Positions 1 through 64,000 of a stretch of 64,000 nt of DNA are shown here, piece after piece. Where the stretch lies: contig BPHV01000001.1 of NCBI GenBank assembly GCA_026003755.1, positions 1,152,393 through 1,216,392 of the forward strand. Reading direction: 5' to 3'. The stretch comes from Candidatus Roseilinea sp. (GTDB lineage: Bacteria > Chloroflexota > Anaerolineae > J036 > Brachytrichaceae). How positions within the stretch are numbered: position 1 is the stretch's first letter; every line of letters begins with the position of its first letter. The notes below the pieces were generated by a model. It was not told the origin of the DNA. It was given only the letters and a program-made list of their open reading frames with translations, and ran no database searches. A program made the translations under genes and the position numbers.

Positions 1-1284
1 AGGCGTCATCTCACCCGTGGGTAACGTACCCTCGATGATCACCAGCCCGTCTACTTCCGGCGCATCACGGTAGGTGCGACCGATGCTGATGGCTTGCTCC
101 GAGTCATTGCCCTCGATCAGCGCGGTGAGCGTCGCGCCAACGAAACGCTGGTTTTTGACCAGCGAGATCTGCTGCTGCCGGCGCATGAGCACATCGCGGC
201 GCGCCTCGGCGACTTCGGCAGGCACCTGGTTGGGCATCCGGCCGCTGGGCGTGTTGGCCTCGAAGGAATAGGTGAAGACGCCGACGCGGTCGAATTGCAT
301 CTCCTCGATGAACTGCACCAGCGCGTCGAACTCGGCGTCGGTCTCGCCGGGGAAGCCGACGATAAAGGTGGTGCGCACGGCCAGGCCGGGGATGGCCGCG
401 CGCATCTTACCGATCGTCCGATGAACCCACTCGATGTTGCTCGGTCGGCGCATACGGCGCAAGGTGTCCGGATGTGCGTGCTGCAACGGGATGTCTAAGT
501 ACTTCACCACCTTGTCGTTTGTAGCCATCACTTCGATCAGGCGGTCGGTGATCGCGCCGGGGTAGGCATACATCAGCCGCACCCAGTCGAGCTGGGGCGC
601 GGCGCGGGTGATGTCGGTGATCAAGTGCGCCAGGCCATCGCGCAGGCCGATGTCGTTGCCGTAATCGGTCAGGTCTTGCGCGATCAGGATCAACTCGCGC
701 ACGCCGCGTTGCGCTAGATGACGGGCCTCGGCCACAATCAGCGCCGGCGGGCGGGACTTCATCGTGCCTTTGATCGCTGGGATGGTGCAAAAAGCGCAGG
801 GGCGGCGACAACCATCGGCGATTTTGAGGTATGCGCTCGCGCCTTGCCGGGCCGCACGAAGCGCACCCCGCTCATCATCGCCAACACTCATCGCCTCGTC
901 CGGCAGATGGAATAAGGGCTCGGGCCGAGCGCGACCGCGCAGGCGTTCGATGAACGCGACGATGTCCATCCAGCGGCGCGTGCCGATCACGCCATCCAGC
1001 CCCGGCACGGCTTCGGCTAACTTTGCCCCCCACAATTGCGCCAGACAACCGGCGGCGATGAGCAATTGGCCATGCCGTTTGCGTTCGGCCAAATCGCGCA
1101 AGTGGCGAAGCGATTCTTCGCGCGCGGGGCCGATGAAGCCGCAGGTGTTGACGATCAGCACATCTGCCCGGCGCACGTCTTCGACGCCACGATAGCCGGA
1201 CGCATTGAGCAATTGGGCGATGCTGTCCGAGTCAACGGTGTTCTTGGCACAGCCAAGCGACAGCAGATAGTAGGACTTCTTCAC
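1..1284 (-). CDS. rimO: RimO, ribosomal protein S12 methylthiotransferase (partial, C-terminus outside window)
   Basis: Radical-SAM enzyme that adds a methylthio group to a conserved aspartate of ribosomal protein S12. The 428 visible codons show the N-terminal UPF0004 domain with three cluster cysteines (Cys12 in SLGCAKN, Cys48 in NTCGF, Cys80 in AAGCLAQ) and the radical-SAM CX3CX2C motif DGCRRPCAFC (Cys159, 163, 166). The segment QDLTDYG resembles the RimO form (QDT-x-YG) rather than the MiaB form (GQNVNSYG). The visible end lies in the TRAM domain, so probably only about 10-20 residues are missing. The chosen start is GTG at 1284, 11 bases after the upstream stop codon, so it is probably co-transcribed with the RodZ-like gene. 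No strong ribosome binding site is visible. Confidence 0.93.
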   Translation of the reverse strand, partial: MKKSYYLLSLGCAKNTVDSDSIAQLLNASGYRGVEDVRRADVLIVNTCGFIGPAREESLRHLRDLAERKRHGQLLIAAGCLAQLWGAKLAEAVPGLDGVIGTRRWMDIVAFIERLRGRARPEPLFHLPDEAMSVGDDERGALRAARQGASAYLKIADGCRRPCAFCTIPAIKGTMKSRPPALIVAEARHLAQRGVRELILIAQDLTDYGNDIGLRDGLAHLITDITRAAPQLDWVRLMYAYPGAITDRLIEVMATNDKVVKYLDIPLQHAHPDTLRRMRRPSNIEWVHRTIGKMRAAIPGLAVRTTFIVGFPGETDAEFDALVQFIEEMQFDRVGVFTYSFEANTPSGRMPNQVPAEVAEARRDVLMRRQQQISLVKNQRFVGATLTALIEGNDSEQAISIGRTYRDAPEVDGLVIIEGTLPTGEMTP

Positions 1285-1295
1285 GTTGAGGATGC

Positions 1296-2417
1296 CTAGG
1301 GGCTGCCCGCGCTCCACGTCTTGACCACCGTCTCGTTGCGCGCGCCGAGAGGGCCAAGGCGAACGTTGTTGAGGATGATATCGAACGCACCAGCGTTGCC
1401 AGTCTCGACCTGGATGTCCTGATTAGCGCTGAAGGGAATGCCCGGGCCGATGGGTGGGATTCCCTCGAACACGACATTGCCATCCACCTTCACCCGCACC
1501 CAGGCACGTTCGCGCGCGTCGAGGGCAAGCTGCAAGCCGCCGACGCGGGCGGGTTGATTCGGCGCGATCGGTCCGTCCGCTTCGCGAGTGGGCAGCGCAG
1601 CGGCAGGGGTGGGCGGATCGGCAACCGCAAGCGCGCGCGTCGGTTGCGGCGCGAAGATCGTCACCTGCGGCACGAATGCTGGTTCGTCGGCTACCGCTGC
1701 TTGTGTCTGGGGCGGGAGGAGCGAGTTGATCCATTCCCTCATCGTCGGCGCGACGACCAGGATGCATAAGGCGAGGACGCCGGCAATCGCAAGCGCACCC
1801 AACCCGTAGGGCAAGTAACGCTCGATCCACGACGGCCGGAGCATGGCGCTGAACGGCTGTTTCGGCCCACGCGCGCTCATCTTGTTCGGGTCGTACTCGG
1901 CAAACGGCCCGCGGATGTTCTTCAGACGAAACGAAGAACCACTGGCGCGCAGGGGACGGGGGACGGTGATAACCATCACCTTGCCGGTGGTGCCGTCACG
2001 GCGCGCAACAGCCTGTTGCAAGGAAGCATGAACGCCTTCCGCCAACGCGCTCGTAGATGTAGCGTGGCCATTCGCTGCGTCGGCTGCCCGTGGCTCGGGC
2101 AACGCGACTTGAGTCAATCGCGATACCGGCTTATGACGCACCGGCGGGGGCGGCGCGGGGTCGCGCAACATCAGCACCGGCACGCCCGCCTCTGCTTCAA
2201 AGAGCTTGATCGCAGCTTCGGGATCGAGACCGAGATAGCGCGCATAGTTCTTGACGAAGCCTCGCCCCGGCGGGCCGTCTGGAAGCTGCGCAAAGTCACC
2301 CGATTCGATCGCTTCCAGATACTTGCGCCGAATTTTGGTGGCGCGTTCGGCTTCGTCGAGGGTGATCCCGCAGGCATTGCGCGCATCACGAATGCGCTGA
2401 GCCAACTCAGACGGCAT
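1296..2417 (-). CDS. RodZ-like HTH/membrane protein with DUF4115 domain
   Basis: A 373-residue protein of the RodZ/YmfM type. It has a Cro/C1-like helix-turn-helix at residues 1-70 (ELAQRIRDARNACGITLDEA), a Ser/Pro/Ala-rich linker, one membrane helix near residues 205-227, and a C-terminal extracytoplasmic beta domain (DUF4115) ending the protein. In rod-shaped bacteria RodZ links MreB to the wall-elongation machinery. No mre genes occur in this window, so that role is inferred from the fold only. It sits directly upstream of rimO on the same strand. The ATG at 2417 is preceded after 7 bases by TAGAAT, so the transcript may be leaderless. Confidence 0.85.
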   Translation of the reverse strand: MPSELAQRIRDARNACGITLDEAERATKIRRKYLEAIESGDFAQLPDGPPGRGFVKNYARYLGLDPEAAIKLFEAEAGVPVLMLRDPAPPPPVRHKPVSRLTQVALPEPRAADAANGHATSTSALAEGVHASLQQAVARRDGTTGKVMVITVPRPLRASGSSFRLKNIRGPFAEYDPNKMSARGPKQPFSAMLRPSWIERYLPYGLGALAIAGVLALCILVVAPTMREWINSLLPPQTQAAVADEPAFVPQVTIFAPQPTRALAVADPPTPAAALPTREADGPIAPNQPARVGGLQLALDARERAWVRVKVDGNVVFEGIPPIGPGIPFSANQDIQVETGNAGAFDIILNNVRLGPLGARNETVVKTWSAGSP

Positions 2418-2424
2418 TTGCGAG

Positions 2425-2430
2425 ATTCTA
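2425..2430 (-). promoter_or_regulatory. -10 box TAGAAT for a leaderless RodZ-like transcript
   Basis: TAGAAT on the minus strand lies 7 bases before the ATG at 2417. There is no Shine-Dalgarno sequence and no recognisable -35 box. With a start site about 7 bases after the -10, the mRNA would begin at or next to the ATG. Confidence 0.5.
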
Positions 2431-2752
2431 GCACGCCCGCTCTGGCGACAGCGTGTGGGTCATCGCGTCCTGTCAGGCGATGCCCCCGAACGCACAAGCG
2501 CACATGCCCCCGTGCGCATCGGGGCGTTTGTGATAGACTGTGCGCCCAACAGTATTAGGCTATGCATCGGCACCCCTCGCCGTCGAGGACCGTCCGACGC
2601 GCGCCAAAGTTCACGATTCTCGTACGAGGAGGTGGAATCAGCCCAGCGTTTCACTCTGCGCCCATCCCACGTTACGCACGTCATCGTCAGTCGCGATGAT
2701 CTGGCATCATGTTTGAAAGTTCAGTTTCTGCAACAAGAGGAGAAGGGTAAAA
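2431..2752. other. Divergent intergenic region, RodZ-like gene / sugar ABC operon
   Basis: About 320 bases between divergent genes. It contains GC-rich short inverted repeats around 2478-2525 but no convincing gene. No clear sigma-70 promoter for the ABC operon could be recognised. The only firm element is a purine-rich ribosome binding site (AGAGGAGAAG, about 2736-2745) in front of the ATG at 2753. Confidence 0.5.
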
Positions 2753-4210
2753 ATGTCTGATCAACGTTCGATTCGCACTAAGAAGATCGCTGCGTCGCTG
2801 GCGGCTTTCGCCGTGCTGTCTCTGCTGGTGGCCGCGTGCGCGCCCGCTGCACCTGCTGCGCCCGCTGCACCCGCGCAACCTGCCGCGCCAGAGCAACCTG
2901 CCGAACAGCCCGCCGCGCCCACCGGAGAGGTGAAGGATTTCGTCACCTGGTACCAGTACGATGAGACGAACGTAGACCCCAAGTCTGATGAGCGCGTGGG
3001 CAACGAATACCTGCGCAAAACCATCCCGTTGTTCAACGAGGCCTTTAAGGGCAAGTGGCGCTGGGTGAATCAGCCTCAGCCGTTCGATAAGATGGCCACC
3101 AACTTGGTGGCGGCCGTCCAATCGGGAGGCGAGGTGCCGGACCTGATGCAGTCGGGCGATGCGGACCTGGTGCCGTTCATCAAGAACGGTGCAGTGCAAG
3201 ACCTCACCGACTGGGTAAAAGCACAGCCCTGGTTTTCCGACCTGGACCCTTCGGCTGTGGCTTCATGCACCGGCCCCGATGGTCGGATCTATTGCGTGCC
3301 GGTTGCTATGACGCCGCAAGTCGTATTTGTCTGGCGCGACCACTTCCCAGATGGCTATCCCAAGACCCCAGAAGCATTCAAACAAGCTGCCGAAGCGCTG
3401 AAGGCCAAGGGAGTGTATGCCATCACCTATTTCGGTTCAACCGCGTTTGATGGCGAGGGCACCACGCGCTTCACCAACACGCTGATCAAATCCTTCGGCG
3501 GCACGTTCGACGATGGCCAGGGGAACATGAAGCTGGATACGCCCGAGAACGTGGCGGCGATCACCTTCCTGCGCGAAATTATCGCCGCCGGCTACGTCCA
3601 CCCGCGCACGTGGGAGGGCACTACTACGCCATTCATCGAAGAAGAGCCGATGAAGACTGCCGAGGCTGCGTCGTTCCCCACCGGCATTTTCGGCTATCGC
3701 TACGTGAATCCGCTGAAGGCGCCGAACGGCAAGGAATACAACAAGGGCAATGAGGAGGATATGTTGGATGCCATCACCAGCGGTGATGTCTTCGTCGCGC
3801 CTTTCTTCGCCCCAGAAGGTCGCAAGCCCGGTTGTGGCACCGGCGTATCTGGGTTCGTCATCCCTACCGGCGCGAAGAATGCCGAGGCGGCGAAGGACTA
3901 CATCAACTGGATCATGACCAAGGAACAAAACCCGGATTGGGTGCTTGGCCCAGGCGGCGGCTTCCCGGCGCTGCGCTCCATGTTGCCGGAGATCGAGGCG
4001 CGCGCGCCGGTAGCCAAGGCGTTCTATGAACAGGCAGCGGCAGCGGTAGCGGCCAGCGAGTGCCGGCCATGGTATGGCTCGCTTGAGCGTCGCCAAGAGG
4101 CGCAGAAGATCATCCAGAGCGTGGTTTACAAGCTGACCAAAGAGGATCCCACGGCTGATATCTCTGCTGCGTTGAAGGAAGCCGAGGCGGAGTACAACAG
4201 GGGCAATTAA
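2753..4210 (+). CDS. Carbohydrate ABC transporter substrate-binding lipoprotein (family 1)
   Basis: A 485-residue extracellular solute-binding protein. Its lipoprotein signal has a lipobox ending LVAAC (Cys29), followed by a low-complexity Ala/Pro/Gln linker that tethers the domain to the cell surface. The rest reads as a two-lobed family-1 (sugar) binding protein with the usual hinge-region Gly/Trp-rich patches. It is the first gene of an importer with two permeases downstream, and no ATP-binding subunit follows, so a shared MsmX/UgpC-like ATPase elsewhere is likely. A good ribosome binding site precedes the ATG. A strong hairpin just after the stop codon may keep this gene more highly expressed than the permeases. 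The substrate cannot be read from sequence; an oligosaccharide is most likely. Confidence 0.9.
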   Translation: MSDQRSIRTKKIAASLAAFAVLSLLVAACAPAAPAAPAAPAQPAAPEQPAEQPAAPTGEVKDFVTWYQYDETNVDPKSDERVGNEYLRKTIPLFNEAFKGKWRWVNQPQPFDKMATNLVAAVQSGGEVPDLMQSGDADLVPFIKNGAVQDLTDWVKAQPWFSDLDPSAVASCTGPDGRIYCVPVAMTPQVVFVWRDHFPDGYPKTPEAFKQAAEALKAKGVYAITYFGSTAFDGEGTTRFTNTLIKSFGGTFDDGQGNMKLDTPENVAAITFLREIIAAGYVHPRTWEGTTTPFIEEEPMKTAEAASFPTGIFGYRYVNPLKAPNGKEYNKGNEEDMLDAITSGDVFVAPFFAPEGRKPGCGTGVSGFVIPTGAKNAEAAKDYINWIMTKEQNPDWVLGPGGGFPALRSMLPEIEARAPVAKAFYEQAAAAVAASECRPWYGSLERRQEAQKIIQSVVYKLTKEDPTADISAALKEAEAEYNRGN

Positions 4211-4225
4211 GCCTGACTGCAACTC

Positions 4226-4267
4226 CCACACGTGCGCAGGGGACGTCCCGTCCCTGCGCACGTGTGG
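4226..4267 (+). terminator. Perfect 16-bp inverted repeat between binding protein and permease genes
   Basis: The left arm at 4226-4241 (ccacacgtgcgcaggg) is the exact reverse complement of 4252-4267, with a 10-base loop. The hairpin lies 16 bases after the stop codon of the binding protein and 9 bases before the permease ATG. It lacks a T tract, so it is more likely an mRNA-stabilising or partial-termination structure than a full rho-independent terminator. Confidence 0.7.
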
Positions 4268-4276
4268 CTCCTGACC

Positions 4277-5254
4277 ATGGCAATCCAAGCGCAAACCGCA
4301 AGCACATCCACTCAGCCCGTGAAGCGGCGAATTCGGCAGGGGGGCTTCTTCAATCAGACGCTCCCTTTTTGGTTGCTGTTGCCCACGCTGCTTATTCTTG
4401 CGGCCATCCAGTTTTATCCTGGCTTTTATTCCATCTGGCTAAGCTTTCAGGAACGTCAAGGGGCGGCCTGGAACTTCGTTGGACTGCGCAACTTCGAGCG
4501 CATCTTCGGCAGCGCTGCCTTCCGCGAGAGCGTCGGCCACACTGTGGTATTTCTGGTGGGTTACATCGCGGTGACCATGATCGCTGCGCTGGTCATCGCC
4601 TTACTCCTCAACCGCCGACTCAAGCTCTCCGGTGTTTACGTCACGTTGATCTTCATTCCGTGGGTCATCGCGGATGTGATCGTCGGCCTGGTGTTCGGGC
4701 TGCTGGTTGTGCCGGATTACGGCTTGCTCTCGCCCATCCTCTCCAACCCAGCCTTGTTCCCTCCGAAGGGCATCTCCATCCCGTCCGATCCTGCGCCGCG
4801 ACCGTGGATCGCCGGCTTCCCCTTTCCGCCCGCGCCGGCCATGTATTACTTGATCCTGGCCACGTCGTGGCGCGCCTTGCCTTTCGTGACCTTGTTGGTG
4901 CTGGCGGCGCTCAAAACTGTGCCGCAGGAGATCGTCGAGAGCGCGCGCATTGACGGCGCGAACGGCTGGCAGACCTTGCGCTTCATCACCTTGCCGCTCA
5001 TTTTGCCGACGCTGGTGGTTGCGCTGTTCAACCTGACCTTGGGCGGCATGAACGGCATCGGTCTGGTCTTCACCTTGACGCGCGGCGGCCCCGGCACAGC
5101 CACGGAAGTGCTGAGCTTCCTGCTCTACACCATCGGCTTTGGCCGGCTGGAGTTTGGGCGGGCCGCGGCGTTGTCGGTGTTCATCGCGGTCATTAACCTC
5201 GCCTTGATCCTATTAACCTTGCGCGTCTCACGCACCGAGGAGCGTGTCACCTGA
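4277..5254 (+). CDS. ABC sugar permease, MalF/UgpA-like
   Basis: Inner-membrane permease of a carbohydrate ABC importer with about six hydrophobic helices. The EAA loop that contacts the ATPase is recognisable near ESARIDGANGWQTLRFITLP. An unusual Pro-rich stretch of roughly 40 residues (SIPSDPAPRPWIAGFPF region) interrupts the membrane domain between helices. I chose the ATG at 4277. An in-frame upstream ATG at 4232 lies inside the left arm of the hairpin and is unlikely to be used. The stop codon overlaps the next permease start by one base (TGATG), indicating translational coupling. Confidence 0.9.
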   Translation: MAIQAQTASTSTQPVKRRIRQGGFFNQTLPFWLLLPTLLILAAIQFYPGFYSIWLSFQERQGAAWNFVGLRNFERIFGSAAFRESVGHTVVFLVGYIAVTMIAALVIALLLNRRLKLSGVYVTLIFIPWVIADVIVGLVFGLLVVPDYGLLSPILSNPALFPPKGISIPSDPAPRPWIAGFPFPPAPAMYYLILATSWRALPFVTLLVLAALKTVPQEIVESARIDGANGWQTLRFITLPLILPTLVVALFNLTLGGMNGIGLVFTLTRGGPGTATEVLSFLLYTIGFGRLEFGRAAALSVFIAVINLALILLTLRVSRTEERVT

Positions 5255-6210
5255 TGTTCGCTCGTCCTTCCTCTCCTCGCGAGCACGCGTTGCGCAAACA
5301 AGCCCAGCCGTGGCTGATCAATAGCGCCGTGATCGCGATCGTGGCCCTGTTGCTGTTGCCCATCGCGCTCACGCTCAGCACGTCGTTCAAGCGCGAGCAG
5401 GACGTATTGCGCCGCCCACCGGTGCTCTTGCCGTGTGATGACCCACAAGGTCAGTTCCGTCTCTCCGCTTGCCGATTTGTCGTCGAGGGCTACGAGCGGG
5501 TAATTGCCCCTCGCCCTGATCCGAATGCGTTGCTCGGCGTCAGACTCACCGGCCGCATGTTCAGCACCTACCTGCCGAACACGGTGTTGTACGCCTTGCT
5601 CTCCTCTGGGCTGGTGTTTGTGCTGGCCGGCTTCGCCGGCTATGCCTTCTCGCGCTATCGCTTTCGCGGTCGGCGCGCGCTGATGGTCGCCATCCTCGCC
5701 ATCACCGGCATCCCCTTGTTGACCAACCTATTAGCGCTCTATCAGATGGCGGTGGACCTGCGCAAGTCGGGCCTCCCAGGCTATGACGAGCGCATGTTCA
5801 TCATCGCCGTTTACGTGGGCTTTTATTTGCCCATCAGCGTATGGATCGTCAAGGGATTCTTCGACACCATCCCGCGGGAACTGGAAGAAGCAGCGCTGAT
5901 TGACGGCTGCACACCCATCGGTGTGCTGTGGCGCATCGTCGTCCCCTTGGCCATGCCGGGGTTGCTGGCGGCCTTTTTGTTGTGCTTCGTCAACGTGTGG
6001 AATGAGTTCATCGCCGGCTACCTGCTGATCACAAAGCGCGACCTGCGCACGGCGATGTTTGGCATGTACGACTTCCTCAGCCAAAACATCATCAACTATC
6101 AGGTCATCGCCGCTGCATGCGTGCTGATTGCAGCGCCGGTGGTGATCCTCTTCCTGTTCACACGCCAAACCTTCTTCCAAGCGATGACCGAGGGCGCGGT
6201 GAAGGGGTAG
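5254..6210 (+). CDS. ABC sugar permease, MalG/UgpE-like
   Basis: A 318-residue second permease of the importer. It has an N-terminal helix followed by a long extracytoplasmic loop (roughly residues 50-100) with two cysteines 13 residues apart that could form a disulfide, then the transmembrane domain. The EAA motif is clear (EEAALIDGCTPIGVLWRIVVP). The start codon overlaps the previous stop codon. The protein pairs with the preceding permease to form the channel, and the ATPase is missing from the operon. Confidence 0.9.
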   Translation: MFARPSSPREHALRKQAQPWLINSAVIAIVALLLLPIALTLSTSFKREQDVLRRPPVLLPCDDPQGQFRLSACRFVVEGYERVIAPRPDPNALLGVRLTGRMFSTYLPNTVLYALLSSGLVFVLAGFAGYAFSRYRFRGRRALMVAILAITGIPLLTNLLALYQMAVDLRKSGLPGYDERMFIIAVYVGFYLPISVWIVKGFFDTIPRELEEAALIDGCTPIGVLWRIVVPLAMPGLLAAFLLCFVNVWNEFIAGYLLITKRDLRTAMFGMYDFLSQNIINYQVIAAACVLIAAPVVILFLFTRQTFFQAMTEGAVKG

Positions 6211-6284
6211 CCGAGCGTGGCGCAGGCGTGCAGTGTCCCAGCAGGGGGATTGCAGTGCTCCCCGGTGCAGTGGAGGACAGGGTC

Positions 6285-7223
6285 ATGACGCGCGTGATTT
6301 TCATGGGCACGCCGTCGTTTGCTGTGCCGGCCTTGTCGGCGCTGATCGAGGCCAACTATGACATTGCGGCCGTGGTCACTCAGCCGGATGCACCGGCCGG
6401 CCGCGGTCGGCAGATTCAATCGCCTCCGGTGAAGGCGCTGGCGTTACAGCATCGGCTCCAGGTGATGCAGCCGGATTCGCTTCGCCCGCCTTCAGTCGTT
6501 GCTGCGCTGCGCGCGCTTGCGCCGGACGTGATCATCGTCGCAGCGTTTGGGCAGATCCTGCGCCCAGAGGTGTTGGCGTTGCCTCCCCACGGCTGCCTCA
6601 ACATCCACGCCTCGCTGTTGCCGCGTTGGCGCGGGGCCTCGCCGGTGAGCGCCGCCATCGCGGCAGGCGATGCCGTTACCGGCGTCACGCTGATGCTGAT
6701 GGAAGCCGGGTTGGATTCCGGCCCGATCATTGCGCAGCGCCCTGAGCCGATCCGGCCGGACGACACGACCGGCTCGCTCACTGAGCGCCTGGCCCGGCTT
6801 GGCGCTGCGCTGTTGATCGAAACGCTGCCGGCCTGGTTAGCCGGCGCAATTGCGCCGCAGCGCCAGGATGAATCGCGCGTCACGCTGGCCGGGCGCTTGA
6901 AGAAGGAAGACGGCCGCCTGGATTGGTCGCGCAGTGCCGAGGTGCTGGAGCGACATGTGCGCGCCATGTCCCCCTGGCCTTCGGCGTTCACCACCTGGCA
7001 GGGGCGGCAGATGAAAGTGCTGCGCGCTGCGAGCGCCGCGGCGGCGTGTGCTCCGGGCCTGCCACCCGGCGGCGTGAGCGTGGATCGCAGCGGCGTCTAC
7101 GTGCGCTGCGGCGATGGCGCGTTGCGCCTGCTGGAAGTACAGATGGAAGGCAAACCGGCCATGGAGGCCGCCGCCTTCGCGCGCGGCCATCCGAATTTGG
7201 CCGGCAGCATACTCGGCCAGTGA
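6285..7223 (+). CDS. fmt: Methionyl-tRNA formyltransferase
   Basis: Formylates Met-tRNAfMet with 10-formyl-tetrahydrofolate for translation initiation. The 312-residue protein is normal length. The formyltransferase domain carries the catalytic Asn-His-Asp set around LNIHASLLPRWRGASP and the downstream MLMEAGLDSGPI segment, followed by the C-terminal OB-like tRNA-binding domain. The start is ATG 6285, with GGAGG at 6272-6276 eight bases upstream. A longer frame reaching upstream overlaps the permease and lacks family similarity. The stop codon overlaps a GTG start of a small downstream frame. Confidence 0.95.
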   Translation: MTRVIFMGTPSFAVPALSALIEANYDIAAVVTQPDAPAGRGRQIQSPPVKALALQHRLQVMQPDSLRPPSVVAALRALAPDVIIVAAFGQILRPEVLALPPHGCLNIHASLLPRWRGASPVSAAIAAGDAVTGVTLMLMEAGLDSGPIIAQRPEPIRPDDTTGSLTERLARLGAALLIETLPAWLAGAIAPQRQDESRVTLAGRLKKEDGRLDWSRSAEVLERHVRAMSPWPSAFTTWQGRQMKVLRAASAAAACAPGLPPGGVSVDRSGVYVRCGDGALRLLEVQMEGKPAMEAAAFARGHPNLAGSILGQ

Positions 7224-7456
7224 CGGTAGCCAACCGACTTCTCCTCACCCTCTCTGCCGTGGGTTTCGTCCTTCCGGTGCTGTCCGCGCAGGCCGTCCAG
7301 ATGCACACGAGCAACCCGATCAGCCCGCGCCTCGCTTGCGGACGCCTTCAGACTGTCGCCACGCCGATTCGGCGCGGCGATGTCGCGCGATCCAACAGTC
7401 GTGCCGTCCAAGCCGCGATCGCCCAACGTGACCGAGAAAAGTTAAGACGCCTCTAA
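7220..7456 (+). CDS. Small putative secreted protein coupled to fmt
   Basis: A 78-residue frame starting at a GTG that overlaps the fmt stop codon (GTGA), the same arrangement as at sufS in this window. Residues 5-24 form a plausible signal peptide (NRLLLTLSAVGFVLPVLSAQA) with an AxA-like cleavage site. The mature part is short, basic and contains one Cys. No family is recognised. Support is the coupled start and signal peptide only, so it could be a chance frame. Confidence 0.4.
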   Translation: MTVANRLLLTLSAVGFVLPVLSAQAVQMHTSNPISPRLACGRLQTVATPIRRGDVARSNSRAVQAAIAQRDREKLRRL

Positions 7457-7540
7457 GGCCTTTTTAAGCCTTGGCACACTAAACTACAACCTGGCTTGGG
7501 AGTGAACATCGAGTTGCGATTACGCAACGAAAGGAGCATC

Positions 7541-8221
7541 TTGAGTGAGATCTTGATTCTTAACACCCAAACCGAGTACGTCGAACAGTGCGCCGCCTTG
7601 CAACCCCTATGCTATCCCACCTTAGCCAAAGAAGAACAGTTCACGGCGGAGCACTTCCTCAGCCATATTCGGCTGTTCCCAGAAGGCCAATTCATGGCGA
7701 TTGACCGCGAGACTGGCCGCGTCGTCGGCACCACTGCGGGGTTCCTCACCTACTACGATCAAATAGACCAAGAACACTTTCAGCACCACAAATTTATTGA
7801 TGCCATCGCCGGTGGATGGCTAACCAATCACAACCCCCGCGGCAACTATTACTACGGCGTGGATATGTGCGTGCATCCCGACTATCGTGGGCGTGGGATC
7901 GCGCGCAGGTTGCACGATGCGCGCAAAGCGTTGTGCAAACGGCTGAACCTCAAAGGTCAAGTGATCGGCGGCATGATCCCCGGCTTTGCCAACTACAAGC
8001 ATGTGATGACGGCGCACGAGTATGTGCGCTGCGTGCAAGCCGGATTGATCTACGACAGCACGCTGACCACCCAACTGCGCAACGGCTTTGTGCTCCGCGG
8101 CATGTTGCAAAACTACCTGAATGATCCCCCAACCGACGGATGGTCTACGCTGCTGGAATGGCGCAACCCGGACTATGTAGAACCCGGCCAGCCCGCGCCG
8201 CCGGTGTCCCAAGACGCGTAG
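7541..8221 (+). CDS. GNAT family N-acetyltransferase
   Basis: A 226-residue acyl-CoA-dependent acetyltransferase of unknown substrate. The acetyl-CoA pyrophosphate-binding motif A is visible as VHPDYRGRGIARRL, preceded by the beta-4 strand (YYYGVDMCV). It is larger than a minimal GNAT domain, with a C-terminal extension of about 70 residues. I chose TTG 7541 because AAGGAG at 7531-7536 lies just upstream; an in-frame TTG at 7496 has no such site. It stands alone between fmt and the trp T-box. Confidence 0.8.
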   Translation: MSEILILNTQTEYVEQCAALQPLCYPTLAKEEQFTAEHFLSHIRLFPEGQFMAIDRETGRVVGTTAGFLTYYDQIDQEHFQHHKFIDAIAGGWLTNHNPRGNYYYGVDMCVHPDYRGRGIARRLHDARKALCKRLNLKGQVIGGMIPGFANYKHVMTAHEYVRCVQAGLIYDSTLTTQLRNGFVLRGMLQNYLNDPPTDGWSTLLEWRNPDYVEPGQPAPPVSQDA

Positions 8222-8282
8222 CGCCCTCCATTGGCAACCGAGCCTCTTCCCCGCGTTTCATAGGCCGGCATCGCGGCGCAGA

Positions 8283-8311
8283 TTCACAATTCCACGCAAA
8301 GCCTGTAAAAT
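8283..8311 (+). promoter_or_regulatory. Sigma-70-type promoter of the trp leader
   Basis: TTCACA (8283-8288) and TAAAAT (8306-8311) are separated by 17 bases, and each is a 5/6 match to consensus. The predicted transcription start near 8318 falls just before the first conserved T-box stem I sequence. This is the only textbook -35/-10 pair I found in the window. Confidence 0.7.
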
Positions 8312-8317
8312 GGCGAC

Positions 8318-8600
8318 AGCGAAAGGCAAAGAACGAGACAAGTAACCCTGCGCGAAAGCGCACAGAGAGCAGCGCGGGTCGGTGAGAGCGCTGCGCGTGG
8401 AGCGAAGGGCGAATGGACTCGGGAGCCGCGAGCTGAACGGGGCGCCAAAATACGCTCCAAGTAGGTAAGCCGGAGCCGCCACCGTTACAAGGCGGAGCGA
8501 ATGATGGTTCGCGCAAAAGGGGCGGCTAGATCGGCCGCCCGAAGCAGGGTGGCACCACGAGCAACGCCTCTCGTCCCTCAAGATGAGAGGCGTTTTTGTT
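8318..8600 (+). promoter_or_regulatory. T-box leader, tryptophan-specific
   Basis: A tRNA-sensing riboswitch. Conserved stem I blocks are present in order: GACAAGTA near 8336, AGAGAG near 8364, GGTGAGAG at 8381-8388 and GAATGGACTC at 8411-8420. In that last block the specifier codon is TGG (8414-8416), which is Trp. The T-box sequence AGGGTGGCACCACG is at 8546-8559. The variable antiterminator base after TGG is C, which pairs with discriminator G73, the usual base in bacterial tRNA-Trp. Uncharged tRNA-Trp should stabilise the antiterminator and allow transcription of trpE-trpG. Confidence 0.95.
8563..8597 (+). terminator. T-box attenuator terminator
   Basis: AACGCCTCTC (8563-8572) pairs perfectly with GAGAGGCGTT (8585-8594), followed by a T run to 8597. 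The hairpin lies directly downstream of the T-box sequence and 22 bases before the trpE start. It is the terminator that competes with the antiterminator. Confidence 0.93.
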
Positions 8601-8618
8601 TGCATGGAGTTCTGACCG

Positions 8619-10133
8619 ATGGGACAACTGACGATCACACCCTCCCTTGAAGGGATGCGCGCGCTGAGCGAGCGCGGCAATCTGATCCCAATCTACGCTG
8701 AACTGCCGTCCGACCTGGATACGCCGGTCTCGCTCTTCCTGCGGCTGGCCGGCGATGACCCCGCCTTCCTCCTGGAGAGCGTCTCCGGTGGCGAGCAGGT
8801 CGCGCGCTACTCGTTCATCGGCGTGCACCTGCGCGAGGCGCTGGTGTTCCGCGATGGCCGACTCTACCGCCACACGCTCACGCCGGACGGGCTGACGGCG
8901 CAGCCCTTCCCCGCCGGCGAAGGCGACTTGTTAGACCTGCTGCGCCGCGAGATGGCCAAATATCGCTTCGTGCCGTCGTCACAATTGCCGCGCTTCTGCG
9001 GCGGGTTAGTCGGTTACACCGGCTACGACGTCGTGCGGCAGTTCGAGCGCCTGCCGGCCGACGCCGCCGATGTGCTGCACCTCCCCGAAGCCGCTTACTT
9101 GCTGGCCGGCACGCTGGTCGCATTCGATCACGCCCGCCACCGGTTGCTGATCATCGCCAATGCCTACCTGGACGGCGCGCCCACCCTGGTCGAAGCCTAC
9201 GAGGACGCCGTCGCACGCATTAAGACGATCCATGCGCGGTTGAGCGCGCCGATGGCTACGCTCAAGCCCAACCCGCAGGCCGTTTGCACACCGCCGCGCG
9301 CAAACAAGTCGCAGGCCGAATTCGAGCAGATGGTGCGCACGGCCAAGGAGCATATCCGGGCCGGCGACATCTTCCAGGTGGTGCTATCGCGGCGGATCGA
9401 GCGGCGCACGACGGCTCACCCATTCACCATCTACCGCACGCTGCGCATGTTGAATCCATCGCCGTGGATGTTCTACTTCAACTTCGATGGGCTGCTGACG
9501 GAAAACCTGAAGCTGATCGGCGCGTCGCCGGAGATGCACGCGCGCTTCGAGAACGGCATGGCCAGCGTGCGGCCGATTGCTGGCACGCGCCGGCGCGGCT
9601 CCAATGAACACGAGGACGCGGCACTGGCAAAAGAGCTGCTGGCAGATCCAAAGGAGCGCGCCGAACACGTGATGCTCGTGGACCTGGGACGCAACGACAT
9701 CGGCCGCGTCGCGCAATACGGCACGGTGCGCGTGCCGGAGTTGATGGTCATCGAGCACTACTCGCACGTGATGCATATCGTCAGCCTAGTGGAAGGCAGG
9801 GTGCGCGACGGGCTGGACGCCTTCGACGTGTTGCGCGCCACCTTCCCCGCCGGCACCCTCAGCGGCGCGCCTAAAGTGCGCGCGATGGAAATCATCGAAG
9901 CGTTGGAGGGCGAACGTCGAGGCATCTATGGCGGGTGTGTGGGCTATTTCTCGTTCAACGGTCAGATGGACACTTGCATCGGCATCCGCACCATCGTGAT
10001 GCGCGACGACATGTGCTATGTGCAGGCCGGGGCCGGCATCGTCGCCGATAGTGATCCCACTGCCGAGTTTCACGAAACGCACAACAAAGCTCGCGCGCTG
10101 ATGATCGCGATTGACGAAGCCGAGAATCGGTAG
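8619..10133 (+). CDS. trpE: Anthranilate synthase component I
   Basis: Converts chorismate plus ammonia (from TrpG) to anthranilate, the first committed step of tryptophan synthesis. The 504-residue length is typical. The N-terminal domain contains the LLES tryptophan feedback-binding motif (FLLESVSGGEQVARYSF). The chorismate-binding domain carries IAGTRRRG, DLGRNDIGR, FPAGTLSGAPK and the C-terminal QAGAGIVADSDP segment. The start is ATG 8619 with GGAG at 8606-8609. Expression is therefore controlled at two levels: attenuation by tRNA-Trp charging and allosteric inhibition by tryptophan. trpG follows after 51 bases; the other trp genes are not in this window. Confidence 0.97.
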   Translation: MGQLTITPSLEGMRALSERGNLIPIYAELPSDLDTPVSLFLRLAGDDPAFLLESVSGGEQVARYSFIGVHLREALVFRDGRLYRHTLTPDGLTAQPFPAGEGDLLDLLRREMAKYRFVPSSQLPRFCGGLVGYTGYDVVRQFERLPADAADVLHLPEAAYLLAGTLVAFDHARHRLLIIANAYLDGAPTLVEAYEDAVARIKTIHARLSAPMATLKPNPQAVCTPPRANKSQAEFEQMVRTAKEHIRAGDIFQVVLSRRIERRTTAHPFTIYRTLRMLNPSPWMFYFNFDGLLTENLKLIGASPEMHARFENGMASVRPIAGTRRRGSNEHEDAALAKELLADPKERAEHVMLVDLGRNDIGRVAQYGTVRVPELMVIEHYSHVMHIVSLVEGRVRDGLDAFDVLRATFPAGTLSGAPKVRAMEIIEALEGERRGIYGGCVGYFSFNGQMDTCIGIRTIVMRDDMCYVQAGAGIVADSDPTAEFHETHNKARALMIAIDEAENR

Positions 10134-10184
10134 GCGAAGATACAAAGCCAGTCCCTCATCCCCATTCTCAAACGGTGGAATCCG

Positions 10185-10751
10185 ATGATCATCGTCATTG
10201 ATAACTACGATTCGTTCACCTATAACCTGGTGCAATACCTGGGCGAGCTAGGCGCGGAATTGCGCGTCTTCCGCAACGACCAAGCGACGCTCGATCAGCT
10301 CAAAGCGCTCAAGCCCAGGGGGTTCGTGATCTCGCCGGGGCCGGGCACGCCGCAGCAGGACAGCGGCATCAGCAACGATGTGCTGCGCGAGTTCAGCGGC
10401 CAGGTGCCTATCCTTGGCGTGTGCCTGGGGCAGCAGTGCATCGGACATGTGTTCGGCGGCAGCGTCGTCCGCGCGCCGCGGCTGATGCACGGCAAAACAT
10501 CGCTCATCCACCACAACGGGCGCGACCTGTTCCGCGGCCTGCCCAACCCGTTTGAGGCAACGCGCTACCATTCGTTGATCGTAGCCGAGCCGCTGCCGCC
10601 GGCGCTCGAGGTCACCGCGTTTACCGCAGAGGGCGAAGTGATGGGCCTGCGCCACAAGCAACATCCCACCTTCGGCGTGCAGTTTCATCCCGAGAGCATT
10701 TTGACCCAGAACGGCAAACAGATCATCGCCAACTTCCTCGCCATGGTGTGA
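10185..10751 (+). CDS. trpG: Anthranilate synthase component II, glutamine amidotransferase
   Basis: A 188-residue class I glutamine amidotransferase that supplies ammonia to TrpE. The nucleophile Cys80 sits in VCLGQQC and the His/Glu pair in FHPES. The N-terminus [11 protein letters not shown] is typical of TrpG/PabA. Its position directly after trpE under the Trp T-box argues for TrpG, though it might also serve p-aminobenzoate synthesis. A GGTGGA stretch precedes the ATG. The phosphoribosyltransferase gene often fused to or following trpG is absent here. Confidence 0.95.
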
Positions 10752-10792
10752 GCGCCAGGACGACCGATGCCCCCATCCTTCAGTTGAGGCGG

Positions 10793-10798
10793 TATAAT
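10793..10798 (+). promoter_or_regulatory. -10 box TATAAT upstream of rplY
   Basis: A consensus TATAAT in an otherwise GC-rich intergenic stretch, about 150 bases before the rplY start. No -35 match is visible at the normal distance. The long leader (10805-10947) might hold regulation, but I see no recognisable ribosomal-protein leader fold. Confidence 0.5.
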
Positions 10799-10947
10799 GC
10801 CGGTTGCTCTGCAGCCGCGAAGCGCGTCGGCCCCACAGGCGCGAATCTCGAACATTCCGTCAGCTCCGGCCAACGATGCTACATCCGTGAGTAGGTCCAC
10901 GCGACCGATGGGCGGCTGTACCGCAAACCGAAGGAGGCTGAACACTC

Positions 10948-11598
10948 ATGGCAGACAAAATCGAATTGCGCGCGGAGATCCGCACTGCCGTCGGCAGCGG
11001 CGTCAACGCGCTGCGACGCTCGGGCAAAGTGCCCGCTATCGTCTACGGACGCAACACGCCGAACATTCCCATTCAACTCGATGCGCGCGAAGTGACCAAC
11101 ACGCTACGCAAAACCGGCCACAACACGCTCATCGCCCTTCACATCGCAGGGAAAGACGCGCCGCAGATGGTGCTCACCCGCGAGGTGCAGCGCGATCCGA
11201 TCCGTCGCACCATCCAGCACATTGACTTCTACGCGGTCTCGATGACCGAGAAGATCACGGCCAGCATCCGCGTGATGCTCGAAGGGGAACCCGAGGATGT
11301 GAAGAGCGGCGTCGGCGTGCTATTGCAGGAGCGTGACACGTTGAAGATCGAATGCCTGCCGAGCGACCTGATCGAAGCAGTGACGATTGACGTGAGCAAA
11401 ATGAAAGTGGACGACGTGGTGCGCGTCAAGGATGTCGTTGTGCCGCCGGGGATCGCGCTGCTCGACGATCCGGAAGATGAAGTCGTCCGCGTCACGCGCT
11501 TCGTGGAAGCGAAGGAGGAGGCGGCGGCCGAACCCGCCGAGGTTGAAGTGATCGAAAAGGGCAAGAAGGAAGAGGCGGAGGGCGCGGAAGAAGAATAG
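10948..11598 (+). CDS. rplY: 50S ribosomal protein L25/Ctc family
   Basis: A 216-residue long (TL5/Ctc) form of L25 that binds 5S rRNA. The N-terminal L25 beta-barrel domain (to about residue 95) contains VPAIVYG and the HIDFYAVS segment. A second beta domain follows (about 100-185), then an acidic Glu/Ala/Lys-rich tail of about 30 residues. A strong ribosome binding site (AAGGAGG) precedes the ATG. The gene is monocistronic, with its own -10 box and a rho-independent terminator at 11660-11690. Confidence 0.95.
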   Translation: MADKIELRAEIRTAVGSGVNALRRSGKVPAIVYGRNTPNIPIQLDAREVTNTLRKTGHNTLIALHIAGKDAPQMVLTREVQRDPIRRTIQHIDFYAVSMTEKITASIRVMLEGEPEDVKSGVGVLLQERDTLKIECLPSDLIEAVTIDVSKMKVDDVVRVKDVVVPPGIALLDDPEDEVVRVTRFVEAKEEAAAEPAEVEVIEKGKKEEAEGAEEE

Positions 11599-11659
11599 CC
11601 GAACGACGGAAGGGGGGCGATCGCGCGCCGTTTGGCGTCGCCGATCAACATCAACGGTT

Positions 11660-11690
11660 GGGCGCGCGGAGTTCACGCGCGCCCTTTGCT
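11660..11690 (+). terminator. Rho-independent terminator after rplY
   Basis: GGGCGCGCG (11660-11668) pairs with CGCGCGCCC (11676-11684) around a 7-base loop, followed by TTTGCTTT. It lies 62 bases after the rplY stop codon and before the -10 box of the next gene. Confidence 0.8.
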
Positions 11691-11703
11691 TTGCTCAACC
11701 GGT

Positions 11704-11709
11704 TACACT
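11704..11709 (+). promoter_or_regulatory. -10-like TACACT, possible leaderless start
   Basis: TACACT lies 8 bases before the ATG at 11718, with no Shine-Dalgarno sequence, and immediately follows the rplY terminator. It fits the leaderless pattern seen at several other genes in the window. Confidence 0.4.
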
Positions 11710-11717
11710 CTGCGAAG

Positions 11718-12404
11718 ATGAACGCACACTTGGGCCGAGCCTGGCGCGACGCTGCGCTCCTCGTCGCCGGCGTCCTGATCGTCAGCGCCATCGTCTTTGC
11801 GGCCGGCCGGCCACAGCAGCCAGCTCCAGCGCCGCTTCAGTCGCCGCTGCAATCACCGATCCAGACCACAACGCCGATCGCTCCCATCACAACAACGCCG
11901 TTGTTCGCGCCCACGGTCGAACCCAGTCCGTTGTTTTCGCCTACGCCGTTCGGCGCGCCCGACATCCGCAGCACATCCGACGCCGTCATCGCCACACTCA
12001 CGGCGCAAGCCATCCCCCCGACGATTCCTGTCGCTACGCGGCGACCCATCGGCGCCGGCCCCGAGCAGGCTTCGCCGGCGCCGCGCACCCCTACCCCGCC
12101 CCCGGATCCTTCTGGTATCACCCTGCTGTCGCTCTCCGACAAGGTGTATGCTGGTGGGGCAGTCGCATTGACGATTCGCACGCAACCCAATGCGACATGT
12201 CACTTGCAGATCGCGCGGATGCGAGCCGACGGCAACCAGCAGGTCGCGCCGATCCCGTCGGGGGCATCGCGCCGGGCGGGCAGCGACGGCGTCGTTGCCT
12301 GGATCTGGGCCGTGGACGCCCACGAACCGATTGGGCCGGCGACGTTGCTCGTCCATTGCGACGCGATAGGCACCGTGCAGTATCAGATCGAGGTGACGAA
12401 GTGA
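11718..12404 (+). CDS. Hypothetical membrane-anchored Pro/Thr-rich protein
   Basis: A 228-residue protein of unrecognised family. Residues 12-33 form a membrane helix (LLVAGVLIVSAIVFAA). A Pro/Thr/Gln linker of roughly 100 residues with repeats of the SPLQSP and TPLF type follows. The C-terminal compact domain (about 135-228) contains two cysteines (NATCHLQ and LVHCDA) and reads like a small immunoglobulin-type beta fold. The extracytoplasmic face is inferred from the linker composition. Its stop codon overlaps the GTG start of sufS (GTGA), so the two are probably translated together, but no Fe-S role can be read from the sequence. Confidence 0.65.
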   Translation: MNAHLGRAWRDAALLVAGVLIVSAIVFAAGRPQQPAPAPLQSPLQSPIQTTTPIAPITTTPLFAPTVEPSPLFSPTPFGAPDIRSTSDAVIATLTAQAIPPTIPVATRRPIGAGPEQASPAPRTPTPPPDPSGITLLSLSDKVYAGGAVALTIRTQPNATCHLQIARMRADGNQQVAPIPSGASRRAGSDGVVAWIWAVDAHEPIGPATLLVHCDAIGTVQYQIEVTK

Positions 12405-13693
12405 CGAACGACGAACGATGGGCGGGCGCGGATGGACGAGCCGGCGCGTTCAACGCCAAGGGCGCGACGCTCGACGTGCGCCGAATCCGCGCCGACTTCC
12501 CCATCTTGGCGCAGTTGGTCAACGGGAAGCGCGTCGTCTTCTTAGATAGCGCCGCTTCTTCGCAAAAACCGATTCAGGTGCTCCAAGCAATGGATGAGGT
12601 GTATCGTTGTGCATACGCCAACGTGCATCGCGGCGTGTACGCCTTCAGCGAGGCTGCCACCGCGCGATACGATGAAGCGCGTGAGAAAGTCGCCCGCTTC
12701 ATCGGCGCACCGTCGGCCGAGCAAATCGTCTTCACCCGCAATGCGACCGAGGCGCTGAATTTGCTGGCCTATTCGTATGGGCGGCACTTCCTGCGTCCGG
12801 GCGATGAAATCCTCATCACCGAACTGGAGCATCACGCCAACTTCGTGCCGTGGCAGGTGCTGGCACAGGAACGGGGCCTGACGCTGAAGTTCATCCCCAT
12901 CACACCCGAAGGGCAGCTCGACCTGCAAAGGCTGGACGAGCGACTCACGCCGCGCACGAAGCTGGTGAGCTTCGCCCACGTGTCCAACGTGCTGGGCACG
13001 ATCACCGACCCGCGCCCGATCATTCAACGCGCGCACGCCGTCGGCGCCAAGGTGATCGTGGATGGTTCGCAATCGGCGCCGCACATGCCGGTGAACGTCG
13101 GCGCAATGGACTGCGACTTTTTGGTGTTCTCCGGGCACAAGATGCTTGGCCCGACCGGCATCGGCGTGCTCTACGGCAAGCGCGAGCTGCTGGAAGCCAT
13201 GCCGCCCTTCCTTACCGGCGGCGACATGATCAGCGCGGTTGGGTTCGACGGGCCGCGCTGGAATGAGGTGCCGCTCAAATTCGAAGCCGGCACGCCGGCC
13301 TTCGTCGAGGCGATCGGCCTGGGGGCCGCCGTGGACTACCTGGATGCGCTGGGCATGGCAGCCGTCCGTGCTCACGAGCGTGAGATCACGGCCTACGCGC
13401 TCGAACGCATCAGCGAAGTGCCCGGCGCGAAGATCGTCGGGCCGACCGATCCGGAGATCCGCGGCGGCGTGGTGACATTCACGCTGGATCGTGTGCACCC
13501 ACACGACCTGGCCTCGCTGCTCGACCGCGACGGCGTAGCCATCCGCGCCGGCCATCACTGTGCCCAGCCGCTGCACATCCGGCTCGGCTTGAGCGCCACC
13601 GCCCGCGCCAGCTTCTACGTTTACAACGAGTTACACGAGGTAGATGCCCTGATCGAAGCGATCTACAAGGCCAAAGCCGCGCTAAAGCGATGA
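12401..13693 (+). CDS. sufS: Cysteine desulfurase, SufS type
   Basis: PLP enzyme that takes sulfur from cysteine for Fe-S cluster assembly. The 430-residue protein has the PLP lysine at Lys247 (FSGHKMLGPTG) and the catalytic Cys387 in RAGHHCAQP, the hallmark of the group II SufS/CsdA family. I chose GTG 12401 because it overlaps the preceding stop codon; typical family similarity starts around LDVRRIRADFPIL, so the first about 25 residues are an extension or the true start is slightly downstream. It overlaps sufU by 4 bases (ATGA). Confidence 0.95.
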   Translation: MTNDERWAGADGRAGAFNAKGATLDVRRIRADFPILAQLVNGKRVVFLDSAASSQKPIQVLQAMDEVYRCAYANVHRGVYAFSEAATARYDEAREKVARFIGAPSAEQIVFTRNATEALNLLAYSYGRHFLRPGDEILITELEHHANFVPWQVLAQERGLTLKFIPITPEGQLDLQRLDERLTPRTKLVSFAHVSNVLGTITDPRPIIQRAHAVGAKVIVDGSQSAPHMPVNVGAMDCDFLVFSGHKMLGPTGIGVLYGKRELLEAMPPFLTGGDMISAVGFDGPRWNEVPLKFEAGTPAFVEAIGLGAAVDYLDALGMAAVRAHEREITAYALERISEVPGAKIVGPTDPEIRGGVVTFTLDRVHPHDLASLLDRDGVAIRAGHHCAQPLHIRLGLSATARASFYVYNELHEVDALIEAIYKAKAALKR

Positions 13694-14097
13694 AAGCTTG
13701 GGATATGCAAGACTTGTATCGCGAACACATCCTCGACCATTACGAGCACCCACGCCATCATGGGGTGATCGAGCACGCGGATATCTCGCATGAGGAGAGC
13801 AATCCCCTGTGCGGCGATCGCATTCGCATTGATGTGAAGCTCGGCGGCGAAGGCGATCGCGCTTACATCGCCGATGCCGCCTTCATGGGCGACGGGTGCA
13901 TTATTAGCCAGGCAGCCACCTCGATGCTGCTGGAAGACGTGGTGGGGAAGCCGGTGAATGAGATTGAGCAAATCGAGCCACAACATGTGCTCGACCTGGT
14001 GGGCGTGCCGTTGACGGCAGCGCGTGTGAAGTGTGCGCTGCTGGGCTTGAAAGTGCTGAAGACCGGCATCAAATTGTGGAAGCTGCGACATCCCTGA
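13690..14097 (+). CDS. sufU: SufU, zinc-dependent sulfurtransferase / Fe-S scaffold-like
   Basis: A 135-residue IscU-fold protein that receives persulfide sulfur from SufS. The three conserved cysteines are visible (Cys41 in NPLCGD, one in GDGCIISQA, one in VKCALLGLK). SufU proteins carry an insertion before the last Cys relative to IscU, and this sequence fits that spacing. The gene overlaps sufS by 4 bases, supporting a sufS-sufU partnership as in Firmicutes. sufBCD are not in the window. Confidence 0.93.
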   Translation: MKAWDMQDLYREHILDHYEHPRHHGVIEHADISHEESNPLCGDRIRIDVKLGGEGDRAYIADAAFMGDGCIISQAATSMLLEDVVGKPVNEIEQIEPQHVLDLVGVPLTAARVKCALLGLKVLKTGIKLWKLRHP

Positions 14098-14156
14098 TCG
14101 TCGGATGCTTCCCTCCGCCGAGCGCCCGGCATCGGGCACTCGCTCATTGACGCCAC

Positions 14157-14900
14157 ATGCGCTGCCTCATCATCTCCGACATTCACGCCAACCTAGCAGC
14201 CTTCGAAGCCGTGCTGCAGGATGCGGCGAGGCGACGCTTGCGATTCGACATCGTCTGGTGCCTGGGGGATATCGTGGGCTACGGCCCCGACCCCAACGAG
14301 TGCATTGACCTGTTGCGCAACTTGCCGCACGTGTGCTTGGCCGGCAATCACGACTGGGCCGTGCTGGGCAAACTCAGCATCGAGGCCTTTCATGAGCACG
14401 CCGCCTTCGTCGTGGAGTGGACTCAAGCGCACCTGACCCGGGAGAACTTGAACTATCTGCGCGCGCGCCCAGAGCAAGACGTGGAAGGCGACTACCTGCT
14501 TGCACATGCCAGCCCGCGCGAGCCGATCTGGGAGTATGTGCTGGAGCTGAGCGTCGCAGAGGAGAACTTCGGCCACATGCCGACGGCGTATGCGCTGATC
14601 GGCCACACGCACGTGCCGGCCATCTTCGTCAAAGACAGCGTCACGCTTGCAGTTTACGCCACCGCGCCGACGCCCAGCCGCCCGTTTGCGCTCAAGCCGA
14701 ACTACAACTACATCATCAATCCGGGCAGCGTCGGACAGCCGCGCGACGGCGACCCGCGCGCCGCCTACGCGCTGCTCGATACGGAAAAGCTGACCTGGAC
14801 GCCCTATCGCGTCGAGTACCCCATCAAGCATACCCAGGAGAAGATGCGCGCCGCCGGCTTTCCCGACCGGCTGATCGAGCGGCTGAGCCACGGCCGATGA
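14157..14900 (+). CDS. Calcineurin-like metallophosphoesterase (YfcE/MJ0936-like)
   Basis: A 247-residue di-metal phosphodiesterase. All family motifs are in order: SDIHAN (residues 7-12), GDIVGYG, GNHD and GHTHVP, with a final NPGSVGQPRDG loop. The substrate is unknown; this class includes small cyclic-nucleotide phosphodiesterases and broad phosphatases. It lies between sufU and tlyA on the same strand, 7 bases before the tlyA start codon. Confidence 0.85.
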   Translation: MRCLIISDIHANLAAFEAVLQDAARRRLRFDIVWCLGDIVGYGPDPNECIDLLRNLPHVCLAGNHDWAVLGKLSIEAFHEHAAFVVEWTQAHLTRENLNYLRARPEQDVEGDYLLAHASPREPIWEYVLELSVAEENFGHMPTAYALIGHTHVPAIFVKDSVTLAVYATAPTPSRPFALKPNYNYIINPGSVGQPRDGDPRAAYALLDTEKLTWTPYRVEYPIKHTQEKMRAAGFPDRLIERLSHGR

Positions 14901-14907
14901 GTGCGAC

Positions 14908-15645
14908 ATGTCCAAAGTTCGCCTGGATGCCCTCATGGTGTCACGGGGCCTGGCCGAGAGTCGTGACCAGGCGCAGCGCCTGATCCGCGCCGGTGAGGTG
15001 CGCGTCAATGAACAGGTGGTGGATCAGCCGGCCAAGCGCTTCGACGAGGGTGTCGCGATTACCGTCGCGCAAGCGCCGCGCTACGTGTCGCGCGGCGGCT
15101 ACAAGCTGGAAGCGGCGCTCGATCGCTTTCACATTGCGCCGTCCGGCTGGGCGTGCGCCGATGTGGGCAGCAGCACCGGCGGCTTCACCGATTGCTTGCT
15201 GCAGCGTGGCGCAGCGCGCGTGTACGCTGTGGACGTGGGGCGCAACCAGTTGCACTGGCGCCTACGCCACGACCCGCGCGTCGTCGTGATGGAGGGCGTC
15301 AACGCCCGCTATCTGGACGCGCTGCCCGAAGCCATTGCTCTGGCGACTGTGGACGTGTCGTTCATCTCGCTCACGTTGATCTTGCCCAAGGTGTTCGGCT
15401 GGATCGCGCCGACGGCGCGATCCGCGGGCGGCGTCATCGCGCTCATCAAGCCGCAGTTCGAGGCTGGCCGCGCGCACGTGGGCAAGGGCGGCGTCGTGCG
15501 CGACCCACAGGTGCATCATGACGTCATCGCTCGCATCACCGCATTCTGTGCGCAGCAGGGCTGGCCGGCGCGCGACGTGATCGAATCGCCCATCCTCGGC
15601 GCAGACGGCAACCAAGAGTTCCTCGCTTGGTTTGCGACAAATTGA
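14908..15645 (+). CDS. tlyA: TlyA-family rRNA 2'-O-methyltransferase
   Basis: A 245-residue S4-domain plus FtsJ-like methyltransferase. The N-terminal S4 RNA-binding domain (residues 1-60, RLDALMVSRGLAESR) is followed by RGGYKLE, the SAM motif DVGSSTGGFTDCLL, and catalytic residues in VDVSFIS and LIKPQFEAGR. TlyA methylates 16S and 23S rRNA in mycobacteria and confers capreomycin sensitivity; the hemolysin label of older annotations is not supported. Its stop codon falls inside the inverted repeat at 15641-15662. Confidence 0.9.
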   Translation: MSKVRLDALMVSRGLAESRDQAQRLIRAGEVRVNEQVVDQPAKRFDEGVAITVAQAPRYVSRGGYKLEAALDRFHIAPSGWACADVGSSTGGFTDCLLQRGAARVYAVDVGRNQLHWRLRHDPRVVVMEGVNARYLDALPEAIALATVDVSFISLTLILPKVFGWIAPTARSAGGVIALIKPQFEAGRAHVGKGGVVRDPQVHHDVIARITAFCAQQGWPARDVIESPILGADGNQEFLAWFATN

Positions 15646-15662
15646 TACAATCGGGTATCAAT
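15641..15662. promoter_or_regulatory. Operator-like inverted repeat before the aminotransferase gene
   Basis: ATTGATAC (15641-15648) and GTATCAAT (15655-15662) form a perfect 8-bp inverted repeat with a 6-base spacer. It overlaps a possible -10 box TACAAT (15646-15651) and ends 23 bases before the ATG at 15686. Its size and position fit a dimeric repressor site. The half-sites contain TTGAT/ATCAA but with 10 rather than 4 bases between them, so it is not an FNR box. Confidence 0.5.
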
Positions 15663-15685
15663 CAACCCCATGATTCGGAGTCACC

Positions 15686-17023
15686 ATGGCACTGACCGCA
15701 GAAGAAGTCATCCGCCTCAATAAAGAATACACCCTGTTTGAATGGAACATGCAGGGCGGCTACACGCCGATGCCCATCGACCACGCCAAGGGCGTGTATT
15801 TTTGGACGACCGACGGCAAGCGCTACATCGACTTCAATTCCCAGTTGATGAGCGTGAACATCGGCCACGGCGACGAGCGCGTCATCCGCGCCATCCAAGA
15901 ACAAGCCGCTAAGCTGACCTACGCCAACCCCTACGCCGCCACCGAAGTCCGCGGCCGGCTGGGCCAGATGCTGGCCGAGATCACCCCCGGCAACCTGAAG
16001 AAGTCGTTCTTCACACTGGGCGGCAGCGAGGCCAACGAGAACGCCATCAAGATCGCACGCATGGTGAGCGGCAAGCACAAGATCCTGGCGCGCTATCGCT
16101 CCTACCACGGCGGCACCTACGGTTCGATGACGCTTACCGGCGACCCGCGCCGCTGGGCCAGCGAGCCCGGCATCCCCGGCGTGGTGCGCATTCCCGACCC
16201 CTACTACTACCGTTGTCGGCTGGACATCTCCGAAGAGGAGTTCATGGCCGAGTGCTTGAACCAGACCGAAGACATCATCAAGTTCGAGGGGCCGCACACC
16301 ATCGCCGCCGTGCTCGTCGAGACCATCACCGGCACCAATGGCATCATCATCCCGACCAAGGCTTATTACCAGGGCCTGCGTCAGTTGTGCGACAAATATG
16401 GCATCTTCCTCATCCTCGACGAGGTGATGTGCGGCTTCGGGCGCACCGGCAAGTGGTTCGCCTGCGAGCACTACGACATCGCCCCAGACATCATGACCAT
16501 GGCCAAGGGGCTGACCAGCAGCTATGCGCCGCTCGGCAATTGCATCGTGTCGGAAGAGATCGGCGCGTATTTCGATGACCACGTGCTATGGGCCGGCTTA
16601 ACCTATGGCGGCCACGCCTTGAGCTGTGCTGCGGCCATCGCCTGCATCAACGTCTACAAAGAAGATAACCTGATCGAGCGCGCAGCGGAAATGGGCAAAT
16701 TCCTGGCCGAGGAAGAAGACAAGCTCAAGGCCAAGCATCCCTCAGTCGGCGACGTGCGCCACATCGGCCTGTTCAGCATCTTTGAGCTGGTGAAGAACCG
16801 TGAGACGAAAGAGCCGATGGCGCCTTACAACGCCAAGGGCGACGAGATGCACGTGATGAACTTGATCAAGAAGTTCTTTAACGACAACGGCCTGTTCACC
16901 TTCGTTCGCTGGAACAACTTCTTCGTGAATCCGCCTCTGTGCATCACCAAAGAAGAGCTGTGCGAAGGGCTGGAGATCGTGGACCGCGCGCTGGACATTG
17001 CGGACGATTTCGTCGTCGCGTAA
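15686..17023 (+). CDS. Class III (omega) aminotransferase
   Basis: A 445-residue PLP-dependent aminotransferase of the class III fold. It shows the FFTLGGSEANENAIK cofactor-phosphate region, SYHGGTYGSM, the ILDEVMCGFGRTGKWF segment with the PLP-ring Asp, and the Schiff-base Lys in TMAKGLTSSY. The overall pattern is closest to the taurine-pyruvate and related omega-amino acid aminotransferases, but the substrate cannot be fixed. A GGAG at 15677-15680 precedes the ATG. It has its own promoter region with a possible repressor site, so it may be regulated separately from the tlyA operon. Confidence 0.88.
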   Translation: MALTAEEVIRLNKEYTLFEWNMQGGYTPMPIDHAKGVYFWTTDGKRYIDFNSQLMSVNIGHGDERVIRAIQEQAAKLTYANPYAATEVRGRLGQMLAEITPGNLKKSFFTLGGSEANENAIKIARMVSGKHKILARYRSYHGGTYGSMTLTGDPRRWASEPGIPGVVRIPDPYYYRCRLDISEEEFMAECLNQTEDIIKFEGPHTIAAVLVETITGTNGIIIPTKAYYQGLRQLCDKYGIFLILDEVMCGFGRTGKWFACEHYDIAPDIMTMAKGLTSSYAPLGNCIVSEEIGAYFDDHVLWAGLTYGGHALSCAAAIACINVYKEDNLIERAAEMGKFLAEEEDKLKAKHPSVGDVRHIGLFSIFELVKNRETKEPMAPYNAKGDEMHVMNLIKKFFNDNGLFTFVRWNNFFVNPPLCITKEELCEGLEIVDRALDIADDFVVA

Positions 17024-17194
17024 CTCGCTGATTCGCCTGCACGGCGCTGGCGCTGCTGAGGCGATGGTGCCGAACGTGCTATCGGCCCGCCTGGCGCGCC
17101 TTGGGAATGCGGCGCAGCACATCGGGCGAATGCTTGCGATGAAGCTAACGCATCGCTCAGCGCGGCTCCTCCGCGCGCCTTTGTGCAGCAAGCC

Positions 17195-17226
17195 AACGCG
17201 CCACGCGCACGTGCGCGTGGCGCGTT
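17195..17226. terminator. Perfect 32-base palindrome between convergent genes
   Basis: The sequence from 17195 to 17210 is the exact reverse complement of 17211-17226, centred between 17210 and 17211. It lies 41 bases beyond the rpoB stop codon and 172 bases beyond the aminotransferase stop codon. It probably acts as a bidirectional transcription terminator, though it has no long T tract. Confidence 0.65.
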
Positions 17227-17266
17227 CCCGCCGGGATATGCCATGCGGAGAGGGGGCCGGCGCCGG

Positions 17267-21184
<3,918 letters not shown>

Positions 21185-21231
21185 CAAGTCTACCGTCCTT
21201 CTTACGGGGTTGTTCAATGATAACTAAAACT

Positions 21232-21249
21232 GCATCCGCTCGCGGATGC
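21232..21249 (-). promoter_or_regulatory. Hairpin in the rpoB leader
   Basis: GCATCCGC and GCGGATGC form an 8-bp perfect inverted repeat around a 2-base centre, about 50 bases upstream of the rpoB ATG. It lies inside the predicted 5' leader and may affect rpoB translation or transcript stability. No known ribosomal-protein leader motif is recognised. Confidence 0.4.
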
Positions 21250-21345
21250 GCTTTACATGCATAGCAGCGGTTTCGGGAGACGAATTTAAGGCGACCGGGC
21301 AATCCCTAGTCGCCTGTGTCCCTGAGCTCCCCTTTTCGCAGCGCG

Positions 21346-21351
21346 ATTATA
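21346..21351 (-). promoter_or_regulatory. -10 box TATAAT for rpoB
   Basis: TATAAT on the minus strand, about 160 bases before the rpoB start, is the only consensus -10 in the region 21185-21633. No -35 match is visible. The rest of that roughly 450-base gap contains no convincing gene. Confidence 0.45.
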
Positions 21352-21633
21352 CACGACTTTCCCAGAGGACGATCACGCCCGTCGGCCTTGCCTGCAGGGC
21401 GTGACTCAAGCGCAGCACCCTATGGCGCAGCCGCGCCCGCGCCCCATGCCCTCGCTCACGCTGCCGTCTGGGAAGACGCACAGCCAGCGCCCTGAGCCAT
21501 CCACTCACCACCCGCACATTGCGCTCATTCGGCTCGGCTACCACCACCGGCGGCCCCTCCCGCGTGCCCACAAGCGTCCGGCGCGCTCGACGAAAGGCTG
21601 CGCCGCGCCTAGAATCCGCTTTCACTACGCACT

Positions 21634-22230
21634 ATGAACATCGGCATCTTCGGCGGAACGTTCGACCCGCCGCATCTGGGTCACCTGGTCGTCGCCGACC
21701 AAGCGCTCACCCAACTCAAACTCGACGAAGTCTGGTTCATGCCGGTCGGGCAACCGCCGCATAAAGCCGGCAACTCGATCAGCAGCGCGCGCCATCGCGC
21801 GCGCATGGTGCAACTCGCGATCGGCGACCACCCGGCTTTTCGGCTATCGTTGATTGATATCGAGCGCCCCGCGCCGCACTACTCCAGCACGGCGCTGGAG
21901 TTGCTGGAGGCGCGACATCCGCAGCACGATTGGTGCTTCATTATGGGCGCCGATTCGCTCGAAGACCTGCCGCGCTGGCACAACCCACGCCGGCTGATCG
22001 AGCTGGCGACGTTGGCCGTGGCCAGCCGGCCGGGCGCGCATCCCGACCTGAACGCGATCGAGCGCGACGTGCCTGGCATAAGCAGCCGCGTGCGCTGGGT
22101 TCACGCGCCGCTGGTGGATATTTCATCCACCGAGCTGCGCCGCATGGCGCGTCAGAATGCCTCGTTGCGCTACCTCGTCCCCTACCCTGTCGAGGTGTAC
22201 ATCAGAACCGAACGACTATATCGGGACTGA
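21634..22230 (+). CDS. nadD: Nicotinate-nucleotide adenylyltransferase
   Basis: A 198-residue enzyme that makes nicotinic acid adenine dinucleotide from NaMN and ATP in NAD synthesis. The nucleotidyltransferase signature GGTFDPPHLGH (residues 7-17), PPHK, MGADSLEDLPRWH and the C-terminal ISSTELRRM motif are all present. Its stop codon directly abuts that of the convergent rhaB gene, with no bases between. A TAGAAT at 21610-21615 may be its -10 box, giving a leader of about 12 bases. Confidence 0.95.
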   Translation: MNIGIFGGTFDPPHLGHLVVADQALTQLKLDEVWFMPVGQPPHKAGNSISSARHRARMVQLAIGDHPAFRLSLIDIERPAPHYSSTALELLEARHPQHDWCFIMGADSLEDLPRWHNPRRLIELATLAVASRPGAHPDLNAIERDVPGISSRVRWVHAPLVDISSTELRRMARQNASLRYLVPYPVEVYIRTERLYRD

Positions 22231-23721
22231 TCACGGCCGGCGCAGCAGCGCTTCGAAGCGCGCATAGGCATCATCCCAGGGCCCCGCGTCTTGCGGCTCA
22301 TAGGCGACGAGCGGGAAGGAACGCCGGATGACCTGGCGTGCATCGTCCGGGGAAGCCAACTCTCCGAGCGTCATCATCTGCACCAGCAGGTTGCCGATCG
22401 CCGTCGCCTCGACCGGCCCGGCCACGACCGGCACACCGCATGCATCGGCGGTGAACCGGCACAACAGCGCGTTCTGCGCGCCGCCGCCGACGACGTGAAC
22501 GACCTCGACCGAATAACCGAGCAGCGCCTGCAACTGATTGAGCGTGTAGCGATACTTGAGCGCCAGGCTTTCCAGGATGCAGCGCACCATCGCGCCGCGC
22601 CCGTCGGGCACGGGTTGGCCAGTGCGGCGGCAGTACTCAGCAATTGCCGCCGGCATATCATCGGGATGCAGCAAGGTCGCATCGTCAGGGTCCACCAGCG
22701 CGCCGAGCGGCGGCGCCTGCTCGGCCATGGCGAACAACTCGCCGTATGGGATCAGGTCGCCCGTCGGCGACGCCCACTTGCGCCGGCACTCCTGCACCAA
22801 CCACATCCCCATGATGTTCTTCAACACGCGAAACGTGCCGCCCACCCCGCCCTCGTTGGTGAAGTTGAACGCCAGCGCCTGCGGCGTAATCATCGGCTGA
22901 TGCGCGACGGCGCCCAGCAGCGACCAGGTGCCTGAGCTGATGTAGGCGTAGCGCTCGGTGGACGCCGGCACGCCGGCCACCGCCGAGCCGGTATCGTGCG
23001 TGGCCGGCGCAACGACGCGCGTCTGCTGTAGGCCAGCCGCGCCGAGCGCGCGGACGAGCGACGGCGACAGCGCGCCCAGATCCGTCCCTGGCTGGATGAC
23101 CGGCGGCAAGAAGTGCGTGGGAATGCCCAACGCCGCCAGCAGCTCGCGCGCCCAATCGCCGGCGCGCGGATCGTAGCACTGCGTCGTCGTCGCATTGGTG
23201 AACTCGCAGGCCTTGTGGCCGGACAGCCAAAAGTGCAGCAGGTCGGGCATCATGAGGAAGGTGCGGGCGAATTCCAATGCCGGCGCGCCGGCGCGCGCCA
23301 TCGCCAGCAACTGATAGAGCGTATTGATCTGCATGAACTGAGTGCCGGTGGATTCAAAAATGCGCCGGCGGCCCACGCGGGCATCGGCTTCCTCCAGCAT
23401 GCCATCGGTGCGCGCGTCGCGATAGTGGCGCGGGTTGCCGATCAGCTCATCATGCGCATCGAGCAGCGCGAAGTCCACGCCCCAGGTGTCCACGCCCACG
23501 CTGGTGAGCGGGCCGCATTGCGCAGCAGCCTTGCGCAGGCCGGCCTGCACTTCGTCCCACAGCGCCAGCGCGTTCCAATACAGATGGGTGCTTACGCGAA
23601 CCGGCCTATTGGGAAAGCGATGCACCTCGGTCAGCCGCAGCCGCTCGCCATCGAACGCGCCGACCATGGCGCGGCCGCTTTCTGCGCCGATGTCGAATGC
23701 CAGGAAACTGCGCGACGTCAT
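22231..23721 (-). CDS. rhaB: Rhamnulokinase (FGGY family)
   Basis: A 496-residue FGGY carbohydrate kinase that phosphorylates L-rhamnulose in rhamnose breakdown. The N-terminal ATPase fold starts with [14 protein letters not shown], followed by [13 protein letters not shown] and the C-terminal [19 protein letters not shown]. The length and the GAESGR motif match RhaB better than xylulokinase. I chose ATG 23721, preceded after 7 bases by TACACT on the minus strand. No rhaA or rhaD lies nearby, so the pathway genes are dispersed or the sugar is a related deoxy-ketose. Confidence 0.88.
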
Positions 23722-23728
23722 GCCGCGC

Positions 23729-23734
23729 AGTGTA
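23729..23734 (-). promoter_or_regulatory. -10 box TACACT for leaderless rhaB
   Basis: TACACT on the minus strand, 7 bases before ATG 23721. There is no ribosome binding site. It lies back to back with the moxR promoter 48 bases away. Confidence 0.5.
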
Positions 23735-23781
23735 GAAGCGAAACCTGCAACGGACAAGACAAGCCGGCTGCGGCCGGCATC

Positions 23782-23787
23782 TATAAT
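23782..23787 (+). promoter_or_regulatory. -10 box TATAAT for leaderless moxR
   Basis: A consensus TATAAT is followed by exactly 6 bases and then the ATG at 23794. This is the clearest example of the leaderless arrangement in the window. Confidence 0.65.
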
Positions 23788-23793
23788 GCTCAC

Positions 23794-24783
<990 letters not shown>

Positions 24784-24788
24784 GGACG

Positions 24789-25907
24789 ATGCAGACGCCG
24801 ATCCCGCTCTCACTCTATGACCTCACGCGCGAGCAACTCGCCCATCAGCTCGCCGAGTGGGGCGAGCCGGCCTTCCGCGCTCGGCAGATCTGGCACTGGC
24901 TCTACCAGCGGCTGGCCAGCAGCATAGACGAGATGACCGATCTGCCTCGCCCCCTGCGCGACCGGCTGAAGCAAACCTACGCGCTGGGCCGCATGACAGT
25001 CGTCACCGAGCAGCATTCGTCCGACGGCTGGACGCGCAAGTGGCTGTTCCGACTCGCCGACGGCAGCGAAATCGAGACCGTGCTCATGGCATACGACGGC
25101 CTGCGCCGCACGGCGTGCGTATCTTCCCAGGCCGGTTGCGCCATGGGCTGTCGCTTCTGCGCCACGGGTCAGATGGGCTTCTTGCGCAACTTGCGTTCGG
25201 GCGAAATCGTCGAGCAGGCCCTGTGGGTGGCGCGCGCGCTGCGCGACAAAGCAAACGGCAACGAACGCCTGAGCAACCTGGTGCTGATGGGCATGGGCGA
25301 GCCGTTCGCCAACTACAACAACGTCATGGAGGCAGCGCGACGACTGATGACGCCGGAGCATGAAGGGGGGTTCGGCTTAGGCGCGCGCAAGATTACCCTC
25401 TCCACCGTCGGCCTTGTGGCGGGTATCCGGCGCTTCGCCGAGGAAGCGGCGCAAATCAACCTGGCCGTGTCGCTGCACGCTGCCACCGACGCGCTGCGCG
25501 ACCAACTTGTGCCCATCAACCGGCGCTACCCGCTGCGCGAGCTGGTGGCGGCTACGCGCGACTATCTGCGCAAGACCAACCGGCGGGTGAGCTACGAGTG
25601 GGCACTGATTGACGGCGTCAACGACACGGCCGAGCAAGCCCAGGCGCTGGTCGAGCTGGTGCGCCAAACCAACCCCCGGGCCGGCGTCAACCTCGTGCAT
25701 GTGAACCTGATCCCTCTCAACCCGACCCGCGGCTACGACGGTCATGCGTCGCGCCGTGCGCGCATCCAACGCTTTCGCGACGTGTTGACGCAAGCCGACA
25801 TTCCCAACACGCTGCGCATCCGGCGCGGCATTGACATCAACGCCGGATGCGGTCAGTTGAAAGCGAAGACGGCGCAGGCCGAGTTGGAAAATCAAACGAG
25901 CGGATGA
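24789..25907 (+). CDS. rlmN: 23S rRNA (adenine2503-C2)-methyltransferase
   Basis: A 372-residue radical-SAM methyltransferase acting on A2503 of 23S rRNA and often A37 of some tRNAs. The 4Fe-4S motif CAMGCRFC lies in SSQAGCAMGCRFCATGQ. MGMGEPFANYNNV and the second catalytic Cys in NAGCGQL near the C-terminus are present. It lacks evidence for the Cfr-type C8 specificity. It is translated from a start 5 bases after moxR, so the two are likely co-transcribed. The 3' end overlaps a stem-loop at 25897-25925. Confidence 0.95.
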   Translation: MQTPIPLSLYDLTREQLAHQLAEWGEPAFRARQIWHWLYQRLASSIDEMTDLPRPLRDRLKQTYALGRMTVVTEQHSSDGWTRKWLFRLADGSEIETVLMAYDGLRRTACVSSQAGCAMGCRFCATGQMGFLRNLRSGEIVEQALWVARALRDKANGNERLSNLVLMGMGEPFANYNNVMEAARRLMTPEHEGGFGLGARKITLSTVGLVAGIRRFAEEAAQINLAVSLHAATDALRDQLVPINRRYPLRELVAATRDYLRKTNRRVSYEWALIDGVNDTAEQAQALVELVRQTNPRAGVNLVHVNLIPLNPTRGYDGHASRRARIQRFRDVLTQADIPNTLRIRRGIDINAGCGQLKAKTAQAELENQTSG

Positions 25908-25925
25908 GCCGCGCTCACCCGCTCG
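25897..25925. terminator. Stem-loop between convergent rlmN and rpmB
   Basis: Thirteen-position stem CGAGCGGaTGAGC / GCTCAcCCGCTCG with a single A-C mismatch and a 3-base loop, overlapping the rlmN stop codon. It serves as a plausible terminator for either strand; there is no clear T tract. Confidence 0.5.
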
Positions 25926-25946
25926 CGCAAACGGATATGCTCACCG

Positions 25947-26135
25947 TCACTTGCCCTTCGTCTTTACCATCGTGCGCAAGGCTTTGGTGGAGACCATCAC
26001 CGTCTGCATGCGGCCGTCAATCATCATGCGGCGGCGCTGGAGGTTCGGCTTCCATGCCCGATTGGTCAGCTTGAACGAGAACGAGCGAGAATGACCGAAG
26101 GTCGTCTTCTTGCCCGTAAATGCACACTTCGCCAT
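25947..26135 (-). CDS. rpmB: 50S ribosomal protein L28
   Basis: A 62-residue L28 with the conserved MAKCAFTGKKTTFGHSRS start and the RRRMMIDG and TMVKTKG segments. Only one cysteine (Cys4) is present, so this is the zinc-ribbon-less form. It is divergent from the asp23-fakA-fakB genes, an order also common in Firmicutes. Confidence 0.95.
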   Translation of the reverse strand: MAKCAFTGKKTTFGHSRSFSFKLTNRAWKPNLQRRRMMIDGRMQTVMVSTKALRTMVKTKGK

Positions 26136-26205
26136 GGCGTCCTATGCTCCTGCTTACTCTTGATATTTGCTCAAAAACTGTCTAACATCAGAGGTCCATT
26201 CTACC

Positions 26206-26616
26206 ATGCACACGCTTAAGCAGGCTACCGCGCCCGATGAGGCGCAGCGAGTGGAGGCAACGCCGCCGGCCGCCGGCCAGATCGTCATCTCGCCGCGCGC
26301 GGTGTTCACGCTGGCGCGCAACGCCGCGCTCAGCACGTATGGCGTGGTCGGCATCGCCTCGCGCTTCACCGGCTTCGACTGCACCCACACCGACCCGCGA
26401 CGCGGTCTGGAAATCCAGATCACCGATAACCCGACGACCGGCAACAAGCACGTCGTCGTCACCATCCACATCATCGCCGAATACGGCGTGCGCATCCAGG
26501 CCGTGACCAGCAGCCTGCAACAGCAGATCCGGTACAGCATCGAGCGCAGCACCGGTTACGCCGTGGACGCGGTGCACATCCACGTCACCGGCCTGCGCGT
26601 GACTCATGCGGATTAA
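26206..26616 (+). CDS. Asp23/Gls24 family protein (YloU-like)
   Basis: A 136-residue envelope-stress family protein. The Asp23 domain reads GQIVISPRAVFTLARNAALS through VVVTIHIIAEYGVRIQAV and the amphipathic YAVDAVHIHVTGL end. In Firmicutes the yloU-yloV pair sits next to rpmB, and here the same three genes are adjacent. The ATG at 26206 follows an AGAGG ribosome binding site. The function is not settled; membrane association through a partner is known for staphylococcal Asp23. Confidence 0.85.
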   Translation: MHTLKQATAPDEAQRVEATPPAAGQIVISPRAVFTLARNAALSTYGVVGIASRFTGFDCTHTDPRRGLEIQITDNPTTGNKHVVVTIHIIAEYGVRIQAVTSSLQQQIRYSIERSTGYAVDAVHIHVTGLRVTHAD

Positions 26617-26704
26617 GCCCCCGCGCGAGGTAGTGCGTCGGCAAGGCGCACCGCGCGGCGGACACGAACACACGAACCAGTTTACTTAGGAAGAGCGCTG
26701 AACC

Positions 26705-28414
26705 ATGGGTGACAAAAGCACACAGGCGCAAGCGAAAACGCAGCGATCGCTCGATCCGCCCAAGGCCAGACTGCCGCGTGCCCGATTGACGATGGACGGC
26801 AGACGACTAAAAGCGCTGGTGAAGGCCGGCTACGCGTGGCTGCGACAGCAAGAGGCGATCGTCAATGGCTACAACGTGTACCCTGTGCCCGACGGCGACA
26901 CCGGCACGAACATGATGCACACCATGCGCTCGGCATGGGAAGCCATCGCCGACATGAACGAGTCGAACATCGGGTTGGTGGCCAAGTCGGTATCCAACGG
27001 CGCGCTGCGCGGGTCGCGCGGCAACTCGGGCATCATCCTGTCGCAACTCTGGCGGGGGTTCGCCCGGTCGCTGGATCACAAGGAGATCTGCGACGCCCAA
27101 GACCTAGTGGCCGCCATGCGAGAAGCCGCCAAGACGGCCTATGCCGGCGTCAGCACGCCGGTAGAGGGCACCATGCTGACCGTGGCGCGCGAGACCGCTG
27201 AGGCGGTTGAGTCGGCCGCGCGCGACACGCACGACTTGCGCCGGCTGCTCGAAGTCGCCAAGAACGCCTCGTACGAGTCCGTGCAGCGCACCCCCAAGCT
27301 GCTCAAAATCCTCAAGGAAGCCGGGGTGATTGATTCCGGCGGCTACGGATTGTTTATCATCCTGGAAGGCATGTGGCGCTTCGTCAACGGCTTACCGGTG
27401 GAAGACGCCTCGCGCGCGGCCAGCAGCGTCCGGCTGAGCAGCGAGGCCCACTTGCAACATGAGGGCGGCTGGGGCTACGACGTGCAATACCTGATCTACG
27501 CCCGCAGCGGCCAGGCGCTCGACGTCGCCCAGATTCGCGCCGACATCGAAGCGATGGGCGAATGTCCGCTGGTGATGGGCGATGAGCACATCGTCAAAGT
27601 GCACGTGCACGTGCCCGACCCCGGCGTGCCCATCAGCTACGGCGCACGGCTGGGCTCCTTGCGCGACGTCGTGATCGAAGACATGCAAGCCCAATCCGAG
27701 GCGTTTACGGCGCAGGCGGCGCCGCCCGCTCGCCCAGCCGAAGAGAGCCTGCCCGCAGCCGAAACGGCCATCGTCGCCGTCGCCTCCGGCGACGGCCTGG
27801 CGCGCACGTTCAAAGAGGTTGGCGCGCGCGTCGTTGTCGAGGGTGGGCAGACGATGAACCCAAGCGTGGATGACTTCCTGAACGCAATCGCGAAGGCCAA
27901 CGCGCGCAGCGTGATCCTGCTGCCCAACAACGGCAACGTCATCATGACCGCTCAACAAGCAGCGGAGATCAGCGAGACGCCGGCTTGCGTCGTGGCCACG
28001 CGCACGTTGGCGCAAGGCATCGCCGCAGCCATCGCCTTCAACCCCGATGCCAGCGCGGAAGAGAACGCCGCCGCCATGCGCGCAGCCGCGCAGCGCGTCA
28101 CGACCGGCGAGATCACCGTCGCGACCCGCGACGCGACCATCAACGGCGTGCGCGTGCGCGCCGGTCAGGTCATCGGTTTGATTGACGACCAGCTCGCCGT
28201 GGCCGACGATGGCATCCCGGCCACCCTGCTGGCGCTGCTCGAGAAAGCCAACGCCCGCGAGCGCGAACTCATCACGCTGTTCTACGGCAACGGGCTGACC
28301 GAAGCGGAAGCGACGCCGATTGCCGAGGCGGTGCGCCAAGCTTATCCATCCCAGCAGGTCGAACTGGTCGCCGGAGGCCAGCCGCACTATTACTTCATCG
28401 TCAGCATCGAATGA
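26705..28414 (+). CDS. fakA: Fatty acid kinase subunit A (DAK2/YloV)
   Basis: A 569-residue kinase subunit that phosphorylates fatty acids bound to FakB (DegV) proteins. The N-terminal DAK phosphatase-like (DhaL) domain contains NVYPVPDGDTGTNM (residues about 57-70) and GALRGSRGNSGIILSQ. The middle domain and C-terminal FakA domain end in AGGQPHYYFIVSIE. The fakB-type gene starts 3 bases after its stop codon, confirming the pair. An N-terminal extension of about 30 basic residues is present. A ribosome binding site (AGGAAGAG) precedes the ATG. Confidence 0.93.
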   Translation: MGDKSTQAQAKTQRSLDPPKARLPRARLTMDGRRLKALVKAGYAWLRQQEAIVNGYNVYPVPDGDTGTNMMHTMRSAWEAIADMNESNIGLVAKSVSNGALRGSRGNSGIILSQLWRGFARSLDHKEICDAQDLVAAMREAAKTAYAGVSTPVEGTMLTVARETAEAVESAARDTHDLRRLLEVAKNASYESVQRTPKLLKILKEAGVIDSGGYGLFIILEGMWRFVNGLPVEDASRAASSVRLSSEAHLQHEGGWGYDVQYLIYARSGQALDVAQIRADIEAMGECPLVMGDEHIVKVHVHVPDPGVPISYGARLGSLRDVVIEDMQAQSEAFTAQAAPPARPAEESLPAAETAIVAVASGDGLARTFKEVGARVVVEGGQTMNPSVDDFLNAIAKANARSVILLPNNGNVIMTAQQAAEISETPACVVATRTLAQGIAAAIAFNPDASAEENAAAMRAAAQRVTTGEITVATRDATINGVRVRAGQVIGLIDDQLAVADDGIPATLLALLEKANARERELITLFYGNGLTEAEATPIAEAVRQAYPSQQVELVAGGQPHYYFIVSIE

Positions 28415-28417
28415 CGC

Positions 28418-29287
28418 ATGACCCGCTATCGCACCCCGCCAATCCGCGTCGTCACCGATAGCGCTGCGCGATTGCCGCCGGATTGGGCCGAGGCGCACGA
28501 CGTGATCGTGCTCCCACACTACGTCGTGCTGAACGGGCGAGCGTATCGCGAGGACCTGGACTTGAGCGAAACCGATTTGGCGCAGCAAGCGATCCGCTCG
28601 AGGTCCCCATTCGCCGTGCGCGCACCGAGCATAGAGGACTTCGACCGCGCATACGCCGCATTGGCCGACAAGCACGCAGAGGTCATCTCGATCCATGTGT
28701 CTTCAGCACTCAGCGAGACGGTGCAGAACGCGCTGAAGGCGCGCGAAGCCTATCGGGGGCGTTGCAAGATCCACATCGTGGACTCGCGCAGCATGGCGCT
28801 GGGGTTAAATGAACTCACGCGGGCCGCCGTGAAGCTGGCCAAGGCCGGCGAGGCCGGCGAGGCGATCGTCAAACATCTGCGCGGCCTAATGCAGCACATC
28901 TACGGCATTTTCATCTCGGACGACATGGACTACCTGGAACACAGCAAGCGCCTGCGACCCGCGCAGGCGATCCTCGGCGCCATGTTGGGCATCATCCCCT
29001 GCCTATCCATGGAGGATGGCGACCTCGTCGCCGTAGAAAAAGTTCGCACGGCAGAACGCGCCATCGAAAAGGTGCTCGAATTCGTGACCGAGTTCGATGA
29101 CCGAGCGCAACTCGCCGTGCTGCAGCTTTCGCCACAACCAAACGACCGCACCCGGGCGCTGATCGAAGCGCTGCAAACGCATTTCACCAGGATGAAGGAA
29201 ATTCCGGTGAAGTCGTGCGGCGCAACCGTCGGCCACATCATCGGGCCACATGGCATCGGCGTGATGGTCTATGAAGGCAAAGTCTGA
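28418..29287 (+). CDS. fakB: DegV family fatty-acid-binding protein (FakB)
   Basis: A 289-residue DegV protein that presents a fatty acid to FakA. The N-terminal VVTDSAARLPPDW, the ligand-loop region SIHVSSALSETVQNA and the VDSRSMALG segment are typical. It is translationally linked to fakA. Together they would feed exogenous or recycled fatty acids into phospholipid synthesis through PlsX/PlsY. The ligand preference cannot be read from the sequence. Confidence 0.92.
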   Translation: MTRYRTPPIRVVTDSAARLPPDWAEAHDVIVLPHYVVLNGRAYREDLDLSETDLAQQAIRSRSPFAVRAPSIEDFDRAYAALADKHAEVISIHVSSALSETVQNALKAREAYRGRCKIHIVDSRSMALGLNELTRAAVKLAKAGEAGEAIVKHLRGLMQHIYGIFISDDMDYLEHSKRLRPAQAILGAMLGIIPCLSMEDGDLVAVEKVRTAERAIEKVLEFVTEFDDRAQLAVLQLSPQPNDRTRALIEALQTHFTRMKEIPVKSCGATVGHIIGPHGIGVMVYEGKV

Positions 29288-29318
29288 CCGATCATCCGCA
29301 GCGATGGATGAAGGATGA

Positions 29319-29324
29319 TAAATT
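29319..29324 (+). promoter_or_regulatory. -10-like TAAATT before the FAD-subunit gene
   Basis: TAAATT followed by 7 bases and the ATG at 29332, without a ribosome binding site. It fits the leaderless pattern, though the hexamer is the weakest of the set. Confidence 0.35.
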
Positions 29325-29331
29325 ACACGGC

Positions 29332-30234
29332 ATGGCTATGCTGAATCTGAAGGAGTATCACCGGCCGCAGGGGTTAACGGAGGCGGTCGAACTGCTCAAG
29401 CGGAAGGAGCCGCGCACGGTCGTGTTGGCCGGTGGCACCTGGCTGGTGGGCGAAGCGCCGCGCGACGTGGAAGCCGTGGTAGACATCGCCCACTTAGGCC
29501 TGAACCGCATCGTGGTCGAGGGCAACCTGCTGCGCATTGGCGCTGCCGTGACGCACCAGGCGCTCGTGGAGAGCGAGCTGCTTGGCCTAAACGCCCGCAG
29601 CGCGCTGCGCATCATCGGCGAGACGGCGCAGGCGATGTCCGGCCTGAACATTCGCAACCGCGCCACAATCGCCGGCGCCATTGTGACGGCCGACGCCGCC
29701 TCACCGTTGGTGACGGCGCTGCTGGCCTGCGACGCCGAGGTGGTGGTGGCCGGCGCCCGCGACAAATCCAAGGACGCGCAGGAACCGGACGACTTCTGGA
29801 AGGTGATCCCGCTCGCCGGCTTCCTGGCCTACCGCCGGCAAGTGCTGGCGGAAGGCGTGCTCATCACCGAGGTCCGCATGCCGATCCCCACGCCCGACAC
29901 GCGCAGCGCCTACCGGCGCGTAGCGCGCACGCCGAAGGACTATCCCATCGTGTGCGCTGCCGCATCGTTCGCCATGAAGGATGGCATCGCCGGCAACGTC
30001 CGCATCGCCGTCGGCGGCGTCGCCCCGACGCCGATTCGCCTCAGCCGACTCGAGTTCGGCCTGGAGAAGAAGCATGTGTCAGACTGGCTCGAAAGCGAAC
30101 TCGACGCGCAGATGCAGATGCTCAACCCACCAGGCGACTGGCTGGGCAGCGCGGCATACCGCAAGGAGATGGCGCGTGTGCTGGTGCGCCGCGCCGTTCT
30201 GTCCGTCGCCGATGACGCGCGTGGGCCAACATAG
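29332..30234 (+). CDS. FAD-binding subunit of a molybdopterin dehydrogenase (CoxM/XdhB-like)
   Basis: A 300-residue FAD_binding_5 plus CO_deh_flav_C protein. The flavin-binding motifs are AGGTWLVG near the N-terminus and the TIAGAIVTADAASPL segment, followed by the C-terminal domain (VRIAVGGVAPTPIRL). Such proteins are normally the medium subunit of CO or xanthine dehydrogenase-type enzymes. The large molybdenum subunit and the small 2Fe-2S subunit are not adjacent here. A cytochrome P450 gene separates it from XdhC. Electron transfer from a hydroxylase encoded elsewhere is the likeliest role. Confidence 0.85.
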   Translation: MAMLNLKEYHRPQGLTEAVELLKRKEPRTVVLAGGTWLVGEAPRDVEAVVDIAHLGLNRIVVEGNLLRIGAAVTHQALVESELLGLNARSALRIIGETAQAMSGLNIRNRATIAGAIVTADAASPLVTALLACDAEVVVAGARDKSKDAQEPDDFWKVIPLAGFLAYRRQVLAEGVLITEVRMPIPTPDTRSAYRRVARTPKDYPIVCAAASFAMKDGIAGNVRIAVGGVAPTPIRLSRLEFGLEKKHVSDWLESELDAQMQMLNPPGDWLGSAAYRKEMARVLVRRAVLSVADDARGPT

Positions 30235-30288
30235 GCCGGGTCGTCTTCCTCATCGGGTTGGTTGACAAGTGGAAAGTGAGTCGTTGTT

Positions 30289-31632
30289 GTGGCAGATCAC
30301 AAGATCCCAACTCTGGGCACATTTCGCAGCCTGTCGAGTCTGCTCGAAGCATTCAAGAATCCCAGCGCCTTCCTCCTCAAGCTGAGCTGCGCCGCTGGAG
30401 ACATCGGTCAATTCAAAGCCGGACCGGTGCACATCATCTGCGTGAACCGGCCGGAGTGGGTACATACCATCCTCGTCGAGCAGGCCAGCGCCTTTCGCAA
30501 AATGCCGGCGGTGAAGACCCTGAGCGTCTTCACGGGCGATGGTCTGCTGGTCAACGATGGCGCCACGTGGGCCAAGCACCGCCGGTTGGTCGCGCCGGCC
30601 TTTCACCGACAACGCATCCTGGCGTACCAGGAAGTGGCGGCGCAGGCAGCGCGTGAGGCGATCGCCAGTTGGCAGGATGGCCAGGTGATTGACCTGGAGC
30701 GCGAGATGAAGCGGCTGACCCTCACCATCGTCGGTCGCGCGCTCTTCACCCGCGACGTGAACGAGATTGCGGACGGGTTCAGCCGCGATGTTGACTGCGC
30801 CCTGGACTACGTGAACGGCCTCTCTGGCCGGGTGACGCTGCCGCTCGTCCGCTCGATCGCGCGCCGCAACCGTGAGGCGTTAGCGGCCATTGCGCGCGTG
30901 GATGCCACCGTGCGCAGCCTGATCCGCGCCCGGCGCGCACGACCGGGGTCGCGCGACGACGATTTTCTGGACATGCTGCTTGCAGCGCAGACGGAAGACC
31001 GCGAATCGCTCACCGACGATGAAGTGCGCGATGAGGTCATCACCATGTTCGTGGCCGGACATGAGACGGTGGCTACCGTGCTGACGTGGTTGTTCTACCT
31101 GGTGGCGCGCCTCCCAGAGGTGCAAGCCCGCCTGGAGCGCGAAGCCCGCGAGGCCTGTGCGGCCGGCGACACGCAGCACCGCGCCCCCTTCCAACGGCCC
31201 TACGCCCTGCGCGTGTACAAGGAGGCGATGCGGCTCTATCCGGGCGGCTTCACCATCGGGCGCGAGGCGATCCGCGACGTGCGGTTGGGCGATTACATCA
31301 TCCCGGCCGGCGCATGGGTGATGATCTCGCCGTATAGCGTGCATCGCAACCCGGCCATCTTTCCAGAGCCTGAACAATTCAACCCCGAGCGCTTTGCCCC
31401 GGAGAACGAGCAGGCGCTGCCGCAGGCCGGCTATATCCCGTTTGGCATCGGCCCGCGCGCGTGCATCGGCGGCCAATTCGCGCTCATGGAAGGACAAATT
31501 GTCGTGAGCACGTTCGCGCAACACGCGCGCCTGGTCAACGTCACCCCCGGCGAGGTGGGCATTCGTCCGCTCGTCACACTGCGCCCCAGCCGGAAGATCG
31601 AGATGCGCGTCGAGAAAATCAGCAGCGATTAA
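30289..31632 (+). CDS. Cytochrome P450
   Basis: A 447-residue soluble-type P450 mono-oxygenase. Visible motifs are the I-helix oxygen-activation segment AGHETVATV, the K-helix ExxR in KEAMRLYP, the PERF-like NPERFAPE, and the heme-binding loop FGIGPRACIGGQ with Cys392 as iron ligand. The residue pattern suggests the CYP102/CYP4-like fatty acid and terpenoid branch, but the substrate is unknown. No ferredoxin or reductase lies beside it. The GTG start is at 30289. XdhC follows after 1 base. Confidence 0.93.
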   Translation: MADHKIPTLGTFRSLSSLLEAFKNPSAFLLKLSCAAGDIGQFKAGPVHIICVNRPEWVHTILVEQASAFRKMPAVKTLSVFTGDGLLVNDGATWAKHRRLVAPAFHRQRILAYQEVAAQAAREAIASWQDGQVIDLEREMKRLTLTIVGRALFTRDVNEIADGFSRDVDCALDYVNGLSGRVTLPLVRSIARRNREALAAIARVDATVRSLIRARRARPGSRDDDFLDMLLAAQTEDRESLTDDEVRDEVITMFVAGHETVATVLTWLFYLVARLPEVQARLEREAREACAAGDTQHRAPFQRPYALRVYKEAMRLYPGGFTIGREAIRDVRLGDYIIPAGAWVMISPYSVHRNPAIFPEPEQFNPERFAPENEQALPQAGYIPFGIGPRACIGGQFALMEGQIVVSTFAQHARLVNVTPGEVGIRPLVTLRPSRKIEMRVEKISSD

Positions 31633-31633
31633 C

Positions 31634-32482
31634 ATGAGCGCAATGAACATCCTCGGCCTTGCCTCGCAATGTGTGGAGCGCGGCGAACCCTGCGCGCTCG
31701 TCACCGTCATCCGCACCAGCGGCAGCGTGCCGCGCCACGCGGGCGCGAAGATGCTCATCGCCGCCGATGGCGCGATCCTGGGCGGCACCATCGGCGGCGG
31801 CGAGATGGAGAACCGCGCCATCCAACTGGCGCAGCGCGCCATCGCCGATGGTCAGGCGCGCGTCGCGGGTTATTCACTGGCCGACCTGGCCAAAGGGGAC
31901 CCCGGCGTGTGCGGCGGCACTGTCGAGCTGTTCATCGAGCCACTCTTGCCGGCCCCCACCTTGCTCATCGTCGGCGCAGGCCATGTTGGGCGCGCGCTGA
32001 CGCACCTAGCCAAGTGGTGCGGCTTTCGCGTGATCGTCAGCGACGATCGCGCCGAGCTGTGCACGCCCGAACACTGCCCCGGCGCAGATGTCTATCTTCC
32101 CGGCCCGCTGAGCACGCGGTTGGCCGAAGTGCCCCTCACCGCGCGGACCTATGTCGCGCTCGTCACGCGCGGCTACCCGATTGACGTGGACGCGCTGCCC
32201 ACCCTGCTCGATTCGCCCGTCGCGTATATCGGCGTCATCGGCAGCCGGCGGCGCTGGATGACGGCCGCCGAAGCGCTGCGCGAGCGCGGCGTGAGCGACG
32301 CGATGCTCCAGCGCGTGCGGGCGCCCATCGGCCTAGAGCTGAACGCCGAGACGCCGGAAGAAATCGCGGTCAGCATCATGGCCGAGATCATCATGGTGCA
32401 CCGCCGAGGCAACGGGCGGCCGATGTCGGGCAAAAGGACGGGCGACGGCATCCGGGAATCGGAGACGGCGCCCAGCACATAG
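31634..32482 (+). CDS. XdhC/CoxI family molybdopterin cofactor maturation protein
   Basis: A 282-residue protein with an N-terminal XdhC_CoxI domain (TSGSVPRHAGAKMLI, GTIGGGEMENRAI, GVCGGTVELFIEP) and a C-terminal Rossmann domain (LLIVGAGHVGRALTHLA; IGVIGSRRRWMTAAEALRERG). Family members protect and sulfurate the molybdenum cofactor and insert it into xanthine-dehydrogenase-type enzymes. It starts 1 base after the P450 stop codon, so it is translated from the same message. The apo-enzyme it would serve is not in the window. Confidence 0.9.
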   Translation: MSAMNILGLASQCVERGEPCALVTVIRTSGSVPRHAGAKMLIAADGAILGGTIGGGEMENRAIQLAQRAIADGQARVAGYSLADLAKGDPGVCGGTVELFIEPLLPAPTLLIVGAGHVGRALTHLAKWCGFRVIVSDDRAELCTPEHCPGADVYLPGPLSTRLAEVPLTARTYVALVTRGYPIDVDALPTLLDSPVAYIGVIGSRRRWMTAAEALRERGVSDAMLQRVRAPIGLELNAETPEEIAVSIMAEIIMVHRRGNGRPMSGKRTGDGIRESETAPST

Positions 32483-32494
32483 CGGCTCAGCGCC

Positions 32495-33130
32495 TCAGGG
32501 GCTGCGCGAGCCGGAGAGGGCCGTCATCACGCCCAAGCCGACACACACCGCGCCGGCGAAGATGCGCTGAGCGCGCCAAAAACGCCGGTGGCCGCGCAGC
32601 CAATTCCCCAACGATCCGGCCAGCAGGGCATAGGCCCCGTCGTTCACCATGGCCAGCGCAACGAACAGCAGGCCCAGCAGCAGCACCTGCGCCGCCACAT
32701 CGCCCTGCGCGGGATCAACGAACTGCGGCAGGAAGGCAAAAAAGAACAGCGCAGTCTTCGGGTTCAACGCGTTGACGACGACGCCCTGCGCGAAGACGCG
32801 CTGCAGCGACTCCCGGGGGATGGCCGACGCGCCGGTCGCCGGTGCGCGCGTCAGCCACTGGCGCGCACCGAGATAGATGAGATAGGCAGCGCCGAGATAC
32901 TTCACCGCGTTGAAAGCCAACGCAGAGGAGAGCAGCACCGCCGAGAGACCCAGCGCCGCTGCGAGGATGTGCACCAAAGCGCCCACTTGCACGCCGGCTG
33001 CCGATACCATGCCGGCCAGCCGGCCTTGGCTCACGCTGCGGGCGACGATGTAGAGCACGGCCGGGCCGGGCGCCACCAACAGTGCGAGCGAGGCCAGGAT
33101 GAACAGTTGAATCTGCACCGGCCGTAGCAT
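32495..33130 (-). CDS. LysE/RhtB family amino acid exporter
   Basis: A 211-residue membrane protein with about six helices. The N-terminal LVAPGPAVLYIVARSVSQGR is the conserved RhtB signature (PGP motif), and the NALNPKTALFFFAFLPQF segment is the second hallmark. It probably exports an amino acid or homoserine-like compound. It starts 3 bases after the stop codon of the aldolase gene upstream, so it belongs to the same minus-strand operon. Confidence 0.88.
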   Translation of the reverse strand: MLRPVQIQLFILASLALLVAPGPAVLYIVARSVSQGRLAGMVSAAGVQVGALVHILAAALGLSAVLLSSALAFNAVKYLGAAYLIYLGARQWLTRAPATGASAIPRESLQRVFAQGVVVNALNPKTALFFFAFLPQFVDPAQGDVAAQVLLLGLLFVALAMVNDGAYALLAGSLGNWLRGHRRFWRAQRIFAGAVCVGLGVMTALSGSRSP

Positions 33131-33133
33131 AGC

Positions 33134-33784
33134 TCACGCGCGTTGGCCATATACGTTGCTGTAACGGTCGTGCAACTTCGCAATGTCGTCCGGGGCGATG
33201 GGGATGGGCGCGCCGAGCTGCAACGCATAGAACGACGTGCGCGCGGCATCTTCAACCATCACCGCAGCTTTCACTGCAGCCTCGGCGGTCTTGCCGATGG
33301 TGAACACCCCATGGTTCTGCATGATCACCGCCTTGCCATTCCCGATCACGCGCAGCACCTCCCGGCCGATCGCCTCGCTGCCGATGAGCGCAAAGCCGCC
33401 GAGCGGGATTTCGCCGCCGAACTCGTCGGCCATGCCGGTCAGGAAACAAGGGATTGGGCGGCCGACGGCGGCGAAGGCGGTGGCGAACGTGCTGTGGGTA
33501 TGACACACGCCGTTCACATCCGGACGGTGGCGGTAAATATACAAATGGGTTCGTGTGTCGCTGGAGTAAGCCAAGTCGCCCTCGATCACGTTGCCGTCCA
33601 GGTCTACGATGACCAGGTTGTCCGGGCGCAAGTCCTCGTAGCGCACGCCGCTGGGCTTGATGACCACCCAGCCGGTCTCGGGGTCGCGCGCGCTCACGTT
33701 GCCCATCGTCCACACCACCAGGTTGTATTTGGGCAACTCCAGATGCAGCGCGTGAACTTGTCGCCGCAGCGCGTCGAGCTTCAT
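33134..33784 (-). CDS. Class II aldolase/epimerase, probable L-ribulose-5-phosphate 4-epimerase
   Basis: A 216-residue zinc-dependent class II aldolase-fold enzyme. It shows KPSGVRYEDL, SSDTRTHLYIY, the HTHSTFA metal ligands, MQNHGVF and a C-terminal NVYGQ. The SSDTRTH and YGQ ending resembles AraD (ribulose-5-phosphate epimerase) more than fuculose-phosphate aldolase, and araB lies about 1.5 kb upstream on the same strand. I chose ATG 33784; a TTG at 33790 adds two residues. It overlaps no neighbour and is followed after 3 bases by the exporter. Confidence 0.78.
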   Translation of the reverse strand: MKLDALRRQVHALHLELPKYNLVVWTMGNVSARDPETGWVVIKPSGVRYEDLRPDNLVIVDLDGNVIEGDLAYSSDTRTHLYIYRHRPDVNGVCHTHSTFATAFAAVGRPIPCFLTGMADEFGGEIPLGGFALIGSEAIGREVLRVIGNGKAVIMQNHGVFTIGKTAEAAVKAAVMVEDAARTSFYALQLGAPIPIAPDDIAKLHDRYSNVYGQRA

Positions 33785-33820
33785 GGCCAAGCGAAGGTCA
33801 TCGGGGGCCGGCCAATCGGC

Positions 33821-34420
33821 CTACTTGTAAGTGTAATGCTGCACAATGTGCAGGTCGCTCAACGGCCAGTAGAGCAGCAGGGCGCGGCCGACGATCTTAT
33901 CCGCCGTCACGGGACCGAACGCGCGCGAATCTTGGCTGAAGCTTCGGTTATCGCCCATGATGAAGTATTCATTGGGGCCCAGCACCCATCGCGCGCTGCC
34001 GTGCATTGGGCCGGAGTAGGCGCCGGGCGGAAGATACGGCTCATTGAGCGGCTCACCGTTCACATACACGCGGTTATCGCGCAGCTCGATCACATCGCCG
34101 GGCTTGCCGATCAGGCGCTTGATCAGTTCAATGTCTTGAATCGGCGAATGCACGACGACGACGTCGCCTCGGTTGTAGCCAAACAGGTGCGGCGAGATCT
34201 TATCCACCAACAACCGTTGATCCTCATGGTAATTCGGTTCCATGCTCTGTCCGAGGATCGAGTAGTTGCCGATGGCGAACCGCGCGACGGTAAACACGAC
34301 GACGAAGAGCGCCACTGTCTCGGCGATCTCGCGCAGCACGGCGCGGCTTGCGCCGCCTTTAGATTGCGCCGGCAACGCCGTCGCTTCCGCCGCATCGGGA
34401 ATGGGGGCTGTCTCGTCCAT
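33821..34420 (-). CDS. lepB: Signal peptidase I
   Basis: A 199-residue type I signal peptidase that removes secretory signal peptides. It has one N-terminal membrane helix (about residues 33-51), the catalytic Ser59 in GQSMEPN, the general base Lys101 in LIKRLIGKPGD, and the MGDNRSFSQDSR box. It lies between sugar genes rather than with translation genes. ATG 34420 is preceded after 7 bases by TACAAT, so this gene probably has its own leaderless promoter within the cluster. Confidence 0.95.
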   Translation of the reverse strand: MDETAPIPDAAEATALPAQSKGGASRAVLREIAETVALFVVVFTVARFAIGNYSILGQSMEPNYHEDQRLLVDKISPHLFGYNRGDVVVVHSPIQDIELIKRLIGKPGDVIELRDNRVYVNGEPLNEPYLPPGAYSGPMHGSARWVLGPNEYFIMGDNRSFSQDSRAFGPVTADKIVGRALLLYWPLSDLHIVQHYTYK

Positions 34421-34427
34421 CCCTGCG

Positions 34428-34433
34428 ATTGTA
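34428..34433 (-). promoter_or_regulatory. -10 box TACAAT for leaderless lepB
   Basis: TACAAT on the minus strand, 7 bases before ATG 34420. The 7-base spacer is cgcaggg, whose AGGG is too close to the ATG to be a usual ribosome binding site. Confidence 0.5.
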
Positions 34434-34459
34434 ACCGGCTGCTCGCCCCGCGCCCCTGC

Positions 34460-35218
34460 TCACCCCAGCCATCCGCGCGCGACGATGTTCTGATAGCTCC
34501 GGCGCGCGCTCTCCAGCTCACCCTTGGGGCACTTATCTTGCTCAACGATGTACCAATCCACGCCGCTGGCGTCGCCGGCCGCGAAGATAGCGTCGCAGTC
34601 GAGGATGCCCTCGCCGACGATCTCAAACGTGTGCGATGGGTCCGCGCTCATGTCTTTGAGGTGGATCAGGGGCACGCGGCCGCTCAGCTTCTTGATGTAG
34701 GCGACGGGATCCTCGCCGCCTTTCTTCACCCAATAGACGTCGAGCTGGGACTTGAGCAACGCCGGATCGGTGTTGTCGAAGAGCTGGTCGAAGGCATATT
34801 TGCCGTTGGGCAGGCGCTCGAACTCGAAGGCGTGGTTGTGGTAGTGAAAGACCAGGCCGTGCTTCCGCGCCTGCAACGCAGCCTGCTCCATCAGCTTGCC
34901 GGCGCGCAGCCAGCCCGTCTCGCTGCGATACGATTCCGGCATCCACGCCACGCCGACGTACCCCGCCCCAAGCATCGCGTAGTCTTCCAGCAGCCTCGCA
35001 AGCCCACCGCCCAGCGCATCCATGCCGACATGTCCGCTGATCACCCGGATGCCCAGGTCATCCAGAATTCGCCTGAGTTCTCCGGCGCTGTGGCCGCCCA
35101 TGTCGCCCGCGAGTTCCACGCCCGTGTAGCCCATCCGGGCCACCTGCGCGAGCGTGCCGACAAAGTCCTTCTTGAGCGCCTCTCGAACGGTGTAGAGCTG
35201 AAGTGCAATTTTGCGCAT
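34460..35218 (-). CDS. Sugar phosphate isomerase/epimerase-like TIM barrel protein
   Basis: A 252-residue xylose-isomerase-like TIM barrel (AP endonuclease 2 superfamily). Characteristic metal-site segments are HYHNHAFEF, QLDVYWVKKGG, PLIHLKDM and the C-terminal WYIVEQDK. Family members include inosose dehydratase IolE, hydroxypyruvate isomerase and various 3-keto-sugar epimerases; which reaction this one performs cannot be decided. It lies 38 bases after araB on the same strand, suggesting a role in pentose or sugar-acid catabolism. Confidence 0.83.
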   Translation of the reverse strand: MRKIALQLYTVREALKKDFVGTLAQVARMGYTGVELAGDMGGHSAGELRRILDDLGIRVISGHVGMDALGGGLARLLEDYAMLGAGYVGVAWMPESYRSETGWLRAGKLMEQAALQARKHGLVFHYHNHAFEFERLPNGKYAFDQLFDNTDPALLKSQLDVYWVKKGGEDPVAYIKKLSGRVPLIHLKDMSADPSHTFEIVGEGILDCDAIFAAGDASGVDWYIVEQDKCPKGELESARRSYQNIVARGWLG

Positions 35219-35256
35219 GGTGGATCACCGATGAACGACGGCGAAAGGCCGATCAC

Positions 35257-36933
35257 TCAACGACCTGGGCTGGTCAATTTGATCCGCTTGAGTATCTTGA
35301 TCGTGCTGTGCGCATCCCGGCCGAAGTAATCGTGCAGCCGGACATATTCGCTGTAGAGCTGATCGTAGATCGGCCGATGCACCGGATTGGGCATAAAGGC
35401 TTCATCTTTGAGATGGGCCATGCGATCGGCAGCGACTTGGATTGAGTCGTAACCACCGGCGGCGCTGCCGGCAGCGACCGCGGCAAACATCGCGCTGCCC
35501 AACGCCGGCGTTTGCGACGAGGCGGAGAGCCGGATCGGCAGTCCGACGACATCGGCGGTGATCTGCATGAACAGCTTGTTTCTATCCGGCAGGCCGCCGC
35601 AAGCGACGATCTGCTCGATGGCCAGCCCCTGCGAGGTGAACGCGTCCACGATGACGCGCATGCCGAAGGCCGTGGCTTCGATCCACGCGCGATACATCTC
35701 CGGCGCAGTCGTCGCCAGCGTCACGCCGAGCATCACGGCGCTCAGGTCGGCATCCACCAGGATTGAACGGTTGCCGTTCCACCAATCCAGCGCCAGCAGA
35801 CCGGACTCGCCCGGCTTCAGTCGCGCGGCATAGTCCTCCAGCACAGCATGGATCGAGCGGCCGGACGCCCGTGCTTCGTCGAAGTACTGGGGCGGCACGC
35901 AGTGTTCGATAAACCAGGCGAAGCCATCGCCCACGCACGACTGGCCGGCCTCATAGCCGAGGTAACCGGGCAGGATGCCATCCTCGACGCAGCCGCACAT
36001 CCCCTCGACCATCACCTCGCGGGTATCGAGCAACATGTCACACACGCTTGTGCCCATGATCGAGACGAGCGTCCCCGGCCGAGTGACTTTGCAGGCCGGC
36101 ACCGAGACATGCGCATCCACATTGGCGACGGCCACCGCAGTGCCGGGGCGCAGGCCGGTGAGCGCTGCCATTTGCGGCGTCAGCCCACCCGCGCGCGAGC
36201 CGATGGGCGATAGCTCGGGCTTCATCTTCTCTTCCACAATGCGCTCCATGCGCGGGTGCAGCGCGCGGAAGAACTCGCGGCGCGGGAAGCCCTCGCGCTT
36301 CGACCACATGGCTTTGTAACCGGCAGTGCACGTGTTGCGCGTCTCGACGCCGGTGAGCCGCCACACAACCCAGTCGGCTGCCTCGATGAGTCGGTCGGCA
36401 GCCTCGTAGACCTCCGGCGCTTCGTTGAGGATTTGCAGCGCCTTCGGGAAGAACCACTCCGATGAGATCTTGCCGCCATAGCGCGACAGCCATGGCTCGC
36501 CCAACTCCGCTGCGATGGCATTCACCCGGTCCGCTTCCGGCTGCGCCGCGTGATGCTTCCACAACTTGACCCAAGCATGTGGATTAGCGCGGAATTCCGG
36601 CAAACGACACAGCGGCGTGCCGTCCGCCTTTGTGGGCAACATGGTACACGCGGTGAAGTCAATCCCCAGACCGATCACGTCATCGGGCGAAACGCCGCTC
36701 TGCCGGAGCACAGCCGGGATGGCCTCGCTGAAGACGCGAATGTAGTCGTCGGGATCTTGCAACGCCCAATCCGGTTCGAGTGGGACGCCGCTTTCGGGCA
36801 AACGCTCGTCAATGACGCCATTGGCATACGCGCTGACTGCGCTCGCGATCTCGGCGCCGTCGCTGACGCGCACGAGCACGGCCCTGCCGGACAGGGTGCC
36901 GAAGTCAACGCCAAGGGTGTATTTGGGGGACAT
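35257..36933 (-). CDS. araB: Ribulokinase
   Basis: A 558-residue FGGY kinase of the AraB type, phosphorylating L-ribulose. The AraB-specific opening GVDFGTLSGRAVLV, the GIGIDFTACTMLP segment and the C-terminal ACGGLPDRNKLFMQITADV are clear, and the length equals the AraB norm. I chose ATG 36933; the frame extends 10 codons further but without support. With the AraD-like gene downstream this makes a partial arabinose pathway; an araA isomerase is not present in the window. Confidence 0.92.
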   Translation of the reverse strand: MSPKYTLGVDFGTLSGRAVLVRVSDGAEIASAVSAYANGVIDERLPESGVPLEPDWALQDPDDYIRVFSEAIPAVLRQSGVSPDDVIGLGIDFTACTMLPTKADGTPLCRLPEFRANPHAWVKLWKHHAAQPEADRVNAIAAELGEPWLSRYGGKISSEWFFPKALQILNEAPEVYEAADRLIEAADWVVWRLTGVETRNTCTAGYKAMWSKREGFPRREFFRALHPRMERIVEEKMKPELSPIGSRAGGLTPQMAALTGLRPGTAVAVANVDAHVSVPACKVTRPGTLVSIMGTSVCDMLLDTREVMVEGMCGCVEDGILPGYLGYEAGQSCVGDGFAWFIEHCVPPQYFDEARASGRSIHAVLEDYAARLKPGESGLLALDWWNGNRSILVDADLSAVMLGVTLATTAPEMYRAWIEATAFGMRVIVDAFTSQGLAIEQIVACGGLPDRNKLFMQITADVVGLPIRLSASSQTPALGSAMFAAVAAGSAAGGYDSIQVAADRMAHLKDEAFMPNPVHRPIYDQLYSEYVRLHDYFGRDAHSTIKILKRIKLTSPGR

Positions 36934-37070
36934 GTATCGTTGTGCTGCTGCGAGCCGGCGCATGTCGGCAGCAGCCGCCCACCATGCTACTTAATTCCGG
37001 CATTTGCGCAAGGGCGGGCGAAACATCGGTCGCCCCGCCCTCGCGTGCGCCGTTCCAGCTCGCCATCGCA

Positions 37071-38450
37071 TCACCGATGCCACAGCCGGTCGGCCGCCTC
37101 GCGCGTCCTGGCAATCAGCGCCTCCGGATCCGCATTGAGCACGACGTAGTTGCGCTTCAACCATCGGCCGGCCACCATCACACTGTGCACGTCCACCGCA
37201 TCGCGCCACAGGATCAGTTGGTCGAGCAAATTATGCGCGGTGATCGGCGTCGGCAAATCGAGGTCAATTGCGATCAGGTCGGCCTGTTTGCCCACGGCCA
37301 GCGACCCAATCGCATCGTCCATCGCCAGCGCGCGTGCGCCATCGCGGGTGGCCATCTGCCACACTTCGCGCGCCGGCATCGCGCCGGGGTCCAGCAGCCG
37401 CGCCTTGTGAATCAGGAACGCGCCGCGCAACGACGCGAAGAAATTCGCGATATAGCCATCGGTGCCCAGGCCGACGATGGCCCCGGCTCGGCGCATCTCC
37501 GGTACCGGCGCGATGCCGCCGCCCACCTCGCAGTTGCTCAGCGGCATCGTCGTCACCCGGATGCCGCGTTCGCCGACGATGCGCACCTCATCCGACGAGA
37601 GCTGAACGCACTGCGACGCCAGCGTGGTCTCGTCGAGGATGCCCAGGTCGTCGTAGTGTTCGATCGTGCGCCGGCCCCACTTCTTCAACGCCTGCTCCGG
37701 CTCATACGTCCCCTCCGAGCAGTGGAAGTGCAACAGCACGCCGAGTTCCTTCGCCAACCCATGCGCTTTGCGGATGAAGTCGTCGCTGCACGTGAAGGTG
37801 GTGTGATGGCACATCGCGCCGCTGATCAGGCGCGGCGCGCGCCCCCCAGCGCTTGAATCGCCGCTCAGCCCATGCTCAGCGCGACACGCGCGGATGAACT
37901 CGACGTTCTCGCGCAAGCCTAACTCGCCGTTCTCCTCGCTCACCCGCTGGGTGGCCTCGAAGCACAGCACGCCGCGCAGCCCCCAGCGCGCGACGACCTC
38001 GGCCTGGACGAACAAGCCGCCGGGGATGGCGTTGGGCGCCTCCAGGCAGTCGAAGAACGTGGTAATGCCGCTGCGGATCATGTCGTAGCACGACAGGTCC
38101 ATGGCCGCGCGGAGCATGTCGTGATCGAGGCGATCTTCGATCTTGCCCCACCAAAACTCGTTCAAGAAAGCCCAGAAGTCTGCCGGCGCATGCTCGGTGG
38201 GGATGCCATGCGCCAAGACGCCGTAGCAGTGCCGATGCGCGTCCACGAAGCCGGGCGAGATGGCGCAACCGCGCAGGTCGGTCACTTCGGCGTCGGGGTG
38301 TTGCGCGCGCATCGCCGCAATTGCGCCGATGCCGGCGATGCGGTCGCCCTCGATGAGCACAGCCTGATCGGGTTGAGGCGGCTCACCCGCCGAGGTGACC
38401 AGCCACGAGCAGAGCAGCAGTTGACGCGCCGGTAAGTGATCCTGAGTCAT
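37071..38450 (-). CDS. Amidohydrolase family deaminase/hydrolase (Atz/SsnA-like)
   Basis: A 459-residue metal-dependent amidohydrolase. The beta-1 metal ligands appear as DAHRHCYG, the later His in LHFHCSEG, and the Asp in LGTDGYIANFF. The composite N- and C-terminal beta sandwich and the lengthy insert are as in the TRZ/ATZ and cytosine/guanine deaminase branch. Purine or pyrimidine deamination would fit the XdhC gene 5 kb away, but this is weak inference. ATG 38450 is preceded after 7 bases by TAAAAT, so a leaderless message is likely. Confidence 0.8.
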   Translation of the reverse strand: MTQDHLPARQLLLCSWLVTSAGEPPQPDQAVLIEGDRIAGIGAIAAMRAQHPDAEVTDLRGCAISPGFVDAHRHCYGVLAHGIPTEHAPADFWAFLNEFWWGKIEDRLDHDMLRAAMDLSCYDMIRSGITTFFDCLEAPNAIPGGLFVQAEVVARWGLRGVLCFEATQRVSEENGELGLRENVEFIRACRAEHGLSGDSSAGGRAPRLISGAMCHHTTFTCSDDFIRKAHGLAKELGVLLHFHCSEGTYEPEQALKKWGRRTIEHYDDLGILDETTLASQCVQLSSDEVRIVGERGIRVTTMPLSNCEVGGGIAPVPEMRRAGAIVGLGTDGYIANFFASLRGAFLIHKARLLDPGAMPAREVWQMATRDGARALAMDDAIGSLAVGKQADLIAIDLDLPTPITAHNLLDQLILWRDAVDVHSVMVAGRWLKRNYVVLNADPEALIARTREAADRLWHR

Positions 38451-38457
38451 AGCCCCG

Positions 38458-38463
38458 ATTTTA
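38458..38463 (-). promoter_or_regulatory. -10 box TAAAAT for leaderless amidohydrolase gene
   Basis: TAAAAT on the minus strand with a 7-base spacer to ATG 38450, and no ribosome binding site. Confidence 0.5.
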
Positions 38464-38510
38464 GGCGCGCCGGTTTTAACCTGTGGATCGGCTACAGGCT
38501 ACACACAGGC

Positions 38511-38522
38511 TACAATGGGGAG
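38511..38522 (+). promoter_or_regulatory. TACAAT overlapping a GGGGAG ribosome binding site before the subtilase
   Basis: TACAAT (38511-38516) runs directly into GGGGAG (38517-38522), which lies 7 bases before ATG 38530. An earlier in-frame ATG at 38515 is within the hexamer and is unlikely to be used. If TACAAT were the -10, transcription would start inside the ribosome binding site, so one of the two elements may be fortuitous. Confidence 0.35.
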
Positions 38523-38529
38523 CGCATAT

Positions 38530-39975
38530 ATGCCAGCCTCGGAGACACCGCCACAACGACGAGGGCGCTTCGCAGCTCTTCTTGGATTGCTGGCTGCTGC
38601 TGCGCTGATCCTATCCGAGATTTCATCCTCGGTAGCCCAGGGCGACGCCGAAGATCATCTGGCGCTGCTGCGCGCGCAAGCCGCACAGCGCGGCCGGCTG
38701 CGCATCATCGCCACGCTGAACGTCAATTACCGGCCCGAGCGCCCACTCGCCGGCGCAGAGGCAACCGCCGCACAACGCGCGGCTATTCGTGCGGCGACGG
38801 CGCGCGTGCTATCGCGCCTGGCCGGCGGAAACTACACCGTGAATGCGACGTTCGAGGCTTATCCGTTCCTCGGCGTAACGGTGGATCCTGTCGCGCTGGA
38901 GGCCCTGCTGTCTTCCCCGGACGTGCTGGCCGTTGCGGAGAGCACGCTCAAGCGCCCCGCAGATTTGCTGTCGAATCAGGTCATCAGCGCCAACGCTGCG
39001 CACAACCTGGGCTACACGGGTAGCGGTTACGTCGTCGCCGTCCTGGATACCGGCGTCCAGACATCGCACCCGTTCTTGGCCGGCAGGACCGTCGCCGAGG
39101 CCTGCTTCTCACGCACAGACCTCTTGTGGGGGTCAACGACGCTGTGCCCGAACGGGCAATCCACCGGCATCTCCGGCACACCCGGTCAAATCGGGCCTGG
39201 CGCAGGCACAAACTGCAGCGGGGTTGCCGGCTGCGACCACGGCACGCATGTCGCCGGCACCGCCGTTGGCAAGGATTACAGCGGCGGCCCAGGTTACAAC
39301 GGCGTTGCGCCGGATGCCGGTCTCGTCGCTATACAGGTCTTCTCAAAGTTCACCACAGCCACAGCCTGCGGCGGGTCCGCGCCCTGCTTAGGGGCCTTTG
39401 ACGAGGACATCCTGGCCGCGCTTCAGTATGTGCAAACCACGCTGGCGCCCAGCTACACAATTGCAGCAGTGAACATGAGCCTGGGCGACGGCTCATACAA
39501 CGCCACACCGTGCGACTCCAGCCCCTATTTCACCGCCGTGGCCAACCTGCGCGCAATCAACATCGCGACGGTGATCGCCGCCGGCAACAGCGGCTACTCG
39601 AACGGCCTGAGCAAGCCGGCATGCGTCTCGAACGCGATCAGCGTTGGCGCGACGACGAACAGCGATGCCATTGCCAGCTTCTCCAACCGCGCCAGCTATA
39701 TGAGCCTGTTCGCGCCGGGCGTACTCATTCAATCCTCATCGCCGGTAAACAGCTACGTCACCAAGAGCGGCACATCTATGGCCGCGCCGCACGTGGCCGG
39801 CGCGTGGGCCGTGATGCGCCAGCGCTACCCGACAGAAGACGTCGGACAGATCCTGACGCGGTTGCAAACGACGGGCAAACCGATTACGTTCTGGCCGAAC
39901 ACCAAGTCGCGCATCCAACTGAGCGCGGCGATGGCGTTTGCGACAAGGTTTATGCCGATTGTGGCCAAGGAGTAG
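38530..39975 (+). CDS. Secreted subtilisin-family serine protease (S8)
   Basis: A 481-residue S8 peptidase. It has a signal peptide or membrane helix at about residues 13-36, an inhibitor-I9-like propeptide (about 50-145, ending near SPDVLAVAES), and a catalytic domain with Asp in AVLDTGVQTSHP (about 173), His in DHGTHVAGT (about 238), oxyanion Asn in AAGNSG (about 350) and Ser in GTSMAAPH (about 414). Six or more cysteines in the catalytic domain could form disulfides, unusual for cytoplasmic subtilases and fitting export. No cell-wall anchor or extra C-terminal domain follows. Confidence 0.94.
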   Translation: MPASETPPQRRGRFAALLGLLAAAALILSEISSSVAQGDAEDHLALLRAQAAQRGRLRIIATLNVNYRPERPLAGAEATAAQRAAIRAATARVLSRLAGGNYTVNATFEAYPFLGVTVDPVALEALLSSPDVLAVAESTLKRPADLLSNQVISANAAHNLGYTGSGYVVAVLDTGVQTSHPFLAGRTVAEACFSRTDLLWGSTTLCPNGQSTGISGTPGQIGPGAGTNCSGVAGCDHGTHVAGTAVGKDYSGGPGYNGVAPDAGLVAIQVFSKFTTATACGGSAPCLGAFDEDILAALQYVQTTLAPSYTIAAVNMSLGDGSYNATPCDSSPYFTAVANLRAINIATVIAAGNSGYSNGLSKPACVSNAISVGATTNSDAIASFSNRASYMSLFAPGVLIQSSSPVNSYVTKSGTSMAAPHVAGAWAVMRQRYPTEDVGQILTRLQTTGKPITFWPNTKSRIQLSAAMAFATRFMPIVAKE

Positions 39976-39988
39976 GCGCCGGCCAACT

Positions 39989-39994
39989 TACAAT
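39989..39994 (+). promoter_or_regulatory. -10 box TACAAT for leaderless polA
   Basis: TACAAT followed by 6 bases (agagct) and ATG 40001. It supports 40001 as the polA start over longer in-frame extensions into the subtilase gene. Confidence 0.6.
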
Positions 39995-40000
39995 AGAGCT

Positions 40001-42880
40001 ATGGCACATGCCAACGGCAGAAAGCCGAGGCTGCTCCTGCTTGACGGCCATTCGCTTGCGTATCGCGCGTTCTTCGTGGTCTATCCGCCCAACCGGCCCG
40101 ACACCGGCTTGGCCCAGCTCTCGATCACCAACGAACGCGGTGAGAAGGAATTCACCGGCGTGGTCTACACCTTCGCCAGCATGTTGCTGCGGGTGTGGCA
40201 CGAGCAGCAGCCGGACTACATCGCTGCGGCGTTCGACGTCGGCGCGACTTTTCGCGACGCCATCTACCCCGAATATAAGAGCACCCGCCAAAAGTCGCCC
40301 GAAACGCTGGAGGAGCAGGTCGCGCGCATTCAACATTTGCTGAAGACGTTCGACATCCCCATCTTCACCGCCGAGGGCTTCGAGGCCGATGACGTGCTCG
40401 GCACGCTCGCCCGGCGCGCTGCCGGCGAGGGCATGGAGGTGATGATCGTCACCGGCGACCGCGACGCGCTGCAGCTCGTCTCGCCGGCGGTGAAAGTGCT
40501 CACCTCCCGTCAGCGCTTCGAGGACACCATCATCTACGACGAAGCGCTCGTCGAATCCACCTACGGCGTGCGACCGGACCAGTTGATTGACTACAAGGCG
40601 CTGGTGGGCGACGCCTCGGACAACATCCCCGGCGTGCGCGGCATCGGCGAGAAGACGGCTCAGGCGCTCCTGCAACAATACGGCACGCTCGACGGCATCT
40701 ACGCGCACCTGGACGCGATCGCGCCCAAGCGCGTGCGGGGCGCGTTGGAAGCCGGCCGCGACGCCGCCTACCTGAGCCGACAACTGGCGGCCATTCGCAC
40801 CGACCTGCCGCTCGATGTGAACTGGGACGCCTGCGCCGCGCAGTTCGACTACCAGCGCGTGCTCAGCCTGTTCCGCGAGCTGCGCTTCGAGAGCCTGATC
40901 AAGCGCATCCCACAGGCGCCAGCCGCTGCGGAGGTCGCAAACGCAGACGCCGGCGATGACGCCGCGCCCGCGCAACTGAGCATGTTCAACGCGAGCGCCG
41001 AACAGCCGCCGACGCACTTCGTGCCGCACACGCCCACGCGCGCGCGCCTGGTGGACAGCGACGACGCATACAAAGCGTTGCTCGCCGCGCTCAACGATGC
41101 CCGGCGCATCGCCTTCGACACCGAAACCACCGACGCCGATCCGCTGCGCGGCGAGCTGATCGGCCTATCATTCTGCGTGAGAGAGGGCGAGGGCTGGTAT
41201 CTGCCCTGCGTAGCCCATACGGCATCGGTGGATGGCGACAAGGCGCCCCCCTGGCATCTCGATCCGACTTCGCCCAAGTTCGAGCCGGTCGTCCTTGCGC
41301 TGCAGCGCCGCGACGTTGAACTCGTGGCCCACAATGCCAAGTTCGACCTGGCCGTGTTGCGCGAGATCGGCGTGACCATTGACAAGCCGGTCTTCGACAC
41401 GATGATCGCCCAGTTCCTATGCGACCCCGGCGGACGCGCCCTTGGGCTGAAGCAGATGGCCTTCAGCTATTTCGGATGGCAGATGACGGAGATCGGCGAG
41501 TTGATCGGGCGCGGCAAGAAACAGATCACCATGCGCGACGTGCCGATCGAGCATGTGGCGGCCTACGCCGCCGCCGACGCCGACGCGACCTATCGCCTGC
41601 GCGACGTGCTCGAGCCGCTGCTGCGCGAGCGCAATCAGGAGCGGTTGTTCTATGAGGTCGAGCTGCCGCTGATCCCAGTGCTGGTGGACATGGAGATGAC
41701 CGGCGTCGCGCTCGACGTGAAATACCTCGGCGAGCTTTCTGGCGAGATCACCGAGCGCCTGCGCGACTTGGAGAAACGCATCTACAACATCGCCGGCATG
41801 GTGTTCAACATCAACTCCACCAAACAGCTCAGCGACGTGTTATTCGGCAAGCTCGGCCTGCCCACGCAAGGCCTGCGCAAGACCGAAGCCGGCGGCTTCT
41901 CCACCGCCGCCGACGTGTTGGCCGGCCTGCGCGACCGGCACGAAATCGTCCCGCTCATCTTAGAGCACCGCGAGCTGAGCAAGTTACAGGGCACCTACGT
42001 GAACGCGCTGCCGCAGTTGATCAACCCCAAGACCGGGCGCCTGCACACCGACTTCAACCAGACCGGTGCGGTGACCGGCCGGCTATCGTCGTCGAATCCC
42101 AACCTGCAAAACATCCCGGCCAAGACGGAGATGGGCCGGCGTGTGCGCAAGGCTTTCATCCCGCGCAAGGGTTGGCGGCTGATTAGCGCCGACTATTCGC
42201 AGGTCGAGCTGCGCATCCTCGCCCATCTGGCCGACGACCCCACGCTGAAGGCGGCGTTCGCCAACCACGAAGACATCCACGCCACCACGGCCGCCGCGAT
42301 CTACGACGTGCCGCTGCACGACGTGACGCCGATGCAGCGCAGCAACGCCAAACGCATCAACTTCGGCATCGCCTACGGCATGGGCGCCTTCGCCCTGGCC
42401 GCCAACACCGGCATGACCCAGGCCGAAGCGCAGGAGTTCATCAACCGCTACTTCGCGCGCTTCCCGCGCGTGCGCGATTGGCTGGAAGCGACCAAGCGCC
42501 ACGCCGCCGAGCGGGGCTACGTCGAGACGGTGCTGGGCCGGCGACGCTACTTCCCGGAGTTGACCTCGCGCACATCGCCGGAGCCGGTGCGCCGGCGGGC
42601 CGAACGTGAAGCGATCAACCATCCGGTGCAAGGCTCGGCGGCAGACATCATGAAGATCGCCATGATCAACGTGCATCGCAAGCTGCGCGAGGGCGGCTAC
42701 CAGGCGCGCATGACGCTGCAGGTGCACGACGAGCTGGTGTTCGACTGCCCCCCCAACGAGCTTGCCCCACTATGCGCTCTGATCAAACGCGAGATGGAGT
42801 CGGCCTATCGGCTGAGCGTCCCGCTGCGCGCCGATGTCGCCGCGGGCAAGAACTGGGACGAAGTAGAAGAAGTGTCATGA
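40001..42880 (+). CDS. polA: DNA polymerase I
   Basis: A 959-residue Pol I with three domains. The N-terminal 5' nuclease (to about residue 290) carries DGHSLAYRAFF, EADDVLGTLA, GDRDALQL and VGDASDNIPGVRGIGEKTA. The 3'-5' exonuclease domain (about 350-540) keeps the DEDD set (AFDTETTDADPLRG, NAKFDLAVLRE, AAADADATY), so proofreading is probably active. The polymerase domain shows SADYSQVELRILAH, the O-helix RSNAKRINFGIAYG with Phe rather than Tyr, and QVHDELVFDC. The stop codon overlaps the next start (ATGA). Confidence 0.97.
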   Translation: MAHANGRKPRLLLLDGHSLAYRAFFVVYPPNRPDTGLAQLSITNERGEKEFTGVVYTFASMLLRVWHEQQPDYIAAAFDVGATFRDAIYPEYKSTRQKSPETLEEQVARIQHLLKTFDIPIFTAEGFEADDVLGTLARRAAGEGMEVMIVTGDRDALQLVSPAVKVLTSRQRFEDTIIYDEALVESTYGVRPDQLIDYKALVGDASDNIPGVRGIGEKTAQALLQQYGTLDGIYAHLDAIAPKRVRGALEAGRDAAYLSRQLAAIRTDLPLDVNWDACAAQFDYQRVLSLFRELRFESLIKRIPQAPAAAEVANADAGDDAAPAQLSMFNASAEQPPTHFVPHTPTRARLVDSDDAYKALLAALNDARRIAFDTETTDADPLRGELIGLSFCVREGEGWYLPCVAHTASVDGDKAPPWHLDPTSPKFEPVVLALQRRDVELVAHNAKFDLAVLREIGVTIDKPVFDTMIAQFLCDPGGRALGLKQMAFSYFGWQMTEIGELIGRGKKQITMRDVPIEHVAAYAAADADATYRLRDVLEPLLRERNQERLFYEVELPLIPVLVDMEMTGVALDVKYLGELSGEITERLRDLEKRIYNIAGMVFNINSTKQLSDVLFGKLGLPTQGLRKTEAGGFSTAADVLAGLRDRHEIVPLILEHRELSKLQGTYVNALPQLINPKTGRLHTDFNQTGAVTGRLSSSNPNLQNIPAKTEMGRRVRKAFIPRKGWRLISADYSQVELRILAHLADDPTLKAAFANHEDIHATTAAAIYDVPLHDVTPMQRSNAKRINFGIAYGMGAFALAANTGMTQAEAQEFINRYFARFPRVRDWLEATKRHAAERGYVETVLGRRRYFPELTSRTSPEPVRRRAEREAINHPVQGSAADIMKIAMINVHRKLREGGYQARMTLQVHDELVFDCPPNELAPLCALIKREMESAYRLSVPLRADVAAGKNWDEVEEVS

Positions 42881-43840
42881 GCCAAAAGATCGTCCTCGCG
42901 GCGTTAGCGATGCTGCTCACGGCGTGCGCCGGCGAACCAGTCAATGGGCAACTGGTGATCACCCCCGGTGATCTTCGGCGTCACGCTGGCCCCACAAGCG
43001 ACCGCCTCGCCGACGCCTCAACCGACGTTTACGCCTACGCCCACGCCCACGCCCAACCCACTCGCAGCGCGCGTGAACGGCCGGCCCATCACGCTGGCCG
43101 AATACCAAGCCGAGCTGGCGCGCTATATCACAGCGCTGCCCGACGCGCCCGACCCCCAGAGCGAACACGGCCAACGATTGGCGCTGCAGCTCAAAGACGC
43201 CGCCCTCGAGGCGCTCATTGAATACGCGCTGATCGAACAAGAGGCCGCGCGCATCGGCATCCAGGTGAGCGATCAGCAGGTGGCCGATGAATTGGCCATC
43301 GCCAAAGCGCGCGCCGGCGGAGAAGCATCCTTTCAAGCCTGGTTAGCCACCATCCGCCAGACCGAAGCCGACATCCGCACACTCCTGCGCCGCGAGTTAT
43401 TGGTCAACGCCGTGCGCGATCACGTGCTGGCGACGATGCCCCGCACGGCAGAGTATGTCCACGCCTACCACATCGTCGTGGCCACCGAACGCGAAGCGCG
43501 CCAGGTGCTGACGCGGCTGCAAAACGGCGCCAAGTTCACCGCCCTGGCGCAGTCGCTTTCGCTGGACGAGAGCACGCGCGCAGACGGCGGCAACCTGGGA
43601 TGGTTCGCGCGCCACACCGGGGCTGTGTTGTGGCCGGAGGTGGAAGACGCCGCGTTCGGCCTGCAGCCGGGCGAGACCAGCGACATCGTCAAAAGCCCGA
43701 TCGGCTATCACATCATCCGCGTGACCGAGCGCGAGGTGCGCGGCTTGACCGAAGCCGACACCATCCATCTGCAGACCGTCGCGCTGGCGGAGTGGATAGC
43801 GGATCTGAAAGCCAGGGCAAAGATCGAGAAGTTCATTTAG
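42877..43840 (+). pseudogene. Parvulin-type peptidyl-prolyl isomerase lipoprotein, frameshifted
   Basis: The first part, from ATG 42877 overlapping the polA stop codon, encodes a lipoprotein signal peptide (MSQKIVLAALAMLLTACAG, Cys18). The remainder continues in a second frame with a Thr/Pro linker, a SurA_N-like helical domain and a parvulin domain (EYVHAYHIVVATEREARQVL; LGWFARHTG; GYHIIRV). The second frame has no convincing start of its own, as a stop codon lies just before it. Deleting one C from the CCCCC run at 42962-42966 joins the frames seamlessly through LVITPVIFGV. This is either a sequencing error, a real frameshift mutation, or less likely recoding. If intact it would be a PrsA-like extracytoplasmic foldase. 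Confidence 0.85.
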
Positions 43841-43899
43841 AGCTCATTCTGCTCGGTGGCAAACTCGCCGTCTGTCGCGCCCCATCGCCCGCTACCCCC

Positions 43900-43905
43900 T
43901 ACAAT
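43900..43905 (+). promoter_or_regulatory. -10 box TACAAT before a 48-residue frame
   Basis: TACAAT followed by 6 bases and ATG 43912, the same geometry as for polA and moxR. This is the main reason to treat the small frame as a gene. Confidence 0.45.
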
Positions 43906-43911
43906 CCAGCC

Positions 43912-44058
43912 ATGCCAGCCAACGACTCGACTTTCCGTGAAGAAGTGACCGACCTGCGCGCCGAGATCATGCTGACGGGTGTGCTCGCACCGATGCTGAT
44001 CTTGAGTTGGGTTGCAGCGTGCGTCGTGTCGTTCTCCTCGTTGCGGGTGCCGGATTAG
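43912..44058 (+). CDS. Putative leaderless membrane microprotein
   Basis: A 48-residue frame with a charged N-terminal half (FREEVTDLRAEI) and one hydrophobic helix (MLTGVLAPMLILSWVAACVVSF) ending in a short tail. No family is recognised. It is preceded by a leaderless-type -10 box. It could also be the start of a decayed gene, since the next 530 bases contain only broken frames. Confidence 0.45.
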   Translation: MPANDSTFREEVTDLRAEIMLTGVLAPMLILSWVAACVVSFSSLRVPD

Positions 44059-44591
44059 GTGTGCGTCAGTCTTGCAGCCCTGCCCCTGGCGCTAGGCCCG
44101 CTCTGCGTTACGCTCAAACAGCTATCTACGCGCCGGCTGCTGCCTCCGATCACCGATCGGACGGCCGGGACGGCGCCCTGGCCGAGCGCAGCACTTCACC
44201 ACACGATGTCCTCACAAAGTCATGAATCTGTCTGCAAAGACTTGACGACCGGACAAGCCGAAGGTTAGATTTTGCCCAAGCCTGCTACATCAGGTTGTGG
44301 CCAAGATCCGATTGCGGTTTTATCCGTCTGAGGAGGTGAACGAGCAATGAGTCCACGACATTATGGAGAAGGCGGGATTGACACCACTGCCTCAGAACAC
44401 GACCTTCGATGAGCTCAACGACTTCCTGACCGAAGCGCAACGCACACTCGGTCCAGACGAATTTGCGGTTGGGCCTGGGTCTTAGCCATGACCACAGCCG
44501 CCAGCGCCGCAGTGACCTTTCTGACCACCGACGTGATCGTGCATCGCCGCCAGGCGGAAGCGTCGCTCCGGCCGTGACTCAGGACATGAAC
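44059..44591 (+). other. Decayed intergenic stretch with gene remnants
   Basis: No intact gene is seen. A strong ribosome binding site (GAGGAGG, 44330-44336) precedes ATG 44347, whose frame ends after 21 codons at 44412. An overlapping frame in the next phase (44363-44485, 40 codons) reads on with a natural-looking composition (FDELNDFLTEAQRTLGPDEFAV). Joining the two would need one base change, so this looks like the 5' end of a frameshifted and truncated gene. The family is not recognised. Confidence 0.45.
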
Positions 44592-45761
44592 ATGAAGACG
44601 AAACGCTCGCGTCGTCGCCTGCTTGGAGCCGTCGCTCTTCTCGTGGCAAGTGGTGCGAGCACGGCAGCCGGTTGTGCCGCGCCGCCCACGCGCCTCACTC
44701 CATTGACACCACCGACCCCACCGCCCCCAACCGGCCTGCGCCCACTTGCCGACAAGATCCAATTGCGTTTTGGCTCGGCCGTGTCGCGCGTATTGTTCGA
44801 AAGCCCGCATCGGCGGAGTTTGCTGGACATTTTTGCGCGCGACTTCAACATGGCGACGATCCATAGCGGCTTCTACTGGCCAGCGTGGGAGCCGGCACAG
44901 GGCCACATCAACGCATCCGTTGTTGATGAGATGAAGCGGCAAATTGACGCTTTGCACGGCGTCGGGATCAGCGACCTGCGCGGCCATCCGCTCGTCTTCC
45001 CCACATTCGAACCGCAATGGTTGACCGATCAACTATTCGGCGGCAAGCTGTCCAAAGCGCAGGCGAGCGAGTTATTGGTCAACCATGTCCGCGCTGTGAT
45101 CGAACGGTTCAAGGGTCTGATCGGCGAATGGGTCGTGGTCAATGAGCCGTTTCGCTTCTACGGCGCCGATCGAGGCGACCTGTGGAAGATCGTCATCGGC
45201 GAGGACTATGTTGAGATGGCCTTCCGCGCTGCGCGGGAGGCCGACCCCGGGGCCAAGCTTCTGTTGAACGACTACGACAACCACGCCCGCAGCGGTCGCG
45301 GCGTGTACAGCAGCGAGCAAGACCCGATCAACCGCAATAAGATGTTGATCGAACGCCTGCGGGCAAAGGGCCTGGTTGACGGCATAGGCTTGCAGATGCA
45401 CATTCGCGCCGACAAGCCGCCGAAGCACGATGATCTGATCGAGACCATGCGCAGCTATGGCGTTCCGGTGCACATCACCGAGCTTGATGTGAACCTGAAG
45501 GATGTCCCGGGCACGGACGAGGCGCGATTCGCGTTACAAGCGCAGGTATACGCCGATGTGTTGGACGCGGCCTTGCGCTCCGGCGTGTGCAACAGCGTGT
45601 GTCTGTGGGAGTTCGGCGACAAATATTCATGGCTCGAAGATCCCTACTTCGACTTCGCCTCACCGCGTGCCGACGGCACGCCTTACGATGACGATTTGCA
45701 GCCGAAGCCAGCCTATCATGCCATGAAGCGCATGCTGCTTAACCCGCCGGTCAGGCGATAG
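44592..45761 (+). CDS. GH10 endo-1,4-beta-xylanase, exported
   Basis: A 389-residue glycoside hydrolase family 10 enzyme cleaving beta-1,4-xylan. The acid/base Glu185 lies in VVNEPFRF and the nucleophile Glu297 in HITELDVN; GHPLVFP and LNDYDNHA support the fold. The N-terminus has a twin-arginine-like signal (SRRRLLGAVALL) followed by AAGC, a marginal lipobox, and a Pro/Thr linker. I chose ATG 44592 because AGGA at 44581-44584 is well placed. Longer in-frame starts run into the decayed region. No other polysaccharide genes adjoin it. Confidence 0.93.
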   Translation: MKTKRSRRRLLGAVALLVASGASTAAGCAAPPTRLTPLTPPTPPPPTGLRPLADKIQLRFGSAVSRVLFESPHRRSLLDIFARDFNMATIHSGFYWPAWEPAQGHINASVVDEMKRQIDALHGVGISDLRGHPLVFPTFEPQWLTDQLFGGKLSKAQASELLVNHVRAVIERFKGLIGEWVVVNEPFRFYGADRGDLWKIVIGEDYVEMAFRAAREADPGAKLLLNDYDNHARSGRGVYSSEQDPINRNKMLIERLRAKGLVDGIGLQMHIRADKPPKHDDLIETMRSYGVPVHITELDVNLKDVPGTDEARFALQAQVYADVLDAALRSGVCNSVCLWEFGDKYSWLEDPYFDFASPRADGTPYDDDLQPKPAYHAMKRMLLNPPVRR

Positions 45762-45804
45762 TTCTCTCATATGTTTTACCCATTTTTTAGGATAGGCTCT
45801 TAGA

Positions 45805-46788
45805 TCAACTGTGCCCAACGATCGCGTGCGGCGCGTACGGCGCTTCCATGTATGCCATCTCTTCGGGGGTTAGCCGGATGGATACCGCCTCGACCGCCGT
45901 CTCGACATGCGAGACTTTGGTTGCGCCGATGATCGGCGCGACAACCGGCTTCTTGTGTAGAAGCCAAGCCAGGGCGACGTGCGCGCGCGGAACGCCACGC
46001 TTTTCGCTCACCTCGGCAAGCCGCTCAACGACCAAGCGATCCGCCTGTGCGGCAGCGTCATACTTCTGCTTGGCGATCGGATCGGTCTCATAGCGCGTCG
46101 TAGTTTCCGACCAATCGCGCGCCAATCGGCCGGACGCCAGCGGGCTGTAGGGCGTCGAGGCGATTCCCTCGGCGATGCAGAGGGGCATCATCTCCCGCTC
46201 TTCTTCCCGGTAGATGAGGTTGTAGTGGTTCTGCATGGACACGAAGCGCGTCCAGCCGTGCTTTTCGGCCACGTAGAGCGCCTTCTGGAACTGCCAAGCC
46301 CACATGGCCGAAGCGCCGATGTAGCGAGCCTTGCCGGCCTTGACCACGTCGTGCAGCGCTTCCATGGTCTCTTCGATGGGCGTGTTGTAGTCCCAACGGT
46401 GGATGATGTAGAGGTCCACATAGTCCATCCCCAGGCGCTTCAGGCTTTTGTCGATCTCGCTCAAGATGGCCTTGCGCGACAGCCCCTCGCCGTTGGGGCC
46501 TTCGTGCATGCGGCCGCGCACCTTGGTAGCGATGACCACCTCGTCTCGGTTGGCGAAGTCTCGGATGGCCCGCCCTAGGATCTCCTCGCTGACGCCACGG
46601 GCGTAGACGTTGGCCGTGTCGAAGAAGTTGACGCCCAGCTCCAGCGCGCGCTTGATGATAACCCGGCTTTCTTCCTCGTCCAGCGCCCACGGATTGTGGA
46701 CCCATCCTTCAGCTTTGCCGAAGCTCATACAGCCGAGGCAGATGCGCGAGACGTCCAGACCGGTGTTGCCGAGTTTGATGTAGTCCAT
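45805..46788 (-). CDS. Aldo/keto reductase (AKR, Tas/YajO-like)
   Basis: A 327-residue NADPH-dependent reductase with a TIM-barrel. The opening KLGNTGLDVSRICLGCMSFG, the Asp/Tyr catalytic region FFDTANVYARGVSEEILG, the Lys in VIATKV, and the His in DLYIIHRWDYNTP are all present. The substrate is an aldehyde or ketone of unknown type. ATG 46788 has a strong ribosome binding site (GAGGAGG, 7-base spacing). It is the last gene of a minus-strand reductase cluster that begins beside an AraC-type regulator. Confidence 0.93.
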   Translation of the reverse strand: MDYIKLGNTGLDVSRICLGCMSFGKAEGWVHNPWALDEEESRVIIKRALELGVNFFDTANVYARGVSEEILGRAIRDFANRDEVVIATKVRGRMHEGPNGEGLSRKAILSEIDKSLKRLGMDYVDLYIIHRWDYNTPIEETMEALHDVVKAGKARYIGASAMWAWQFQKALYVAEKHGWTRFVSMQNHYNLIYREEEREMMPLCIAEGIASTPYSPLASGRLARDWSETTTRYETDPIAKQKYDAAAQADRLVVERLAEVSEKRGVPRAHVALAWLLHKKPVVAPIIGATKVSHVETAVEAVSIRLTPEEMAYMEAPYAPHAIVGHS

Positions 46789-46800
46789 GTTCAAGCCTCC

Positions 46801-47190
46801 TCAAAGTCTTTCTGTTGTTTTCGGGATGATTTTGAGTGTCGTTGACCGCACTTCGGGCGTCACCATCGGCGCCACGTACTGCGGATAGCGGCCGTACTTG
46901 GCGCGGTAGGCGGCGTCAATCCGGTCGTTGATTGCTGGATCGCTTTCTTCGATGAAGACGACCTCTTTCTCGACGCCGCCGGCCCGGATGCGTCCCTCGT
47001 GGGTGGTCTGCGCAGCGCGGAACCAGGCGCCCGCGTGCCCGCGATACGAGCGAACGTAGAGGTTATCGTTGACGCGCACCACCCAGACGGGCAACGGCTT
47101 ACGCAGCGTGCCATCCGGTTGCCGCGGCGCAATCTCCATCTCCTCCGCGTTGCCGATTTTGTTGAGTTCTTCCTTTGTCCATGCGTTCAT
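46801..47190 (-). CDS. DUF2255 family protein
   Basis: A 129-residue protein of a small domain family of unknown function. It opens WTKEELNKIGNAEEMEI, followed by PVWVVRVNDNLYVRSYRG and WFRAAQTTHEGRIRAGGVEKEV, the signature region of DUF2255. Such proteins resemble the split-barrel flavin-reductase/F420-binding proteins in general pattern. ATG 47190 follows AGAGGG. It lies 12 bases before the aldo/keto reductase in the same direction, suggesting a shared redox context. Confidence 0.8.
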   Translation of the reverse strand: MNAWTKEELNKIGNAEEMEIAPRQPDGTLRKPLPVWVVRVNDNLYVRSYRGHAGAWFRAAQTTHEGRIRAGGVEKEVVFIEESDPAINDRIDAAYRAKYGRYPQYVAPMVTPEVRSTTLKIIPKTTERL

Positions 47191-47331
47191 AGGTTCCCTC
47201 TCCATGTGAATGGAGGCGCAGCTCGTCGCTGCGTTGCGCCGGTCTACCCACAACCTTGTGCTTTGCCGAAGACGGGCGGCTGCGAGCCGCCCATACGCCG
47301 AACCCTCGTCGTTTCGCCTGGTCAACGCCCC

Positions 47332-48066
47332 CTAGGCCGGAAAGGGGACGCCCGTAAGCTCCTTGCAAATGCTCAAAAATCGCTCTTGCAGCGCAACGTC
47401 ACGGGCCTGGGGATGACAGGGCTGTGCTTGCCGATGATAGAAATATCGGCCACTCACCTTCGCTTCACCGTCGTCGCTCGTCGCCAGCCAGACCTGGGTT
47501 TCATAGCCTTTCTCAAGATCGTCGGAGGCATGCGGCCCGCCCATCCTCGTGGGCACCCAGCCCGGATCCACGGCGTTGGCGTAGACATCCGGCCACTTGC
47601 GCGCCACGGCCATGCAGAGCATCGTGACGTAGAGTTTCGAGTCGGAGTAGCTGACCCGGCTCTGATCCCCGGCGAGCCGGTCCAGGTTGGCGCGGCCTTG
47701 CAGATGCATGCCCGAGCTCAGGTAGATCAAGCGTTTGGGCCTTTCCATCAGGCAGGTCAGCAGGTAGGGCGCCAGGGCGTTGACCACGAACACGGCTCGC
47801 GAGGGCGCCTGGTAGATGCCAGCGTTGTGAATGACGGCGTCGAACGGCCCCCATGCATTGGCCTCGTCGGCAAGACGCTTGGTCTCCGCAATGTCCGACA
47901 GGTCGCCGGCGATGGCATGGATGGCGCCGGGAACTTGGTGATGGGCGTGCCGTGCACGCTCCACATTGCGCGCGTGCAAGACGACCTCGTGTCCCTGGGC
48001 AATCAACGCCCTCGCTGCCAGTTGTCCCAGGCCATCGGCTGAGCCGGTGATGGATATTCGTGCCAT
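47332..48066 (-). CDS. Short-chain dehydrogenase/reductase
   Basis: A 244-residue SDR. The cofactor loop ISITGSADGLG, NAG in AVIHNAGIYQ, the Ser in LIYLSSGMHLQG and the Tyr/Lys pair in YSDSKLY (YxxxK) are intact, so it should be active. The motif order and the PGWVPTRMGGP segment suggest a simple NAD(P)H-dependent oxidoreductase of unknown substrate. It starts without a ribosome binding site after an AT-rich stretch, and lies in the same minus-strand cluster. Confidence 0.88.
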   Translation of the reverse strand: MARISITGSADGLGQLAARALIAQGHEVVLHARNVERARHAHHQVPGAIHAIAGDLSDIAETKRLADEANAWGPFDAVIHNAGIYQAPSRAVFVVNALAPYLLTCLMERPKRLIYLSSGMHLQGRANLDRLAGDQSRVSYSDSKLYVTMLCMAVARKWPDVYANAVDPGWVPTRMGGPHASDDLEKGYETQVWLATSDDGEAKVSGRYFYHRQAQPCHPQARDVALQERFLSICKELTGVPFPA

Positions 48067-48189
48067 CTTTTATGAAATTATGAAATCCCAGGCTCAATCA
48101 GGCGCTAGAAACAGGCATGGAATGAAGTTCGCGCCCACTGCCACATAACGTTGTTGCCTTCATACGCGAATGCAGTCTGAGAAAGGACA

Positions 48190-48836
48190 TCAGTCCGCAA
48201 GCTCAATCGTCGCAACGAAATCGCCGGTCTGTCTGATGAGAGCATTGATGGCGTCCATGCCGCCGTCGAACTGACCGAGCCGCACGATGCCGTTGAAGTA
48301 GCCTATGTCCTCGTAGTAGGAAACGATGACGCCGGCTGGCGCGTAATAGCCGATCTCGCCCGGCAGCGGGTCGTCGCCTGCCGGCACGCCTTCCGTGGTC
48401 AGTCTCCTGGGCAACGTGGCGAGCTTTTCCTGGCGGCCATATGAAGGTGAGCGTCAGGGGGAGTTGAGCGATCAGATCGCGCGCCGTGGGGTTGTCCCAG
48501 AGCCGCGCAGTCAGCACCGTATCTCCGAAGAGCACCCGGATCCGTGTTTCACCAATTGACGGTTGGCTTGTGGACATCGATGTTCCCCCATCTGTTTGGG
48601 CGTGGGTCTGGCGACGCAGCAGGCAGCACGGTGGGCGTTGGCGGTATGGCGGTCGGCGTGGCAGTTGGCGGTGGGCTCGTCGGCGCGGCGACCATGGCTG
48701 TCGGCATTGGCGTCATCGGCATCGGCAACGAAGGGGATGTTGGCGCGGGCGCGCAGGCGGCGACGAAAACAGCAGCGAGCATCAGCGTAATCCCAACACC
48801 CCGTCCTGTGCCGACCATCAACCAGACTTTGTCCAT
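48190..48836 (-). pseudogene. Cyclophilin-like-fold lipoprotein, broken by two frameshifts
   Basis: Three pieces in three frames follow one another. First comes a lipoprotein signal and Pro/Thr linker from ATG 48836 (ITLMLAAVFVAACAPAP; lipobox Cys). Then comes the start of a cyclophilin-like domain (RIRVLFGDTVLTARLWDNP, LPLTLTF; from 48577). The third piece, ending at 48190, carries LPRRLTTEGVPAGDDP, GEIGYYAP and IGYFNGIVRLGQFDGG. The second shift is near 48441-48443, where the sequence should read from LTLTF into YGRQEKLATLPRR; family comparison suggests a small deletion. The family often occurs beside aldo/keto reductases. The function is unknown. Confidence 0.75.
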
Positions 48837-48853
48837 GTGAGTCTCTCTTTCCC

Positions 48854-50117
<1,264 letters not shown>

Positions 50118-51080
50118 ATGCAGCAGATCCAACATCACCGGGTGGAACGTGCAGCACAGCAATCACAAGCCCATCGCGAGGAGCTTGTAGAACGCATTGC
50201 GGGGGCAATTCGTGAGGACGGGTCCGTTCAGCCGTTGCCGGGGTTACACATGTTTCGCCTTTCGGCGACCCGCGGGTTGGTCCACGGCATAAACAGGCCG
50301 GCGTTCTGCATCATCGCGCAAGGCAGCAAAGAGCTATTCGTAGGCGATCGCCATTACCGCTACGATCCGTATCACTATTTGCTCGTCACGGTCGAGCTGC
50401 CAGGTGTCAGCCGCGTGCTGGAAGCGTCGCCGGCGCGGCCTTATCTCAGCTTGAGTTTATCGCTCTCACCCGCGCTGGTCAGCTCGGTGATGGCCGACAG
50501 CGGCATCATGAGTGCTGCGGAGTTTACCGACACCGGCGCAGTTGACGTGAGCCCGTTGGAGGGCGAGCTATTGGATGCAGTAGTACGTCTCGTCCGGCTG
50601 ATAGACGCCCCTGCAGCCGAAGTGCAGGTGCTGATGCCACTGATCACCCGAGAAATCGTCTACCGCCTCCTCGTAGGCGACCAAGGCGCGCGCCTGCAGT
50701 ATCTGGCGGTCATCGGAGGTTACACGCCGCACATTGCGCGCGCGATCGAGCGCATTCGTTGCCACTTCGATCAGCCGCTGCGCATCGAGCACCTGGCCCG
50801 CGAGGTGGGCATGAGCGTCTCCGGCTTTCACCACTACTTCAAGACCGTCACCGGCATGACGCCGCTTCAATTCCAAAAACAGTTGCGCCTACAAGAGGCG
50901 CGACGGTTGATGATCGAAGAGCACCTTCCTGCTGCCGGCGCTGCCTATCGCGTGGGCTACCGCGATGCGTCTCACTTCCATCGGGAATACAAGCGGCTGT
51001 TCGGCGCGTCGCCCTCGCGCGACATCCGACGGCTCAGCGACGCGCTCGTCCAGCCAGGGACGAGTGGGCCGGCGCGATAA
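50118..51080 (+). CDS. AraC family transcriptional regulator with AraC_N domain
   Basis: A 320-residue regulator. The N-terminal AraC_N effector domain (about 25-190) includes PLPGLHMFRLS, FCIIAQGSKELFVGDRHYRYDPYHYLLVTVELP. The C-terminal pair of helix-turn-helices reads RIEHLAREVGMSVSGFHHYFKTVTGMTPLQFQKQ and AAYRVGYRDASHFHREYKRLFG. This architecture is that of YqhC, which activates aldehyde reductases (yqhD, dkgA) in E. coli in response to reactive aldehydes. Its divergent position next to a DkgA-like gene supports the same role here. Confidence 0.92.
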   Translation: MQQIQHHRVERAAQQSQAHREELVERIAGAIREDGSVQPLPGLHMFRLSATRGLVHGINRPAFCIIAQGSKELFVGDRHYRYDPYHYLLVTVELPGVSRVLEASPARPYLSLSLSLSPALVSSVMADSGIMSAAEFTDTGAVDVSPLEGELLDAVVRLVRLIDAPAAEVQVLMPLITREIVYRLLVGDQGARLQYLAVIGGYTPHIARAIERIRCHFDQPLRIEHLAREVGMSVSGFHHYFKTVTGMTPLQFQKQLRLQEARRLMIEEHLPAAGAAYRVGYRDASHFHREYKRLFGASPSRDIRRLSDALVQPGTSGPAR

Positions 51081-51123
51081 ACCAGCACGCCGGAGATGAA
51101 TTTCGCCCATTAAGGAGGCACCC

Positions 51124-52128
51124 TTGACCCGCAAGCGCATCCTCGCCATTGACGGCGGCGGCATCCGCGGCATCATTCCGCTATGCGCGCTGGTGGAGCT
51201 GGAAAGACAGCTCAACCAGCCGGCGCGCGACTTCTTTTCGTTCATGGCCGGCACGTCCACCGGCGCGATCATCGGCGCCGGCCTGGCCCTCGGGCTATCC
51301 GCCGAGCGTTGCCTCCAGCTTTACATCGAGCTGGGCGACCGCGCCTTCCGCCGCAACCCACTGGATTGGATCATCAGCCTCGGCTCGTTCAAATATCGTA
51401 CTGCGCCGCTGGTGAAGCTGCTCAAGGAGTTCCTCGGCAACCCCACCCTGAACGAACTACCGATTGACGTGATGTTCACGGCGACGCGCGTGCGCGACGG
51501 CAAGCCGTTTTTCTTCGTCAAGGACAACCCGGTCAACGAACAGCTCACCGGCAAGTTGCGCCTGGTGGATTGCGTTGCGGCATCCTCCGCCGCGCCGACG
51601 TTCTTCGAACCCTGGCGCGTGCCAGGCATCGGCGCATGTGTGGACGGCGGCATCGGCATCGCCGGCAACCCGTGCTACCAAGCGTGCGTCGAGGCCTTTC
51701 ATTACATGCCGGCGGGCAAATATCCTCTCGCCGAAACGACGGTCGTATCGCTCGGCACGGGCTTCTACAAGGCGCAATACAACCCGTCCAACCTGATCGC
51801 GTGGGTGCAATGGATCATCGGCGAGTTGTTGGACGAGCCGGCGGCGCAGCAAACGCAACTCGTGCAGCGGCACTACGTCACGCAAGGCTTGCACCTGGTG
51901 CGCTTGAACGTGCAGATGCCTCAAGAGATCGGCATGGACGACATCGGCGCCATCCCGCGTCTGGTGGAGATCGGCAAAGCCGCAGCCGCCAAGCTGAACT
52001 GGAACGAACTGCTCACCCCACCCGCCGGTGAGCGGGCAGTCGAACTCGCACCGTCGCAACTGCCGCGCAACATGCCAGCCAAGAACGCACAGGTGGTCAG
52101 GCCGGGGAAGCGCAGGGGTCAGGGGTGA
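51124..52128 (+). CDS. Patatin-like phospholipase
   Basis: A 334-residue patatin-fold lipid acyl hydrolase. The oxyanion motif is GGGIRG (residues 11-16), the nucleophile Ser45 lies in GTSTG, and the catalytic Asp174 in VDGG. It has no signal peptide, so it acts in the cytoplasm or at the inner membrane face. TTG 51124 is supported by AAGGAGG just upstream. The last residues (RPGKRRGQG) are encoded by a G-rich repeat that could form a quadruplex. The CapV-type CBASS effector is similar, but no cyclase gene is nearby. Confidence 0.9.
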   Translation: MTRKRILAIDGGGIRGIIPLCALVELERQLNQPARDFFSFMAGTSTGAIIGAGLALGLSAERCLQLYIELGDRAFRRNPLDWIISLGSFKYRTAPLVKLLKEFLGNPTLNELPIDVMFTATRVRDGKPFFFVKDNPVNEQLTGKLRLVDCVAASSAAPTFFEPWRVPGIGACVDGGIGIAGNPCYQACVEAFHYMPAGKYPLAETTVVSLGTGFYKAQYNPSNLIAWVQWIIGELLDEPAAQQTQLVQRHYVTQGLHLVRLNVQMPQEIGMDDIGAIPRLVEIGKAAAAKLNWNELLTPPAGERAVELAPSQLPRNMPAKNAQVVRPGKRRGQG

Positions 52129-52132
52129 GGGG
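52104..52132 (+). repeat. G-quadruplex motif at the patatin gene end
   Basis: Four runs of four G (52104-52107, 52115-52118, 52122-52125, 52129-52132) separated by loops of 7, 3 and 3 bases. The patatin stop codon lies in the third loop. It meets the classical quadruplex pattern and sits between convergent genes, so it might help end transcription or resist read-through. Confidence 0.7.
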
Positions 52133-52140
52133 TGAGCTTC

Positions 52141-52210
52141 GTGCGTTGCGTCTTTCGTCTCGCGTCTTCCGCGCTGCGTCTCACGTTTTACGTTTTACGT
52201 CTTGCGTTTC
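52141..52210. repeat. Ten-copy degenerate heptanucleotide tandem array
   Basis: Seventy bases made of ten adjoining 7-mers of the consensus (G/A)CGT(C/T)T(T/C). Examples are GCGTCTT (52148), TCGTCTC (52155), GCGTCTC (52176), ACGTTTT (52183 and 52190), ACGTCTT (52197) and GCGTTTC (52204). It resembles the short tandemly repeated heptanucleotide (STRR) elements of cyanobacteria. The array encodes the last residues of the convergent phosphotransferase gene, so it has grown into a coding end. Confidence 0.8.
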
Positions 52211-52790
52211 GCGATAGACATGGACGATGCGCTCGATGGTGGTGTAGGCCGTCAAGATCGCCAGTGCCCAAACCAGGATGACGAGCGACACGGGAAAGAC
52301 CGGCGACAGCAACAATCCGACGACCAGGAGCAGGAAGCGCCCGAACCGGCTGAACAAGCCGACCCGACACTCCAGGCCCAGCCCCTCGGCGCGGGCGCGC
52401 GTGTAGCTCACCATGAACGAGCCGACCAGCGCCGCAAACGTGACGGCCACGGCGAGCGCGTCGCCGCGCACGGCGAAGGAGTAGCCCAAGCCGGCCAGCA
52501 GCGCGCCCTCGGCCAGCCGGTCGAGCGTCGAATCGAAGAACGCGCCGAACTTGGTCTGCTTGCCCAGCTTGCGCGCCACCGCGCCGTCCACGGCATCGAA
52601 CGGCATGCCGATGACGGCCATCGCCACCCCCACCCCAAAACGGCTGGCCAACGGCGATAAGGACGCCGGCGACGACGTTGAGGAGGAAGCCGGCGAACGT
52701 GAGCGCGTTGGGAGAGACGCCGGTGCGCGCCAGCGCATCTACCAGCAGGTCGAGCAGTGGGCTGAGATGCTTGCGCGCCCAGGCTTCCAT
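52181..52790 (-). pseudogene. CDP-alcohol phosphatidyltransferase, frameshifted; probable inositol-phospholipid synthase
   Basis: An integral membrane enzyme in two frames. The N-terminal piece from ATG 52790 (MEAWARKHLSP, TGVSPNALTFAGFLLN) runs to the repeat-rich bases 52626-52640. The second frame continues with the catalytic motif DGAVARKLGKQTKFGAFFD and then STLDR, membrane helices and the C-terminus. Removing one base from the run TTTT (or GGGG) at 52633-52640 joins them as GQPFGVGVAM. It follows the inositol-phosphate synthase gene and probably makes phosphatidylinositol phosphate, as in actinobacteria. A sequencing error is a strong possibility because the rest is well conserved. Confidence 0.85.
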
Positions 52791-52859
52791 GGCAACAATC
52801 GGCAATAAAGGGCCGCAGATCGGCGCGGTGCGCCCATCCGCACCGCGTTTCCAACCCGG

Positions 52860-53975
52860 CTACTCGCCCCGGATGAATGCCTCGACCTTATCGTGCGCCT
52901 CGTCGTCGGTGTACTGCTCCGGTGGCGACTTCATGAAGTAGGACGACGGCCCCAGCAACGCGCCGCCGATGCCGCGGTCGAGCGCAATCTTGGCGCAGCG
53001 CACGGCGTCAATCACCACGCCGGCGCTGTTCGGGCTGTCCCACACCTCCAGCTTGAGTTCGACGTTCAACGGTACATCGCCGAAGGTCGTGCCCTCCATG
53101 CGGATGTAAGCCCATTTGCGGTCGGTGAGCCACGGCACATAGTCGCTCGGGCCCACGTGAATGTTTTCCTCAGGAATCTCGTAGGGAATCTGAGAGGTGA
53201 CGGCGTTGGTCTTGCTGATCTTCTTGCTCTCCAGCCGCTCGCGCTCGAGCATGTTCATGAAATCGGTGTTGCCGCCGAAGTTGAGCTGGTAGGTGCGGTC
53301 AATGCGCACGCCGCGCTCGACGAACAGGCGCGCCAGCATGCGGTGGGTGATCGTCGCGCCGACCTGGCTCTTGATGTCGTCGCCGATGATGGGCAAGTTG
53401 CGCTCGCGGAAGCGACGCTGCCAGTACGGCTCGCGCGCGATGAACACGGGGATGCAGTTCACGAAGGCGCAGCCCGCCTGCAGCACCTGCTCCACATACC
53501 ACTTAGTGGCCTCCTCGCTGCCCACCGGCAGGTAGTTGACGACCACATCGGTTTGCGTGTCCTTCAGAATTTTGACCACGTCGCTGGTCTCGCCGGGCGC
53601 CTTCTTGATCACCTGCGACAGATACTTGCCCAAGCCATCGTGCGTCATGCCCCGGTGCACGCAGCAGCCGGTATAGGGCACGTCGCAGAACTTGTAGGTG
53701 TTGTTGGGCGCCGTGAAGATGGCTTCGCTCAGATCCTTGCCGACCTTGTTGACGTCAATATCGAACGCAGCGGTGAATTCGATATCGCCCACGTGATAAT
53801 CGCCCAGTTGCACGTGCATCAGGCCGGGCACGTTGTCCTCGGACTTGGCGTTGCGATAGTAGTGCACCCCCTGCACCAGCGCACTGGCGCAATTCCCCAC
53901 GCCGATGATCGCGACGCGCACCTTGCGGTTGGCCGCAGCGCGCAGTTCACTCAGTTTGTTCGACTTCTTCGCCAT
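52860..53975 (-). CDS. Inositol-3-phosphate synthase (actinobacterial type)
   Basis: A 371-residue NAD-dependent enzyme converting glucose 6-phosphate to inositol phosphate. The Rossmann motif [53 protein letters not shown] and [12 protein letters not shown] are those of mycobacterial Ino1. The frameshifted phosphotransferase follows on the same strand, giving an inositol-lipid pathway in two steps. A ribosome binding site (AGAGGA) lies 11 bases before the ATG. Transcription probably starts from the palindromic -10 at 54069-54078. Confidence 0.95.
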
Positions 53976-54068
53976 TTCTCAACGGTCCTCTTGCATAAGC
54001 TGCGTGCCGGCTTGGCGCCTGACGCATAAGCTCGTCTTGCAGTGCATTTCCTTAAAAATAGGCCGGCT

Positions 54069-54078
54069 GATTATAATC
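54069..54078. promoter_or_regulatory. Palindromic -10 element shared by divergent genes
   Basis: GATTATAATC is a perfect 10-base palindrome that presents TATAAT on both strands (plus 54072-54077; minus 54075-54070). It lies 17 bases before the S1-domain gene ATG and about 94 bases before the inositol-phosphate synthase ATG. It probably drives both genes as a bidirectional promoter. No -35 boxes are recognisable. Confidence 0.6.
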
Positions 54079-54094
54079 ACCTCGTCGAGAAATC

Positions 54095-55129
54095 ATGCCA
54101 TACCGTCCAGAGGATTTAGAACTCGACGAAGGGTACTGGCGCGCATTGCTGGAAGAAGTAGAGAAACTGCCTATCCCACCGACGCAATCGCCATCGCATC
54201 AGCCCATGTCGCAAGCGTCGGCGCATTCCACCCCGGCCGAAGAAATGCCGCGCCTGACCGGTCAACACGCCGGCGTCGCTTCCGAGAGCACACCGGCCTG
54301 GGCCGCGCTACAGGAAGCCATGGCCCAGAGCACGCTGCTGAGCGTAGAAGTGATCGGCTACAACCGCGGCGGCTTGATCGTCCATTATCAGGGGTTACGC
54401 GGGTTCGTGCCCTGCTCTCACCTGAAGGCCATATCGCCCGACATGGATGAGCCGACCCGCCGCGCAGCGCTGGCCGACCATATCGGCCGTCACCTGAACG
54501 TGCGCGTGATCGAACTCGATCCCAAACTCAACCGCGTAGTCTTTTCGACGCGCGCGCGCCCTACAGACGCCGAATCGGCGCCGCCGGAGATTCCACCCAT
54601 CCTGCGCCAGCTCCGCCCAGGCGAAACGCGGCGTGGCGTGGTGACCAACTTGACCCATTTCGGCGCATTCGTGGACCTGGGCGGCTACGAAGGACTGGTG
54701 CACGTCAGCGAACTCTCGTGGAGTCGTGTGAACCATCCGCGCGACCTGCTGCGTATCGGCCAGGAGGTGGACGTTTACGTGATCAGCGTATCGCCGGAAG
54801 AAGGGCGAATCGCGCTCAGCCTAAAGCGGGCGCAGGCGAACCCCTGGGAGACGATCGAGCAGCGCTACCACGTAGGCCAGATCGTTCACGGCACGGTGAC
54901 GAACGTGGTGCCATTCGGCGCCTTCGTCAAAGTCGAGAACGACCTCGAAGGGCTGGTTCACATCAGCGAGATGGCCGAGGGCAACTTCATGCACCCGCGC
55001 AACATCGTGAACGAGGGCGATCGCGTGGTCGCTCGGGTCATCGCCGTGGACAGCCAACAGCGGCGCCTAGCGCTCAGCATGCGCGGCGTGTTTGCCGACC
55101 GCCAGGCTGAGGGTGAAACCGGCAAATGA
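54095..55129 (+). CDS. S1 RNA-binding domain protein (RpsA-like)
   Basis: A 344-residue protein with an N-terminal acidic/Pro-rich segment (to about residue 75) and three S1 domains: LLSVEVIGYNRGGLIVHYQG, RGVVTNLTHFGAFVDLGG and GTVTNVVPFGAFVKVENDLEG. The last two have the strong GAFV-x-HVSE signature. Three repeats are fewer than the six of the E. coli ribosomal S1, but match the shorter S1 homologues of Gram-positive and Chloroflexota-like bacteria. It probably binds mRNA on the 30S subunit. The expected leader is only about 10 bases. Confidence 0.88.
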   Translation: MPYRPEDLELDEGYWRALLEEVEKLPIPPTQSPSHQPMSQASAHSTPAEEMPRLTGQHAGVASESTPAWAALQEAMAQSTLLSVEVIGYNRGGLIVHYQGLRGFVPCSHLKAISPDMDEPTRRAALADHIGRHLNVRVIELDPKLNRVVFSTRARPTDAESAPPEIPPILRQLRPGETRRGVVTNLTHFGAFVDLGGYEGLVHVSELSWSRVNHPRDLLRIGQEVDVYVISVSPEEGRIALSLKRAQANPWETIEQRYHVGQIVHGTVTNVVPFGAFVKVENDLEGLVHISEMAEGNFMHPRNIVNEGDRVVARVIAVDSQQRRLALSMRGVFADRQAEGETGK

Positions 55130-55162
55130 CTTGCCGACGGGCCGACATCGCGCTCACACTCT

Positions 55163-55168
55163 TATAAT
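55163..55168 (+). promoter_or_regulatory. -10 box TATAAT for ftsK
   Basis: Consensus TATAAT, 48 bases before the ftsK ATG at 55217 and 34 bases after the previous stop codon. No -35 match is visible. Confidence 0.5.
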
Positions 55169-55216
55169 CTCTGCCCAAGTCGCGCATGCCAGGCAGGCCG
55201 CTGTGCGACGCCCATC

Positions 55217-58105
55217 ATGTTGCGGCAAAGTTCTTCGATTCCGGCGACGTTGAACGCAGCGTTCACCCGCATCGTCGCACGCAGCCGCTTGTGGCGCGCG
55301 CTGGCCAGCGCGACGCTCAGCCTCCTGGGCGCGATCACACTCCTGACGCTGCTCGGCTTGAACACCGGCGGCCTAATCGCGCGCTGGGCCTCCCTCTTGC
55401 AACACGCGCTCGGCGCGGGCGCCGTTCCGCTGTGCCTGCTCATGATCGGCGCGGGGCTGCTGGCGTTCTCGAACGCCCCCCTGCGCCCCACCCGGCGCAC
55501 CTGGGTGCGCATCATCGCCGGTGAGATCGCGTTCCTCTCCTTTCTGGCGCTCATGCACTCGCTGGCGTTCGGCGCCGACCCTTACCAGCTCGCGCGCGAC
55601 GGCGGCGGAGGCGGCGCAGCCGGCTGGGTGCTGGCCGAATTGCTGTGGCGCGCGCTGGGTGTACAGGCCGGCCAGGGCGCAACGCTCCTGCGGCTGATCG
55701 CGATCTTGATCTGGTCCGCGCTGCTTGCGCTCAGCGCCTTCGTCGCCGCCGCGCCATGGCTACAATCGGCCGCGCGCGTCCAGGCCCGGCCCGTAGCAGA
55801 CGCTTACGCGCCGTCAACAACGACCAAGCGCAACCCGCCCCCCGAGCCGCGCGCCGAAGACGCGTCGCCCTCACAGCCGATTCGCAGCGAGCAGTTGCCG
55901 CTGCCTGATCCGACGGCGCATCGAGCGGAGGACCGGCAAAGCGCCAAGCCCGCGCCCATCAAGTCACAGGCGGTCATCATCAAAGACGGCGAACGCGACG
56001 CCAACGGAACGGCGAAGCTGAAAGCCGCCAAGCCCAAACTGCCGGCGCCGCGGCCGGACGCGCTGCCGCCGCTCACACTGCTGCGCGCCAGCAAGCCAAC
56101 CGGCACAGCGCGCAGCGACGCCGACGCGCGACGACGCGCCGACATCATCGAGACCACCCTCGCCCAGTTTGGCCTGTCGGGCAAGGTCGTGGAAATCCGG
56201 CGCGGCCCGACCGTCACGCAGTTTGGCATCGAGCCGGGCTACGTGGATCGCGGCGCACAGAACCGCGACAAGGCGATGCAGAAGATTCGCGCCGCGGTCG
56301 CCGATGCGCTCCACGACGCAATCGTCGTCGAGCCGAACGTGGATCGCACCATCGCCGTGATCGAACTCCCGGCGGCGCTGGTGGACGCGCGCGAAGCCGG
56401 TTTCAAGGCGCTGCTCAAATCGCTGCTGGGCAACCTCGACCTCAGCGCCCACTACGTCGAGGGCGAGCGGCGTTCCGGCCTGGCCTATTTTGAAATCGGC
56501 GCAGACGCCGAACGCAAGCTCAAGATCAAAGCCGGCCAACTGAGCACACTGCGCCGCGAGCTGGCCGGCCGCCTCATGGAGCGCCTGTTCCACTTCGACA
56601 ACTTCGAGGAATCCGACCTACTGACCGAGCGCTTGAAAATCACCTTTCCCGTCGGCGTGAGCGAGGCCCTCAGCCTGGGAGATGTGCTGCAGGATGCCAT
56701 TGCCAGCCTGGGGTTGGCCGGCAGCGTCATCATCGGCAAGAAGGCATCACAGGCGGTGATCGAGTGGCAAAAACAGGCGCAGAAAGTGCGCGTCGGGGCG
56801 ATTGCCGCGCTGCAGAACGATATTGCGCTCGCGCTGGCCGCGCCGTCCATCCGGATTGAAGCGCCCATCCCCGGCCGTGGGCTGGTCGGCATCGAGGTGC
56901 CCAACAGCGTCATCGGCGAAGTGGACCTGCGCTCGATCATGGAAGGCGAGGCCTTTCGCAAGCTGGCCGAGCAGTCGCCGCTGGCCATTGCGCTGGGCCG
57001 CGATGTCTCGGGCGCCGCGATCGTCGCCGACCTGGGGCGCATGCCCCACCTGCTCATCGCCGGCACCACCGGCAGCGGCAAGAGCGTGTGCATCAGCGCA
57101 ATCACCCTGTGCCTGGCGATGAACAACCGGCCGGAGGATTTGAAGCTGGTGATGATTGACCCGAAGATGGTCGAGTTGTCGCGCTTCGCCGGCCTGCCGC
57201 ATATCATCGGCAAGCCGGAGAGCGACATTGACCGCATCCCGGCTGTGCTGCGCTGGGTCACGCGCGAGATGGACGCGCGCTACAAGAAGTTCGCCGAAAT
57301 CGGTTCGCGCAACTTGCAGGAGTACAACCAGGCGATGGCGCGCCGGCGCGAGGAGCCGCTGCCGCGCATCGTGGTGCTGATTGACGAGCTGGCCGACCTG
57401 ATGCTGCAATCGCCGATCGAGACGGAGAAGACCATCTGCCGGCTGGCCCAAATGGCGCGTGCGACGGGGATCCACCTCGTCGTCGCCACGCAACGCCCCA
57501 GCGTGGACGTCGTCACCGGCCTGATCAAAGCCAACTTCCCGGCGCGCATCTCATTCGCCGTCGCCTCCGCCACCGACTCGCGCGTGATCCTCGACCAGGT
57601 CGGCGCCGAATCGCTGCTCGGCCGGGGCGATATGCTCTTCCTCAATCCCGAGCACGGCAGCCCGATCCGCCTGCAAGGCTGCTTTGTGAGCGAACGCGAG
57701 ATCGAAGCCGTGATCGGCTGGTGGCAGAAGCAGACTGCGCTAGAGCAGCCGGAAGTCGGGAGTCGAGGGGCAGAAGAGGAACATGTCGCGCACCGGAGGC
57801 CGGAGCCGGAGACGCCATGGGAGACGGTGGTCGCCGAGATCGCCGCCGAGCGCTTTCAGCAAATGGGCAGCGCCAAGGGCGGCCGGGGCGGCGAGGATGA
57901 AGACGGCGACGACGACCTGTTGCAGCGCGCCATGGAGATCATCCGCAGCAGCGGCAACGTGAGCACGTCGCTGCTTCAGCGCAAGTTGCGCATCGGCTAC
58001 CCGCGCGCGGCGCGCCTGATGGAAGAACTTCAAGAGATGGGCTACGTCAGCGCCCCCAGCCGACAGGCCGGCAAAGGCCGCGACGTTACATTGCAGGACA
58101 AGTAA
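55217..58105 (+). CDS. ftsK: DNA translocase FtsK/SpoIIIE
   Basis: A 962-residue septal DNA pump for chromosome segregation. The N-terminal region has about four membrane helices (residues 25-190), then a charged Pro/Ala-rich linker. The motor has an alpha domain, a RecA-like beta domain with Walker A AGTTGSGKSV (about 613-622) and Walker B VVLIDELADLM (about 718), and GADMLFLNP-like text as RGDMLFLNPEHG. The C-terminal winged-helix gamma domain (about 895-955; LLQRKLRIGYPRAARLMEELQ) reads orienting DNA sequences. The predicted start is ATG 55217. Confidence 0.95.
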   Translation: MLRQSSSIPATLNAAFTRIVARSRLWRALASATLSLLGAITLLTLLGLNTGGLIARWASLLQHALGAGAVPLCLLMIGAGLLAFSNAPLRPTRRTWVRIIAGEIAFLSFLALMHSLAFGADPYQLARDGGGGGAAGWVLAELLWRALGVQAGQGATLLRLIAILIWSALLALSAFVAAAPWLQSAARVQARPVADAYAPSTTTKRNPPPEPRAEDASPSQPIRSEQLPLPDPTAHRAEDRQSAKPAPIKSQAVIIKDGERDANGTAKLKAAKPKLPAPRPDALPPLTLLRASKPTGTARSDADARRRADIIETTLAQFGLSGKVVEIRRGPTVTQFGIEPGYVDRGAQNRDKAMQKIRAAVADALHDAIVVEPNVDRTIAVIELPAALVDAREAGFKALLKSLLGNLDLSAHYVEGERRSGLAYFEIGADAERKLKIKAGQLSTLRRELAGRLMERLFHFDNFEESDLLTERLKITFPVGVSEALSLGDVLQDAIASLGLAGSVIIGKKASQAVIEWQKQAQKVRVGAIAALQNDIALALAAPSIRIEAPIPGRGLVGIEVPNSVIGEVDLRSIMEGEAFRKLAEQSPLAIALGRDVSGAAIVADLGRMPHLLIAGTTGSGKSVCISAITLCLAMNNRPEDLKLVMIDPKMVELSRFAGLPHIIGKPESDIDRIPAVLRWVTREMDARYKKFAEIGSRNLQEYNQAMARRREEPLPRIVVLIDELADLMLQSPIETEKTICRLAQMARATGIHLVVATQRPSVDVVTGLIKANFPARISFAVASATDSRVILDQVGAESLLGRGDMLFLNPEHGSPIRLQGCFVSEREIEAVIGWWQKQTALEQPEVGSRGAEEEHVAHRRPEPETPWETVVAEIAAERFQQMGSAKGGRGGEDEDGDDDLLQRAMEIIRSSGNVSTSLLQRKLRIGYPRAARLMEELQEMGYVSAPSRQAGKGRDVTLQDK

Positions 58106-58150
58106 ACCGAGGTGGCCTTAGCCAGGCAGTCTTCGGCCATGTCGCCCCCT

Positions 58151-59536
58151 TCAGGCGCCCATCCCCGGCAAGATCACGCGGAACAGCAGATAAGCGTCGA
58201 ACACCGCGAGGCCGATGAGCAAGGCCAGCCACAACCACCGGCCAATTGCCTCACGGCGCGAGAACAAGAAACTCCACCCCAGCGCCAGGGCCGTCGCGAT
58301 CGGGATGAGCGCCGGATACAGGTAGCGCCCCTGATGCTGCACGAATTGTAGGTTGTACCAGGCATAGGCAAGCGCCGTAAACAACGCCCCGCCTGCCAGC
58401 AGCGTGAGCGCATGGGCCTGCCGCGTCGTGAGCAAAAGATAGGGCGAGTAAAGCGCACCGTCGGCGGGCGCGTGCATCTGGCGGCTCAGCCGCCTGCGCG
58501 CTGCGCGCCCATGCGCCCACCAAGCGAGGAAGAGCGCCGCAGAAATCAACGTAAAAACGAGCAGCGCAAGATAGATGCGCCGGTCGAGTGGGATGCTCAT
58601 CCAACCAAACTGCCCCCAGAACGACTGGAACGTCGTCTGCCCTAGGCGCCACAGCACGCCACCCAGGCCATATTCGGCCAGCCACTCGGCGGTTGTGGGC
58701 TGGCCGACGACGACTGCGTTGTGCCGCTGAAGGGCGAGAAAGTCGGCGCCGCCATAGAGGCGAATGCTGCGCACCCACCACGGCAGGCCAACGAGCGCGC
58801 TGAGGCCGAGCACAACGAGCACAAACCGCAGCAGGGAGGGAGATTCGTTGACATCGGGGGCATCGGCGCGTCGGGTAGCCAGAAAGCCGCCGAGCAGCGC
58901 GACGGGCAACGCCAGATACGCCTGCGCCTTGGTAATGAAGCACAGGCCAACGACGACGGCGAGGACGGCCAGCCGCCCCGCGGTGAAGGCGTCGCGTTGC
59001 ACGATCATGCGAACGCTCAGCAACACCGCCAGGGCCAGCAGCGCCTCAGAGAGCGCATCGTTGTTATAGCTGCTCATGATCGCCAGATGCTGCGGCAGCA
59101 ACGCGATGAAGGTCGCTGCGAAAGCGGCCAAGTAGAGATGCGCCGGGAAGATGGTCGCAACGGTGAAATAGGCAAAGGCGACCACGAACGCGCCGATCAG
59201 CAAAGCGAACAGGCGCAACATGACCAGCCCGCCATCGGTGATGGCGAACACCGGCGCGGAGAGCCAGTAGAACAACGGCGGCTGGTGATCCTCGTAGGTC
59301 ATGCGCTCCACCGGCACATCGCGCACATCGGGGCCGATGGGCACGAGGCCGGCGACCCAGTCCTCCGGCTCGATAATGGGGATGGTGCCAGAACGGACGA
59401 TCTGGCGCGTGTAGTTGTAGTGCGCAGGTTCATCGGGATTCTGCCAGGCCGGAATGCGCAGGGCAAACAGGCTGCCGAGCGCCAGGTAGGTGGCGACGAT
59501 GACGATGAGCGGCCAATGGCGGCGACAGGCATTCAT
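58151..59536 (-). CDS. Polytopic membrane glycosyltransferase-like protein (GT39/PMT-type)
   Basis: A 461-residue membrane protein with about ten or more helices. The first extracytoplasmic loop has NPDEPAHYNYTRQIV, with the acidic pair characteristic of dolichyl/undecaprenyl-phosphate-sugar-dependent transferases (PMT_2 and related families), followed by TYEDHQPPLFYWLS. The C-terminus has the QHQGRYLYPALIP motif. It probably moves a sugar from a lipid carrier to a cell-surface acceptor. ATG 59536 follows TAGAAT with an 8-base spacer. Confidence 0.78.
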   Translation of the reverse strand: MNACRRHWPLIVIVATYLALGSLFALRIPAWQNPDEPAHYNYTRQIVRSGTIPIIEPEDWVAGLVPIGPDVRDVPVERMTYEDHQPPLFYWLSAPVFAITDGGLVMLRLFALLIGAFVVAFAYFTVATIFPAHLYLAAFAATFIALLPQHLAIMSSYNNDALSEALLALAVLLSVRMIVQRDAFTAGRLAVLAVVVGLCFITKAQAYLALPVALLGGFLATRRADAPDVNESPSLLRFVLVVLGLSALVGLPWWVRSIRLYGGADFLALQRHNAVVVGQPTTAEWLAEYGLGGVLWRLGQTTFQSFWGQFGWMSIPLDRRIYLALLVFTLISAALFLAWWAHGRAARRRLSRQMHAPADGALYSPYLLLTTRQAHALTLLAGGALFTALAYAWYNLQFVQHQGRYLYPALIPIATALALGWSFLFSRREAIGRWLWLALLIGLAVFDAYLLFRVILPGMGA

Positions 59537-59544
59537 TGCGCGGT

Positions 59545-59550
59545 ATTCTA
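59545..59550 (-). promoter_or_regulatory. -10 box TAGAAT for leaderless glycosyltransferase gene
   Basis: TAGAAT on the minus strand, 8 bases before ATG 59536. There is no ribosome binding site. Confidence 0.45.
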
Positions 59551-59600
59551 ATGACGGAATCTGACGGAATCACGGACGCCGAGTTGCTCATCAAACGCCT

Positions 59601-60290
59601 ATGACTCAGCGCGAAACATCGGCGATGAGCCGCCTGATCCACTTCGCCTTCGATCAGCTCTACACCAACCTCGCCTGGGCGTATGACTGGGTGGCGGACG
59701 CCGTCTCGTTCGGCGAATGGCAGGCATGGGGACGCGCCGCGATTCCCTTCCTGACGCGCGAGGGCCGCCTGCTGGAAATCGCCCACGGGCCGGGCCACCT
59801 GCACCTGACGCTGCGACAGCAGGGATTCGAGGTGATCGGGCTGGATCTCTCGCCGCAGATGGCGCGACGGCTGCGCCAGCGCGTCCTCCAGACCACCGGC
59901 CGGCCGCCTGCGCACGTGCGCGCCTCGGCGCTGCGCCTGCCATTCGCCCGTGGGTCGTTCGCCTGCGCCGTCAGCACCTTCCCGGCGGCGTTCATCTTTG
60001 CGCCCGAAACGCTGCGCGAAGTGCGCCGCGTGCTCTGCCCGGGCGGGCGGTTCGTGGTCGTGCCGACGGCGCGCCTAACGGGGAACGACGCCCTCACCGC
60101 GTTGGTCAAGTTCGCCTATCGCGTGACCGGCCAGGGCCAATCGCCGGCGGACCGTGCTCGACAGCGCTTCGAGTCCACCGGCTACACCTTCGTGCAGCAC
60201 GTGGTGCAGACTGCGCGAGCGGAAGTCGTCGTGTGGGTGTGCGCTGCGCCGAATCACACGGACGCAGCGCGCAAATCATCCGGCGCGTAG
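59601..60290 (+). CDS. Class I SAM-dependent methyltransferase
   Basis: A 229-residue Methyltransf_11-type protein. Motif I is LLEIAHGPGHLH, followed by VIGLDLSPQMARRLRQR and the motif IV/V region FAPETLREVRRVLCPGGRFVVVPT. The substrate is unknown; the pattern is shared with lipid- and quinone-type methyltransferases. The ATG at 59625 is an alternative start. Its last 37 bases overlap the end of the convergent DUF255 gene. Confidence 0.83.
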   Translation: MTQRETSAMSRLIHFAFDQLYTNLAWAYDWVADAVSFGEWQAWGRAAIPFLTREGRLLEIAHGPGHLHLTLRQQGFEVIGLDLSPQMARRLRQRVLQTTGRPPAHVRASALRLPFARGSFACAVSTFPAAFIFAPETLREVRRVLCPGGRFVVVPTARLTGNDALTALVKFAYRVTGQGQSPADRARQRFESTGYTFVQHVVQTARAEVVVWVCAAPNHTDAARKSSGA

Positions 60291-62080
60291 ATCGGCGCGC
60301 TGCACGCCGTCCCACGACAGAGGAATGCCACCGGCCACTGGGCTGTGGGATAGCCGCGCTGAGCGATAACAGCCGAGTCGCGTTCCGGGTCGAGCACCCG
60401 CACGATGCGCCAGGGCGAATAGGTCGCGTGCGCCGCACGAACGAACGGCAACGTTTCATCGCCGCGCCCGACGATCACGACCTCGTCGGGAGGTTGGGCC
60501 GCGCGCATGACGGCCAGCGCATAGGGGGCGGCATGATCGCGGTAGCGCTTGTATTCGTCGCCAAATGCCGCAAGCGCCGCCAGCGCTGCCTGTCGCCCAT
60601 CCGTCTCATCGGCCAGATAACTCATCATCACAAGCGCCTCGGCGAACGTGCAATTGTCGAAGATGGGCTGGATGCGCACACGCAACATCCCTTGCGCATT
60701 CGGATTGGCCGGCGCGTCGTAGAAGTTGCCCTCCGGCGCGCGCAGCTCGCGCATGGCAAAGGCCACGACGCGGCGCACGACGGCGAGGGCGTCGGCGGCC
60801 TGCTCCGGCCGGTGCTGCGCCAAGTCCAGGCCGGCGCGCGCCAGCGCGGCTTGATCACTCAGTTGGCCGCGCAGGCTGGCGTGCACCATGGCGCCATTTT
60901 TCGAGATGAGCGAATGCACCACGCCGCCATCGTCGTTCACACAGCGATTCACCAGCGTGCGCCAGATGCGCGCGGCGAGATCGGCATATGCCGGCTCGTC
61001 GAGCACGACGTCGGCCTGCAAAAGCGCGGAGAGCATCAGCGCGTTCCAGTCGGCATACAGCCGCCAGTCAATGAACGGCGCCGGAAGTTGGGCGCGCTCC
61101 TCGCGCGAGAGCAGGTAATACGTCTCGTCGGCGTCCTGGCTGCCGGCGAAGTAAGTCAGGTCGGCTTCGTCGTGGAGCAGCGTCGAGGTCAAATAGTCGA
61201 GCGACGCCCGGACGACCTTGGTCAACGTCGCCGCGTCGTCTTCGCGCCCCGCCGCGCGGCACAACTGAATGGCGTGCAAATAGACCGGCGTCAGGCGGGC
61301 GTGGTCTTCGAGCATCTTCTCAAAGTGCGGCACGCTCCAATCGGGCGTGGTGGAATAGCGGAACCAACCGCCAGCGACCAGGTCGTACATGCCGCGCGTG
61401 CCCATGGCCACCAACGTCTTCACCACCATGTCGAGCAAACGCTTCTCGCGCGTCTGGGCATAGATGGCCAGCAATAGTTCCCAGGCATCGCTCATGGGGA
61501 ATTTTTGGCCGTTGCCCAGCCCGCCGTGCTTCGGGTCGAAGTTGCGGATAATGGCGTGGGCCACGTCTTCGACAATTGCAGATTGACGCTGGCCGATGGA
61601 CGATTGCAGCTCGGCCGGCGTTGACGTTGTGATTCGGGTTTTGCGCCCCGCCTCCTCCGTCCTACCCCTGAGCTGCTTCAGAATTTCTTCGCGCTCATTG
61701 CGCCACACTTCGAGGACGCGCAGAAGCAACTGGCGCATCTGCGCCGGCGCCAGGTAGGTCGTGCCGTAAATCACATCGCCATCGGGCGTGAGGAAGCAGG
61801 TCGTCGGCCAGCCGCCCATGTTGTAACGCGCGTTGATGTCAGGACGCTGATCGTTATCCACGCGGATGGGGATGAAATGCGCGTTGATGAAGTCGGCGAT
61901 TTGTGGATTGTTGTACACGCCGGTGTGCACCGGATCGCCCGGCACGCCGCGATCCATCACATGGCACCAATGGCACCACACCGCGCTGATGCCAAGCAGC
62001 ACCGGCTTGTCCTGCGCCTTCGCCTCGGCAAAGGCTTCGTCGCTCCACTCGCGCCATAGCACCCTGGATTCGCTCGCCAT
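60254..62080 (-). CDS. DUF255 thioredoxin-fold protein (YyaL/SPATA20-like)
   Basis: A 608-residue two-part protein. The N-terminal thioredoxin-like domain contains WCHWCHVM (Cys36 and Cys39), and is followed by an alpha/alpha toroid region (GGLGNGQKFPM, WSVPHFEKMLEDHA, YFAGSQDADETYYL) resembling N-acylglucosamine epimerase-type barrels. The function is unproven in bacteria. I chose ATG 62080, preceded after 6 bases by GATAAT on the minus strand. A longer frame extends to 62104. The 3' end overlaps the methyltransferase gene tail to tail. Confidence 0.9.
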   Translation of the reverse strand: MASESRVLWREWSDEAFAEAKAQDKPVLLGISAVWCHWCHVMDRGVPGDPVHTGVYNNPQIADFINAHFIPIRVDNDQRPDINARYNMGGWPTTCFLTPDGDVIYGTTYLAPAQMRQLLLRVLEVWRNEREEILKQLRGRTEEAGRKTRITTSTPAELQSSIGQRQSAIVEDVAHAIIRNFDPKHGGLGNGQKFPMSDAWELLLAIYAQTREKRLLDMVVKTLVAMGTRGMYDLVAGGWFRYSTTPDWSVPHFEKMLEDHARLTPVYLHAIQLCRAAGREDDAATLTKVVRASLDYLTSTLLHDEADLTYFAGSQDADETYYLLSREERAQLPAPFIDWRLYADWNALMLSALLQADVVLDEPAYADLAARIWRTLVNRCVNDDGGVVHSLISKNGAMVHASLRGQLSDQAALARAGLDLAQHRPEQAADALAVVRRVVAFAMRELRAPEGNFYDAPANPNAQGMLRVRIQPIFDNCTFAEALVMMSYLADETDGRQAALAALAAFGDEYKRYRDHAAPYALAVMRAAQPPDEVVIVGRGDETLPFVRAAHATYSPWRIVRVLDPERDSAVIAQRGYPTAQWPVAFLCRGTACSAPIYAPDDLRAASV

Positions 62081-62086
62081 AGGCGA

Positions 62087-62092
62087 ATTATC
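62087..62092 (-). promoter_or_regulatory. -10 box GATAAT for leaderless DUF255 gene
   Basis: GATAAT on the minus strand with 6 bases before ATG 62080. There is no ribosome binding site. Confidence 0.45.
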
Positions 62093-62214
62093 CACGCCTT
62101 GCACCAGGTGAACGACCGGATCCGGACGGTTCGCACGTTCGCGTCAGGCAACGCATGCGCGACGTCAATAAAAGCCGAGCTAATACACCCGTGGAGTTTG
62201 CGGTTAAACTTCAG

Positions 62215-62238
62215 GGGGTGACCTAAGCGCATCACCCC
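62215..62238 (+). promoter_or_regulatory. Hairpin upstream of the VWA gene
   Basis: GGGGTGA (62215-62221) pairs with TCACCCC (62232-62238) around a 10-base loop, 27 bases before ATG 62266. It may be a leader structure or an operator; no better annotation is possible. Confidence 0.35.
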
Positions 62239-62265
62239 GAGGCCGGGAAGCGCGCTCAACTCGAC

Positions 62266-64000
62266 ATGAAAAGCAATCGGATTTTATTCAGCCTGATCGT
62301 CGGAACGGCGATCATCGTCGTCGTCGCTGTCCTGCTGGGCCGGGCTATCAGCAACTTCATCGCCGGCGCATCGCCGGCGGTGAGCAAGCCGGACAACGCG
62401 ATCGAGGTGTCGTTCATCTACGCGCCGGAGTTCGATAAGAATCTGAACATCAGCGCGATCATCACCGACTTCAACCGCGCCTACGCACAGGGGCGCAACC
62501 CACTCACCGGCCAATCGCTCCAGCCCGGCGAGCGGCCGATCTGGATCGAAGGCCGCAGCGGTTCATCCGGCACGGTGCACGAGGGCATCATCAATGCGTT
62601 CATCGCGCCGAACAACGCCAACGTCGAGCGGCCGGTGCTGTGGTCGCCTTCGGTGCGGCACTGGCTGGCGCTGGTGAACTACCAGACCGGCCAGCGCGTG
62701 TTCGACGTCGAGGGCGCGCCGGCTACGGCGATCGCGCCGGTGGTGATGGCGATCTGGGAATCGCGGCTGAAAGCACTGCAGGCCAAGCACGGCGCGGAGA
62801 TCGGTTGGGAGGAGCTGCTCGCCGTGTTCGACAACCCACAGGGCTGGAACGCCTACGGCCTGGGCGGGCGGCCATCGGTGTATTATGGCCACACCGACCC
62901 ACGCGTGTCGTCCACGGCGCTCTCCACGCTGATGGCCGAGTTCTACGCCAGCGCACGCTACAACGCCGGCAAGACCGATTCCTCCTCGCGGCTGACGCTG
63001 GAGCACGTCAACGATCCGCGCGTGCAGGAGGGCGTGCGCCGCATCGAGAACCTGATCAAACACTATTCGGCGCGCACCACCGAGTTCATCGAATACATCG
63101 CGCAGGGGCCGGACTACGTGGACTTCGTCGCGCTGGAAGAGAACGATTTAATCTTCATCAACCAGGGCAAGACGCAAATCAAGCCGCCGGAGAAGTTGGT
63201 GGCGCTTTATCCGAAGGAAGGCACCTTCGTGCATGACCACCCCTTTGCCATTCCCAACGCCCCCTGGGTCACGGATGAGCAGCGCCGCGCTGCCGAGGTC
63301 TTCACCCAGTACTTCCTGAGCCGAGAAGTGCAACAGAAGGTGCTGGAAGCCGGCTTCCGGCCGGCCAACGAGGCAGTGCCCCTAACCTACCCCATCAGCC
63401 CGGAGAACGGCGTGGATCCGAACCAGCCCAAGGCGCTGCTGCCGGTGCCCGATCCGGCAGTCATCGCGGCGGTGCAGCAGTCGTGGCAACTGGTGAAGAA
63501 GCAGGCCGACGTGATGCTGCTGATTGACACGTCCGGTTCGATGCGCGACGAGGACAAGATCGGCCAGGCGGTCGAAGCTGCGAAAGTATTCCTGGAAGAC
63601 CAAGCCGGCAAGAACAACGTCGGGTTGATGCGTTTCAGCAGCGACGTCGAGGTGCTGGTGCCGCTCGGCCCACTGGAGAGCAATCGCGATGCCATCCTGG
63701 CGGCGCTCGACCGGGTCGAGGCGCGCGGCAACACATCGCTCTACGACGCAGTGATCGCCGCCGTTCAAAAGCTTCAAGCCACATCCGACCCCGAGCGCAT
63801 TCGGGCGATTGTGCTGCTCTCCGACGGACAGGACACGTCTTCACAGGCCAGCTTGAACCAGGCCGTGCGCGTGATACAGGAAGCCCGCAACAGCCGCGCG
63901 CCGATCCTGGTGATTCCGGTGGCCTACGGGCGCGACGCCGACATCAACGCGCTGAACGCGATCGGCCGCGCCAGCGACACCAAAGTGCAAAGCGGCGATC
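62266..64000 (+). CDS. Membrane-anchored solute-binding-like plus VWA domain protein (partial, 3' end outside)
   Basis: 578 codons are visible. The N-terminus has one membrane helix (FSLIVGTAIIVVVAVLLG). A periplasmic-binding-like domain follows (about 45-390; IEVSFIYAPEFDKN, ENDLIFINQGKTQ), then a von Willebrand factor A domain with the metal-site motif DTSGSM (about residue 420) and the later ARGNTSLYDA and LSDGQDTSS segments. The domain combination is known in bacterial surface and calcium-channel-like proteins, but the function is unclear. The end is cut by the window edge, and a MoxR gene occurs about 38 kb upstream. Confidence 0.88.
   Translation, partial: MKSNRILFSLIVGTAIIVVVAVLLGRAISNFIAGASPAVSKPDNAIEVSFIYAPEFDKNLNISAIITDFNRAYAQGRNPLTGQSLQPGERPIWIEGRSGSSGTVHEGIINAFIAPNNANVERPVLWSPSVRHWLALVNYQTGQRVFDVEGAPATAIAPVVMAIWESRLKALQAKHGAEIGWEELLAVFDNPQGWNAYGLGGRPSVYYGHTDPRVSSTALSTLMAEFYASARYNAGKTDSSSRLTLEHVNDPRVQEGVRRIENLIKHYSARTTEFIEYIAQGPDYVDFVALEENDLIFINQGKTQIKPPEKLVALYPKEGTFVHDHPFAIPNAPWVTDEQRRAAEVFTQYFLSREVQQKVLEAGFRPANEAVPLTYPISPENGVDPNQPKALLPVPDPAVIAAVQQSWQLVKKQADVMLLIDTSGSMRDEDKIGQAVEAAKVFLEDQAGKNNVGLMRFSSDVEVLVPLGPLESNRDAILAALDRVEARGNTSLYDAVIAAVQKLQATSDPERIRAIVLLSDGQDTSSQASLNQAVRVIQEARNSRAPILVIPVAYGRDADINALNAIGRASDTKVQSGD

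Follow-up and report, generated by a model that had tools for sequence, protein, structure and literature searches.

The closest described systems are the tryptophan T-boxes of Dehalococcoides: Wels et al. (2008) report trpE T-boxes in two genomes of this genus, and tryptophan T-boxes there stand before trpE and trpB-like genes (PMC2494555). The leader analysed here lies in a window of 64,000 nucleotides from the genome of Candidatus Roseilinea sp. and shares with these elements phylum, amino acid and gene; Dehalococcoides is a member of another class, and the Roseilinea genome has Rfam-detected tryptophan T-boxes at trpEG and trpS. Since trpE T-boxes of Chloroflexi have been in print since 2008, the remark in the first-pass annotation that they are less studied in this lineage is fair but weak, and the window leader is ordinary in kind. 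It has the architecture of the long stem I transcriptional type described by RF00230, with stem I motifs, specifier, stem II, stem IIA/B with the F box, stem III between RRRxG and AA flanks, a UGGN antiterminator and an overlapping terminator, and departs from that model in a sub-threshold score, stems of high G+C and an added small hairpin at 8497–8512. Partially tandem T-boxes also exist, with a mode of action given as not known (PMC7583486). The interest of the present locus lies mainly in the contrast between its leader and relatives that bear a nested hairpin in stem III.

The complete T-box first annotated at 8283–8600 is confirmed at these coordinates, well in excess of chance expectation: promoter, stem I motifs, UGG, F box, stem III, UGGC and terminator are all present on the plus strand. 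A sigma-70-like promoter (TTCACA-17-TAAAAT, 8283–8311) has 10 of 12 consensus matches; this pattern occurs once against a mean of 0.1 across 50 shuffles, and the five closest relatives (L052–L056) have TAAAAT or TAGAAT as their −10 hexamer. The distal stem I motifs AGAGAG (8364–8369) and GGTGAGAGC (8381–8389) align with letters that the Rfam consensus conserves in distal stem I. The specifier UGG (8414–8416), within GAAUGGA at 8411–8417, pairs with the anticodon CCA, and the stem IIA/B element has its F box, CCGTTA, at 8482–8487, located by the RF00230 alignment and scripted landmark placement. Between the F box and stem III the sequence holds the extra hairpin GCGAA-TGATGG-TTCGC (8497–8512); many of the other Chloroflexota tryptophan T-boxes examined have a GGGUAUCG...CGUACC hairpin at this position. 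The region at 8515–8543 comprises RRRxG (AAAAG, 8515–8519), an 8-bp stem III (8520–8540) and AA (8542–8543), and a stem III so flanked belongs to the sensing domain (PMC7583486).

The two alternative helices follow immediately. The antiterminator AGGG-UGGCACC-ACGAG...CUCGUCCCU (8546–8578; −7.2 kcal/mol alone) opens with the core at 8546 and holds UGGC (8550–8553), the complement of the tRNA-Trp 3′ end G73-CCA. The intrinsic terminator hairpin at 8563–8594 (−21.5 kcal/mol), with a T-rich tail to 8601, has the arms AACGCCTCTC and GAGAGGCGTT, which form the 10 Watson-Crick pairs of the original description, or 13 counting G-U. The fold of 8555–8600 has a z of −6.8, with none of 200 shuffles equally stable. 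Antiterminator and terminator are mutually exclusive through their common nucleotides, the terminator 5′ arm overlapping the 3′ strand of the antiterminator at 8570–8578; such an overlap is expected where the tRNA has to pay for the antiterminator. A GGAG at 8606–8609, likely the trpE ribosome-binding site, lies outside the terminator. ARAGORN found no tRNA in the window.

A covariance-model search had been suggested as a check, and RF00230 does match end to end at 8320–8581 (219 of 219 model positions, 77.2 bits, E = 4.5e-17), though under the gathering score of 93. This score is a curation threshold and not a structural feature; a default Rfam scan of the window returned no entry because the leader falls below it, and an E-value threshold was used for the scan instead. 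All six T-boxes found in the Roseilinea genome by the RF00230 search score below 93, and of the 14 control genomes searched, five gave matches, B. subtilis among them, two of these five exceeding the cut-off.

The tRNA set of the genome (3.34 Mb in 5 contigs, 95% complete) was compared with the leader. Of the tRNAs obtained from 46 matches, a single one is tRNA-Trp, with anticodon CCA and G73 after a 7-bp acceptor stem, so that UGGC pairs fully with GCCA; this is the discriminator base that the earlier reading demanded. The specifier UGG is cognate to trpE, and its matching anticodon is the one present. With specifiers taken by eye from the alignments and genes named from open frames by family features that we presume to be diagnostic, specifier and UGGN agree with a tRNA present in all six Rfam-detected T-boxes of the genome: valS (GUC/UGGU; tRNA-Val GAC, A73), trpE and trpS (both UGG/UGGC; tRNA-Trp CCA, G73), serS (UCC/UGGC; tRNA-Ser GGA, G73), thrS (ACC/UGGA; tRNA-Thr GGU, U73) and leuS (CUC/UGGU; tRNA-Leu GAG, A73). 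The trpS specifier sits one base further from GAA than that of trpE. On the minus strand of L006 (1501–1891), a tRNA-Ala (GGC) gene is followed after about 37 bases by the leuS T-box. The single trpA of Roseilinea is on contig C3, where the Rfam search detected no T-box.

Directly after the leader come trpE (8619–10133, +; anthranilate synthase component I, 504 aa) and an open frame at 10185–10751 (+) whose GVCLGQQ and HPES we take as marks of trpG, anthranilate synthase component II. This order supports the proposed linkage of trpEG to a tRNA-Trp leader, through which the two genes would respond to tRNA charging. We take LLES and NPSPWM of TrpE to be feedback residues. Both are kept, as had been noted: LLES (aa 51–54) and NPSPWM correspond in the alignment to LLES and NPSPYM in anthranilate synthases of known structure (7bvd, 5cwa). 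The protein is 99% identical to TrpE of Candidatus Roseilinea sp. NK_OTU-006 and 97–69% identical to that of twelve more loci titled Roseilinea, Thermoflexales, Anaerolineae or Chloroflexi/Chloroflexota, which places the window in this part of the Chloroflexota.

Conservation of the leader among these relatives is extensive. A T-box core lies upstream of trpE in 12 of 13 loci with TrpE identity of at least 69%, and the window and the 12 aligned family relatives each have a single core and a single terminator. Specifier UGG and UGGC are invariant in the window and in all 12 family relatives having the leader, and the arms of stem III and of the terminator vary across this set yet still pair. 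Such compensatory change is seen in the arm pairs GGGCGGCT/GGCCGCCC, GAGCAATGCG/TGCGTTGCTC and GGGTGATGAACTG/CAGTTCATCGCCT, which differ among relatives and nonetheless pair; for L063 the best stem III helix found by script is short and its register uncertain. The exception is L058 (about 2950–3003), of the same genus, which has no T-box core upstream of trpE; here trpE directly follows a frame that we take to encode an acetyltransferase. This relative has lost its trpE T-box, and as it has trpE without a core, the element is not indispensable. Two T-boxes were found in its genome (G041), at places equal to those of the same-genus genome G008; of the nine genomes of the genus covered by the T-box count, seven have six T-boxes, one has five and G008 two. 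In G041 and G008 the T-boxes precede a trpS frame and a gene with, by eye, a GUC specifier and UGGU, a combination that suggests valS.

Beyond the family, a T-box core was found upstream in 24 of 80 TrpE loci, against one match in 959,108 control bases from the same loci. Twenty-three of the 24 are titled as Chloroflexota groups. The remaining one, L087, comes from a contig recorded under the name Slackia heliotrinireducens (Actinobacteria) and has a UGG/UGGC T-box before trpE that resembles those of Chloroflexota. GAATGG is present upstream in all 12 core-bearing TrpE loci outside the window's family. UGGU replaces UGGC in four of the 24 trpE leaders (L067, L068, L069 and L084); at L084 the tRNA-Trp has G73, so the fourth position would be a wobble pair, and TBDB reports U at this place with G73 in 46% of tryptophan T-boxes (PMC7778990). 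A tRNA-Trp pattern search in 13 relatives identified tRNA-Trp in six genomes, with G73 in all; the genomes of L067–L069 yielded matches that did not qualify as tRNAs, and in four genomes nothing fitted the pattern. All 41 genomes of the group searched, that of Roseilinea included, have at least one T-box.

We propose, with confidence close to certainty, that the leader at 8320–8601 is a tryptophan T-box riboswitch of the canonical transcriptional kind and would control trpEG. Its tRNA binding, antitermination and physiological response are what we infer from these features. The nascent leader RNA would bind tRNA-Trp by pairing the specifier UGG with the anticodon CCA; when the tRNA is uncharged, its GCCA 3′ end would pair with UGGC at 8550–8553 and hold the antiterminator at 8546–8578, allowing RNA polymerase to read through into trpEG, and when it is charged the stronger hairpin at 8563–8594 would form and transcription would terminate. 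An element of other specificity can be imagined, since AATGGA holds ATG in a neighbouring frame and a methionine T-box could read AUG one base earlier, but all three genes called as tRNA-Met carry A73, with which UGGC does not pair as it does with the G73 of tRNA-Trp; trpE is the gene that follows, and trpS too is preceded by a UGG/UGGC T-box. We attach only a vanishing probability to this specificity.

Nor do we think it at all probable that the leader acts on translation: antisequestrator T-boxes exist (PMC7583486), yet here the antiterminator is overlapped by a strong terminator with a T-rich tail, and neither helix includes the GGAG at 8606–8609. That the leader is a decayed, non-functional T-box could be argued from its score under the gathering cut-off and from the loss in a same-genus relative. 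The specifier, F box and core are nevertheless intact, as is each of the two alternative helices, and across 12 relatives the arms of stem III and of the terminator have changed in a compensatory manner, which makes decay very improbable.

In several relatives a second hairpin with a T-tract lies between the F box and the core, that is, within stem III. The pattern GTGAGGCTGG-N10-40-TTTTTTGTT gave 42 matches in 38 of 396 genomes of the class, spanning 23 families as counted from the matches listed, with no control match among these; in the window's own family it was found in none of 28 genomes. Thirty of the 42 loci were read, and in every one a T-box core begins 48–84 bases past the motif start; GAATGG[AG] is upstream in 26 of these 30 and missing in four, and trpE is downstream of ten (tblastn). 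In a draw of 400 genomes from the phylum seven match the pattern; one of these, the candidate G553, is from outside the class. The nested hairpin is carried by L065, L071, L072, L076, L205–L234, L243, L253, L261, L267, L285, L296, L303, L307, L310 and L320, some of which coincide, and is mostly preceded by GUGAGGCUGGC, with UCAC or UCAU inside.

A pattern-independent survey covered the 87 of 97 T-boxes whose places were listed, in 16 genomes of 16 other families; a core was found in 84 and three were dropped. GAATGG[AG] is present in 18 of the 84, and ten of the 18, from ten different genomes and families, bear a terminator-like hairpin in stem III, against none of the 66 surveyed T-boxes lacking GAATGG[AG]. 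The hypergeometric chance of this split, calculated by hand and uncorrected for shared descent, is about 2e-8; the GAATGG[AG] test misses forms such as GAATTGG, and a few tryptophan T-boxes may be among the 66. Two of the eight UGG T-boxes without the nested hairpin (L245 and L280) show a similar hairpin with a broken T-tract. Genes recognised by eye behind 14 survey leaders include trpE, trpS and trpB-like genes. Some places are common to both sets (L227/L310, L228/L267 and L231/L296).

The nested hairpin is a real helix. Over 33 cases with 24 distinct 5′ arms, the basal six positions form 6.0 pairs on average, a value high by construction, against 3.0 when the arms are swapped, and it is the swap that shows the arms to change jointly. 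Counted in hairpins alone, UCA[CU] occurs in 29 of 34 nested cases; at the same loci it is present in 3 of 43 hairpins of other terminators and in 2 of the 69 terminators of standard T-boxes. The fixed GUGAGGCUGG just upstream contains GUGA, to which UCAC is complementary. UCA[CU] is absent from L215, L216, L219, L224 and L285; the last of these has GUGG with CCAC instead, in a 7-bp GUGGGGC/GUCCCAC helix, and L307 has GUGAGAC with GUUUCAC. Extended pairing of GUGAGGC with GCC(A)UCAC gives a nested mean of 6.26, with 30 of 34 at five pairs or more, against 5.15 (72 of 112 at five or more) for other terminator hairpins and 4.02 (33%) for shuffles, a modest gain over the control hairpins; we prefer the UCA[CU] enrichment to this score because many control hairpins also reach five pairs.

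Directly after the GUGA strand stands UGGC in 32 of 34 cases and UGGU in the other two, and either fourth letter can pair with G73; this base was left free in the search and UGG imposed, and plain sequence conservation would look identical. The nested order of a helix strand, then UGGN, with the far strand in a terminator, has the appearance of the arrangement of a T-box antiterminator. In an alternative pairing, the outer strand AGGCU can join AGCCU-AA, or a sequence close to it, that immediately precedes the standard core (AGACU/AGUCU in L307). Two other candidates were set aside: a leader peptide with tryptophan codons before the nested terminator, as the frames differ between L072 and L076 and L071 has no ATG there; and a generic antiterminator pairing with the nested 5′ arm, as the arms differ widely and the preceding motif is fixed.

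The nested hairpin is likely to be at least an enforced pause or an early terminator in stem III, the site of a proposed polymerase pause that would time the binding of tRNA (PMC6197855). To a bolder reading we give about even weight: that the tryptophan T-boxes of many Anaerolineae outside the window's family have two tRNA-responsive decision points on one stem I. The nested module would then run from GUGAGGC through a UGGC/U that pairs with the GCCA of tRNA-Trp to the terminator hairpin and U6GUU, with UCAC in the hairpin pairing back to GUGA; GUGAGGCU would later re-pair with AGCCUAAC to give a normal stem III for the second, standard antiterminator and terminator. One stem I would thus feed two switches in series, and the leader in the window would represent the simple version of this tryptophan T-box. 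The nested terminator with its UGGC/U could be a case of a partially tandem T-box, with the difference that its first module lies within stem III and, L285 partly excepted, lacks ACC and CGUCCC of the core; in contrast, a single core and a single terminator make up the leader in the window and its 12 family relatives. No description of the nested form was found in the accessible parts of the open literature searched, a scope outside which the likeliest sources, the surveys of 2008–2009, fall.

The window adds a clean tryptophan T-box regulon, comprising trpEG and trpS, from a lineage of Chloroflexota that has been little studied, with agreement between specifier and discriminator over all six Rfam-detected T-boxes of one genome. 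The comparative result on the stem III hairpin matters more than the window element itself. It provides dozens of natural tryptophan T-boxes whose stem III holds a terminator-like hairpin, beside relatives without one, the window among them, and this contrast makes both the timing of the stem III pause and the action of partially tandem T-boxes directly testable.
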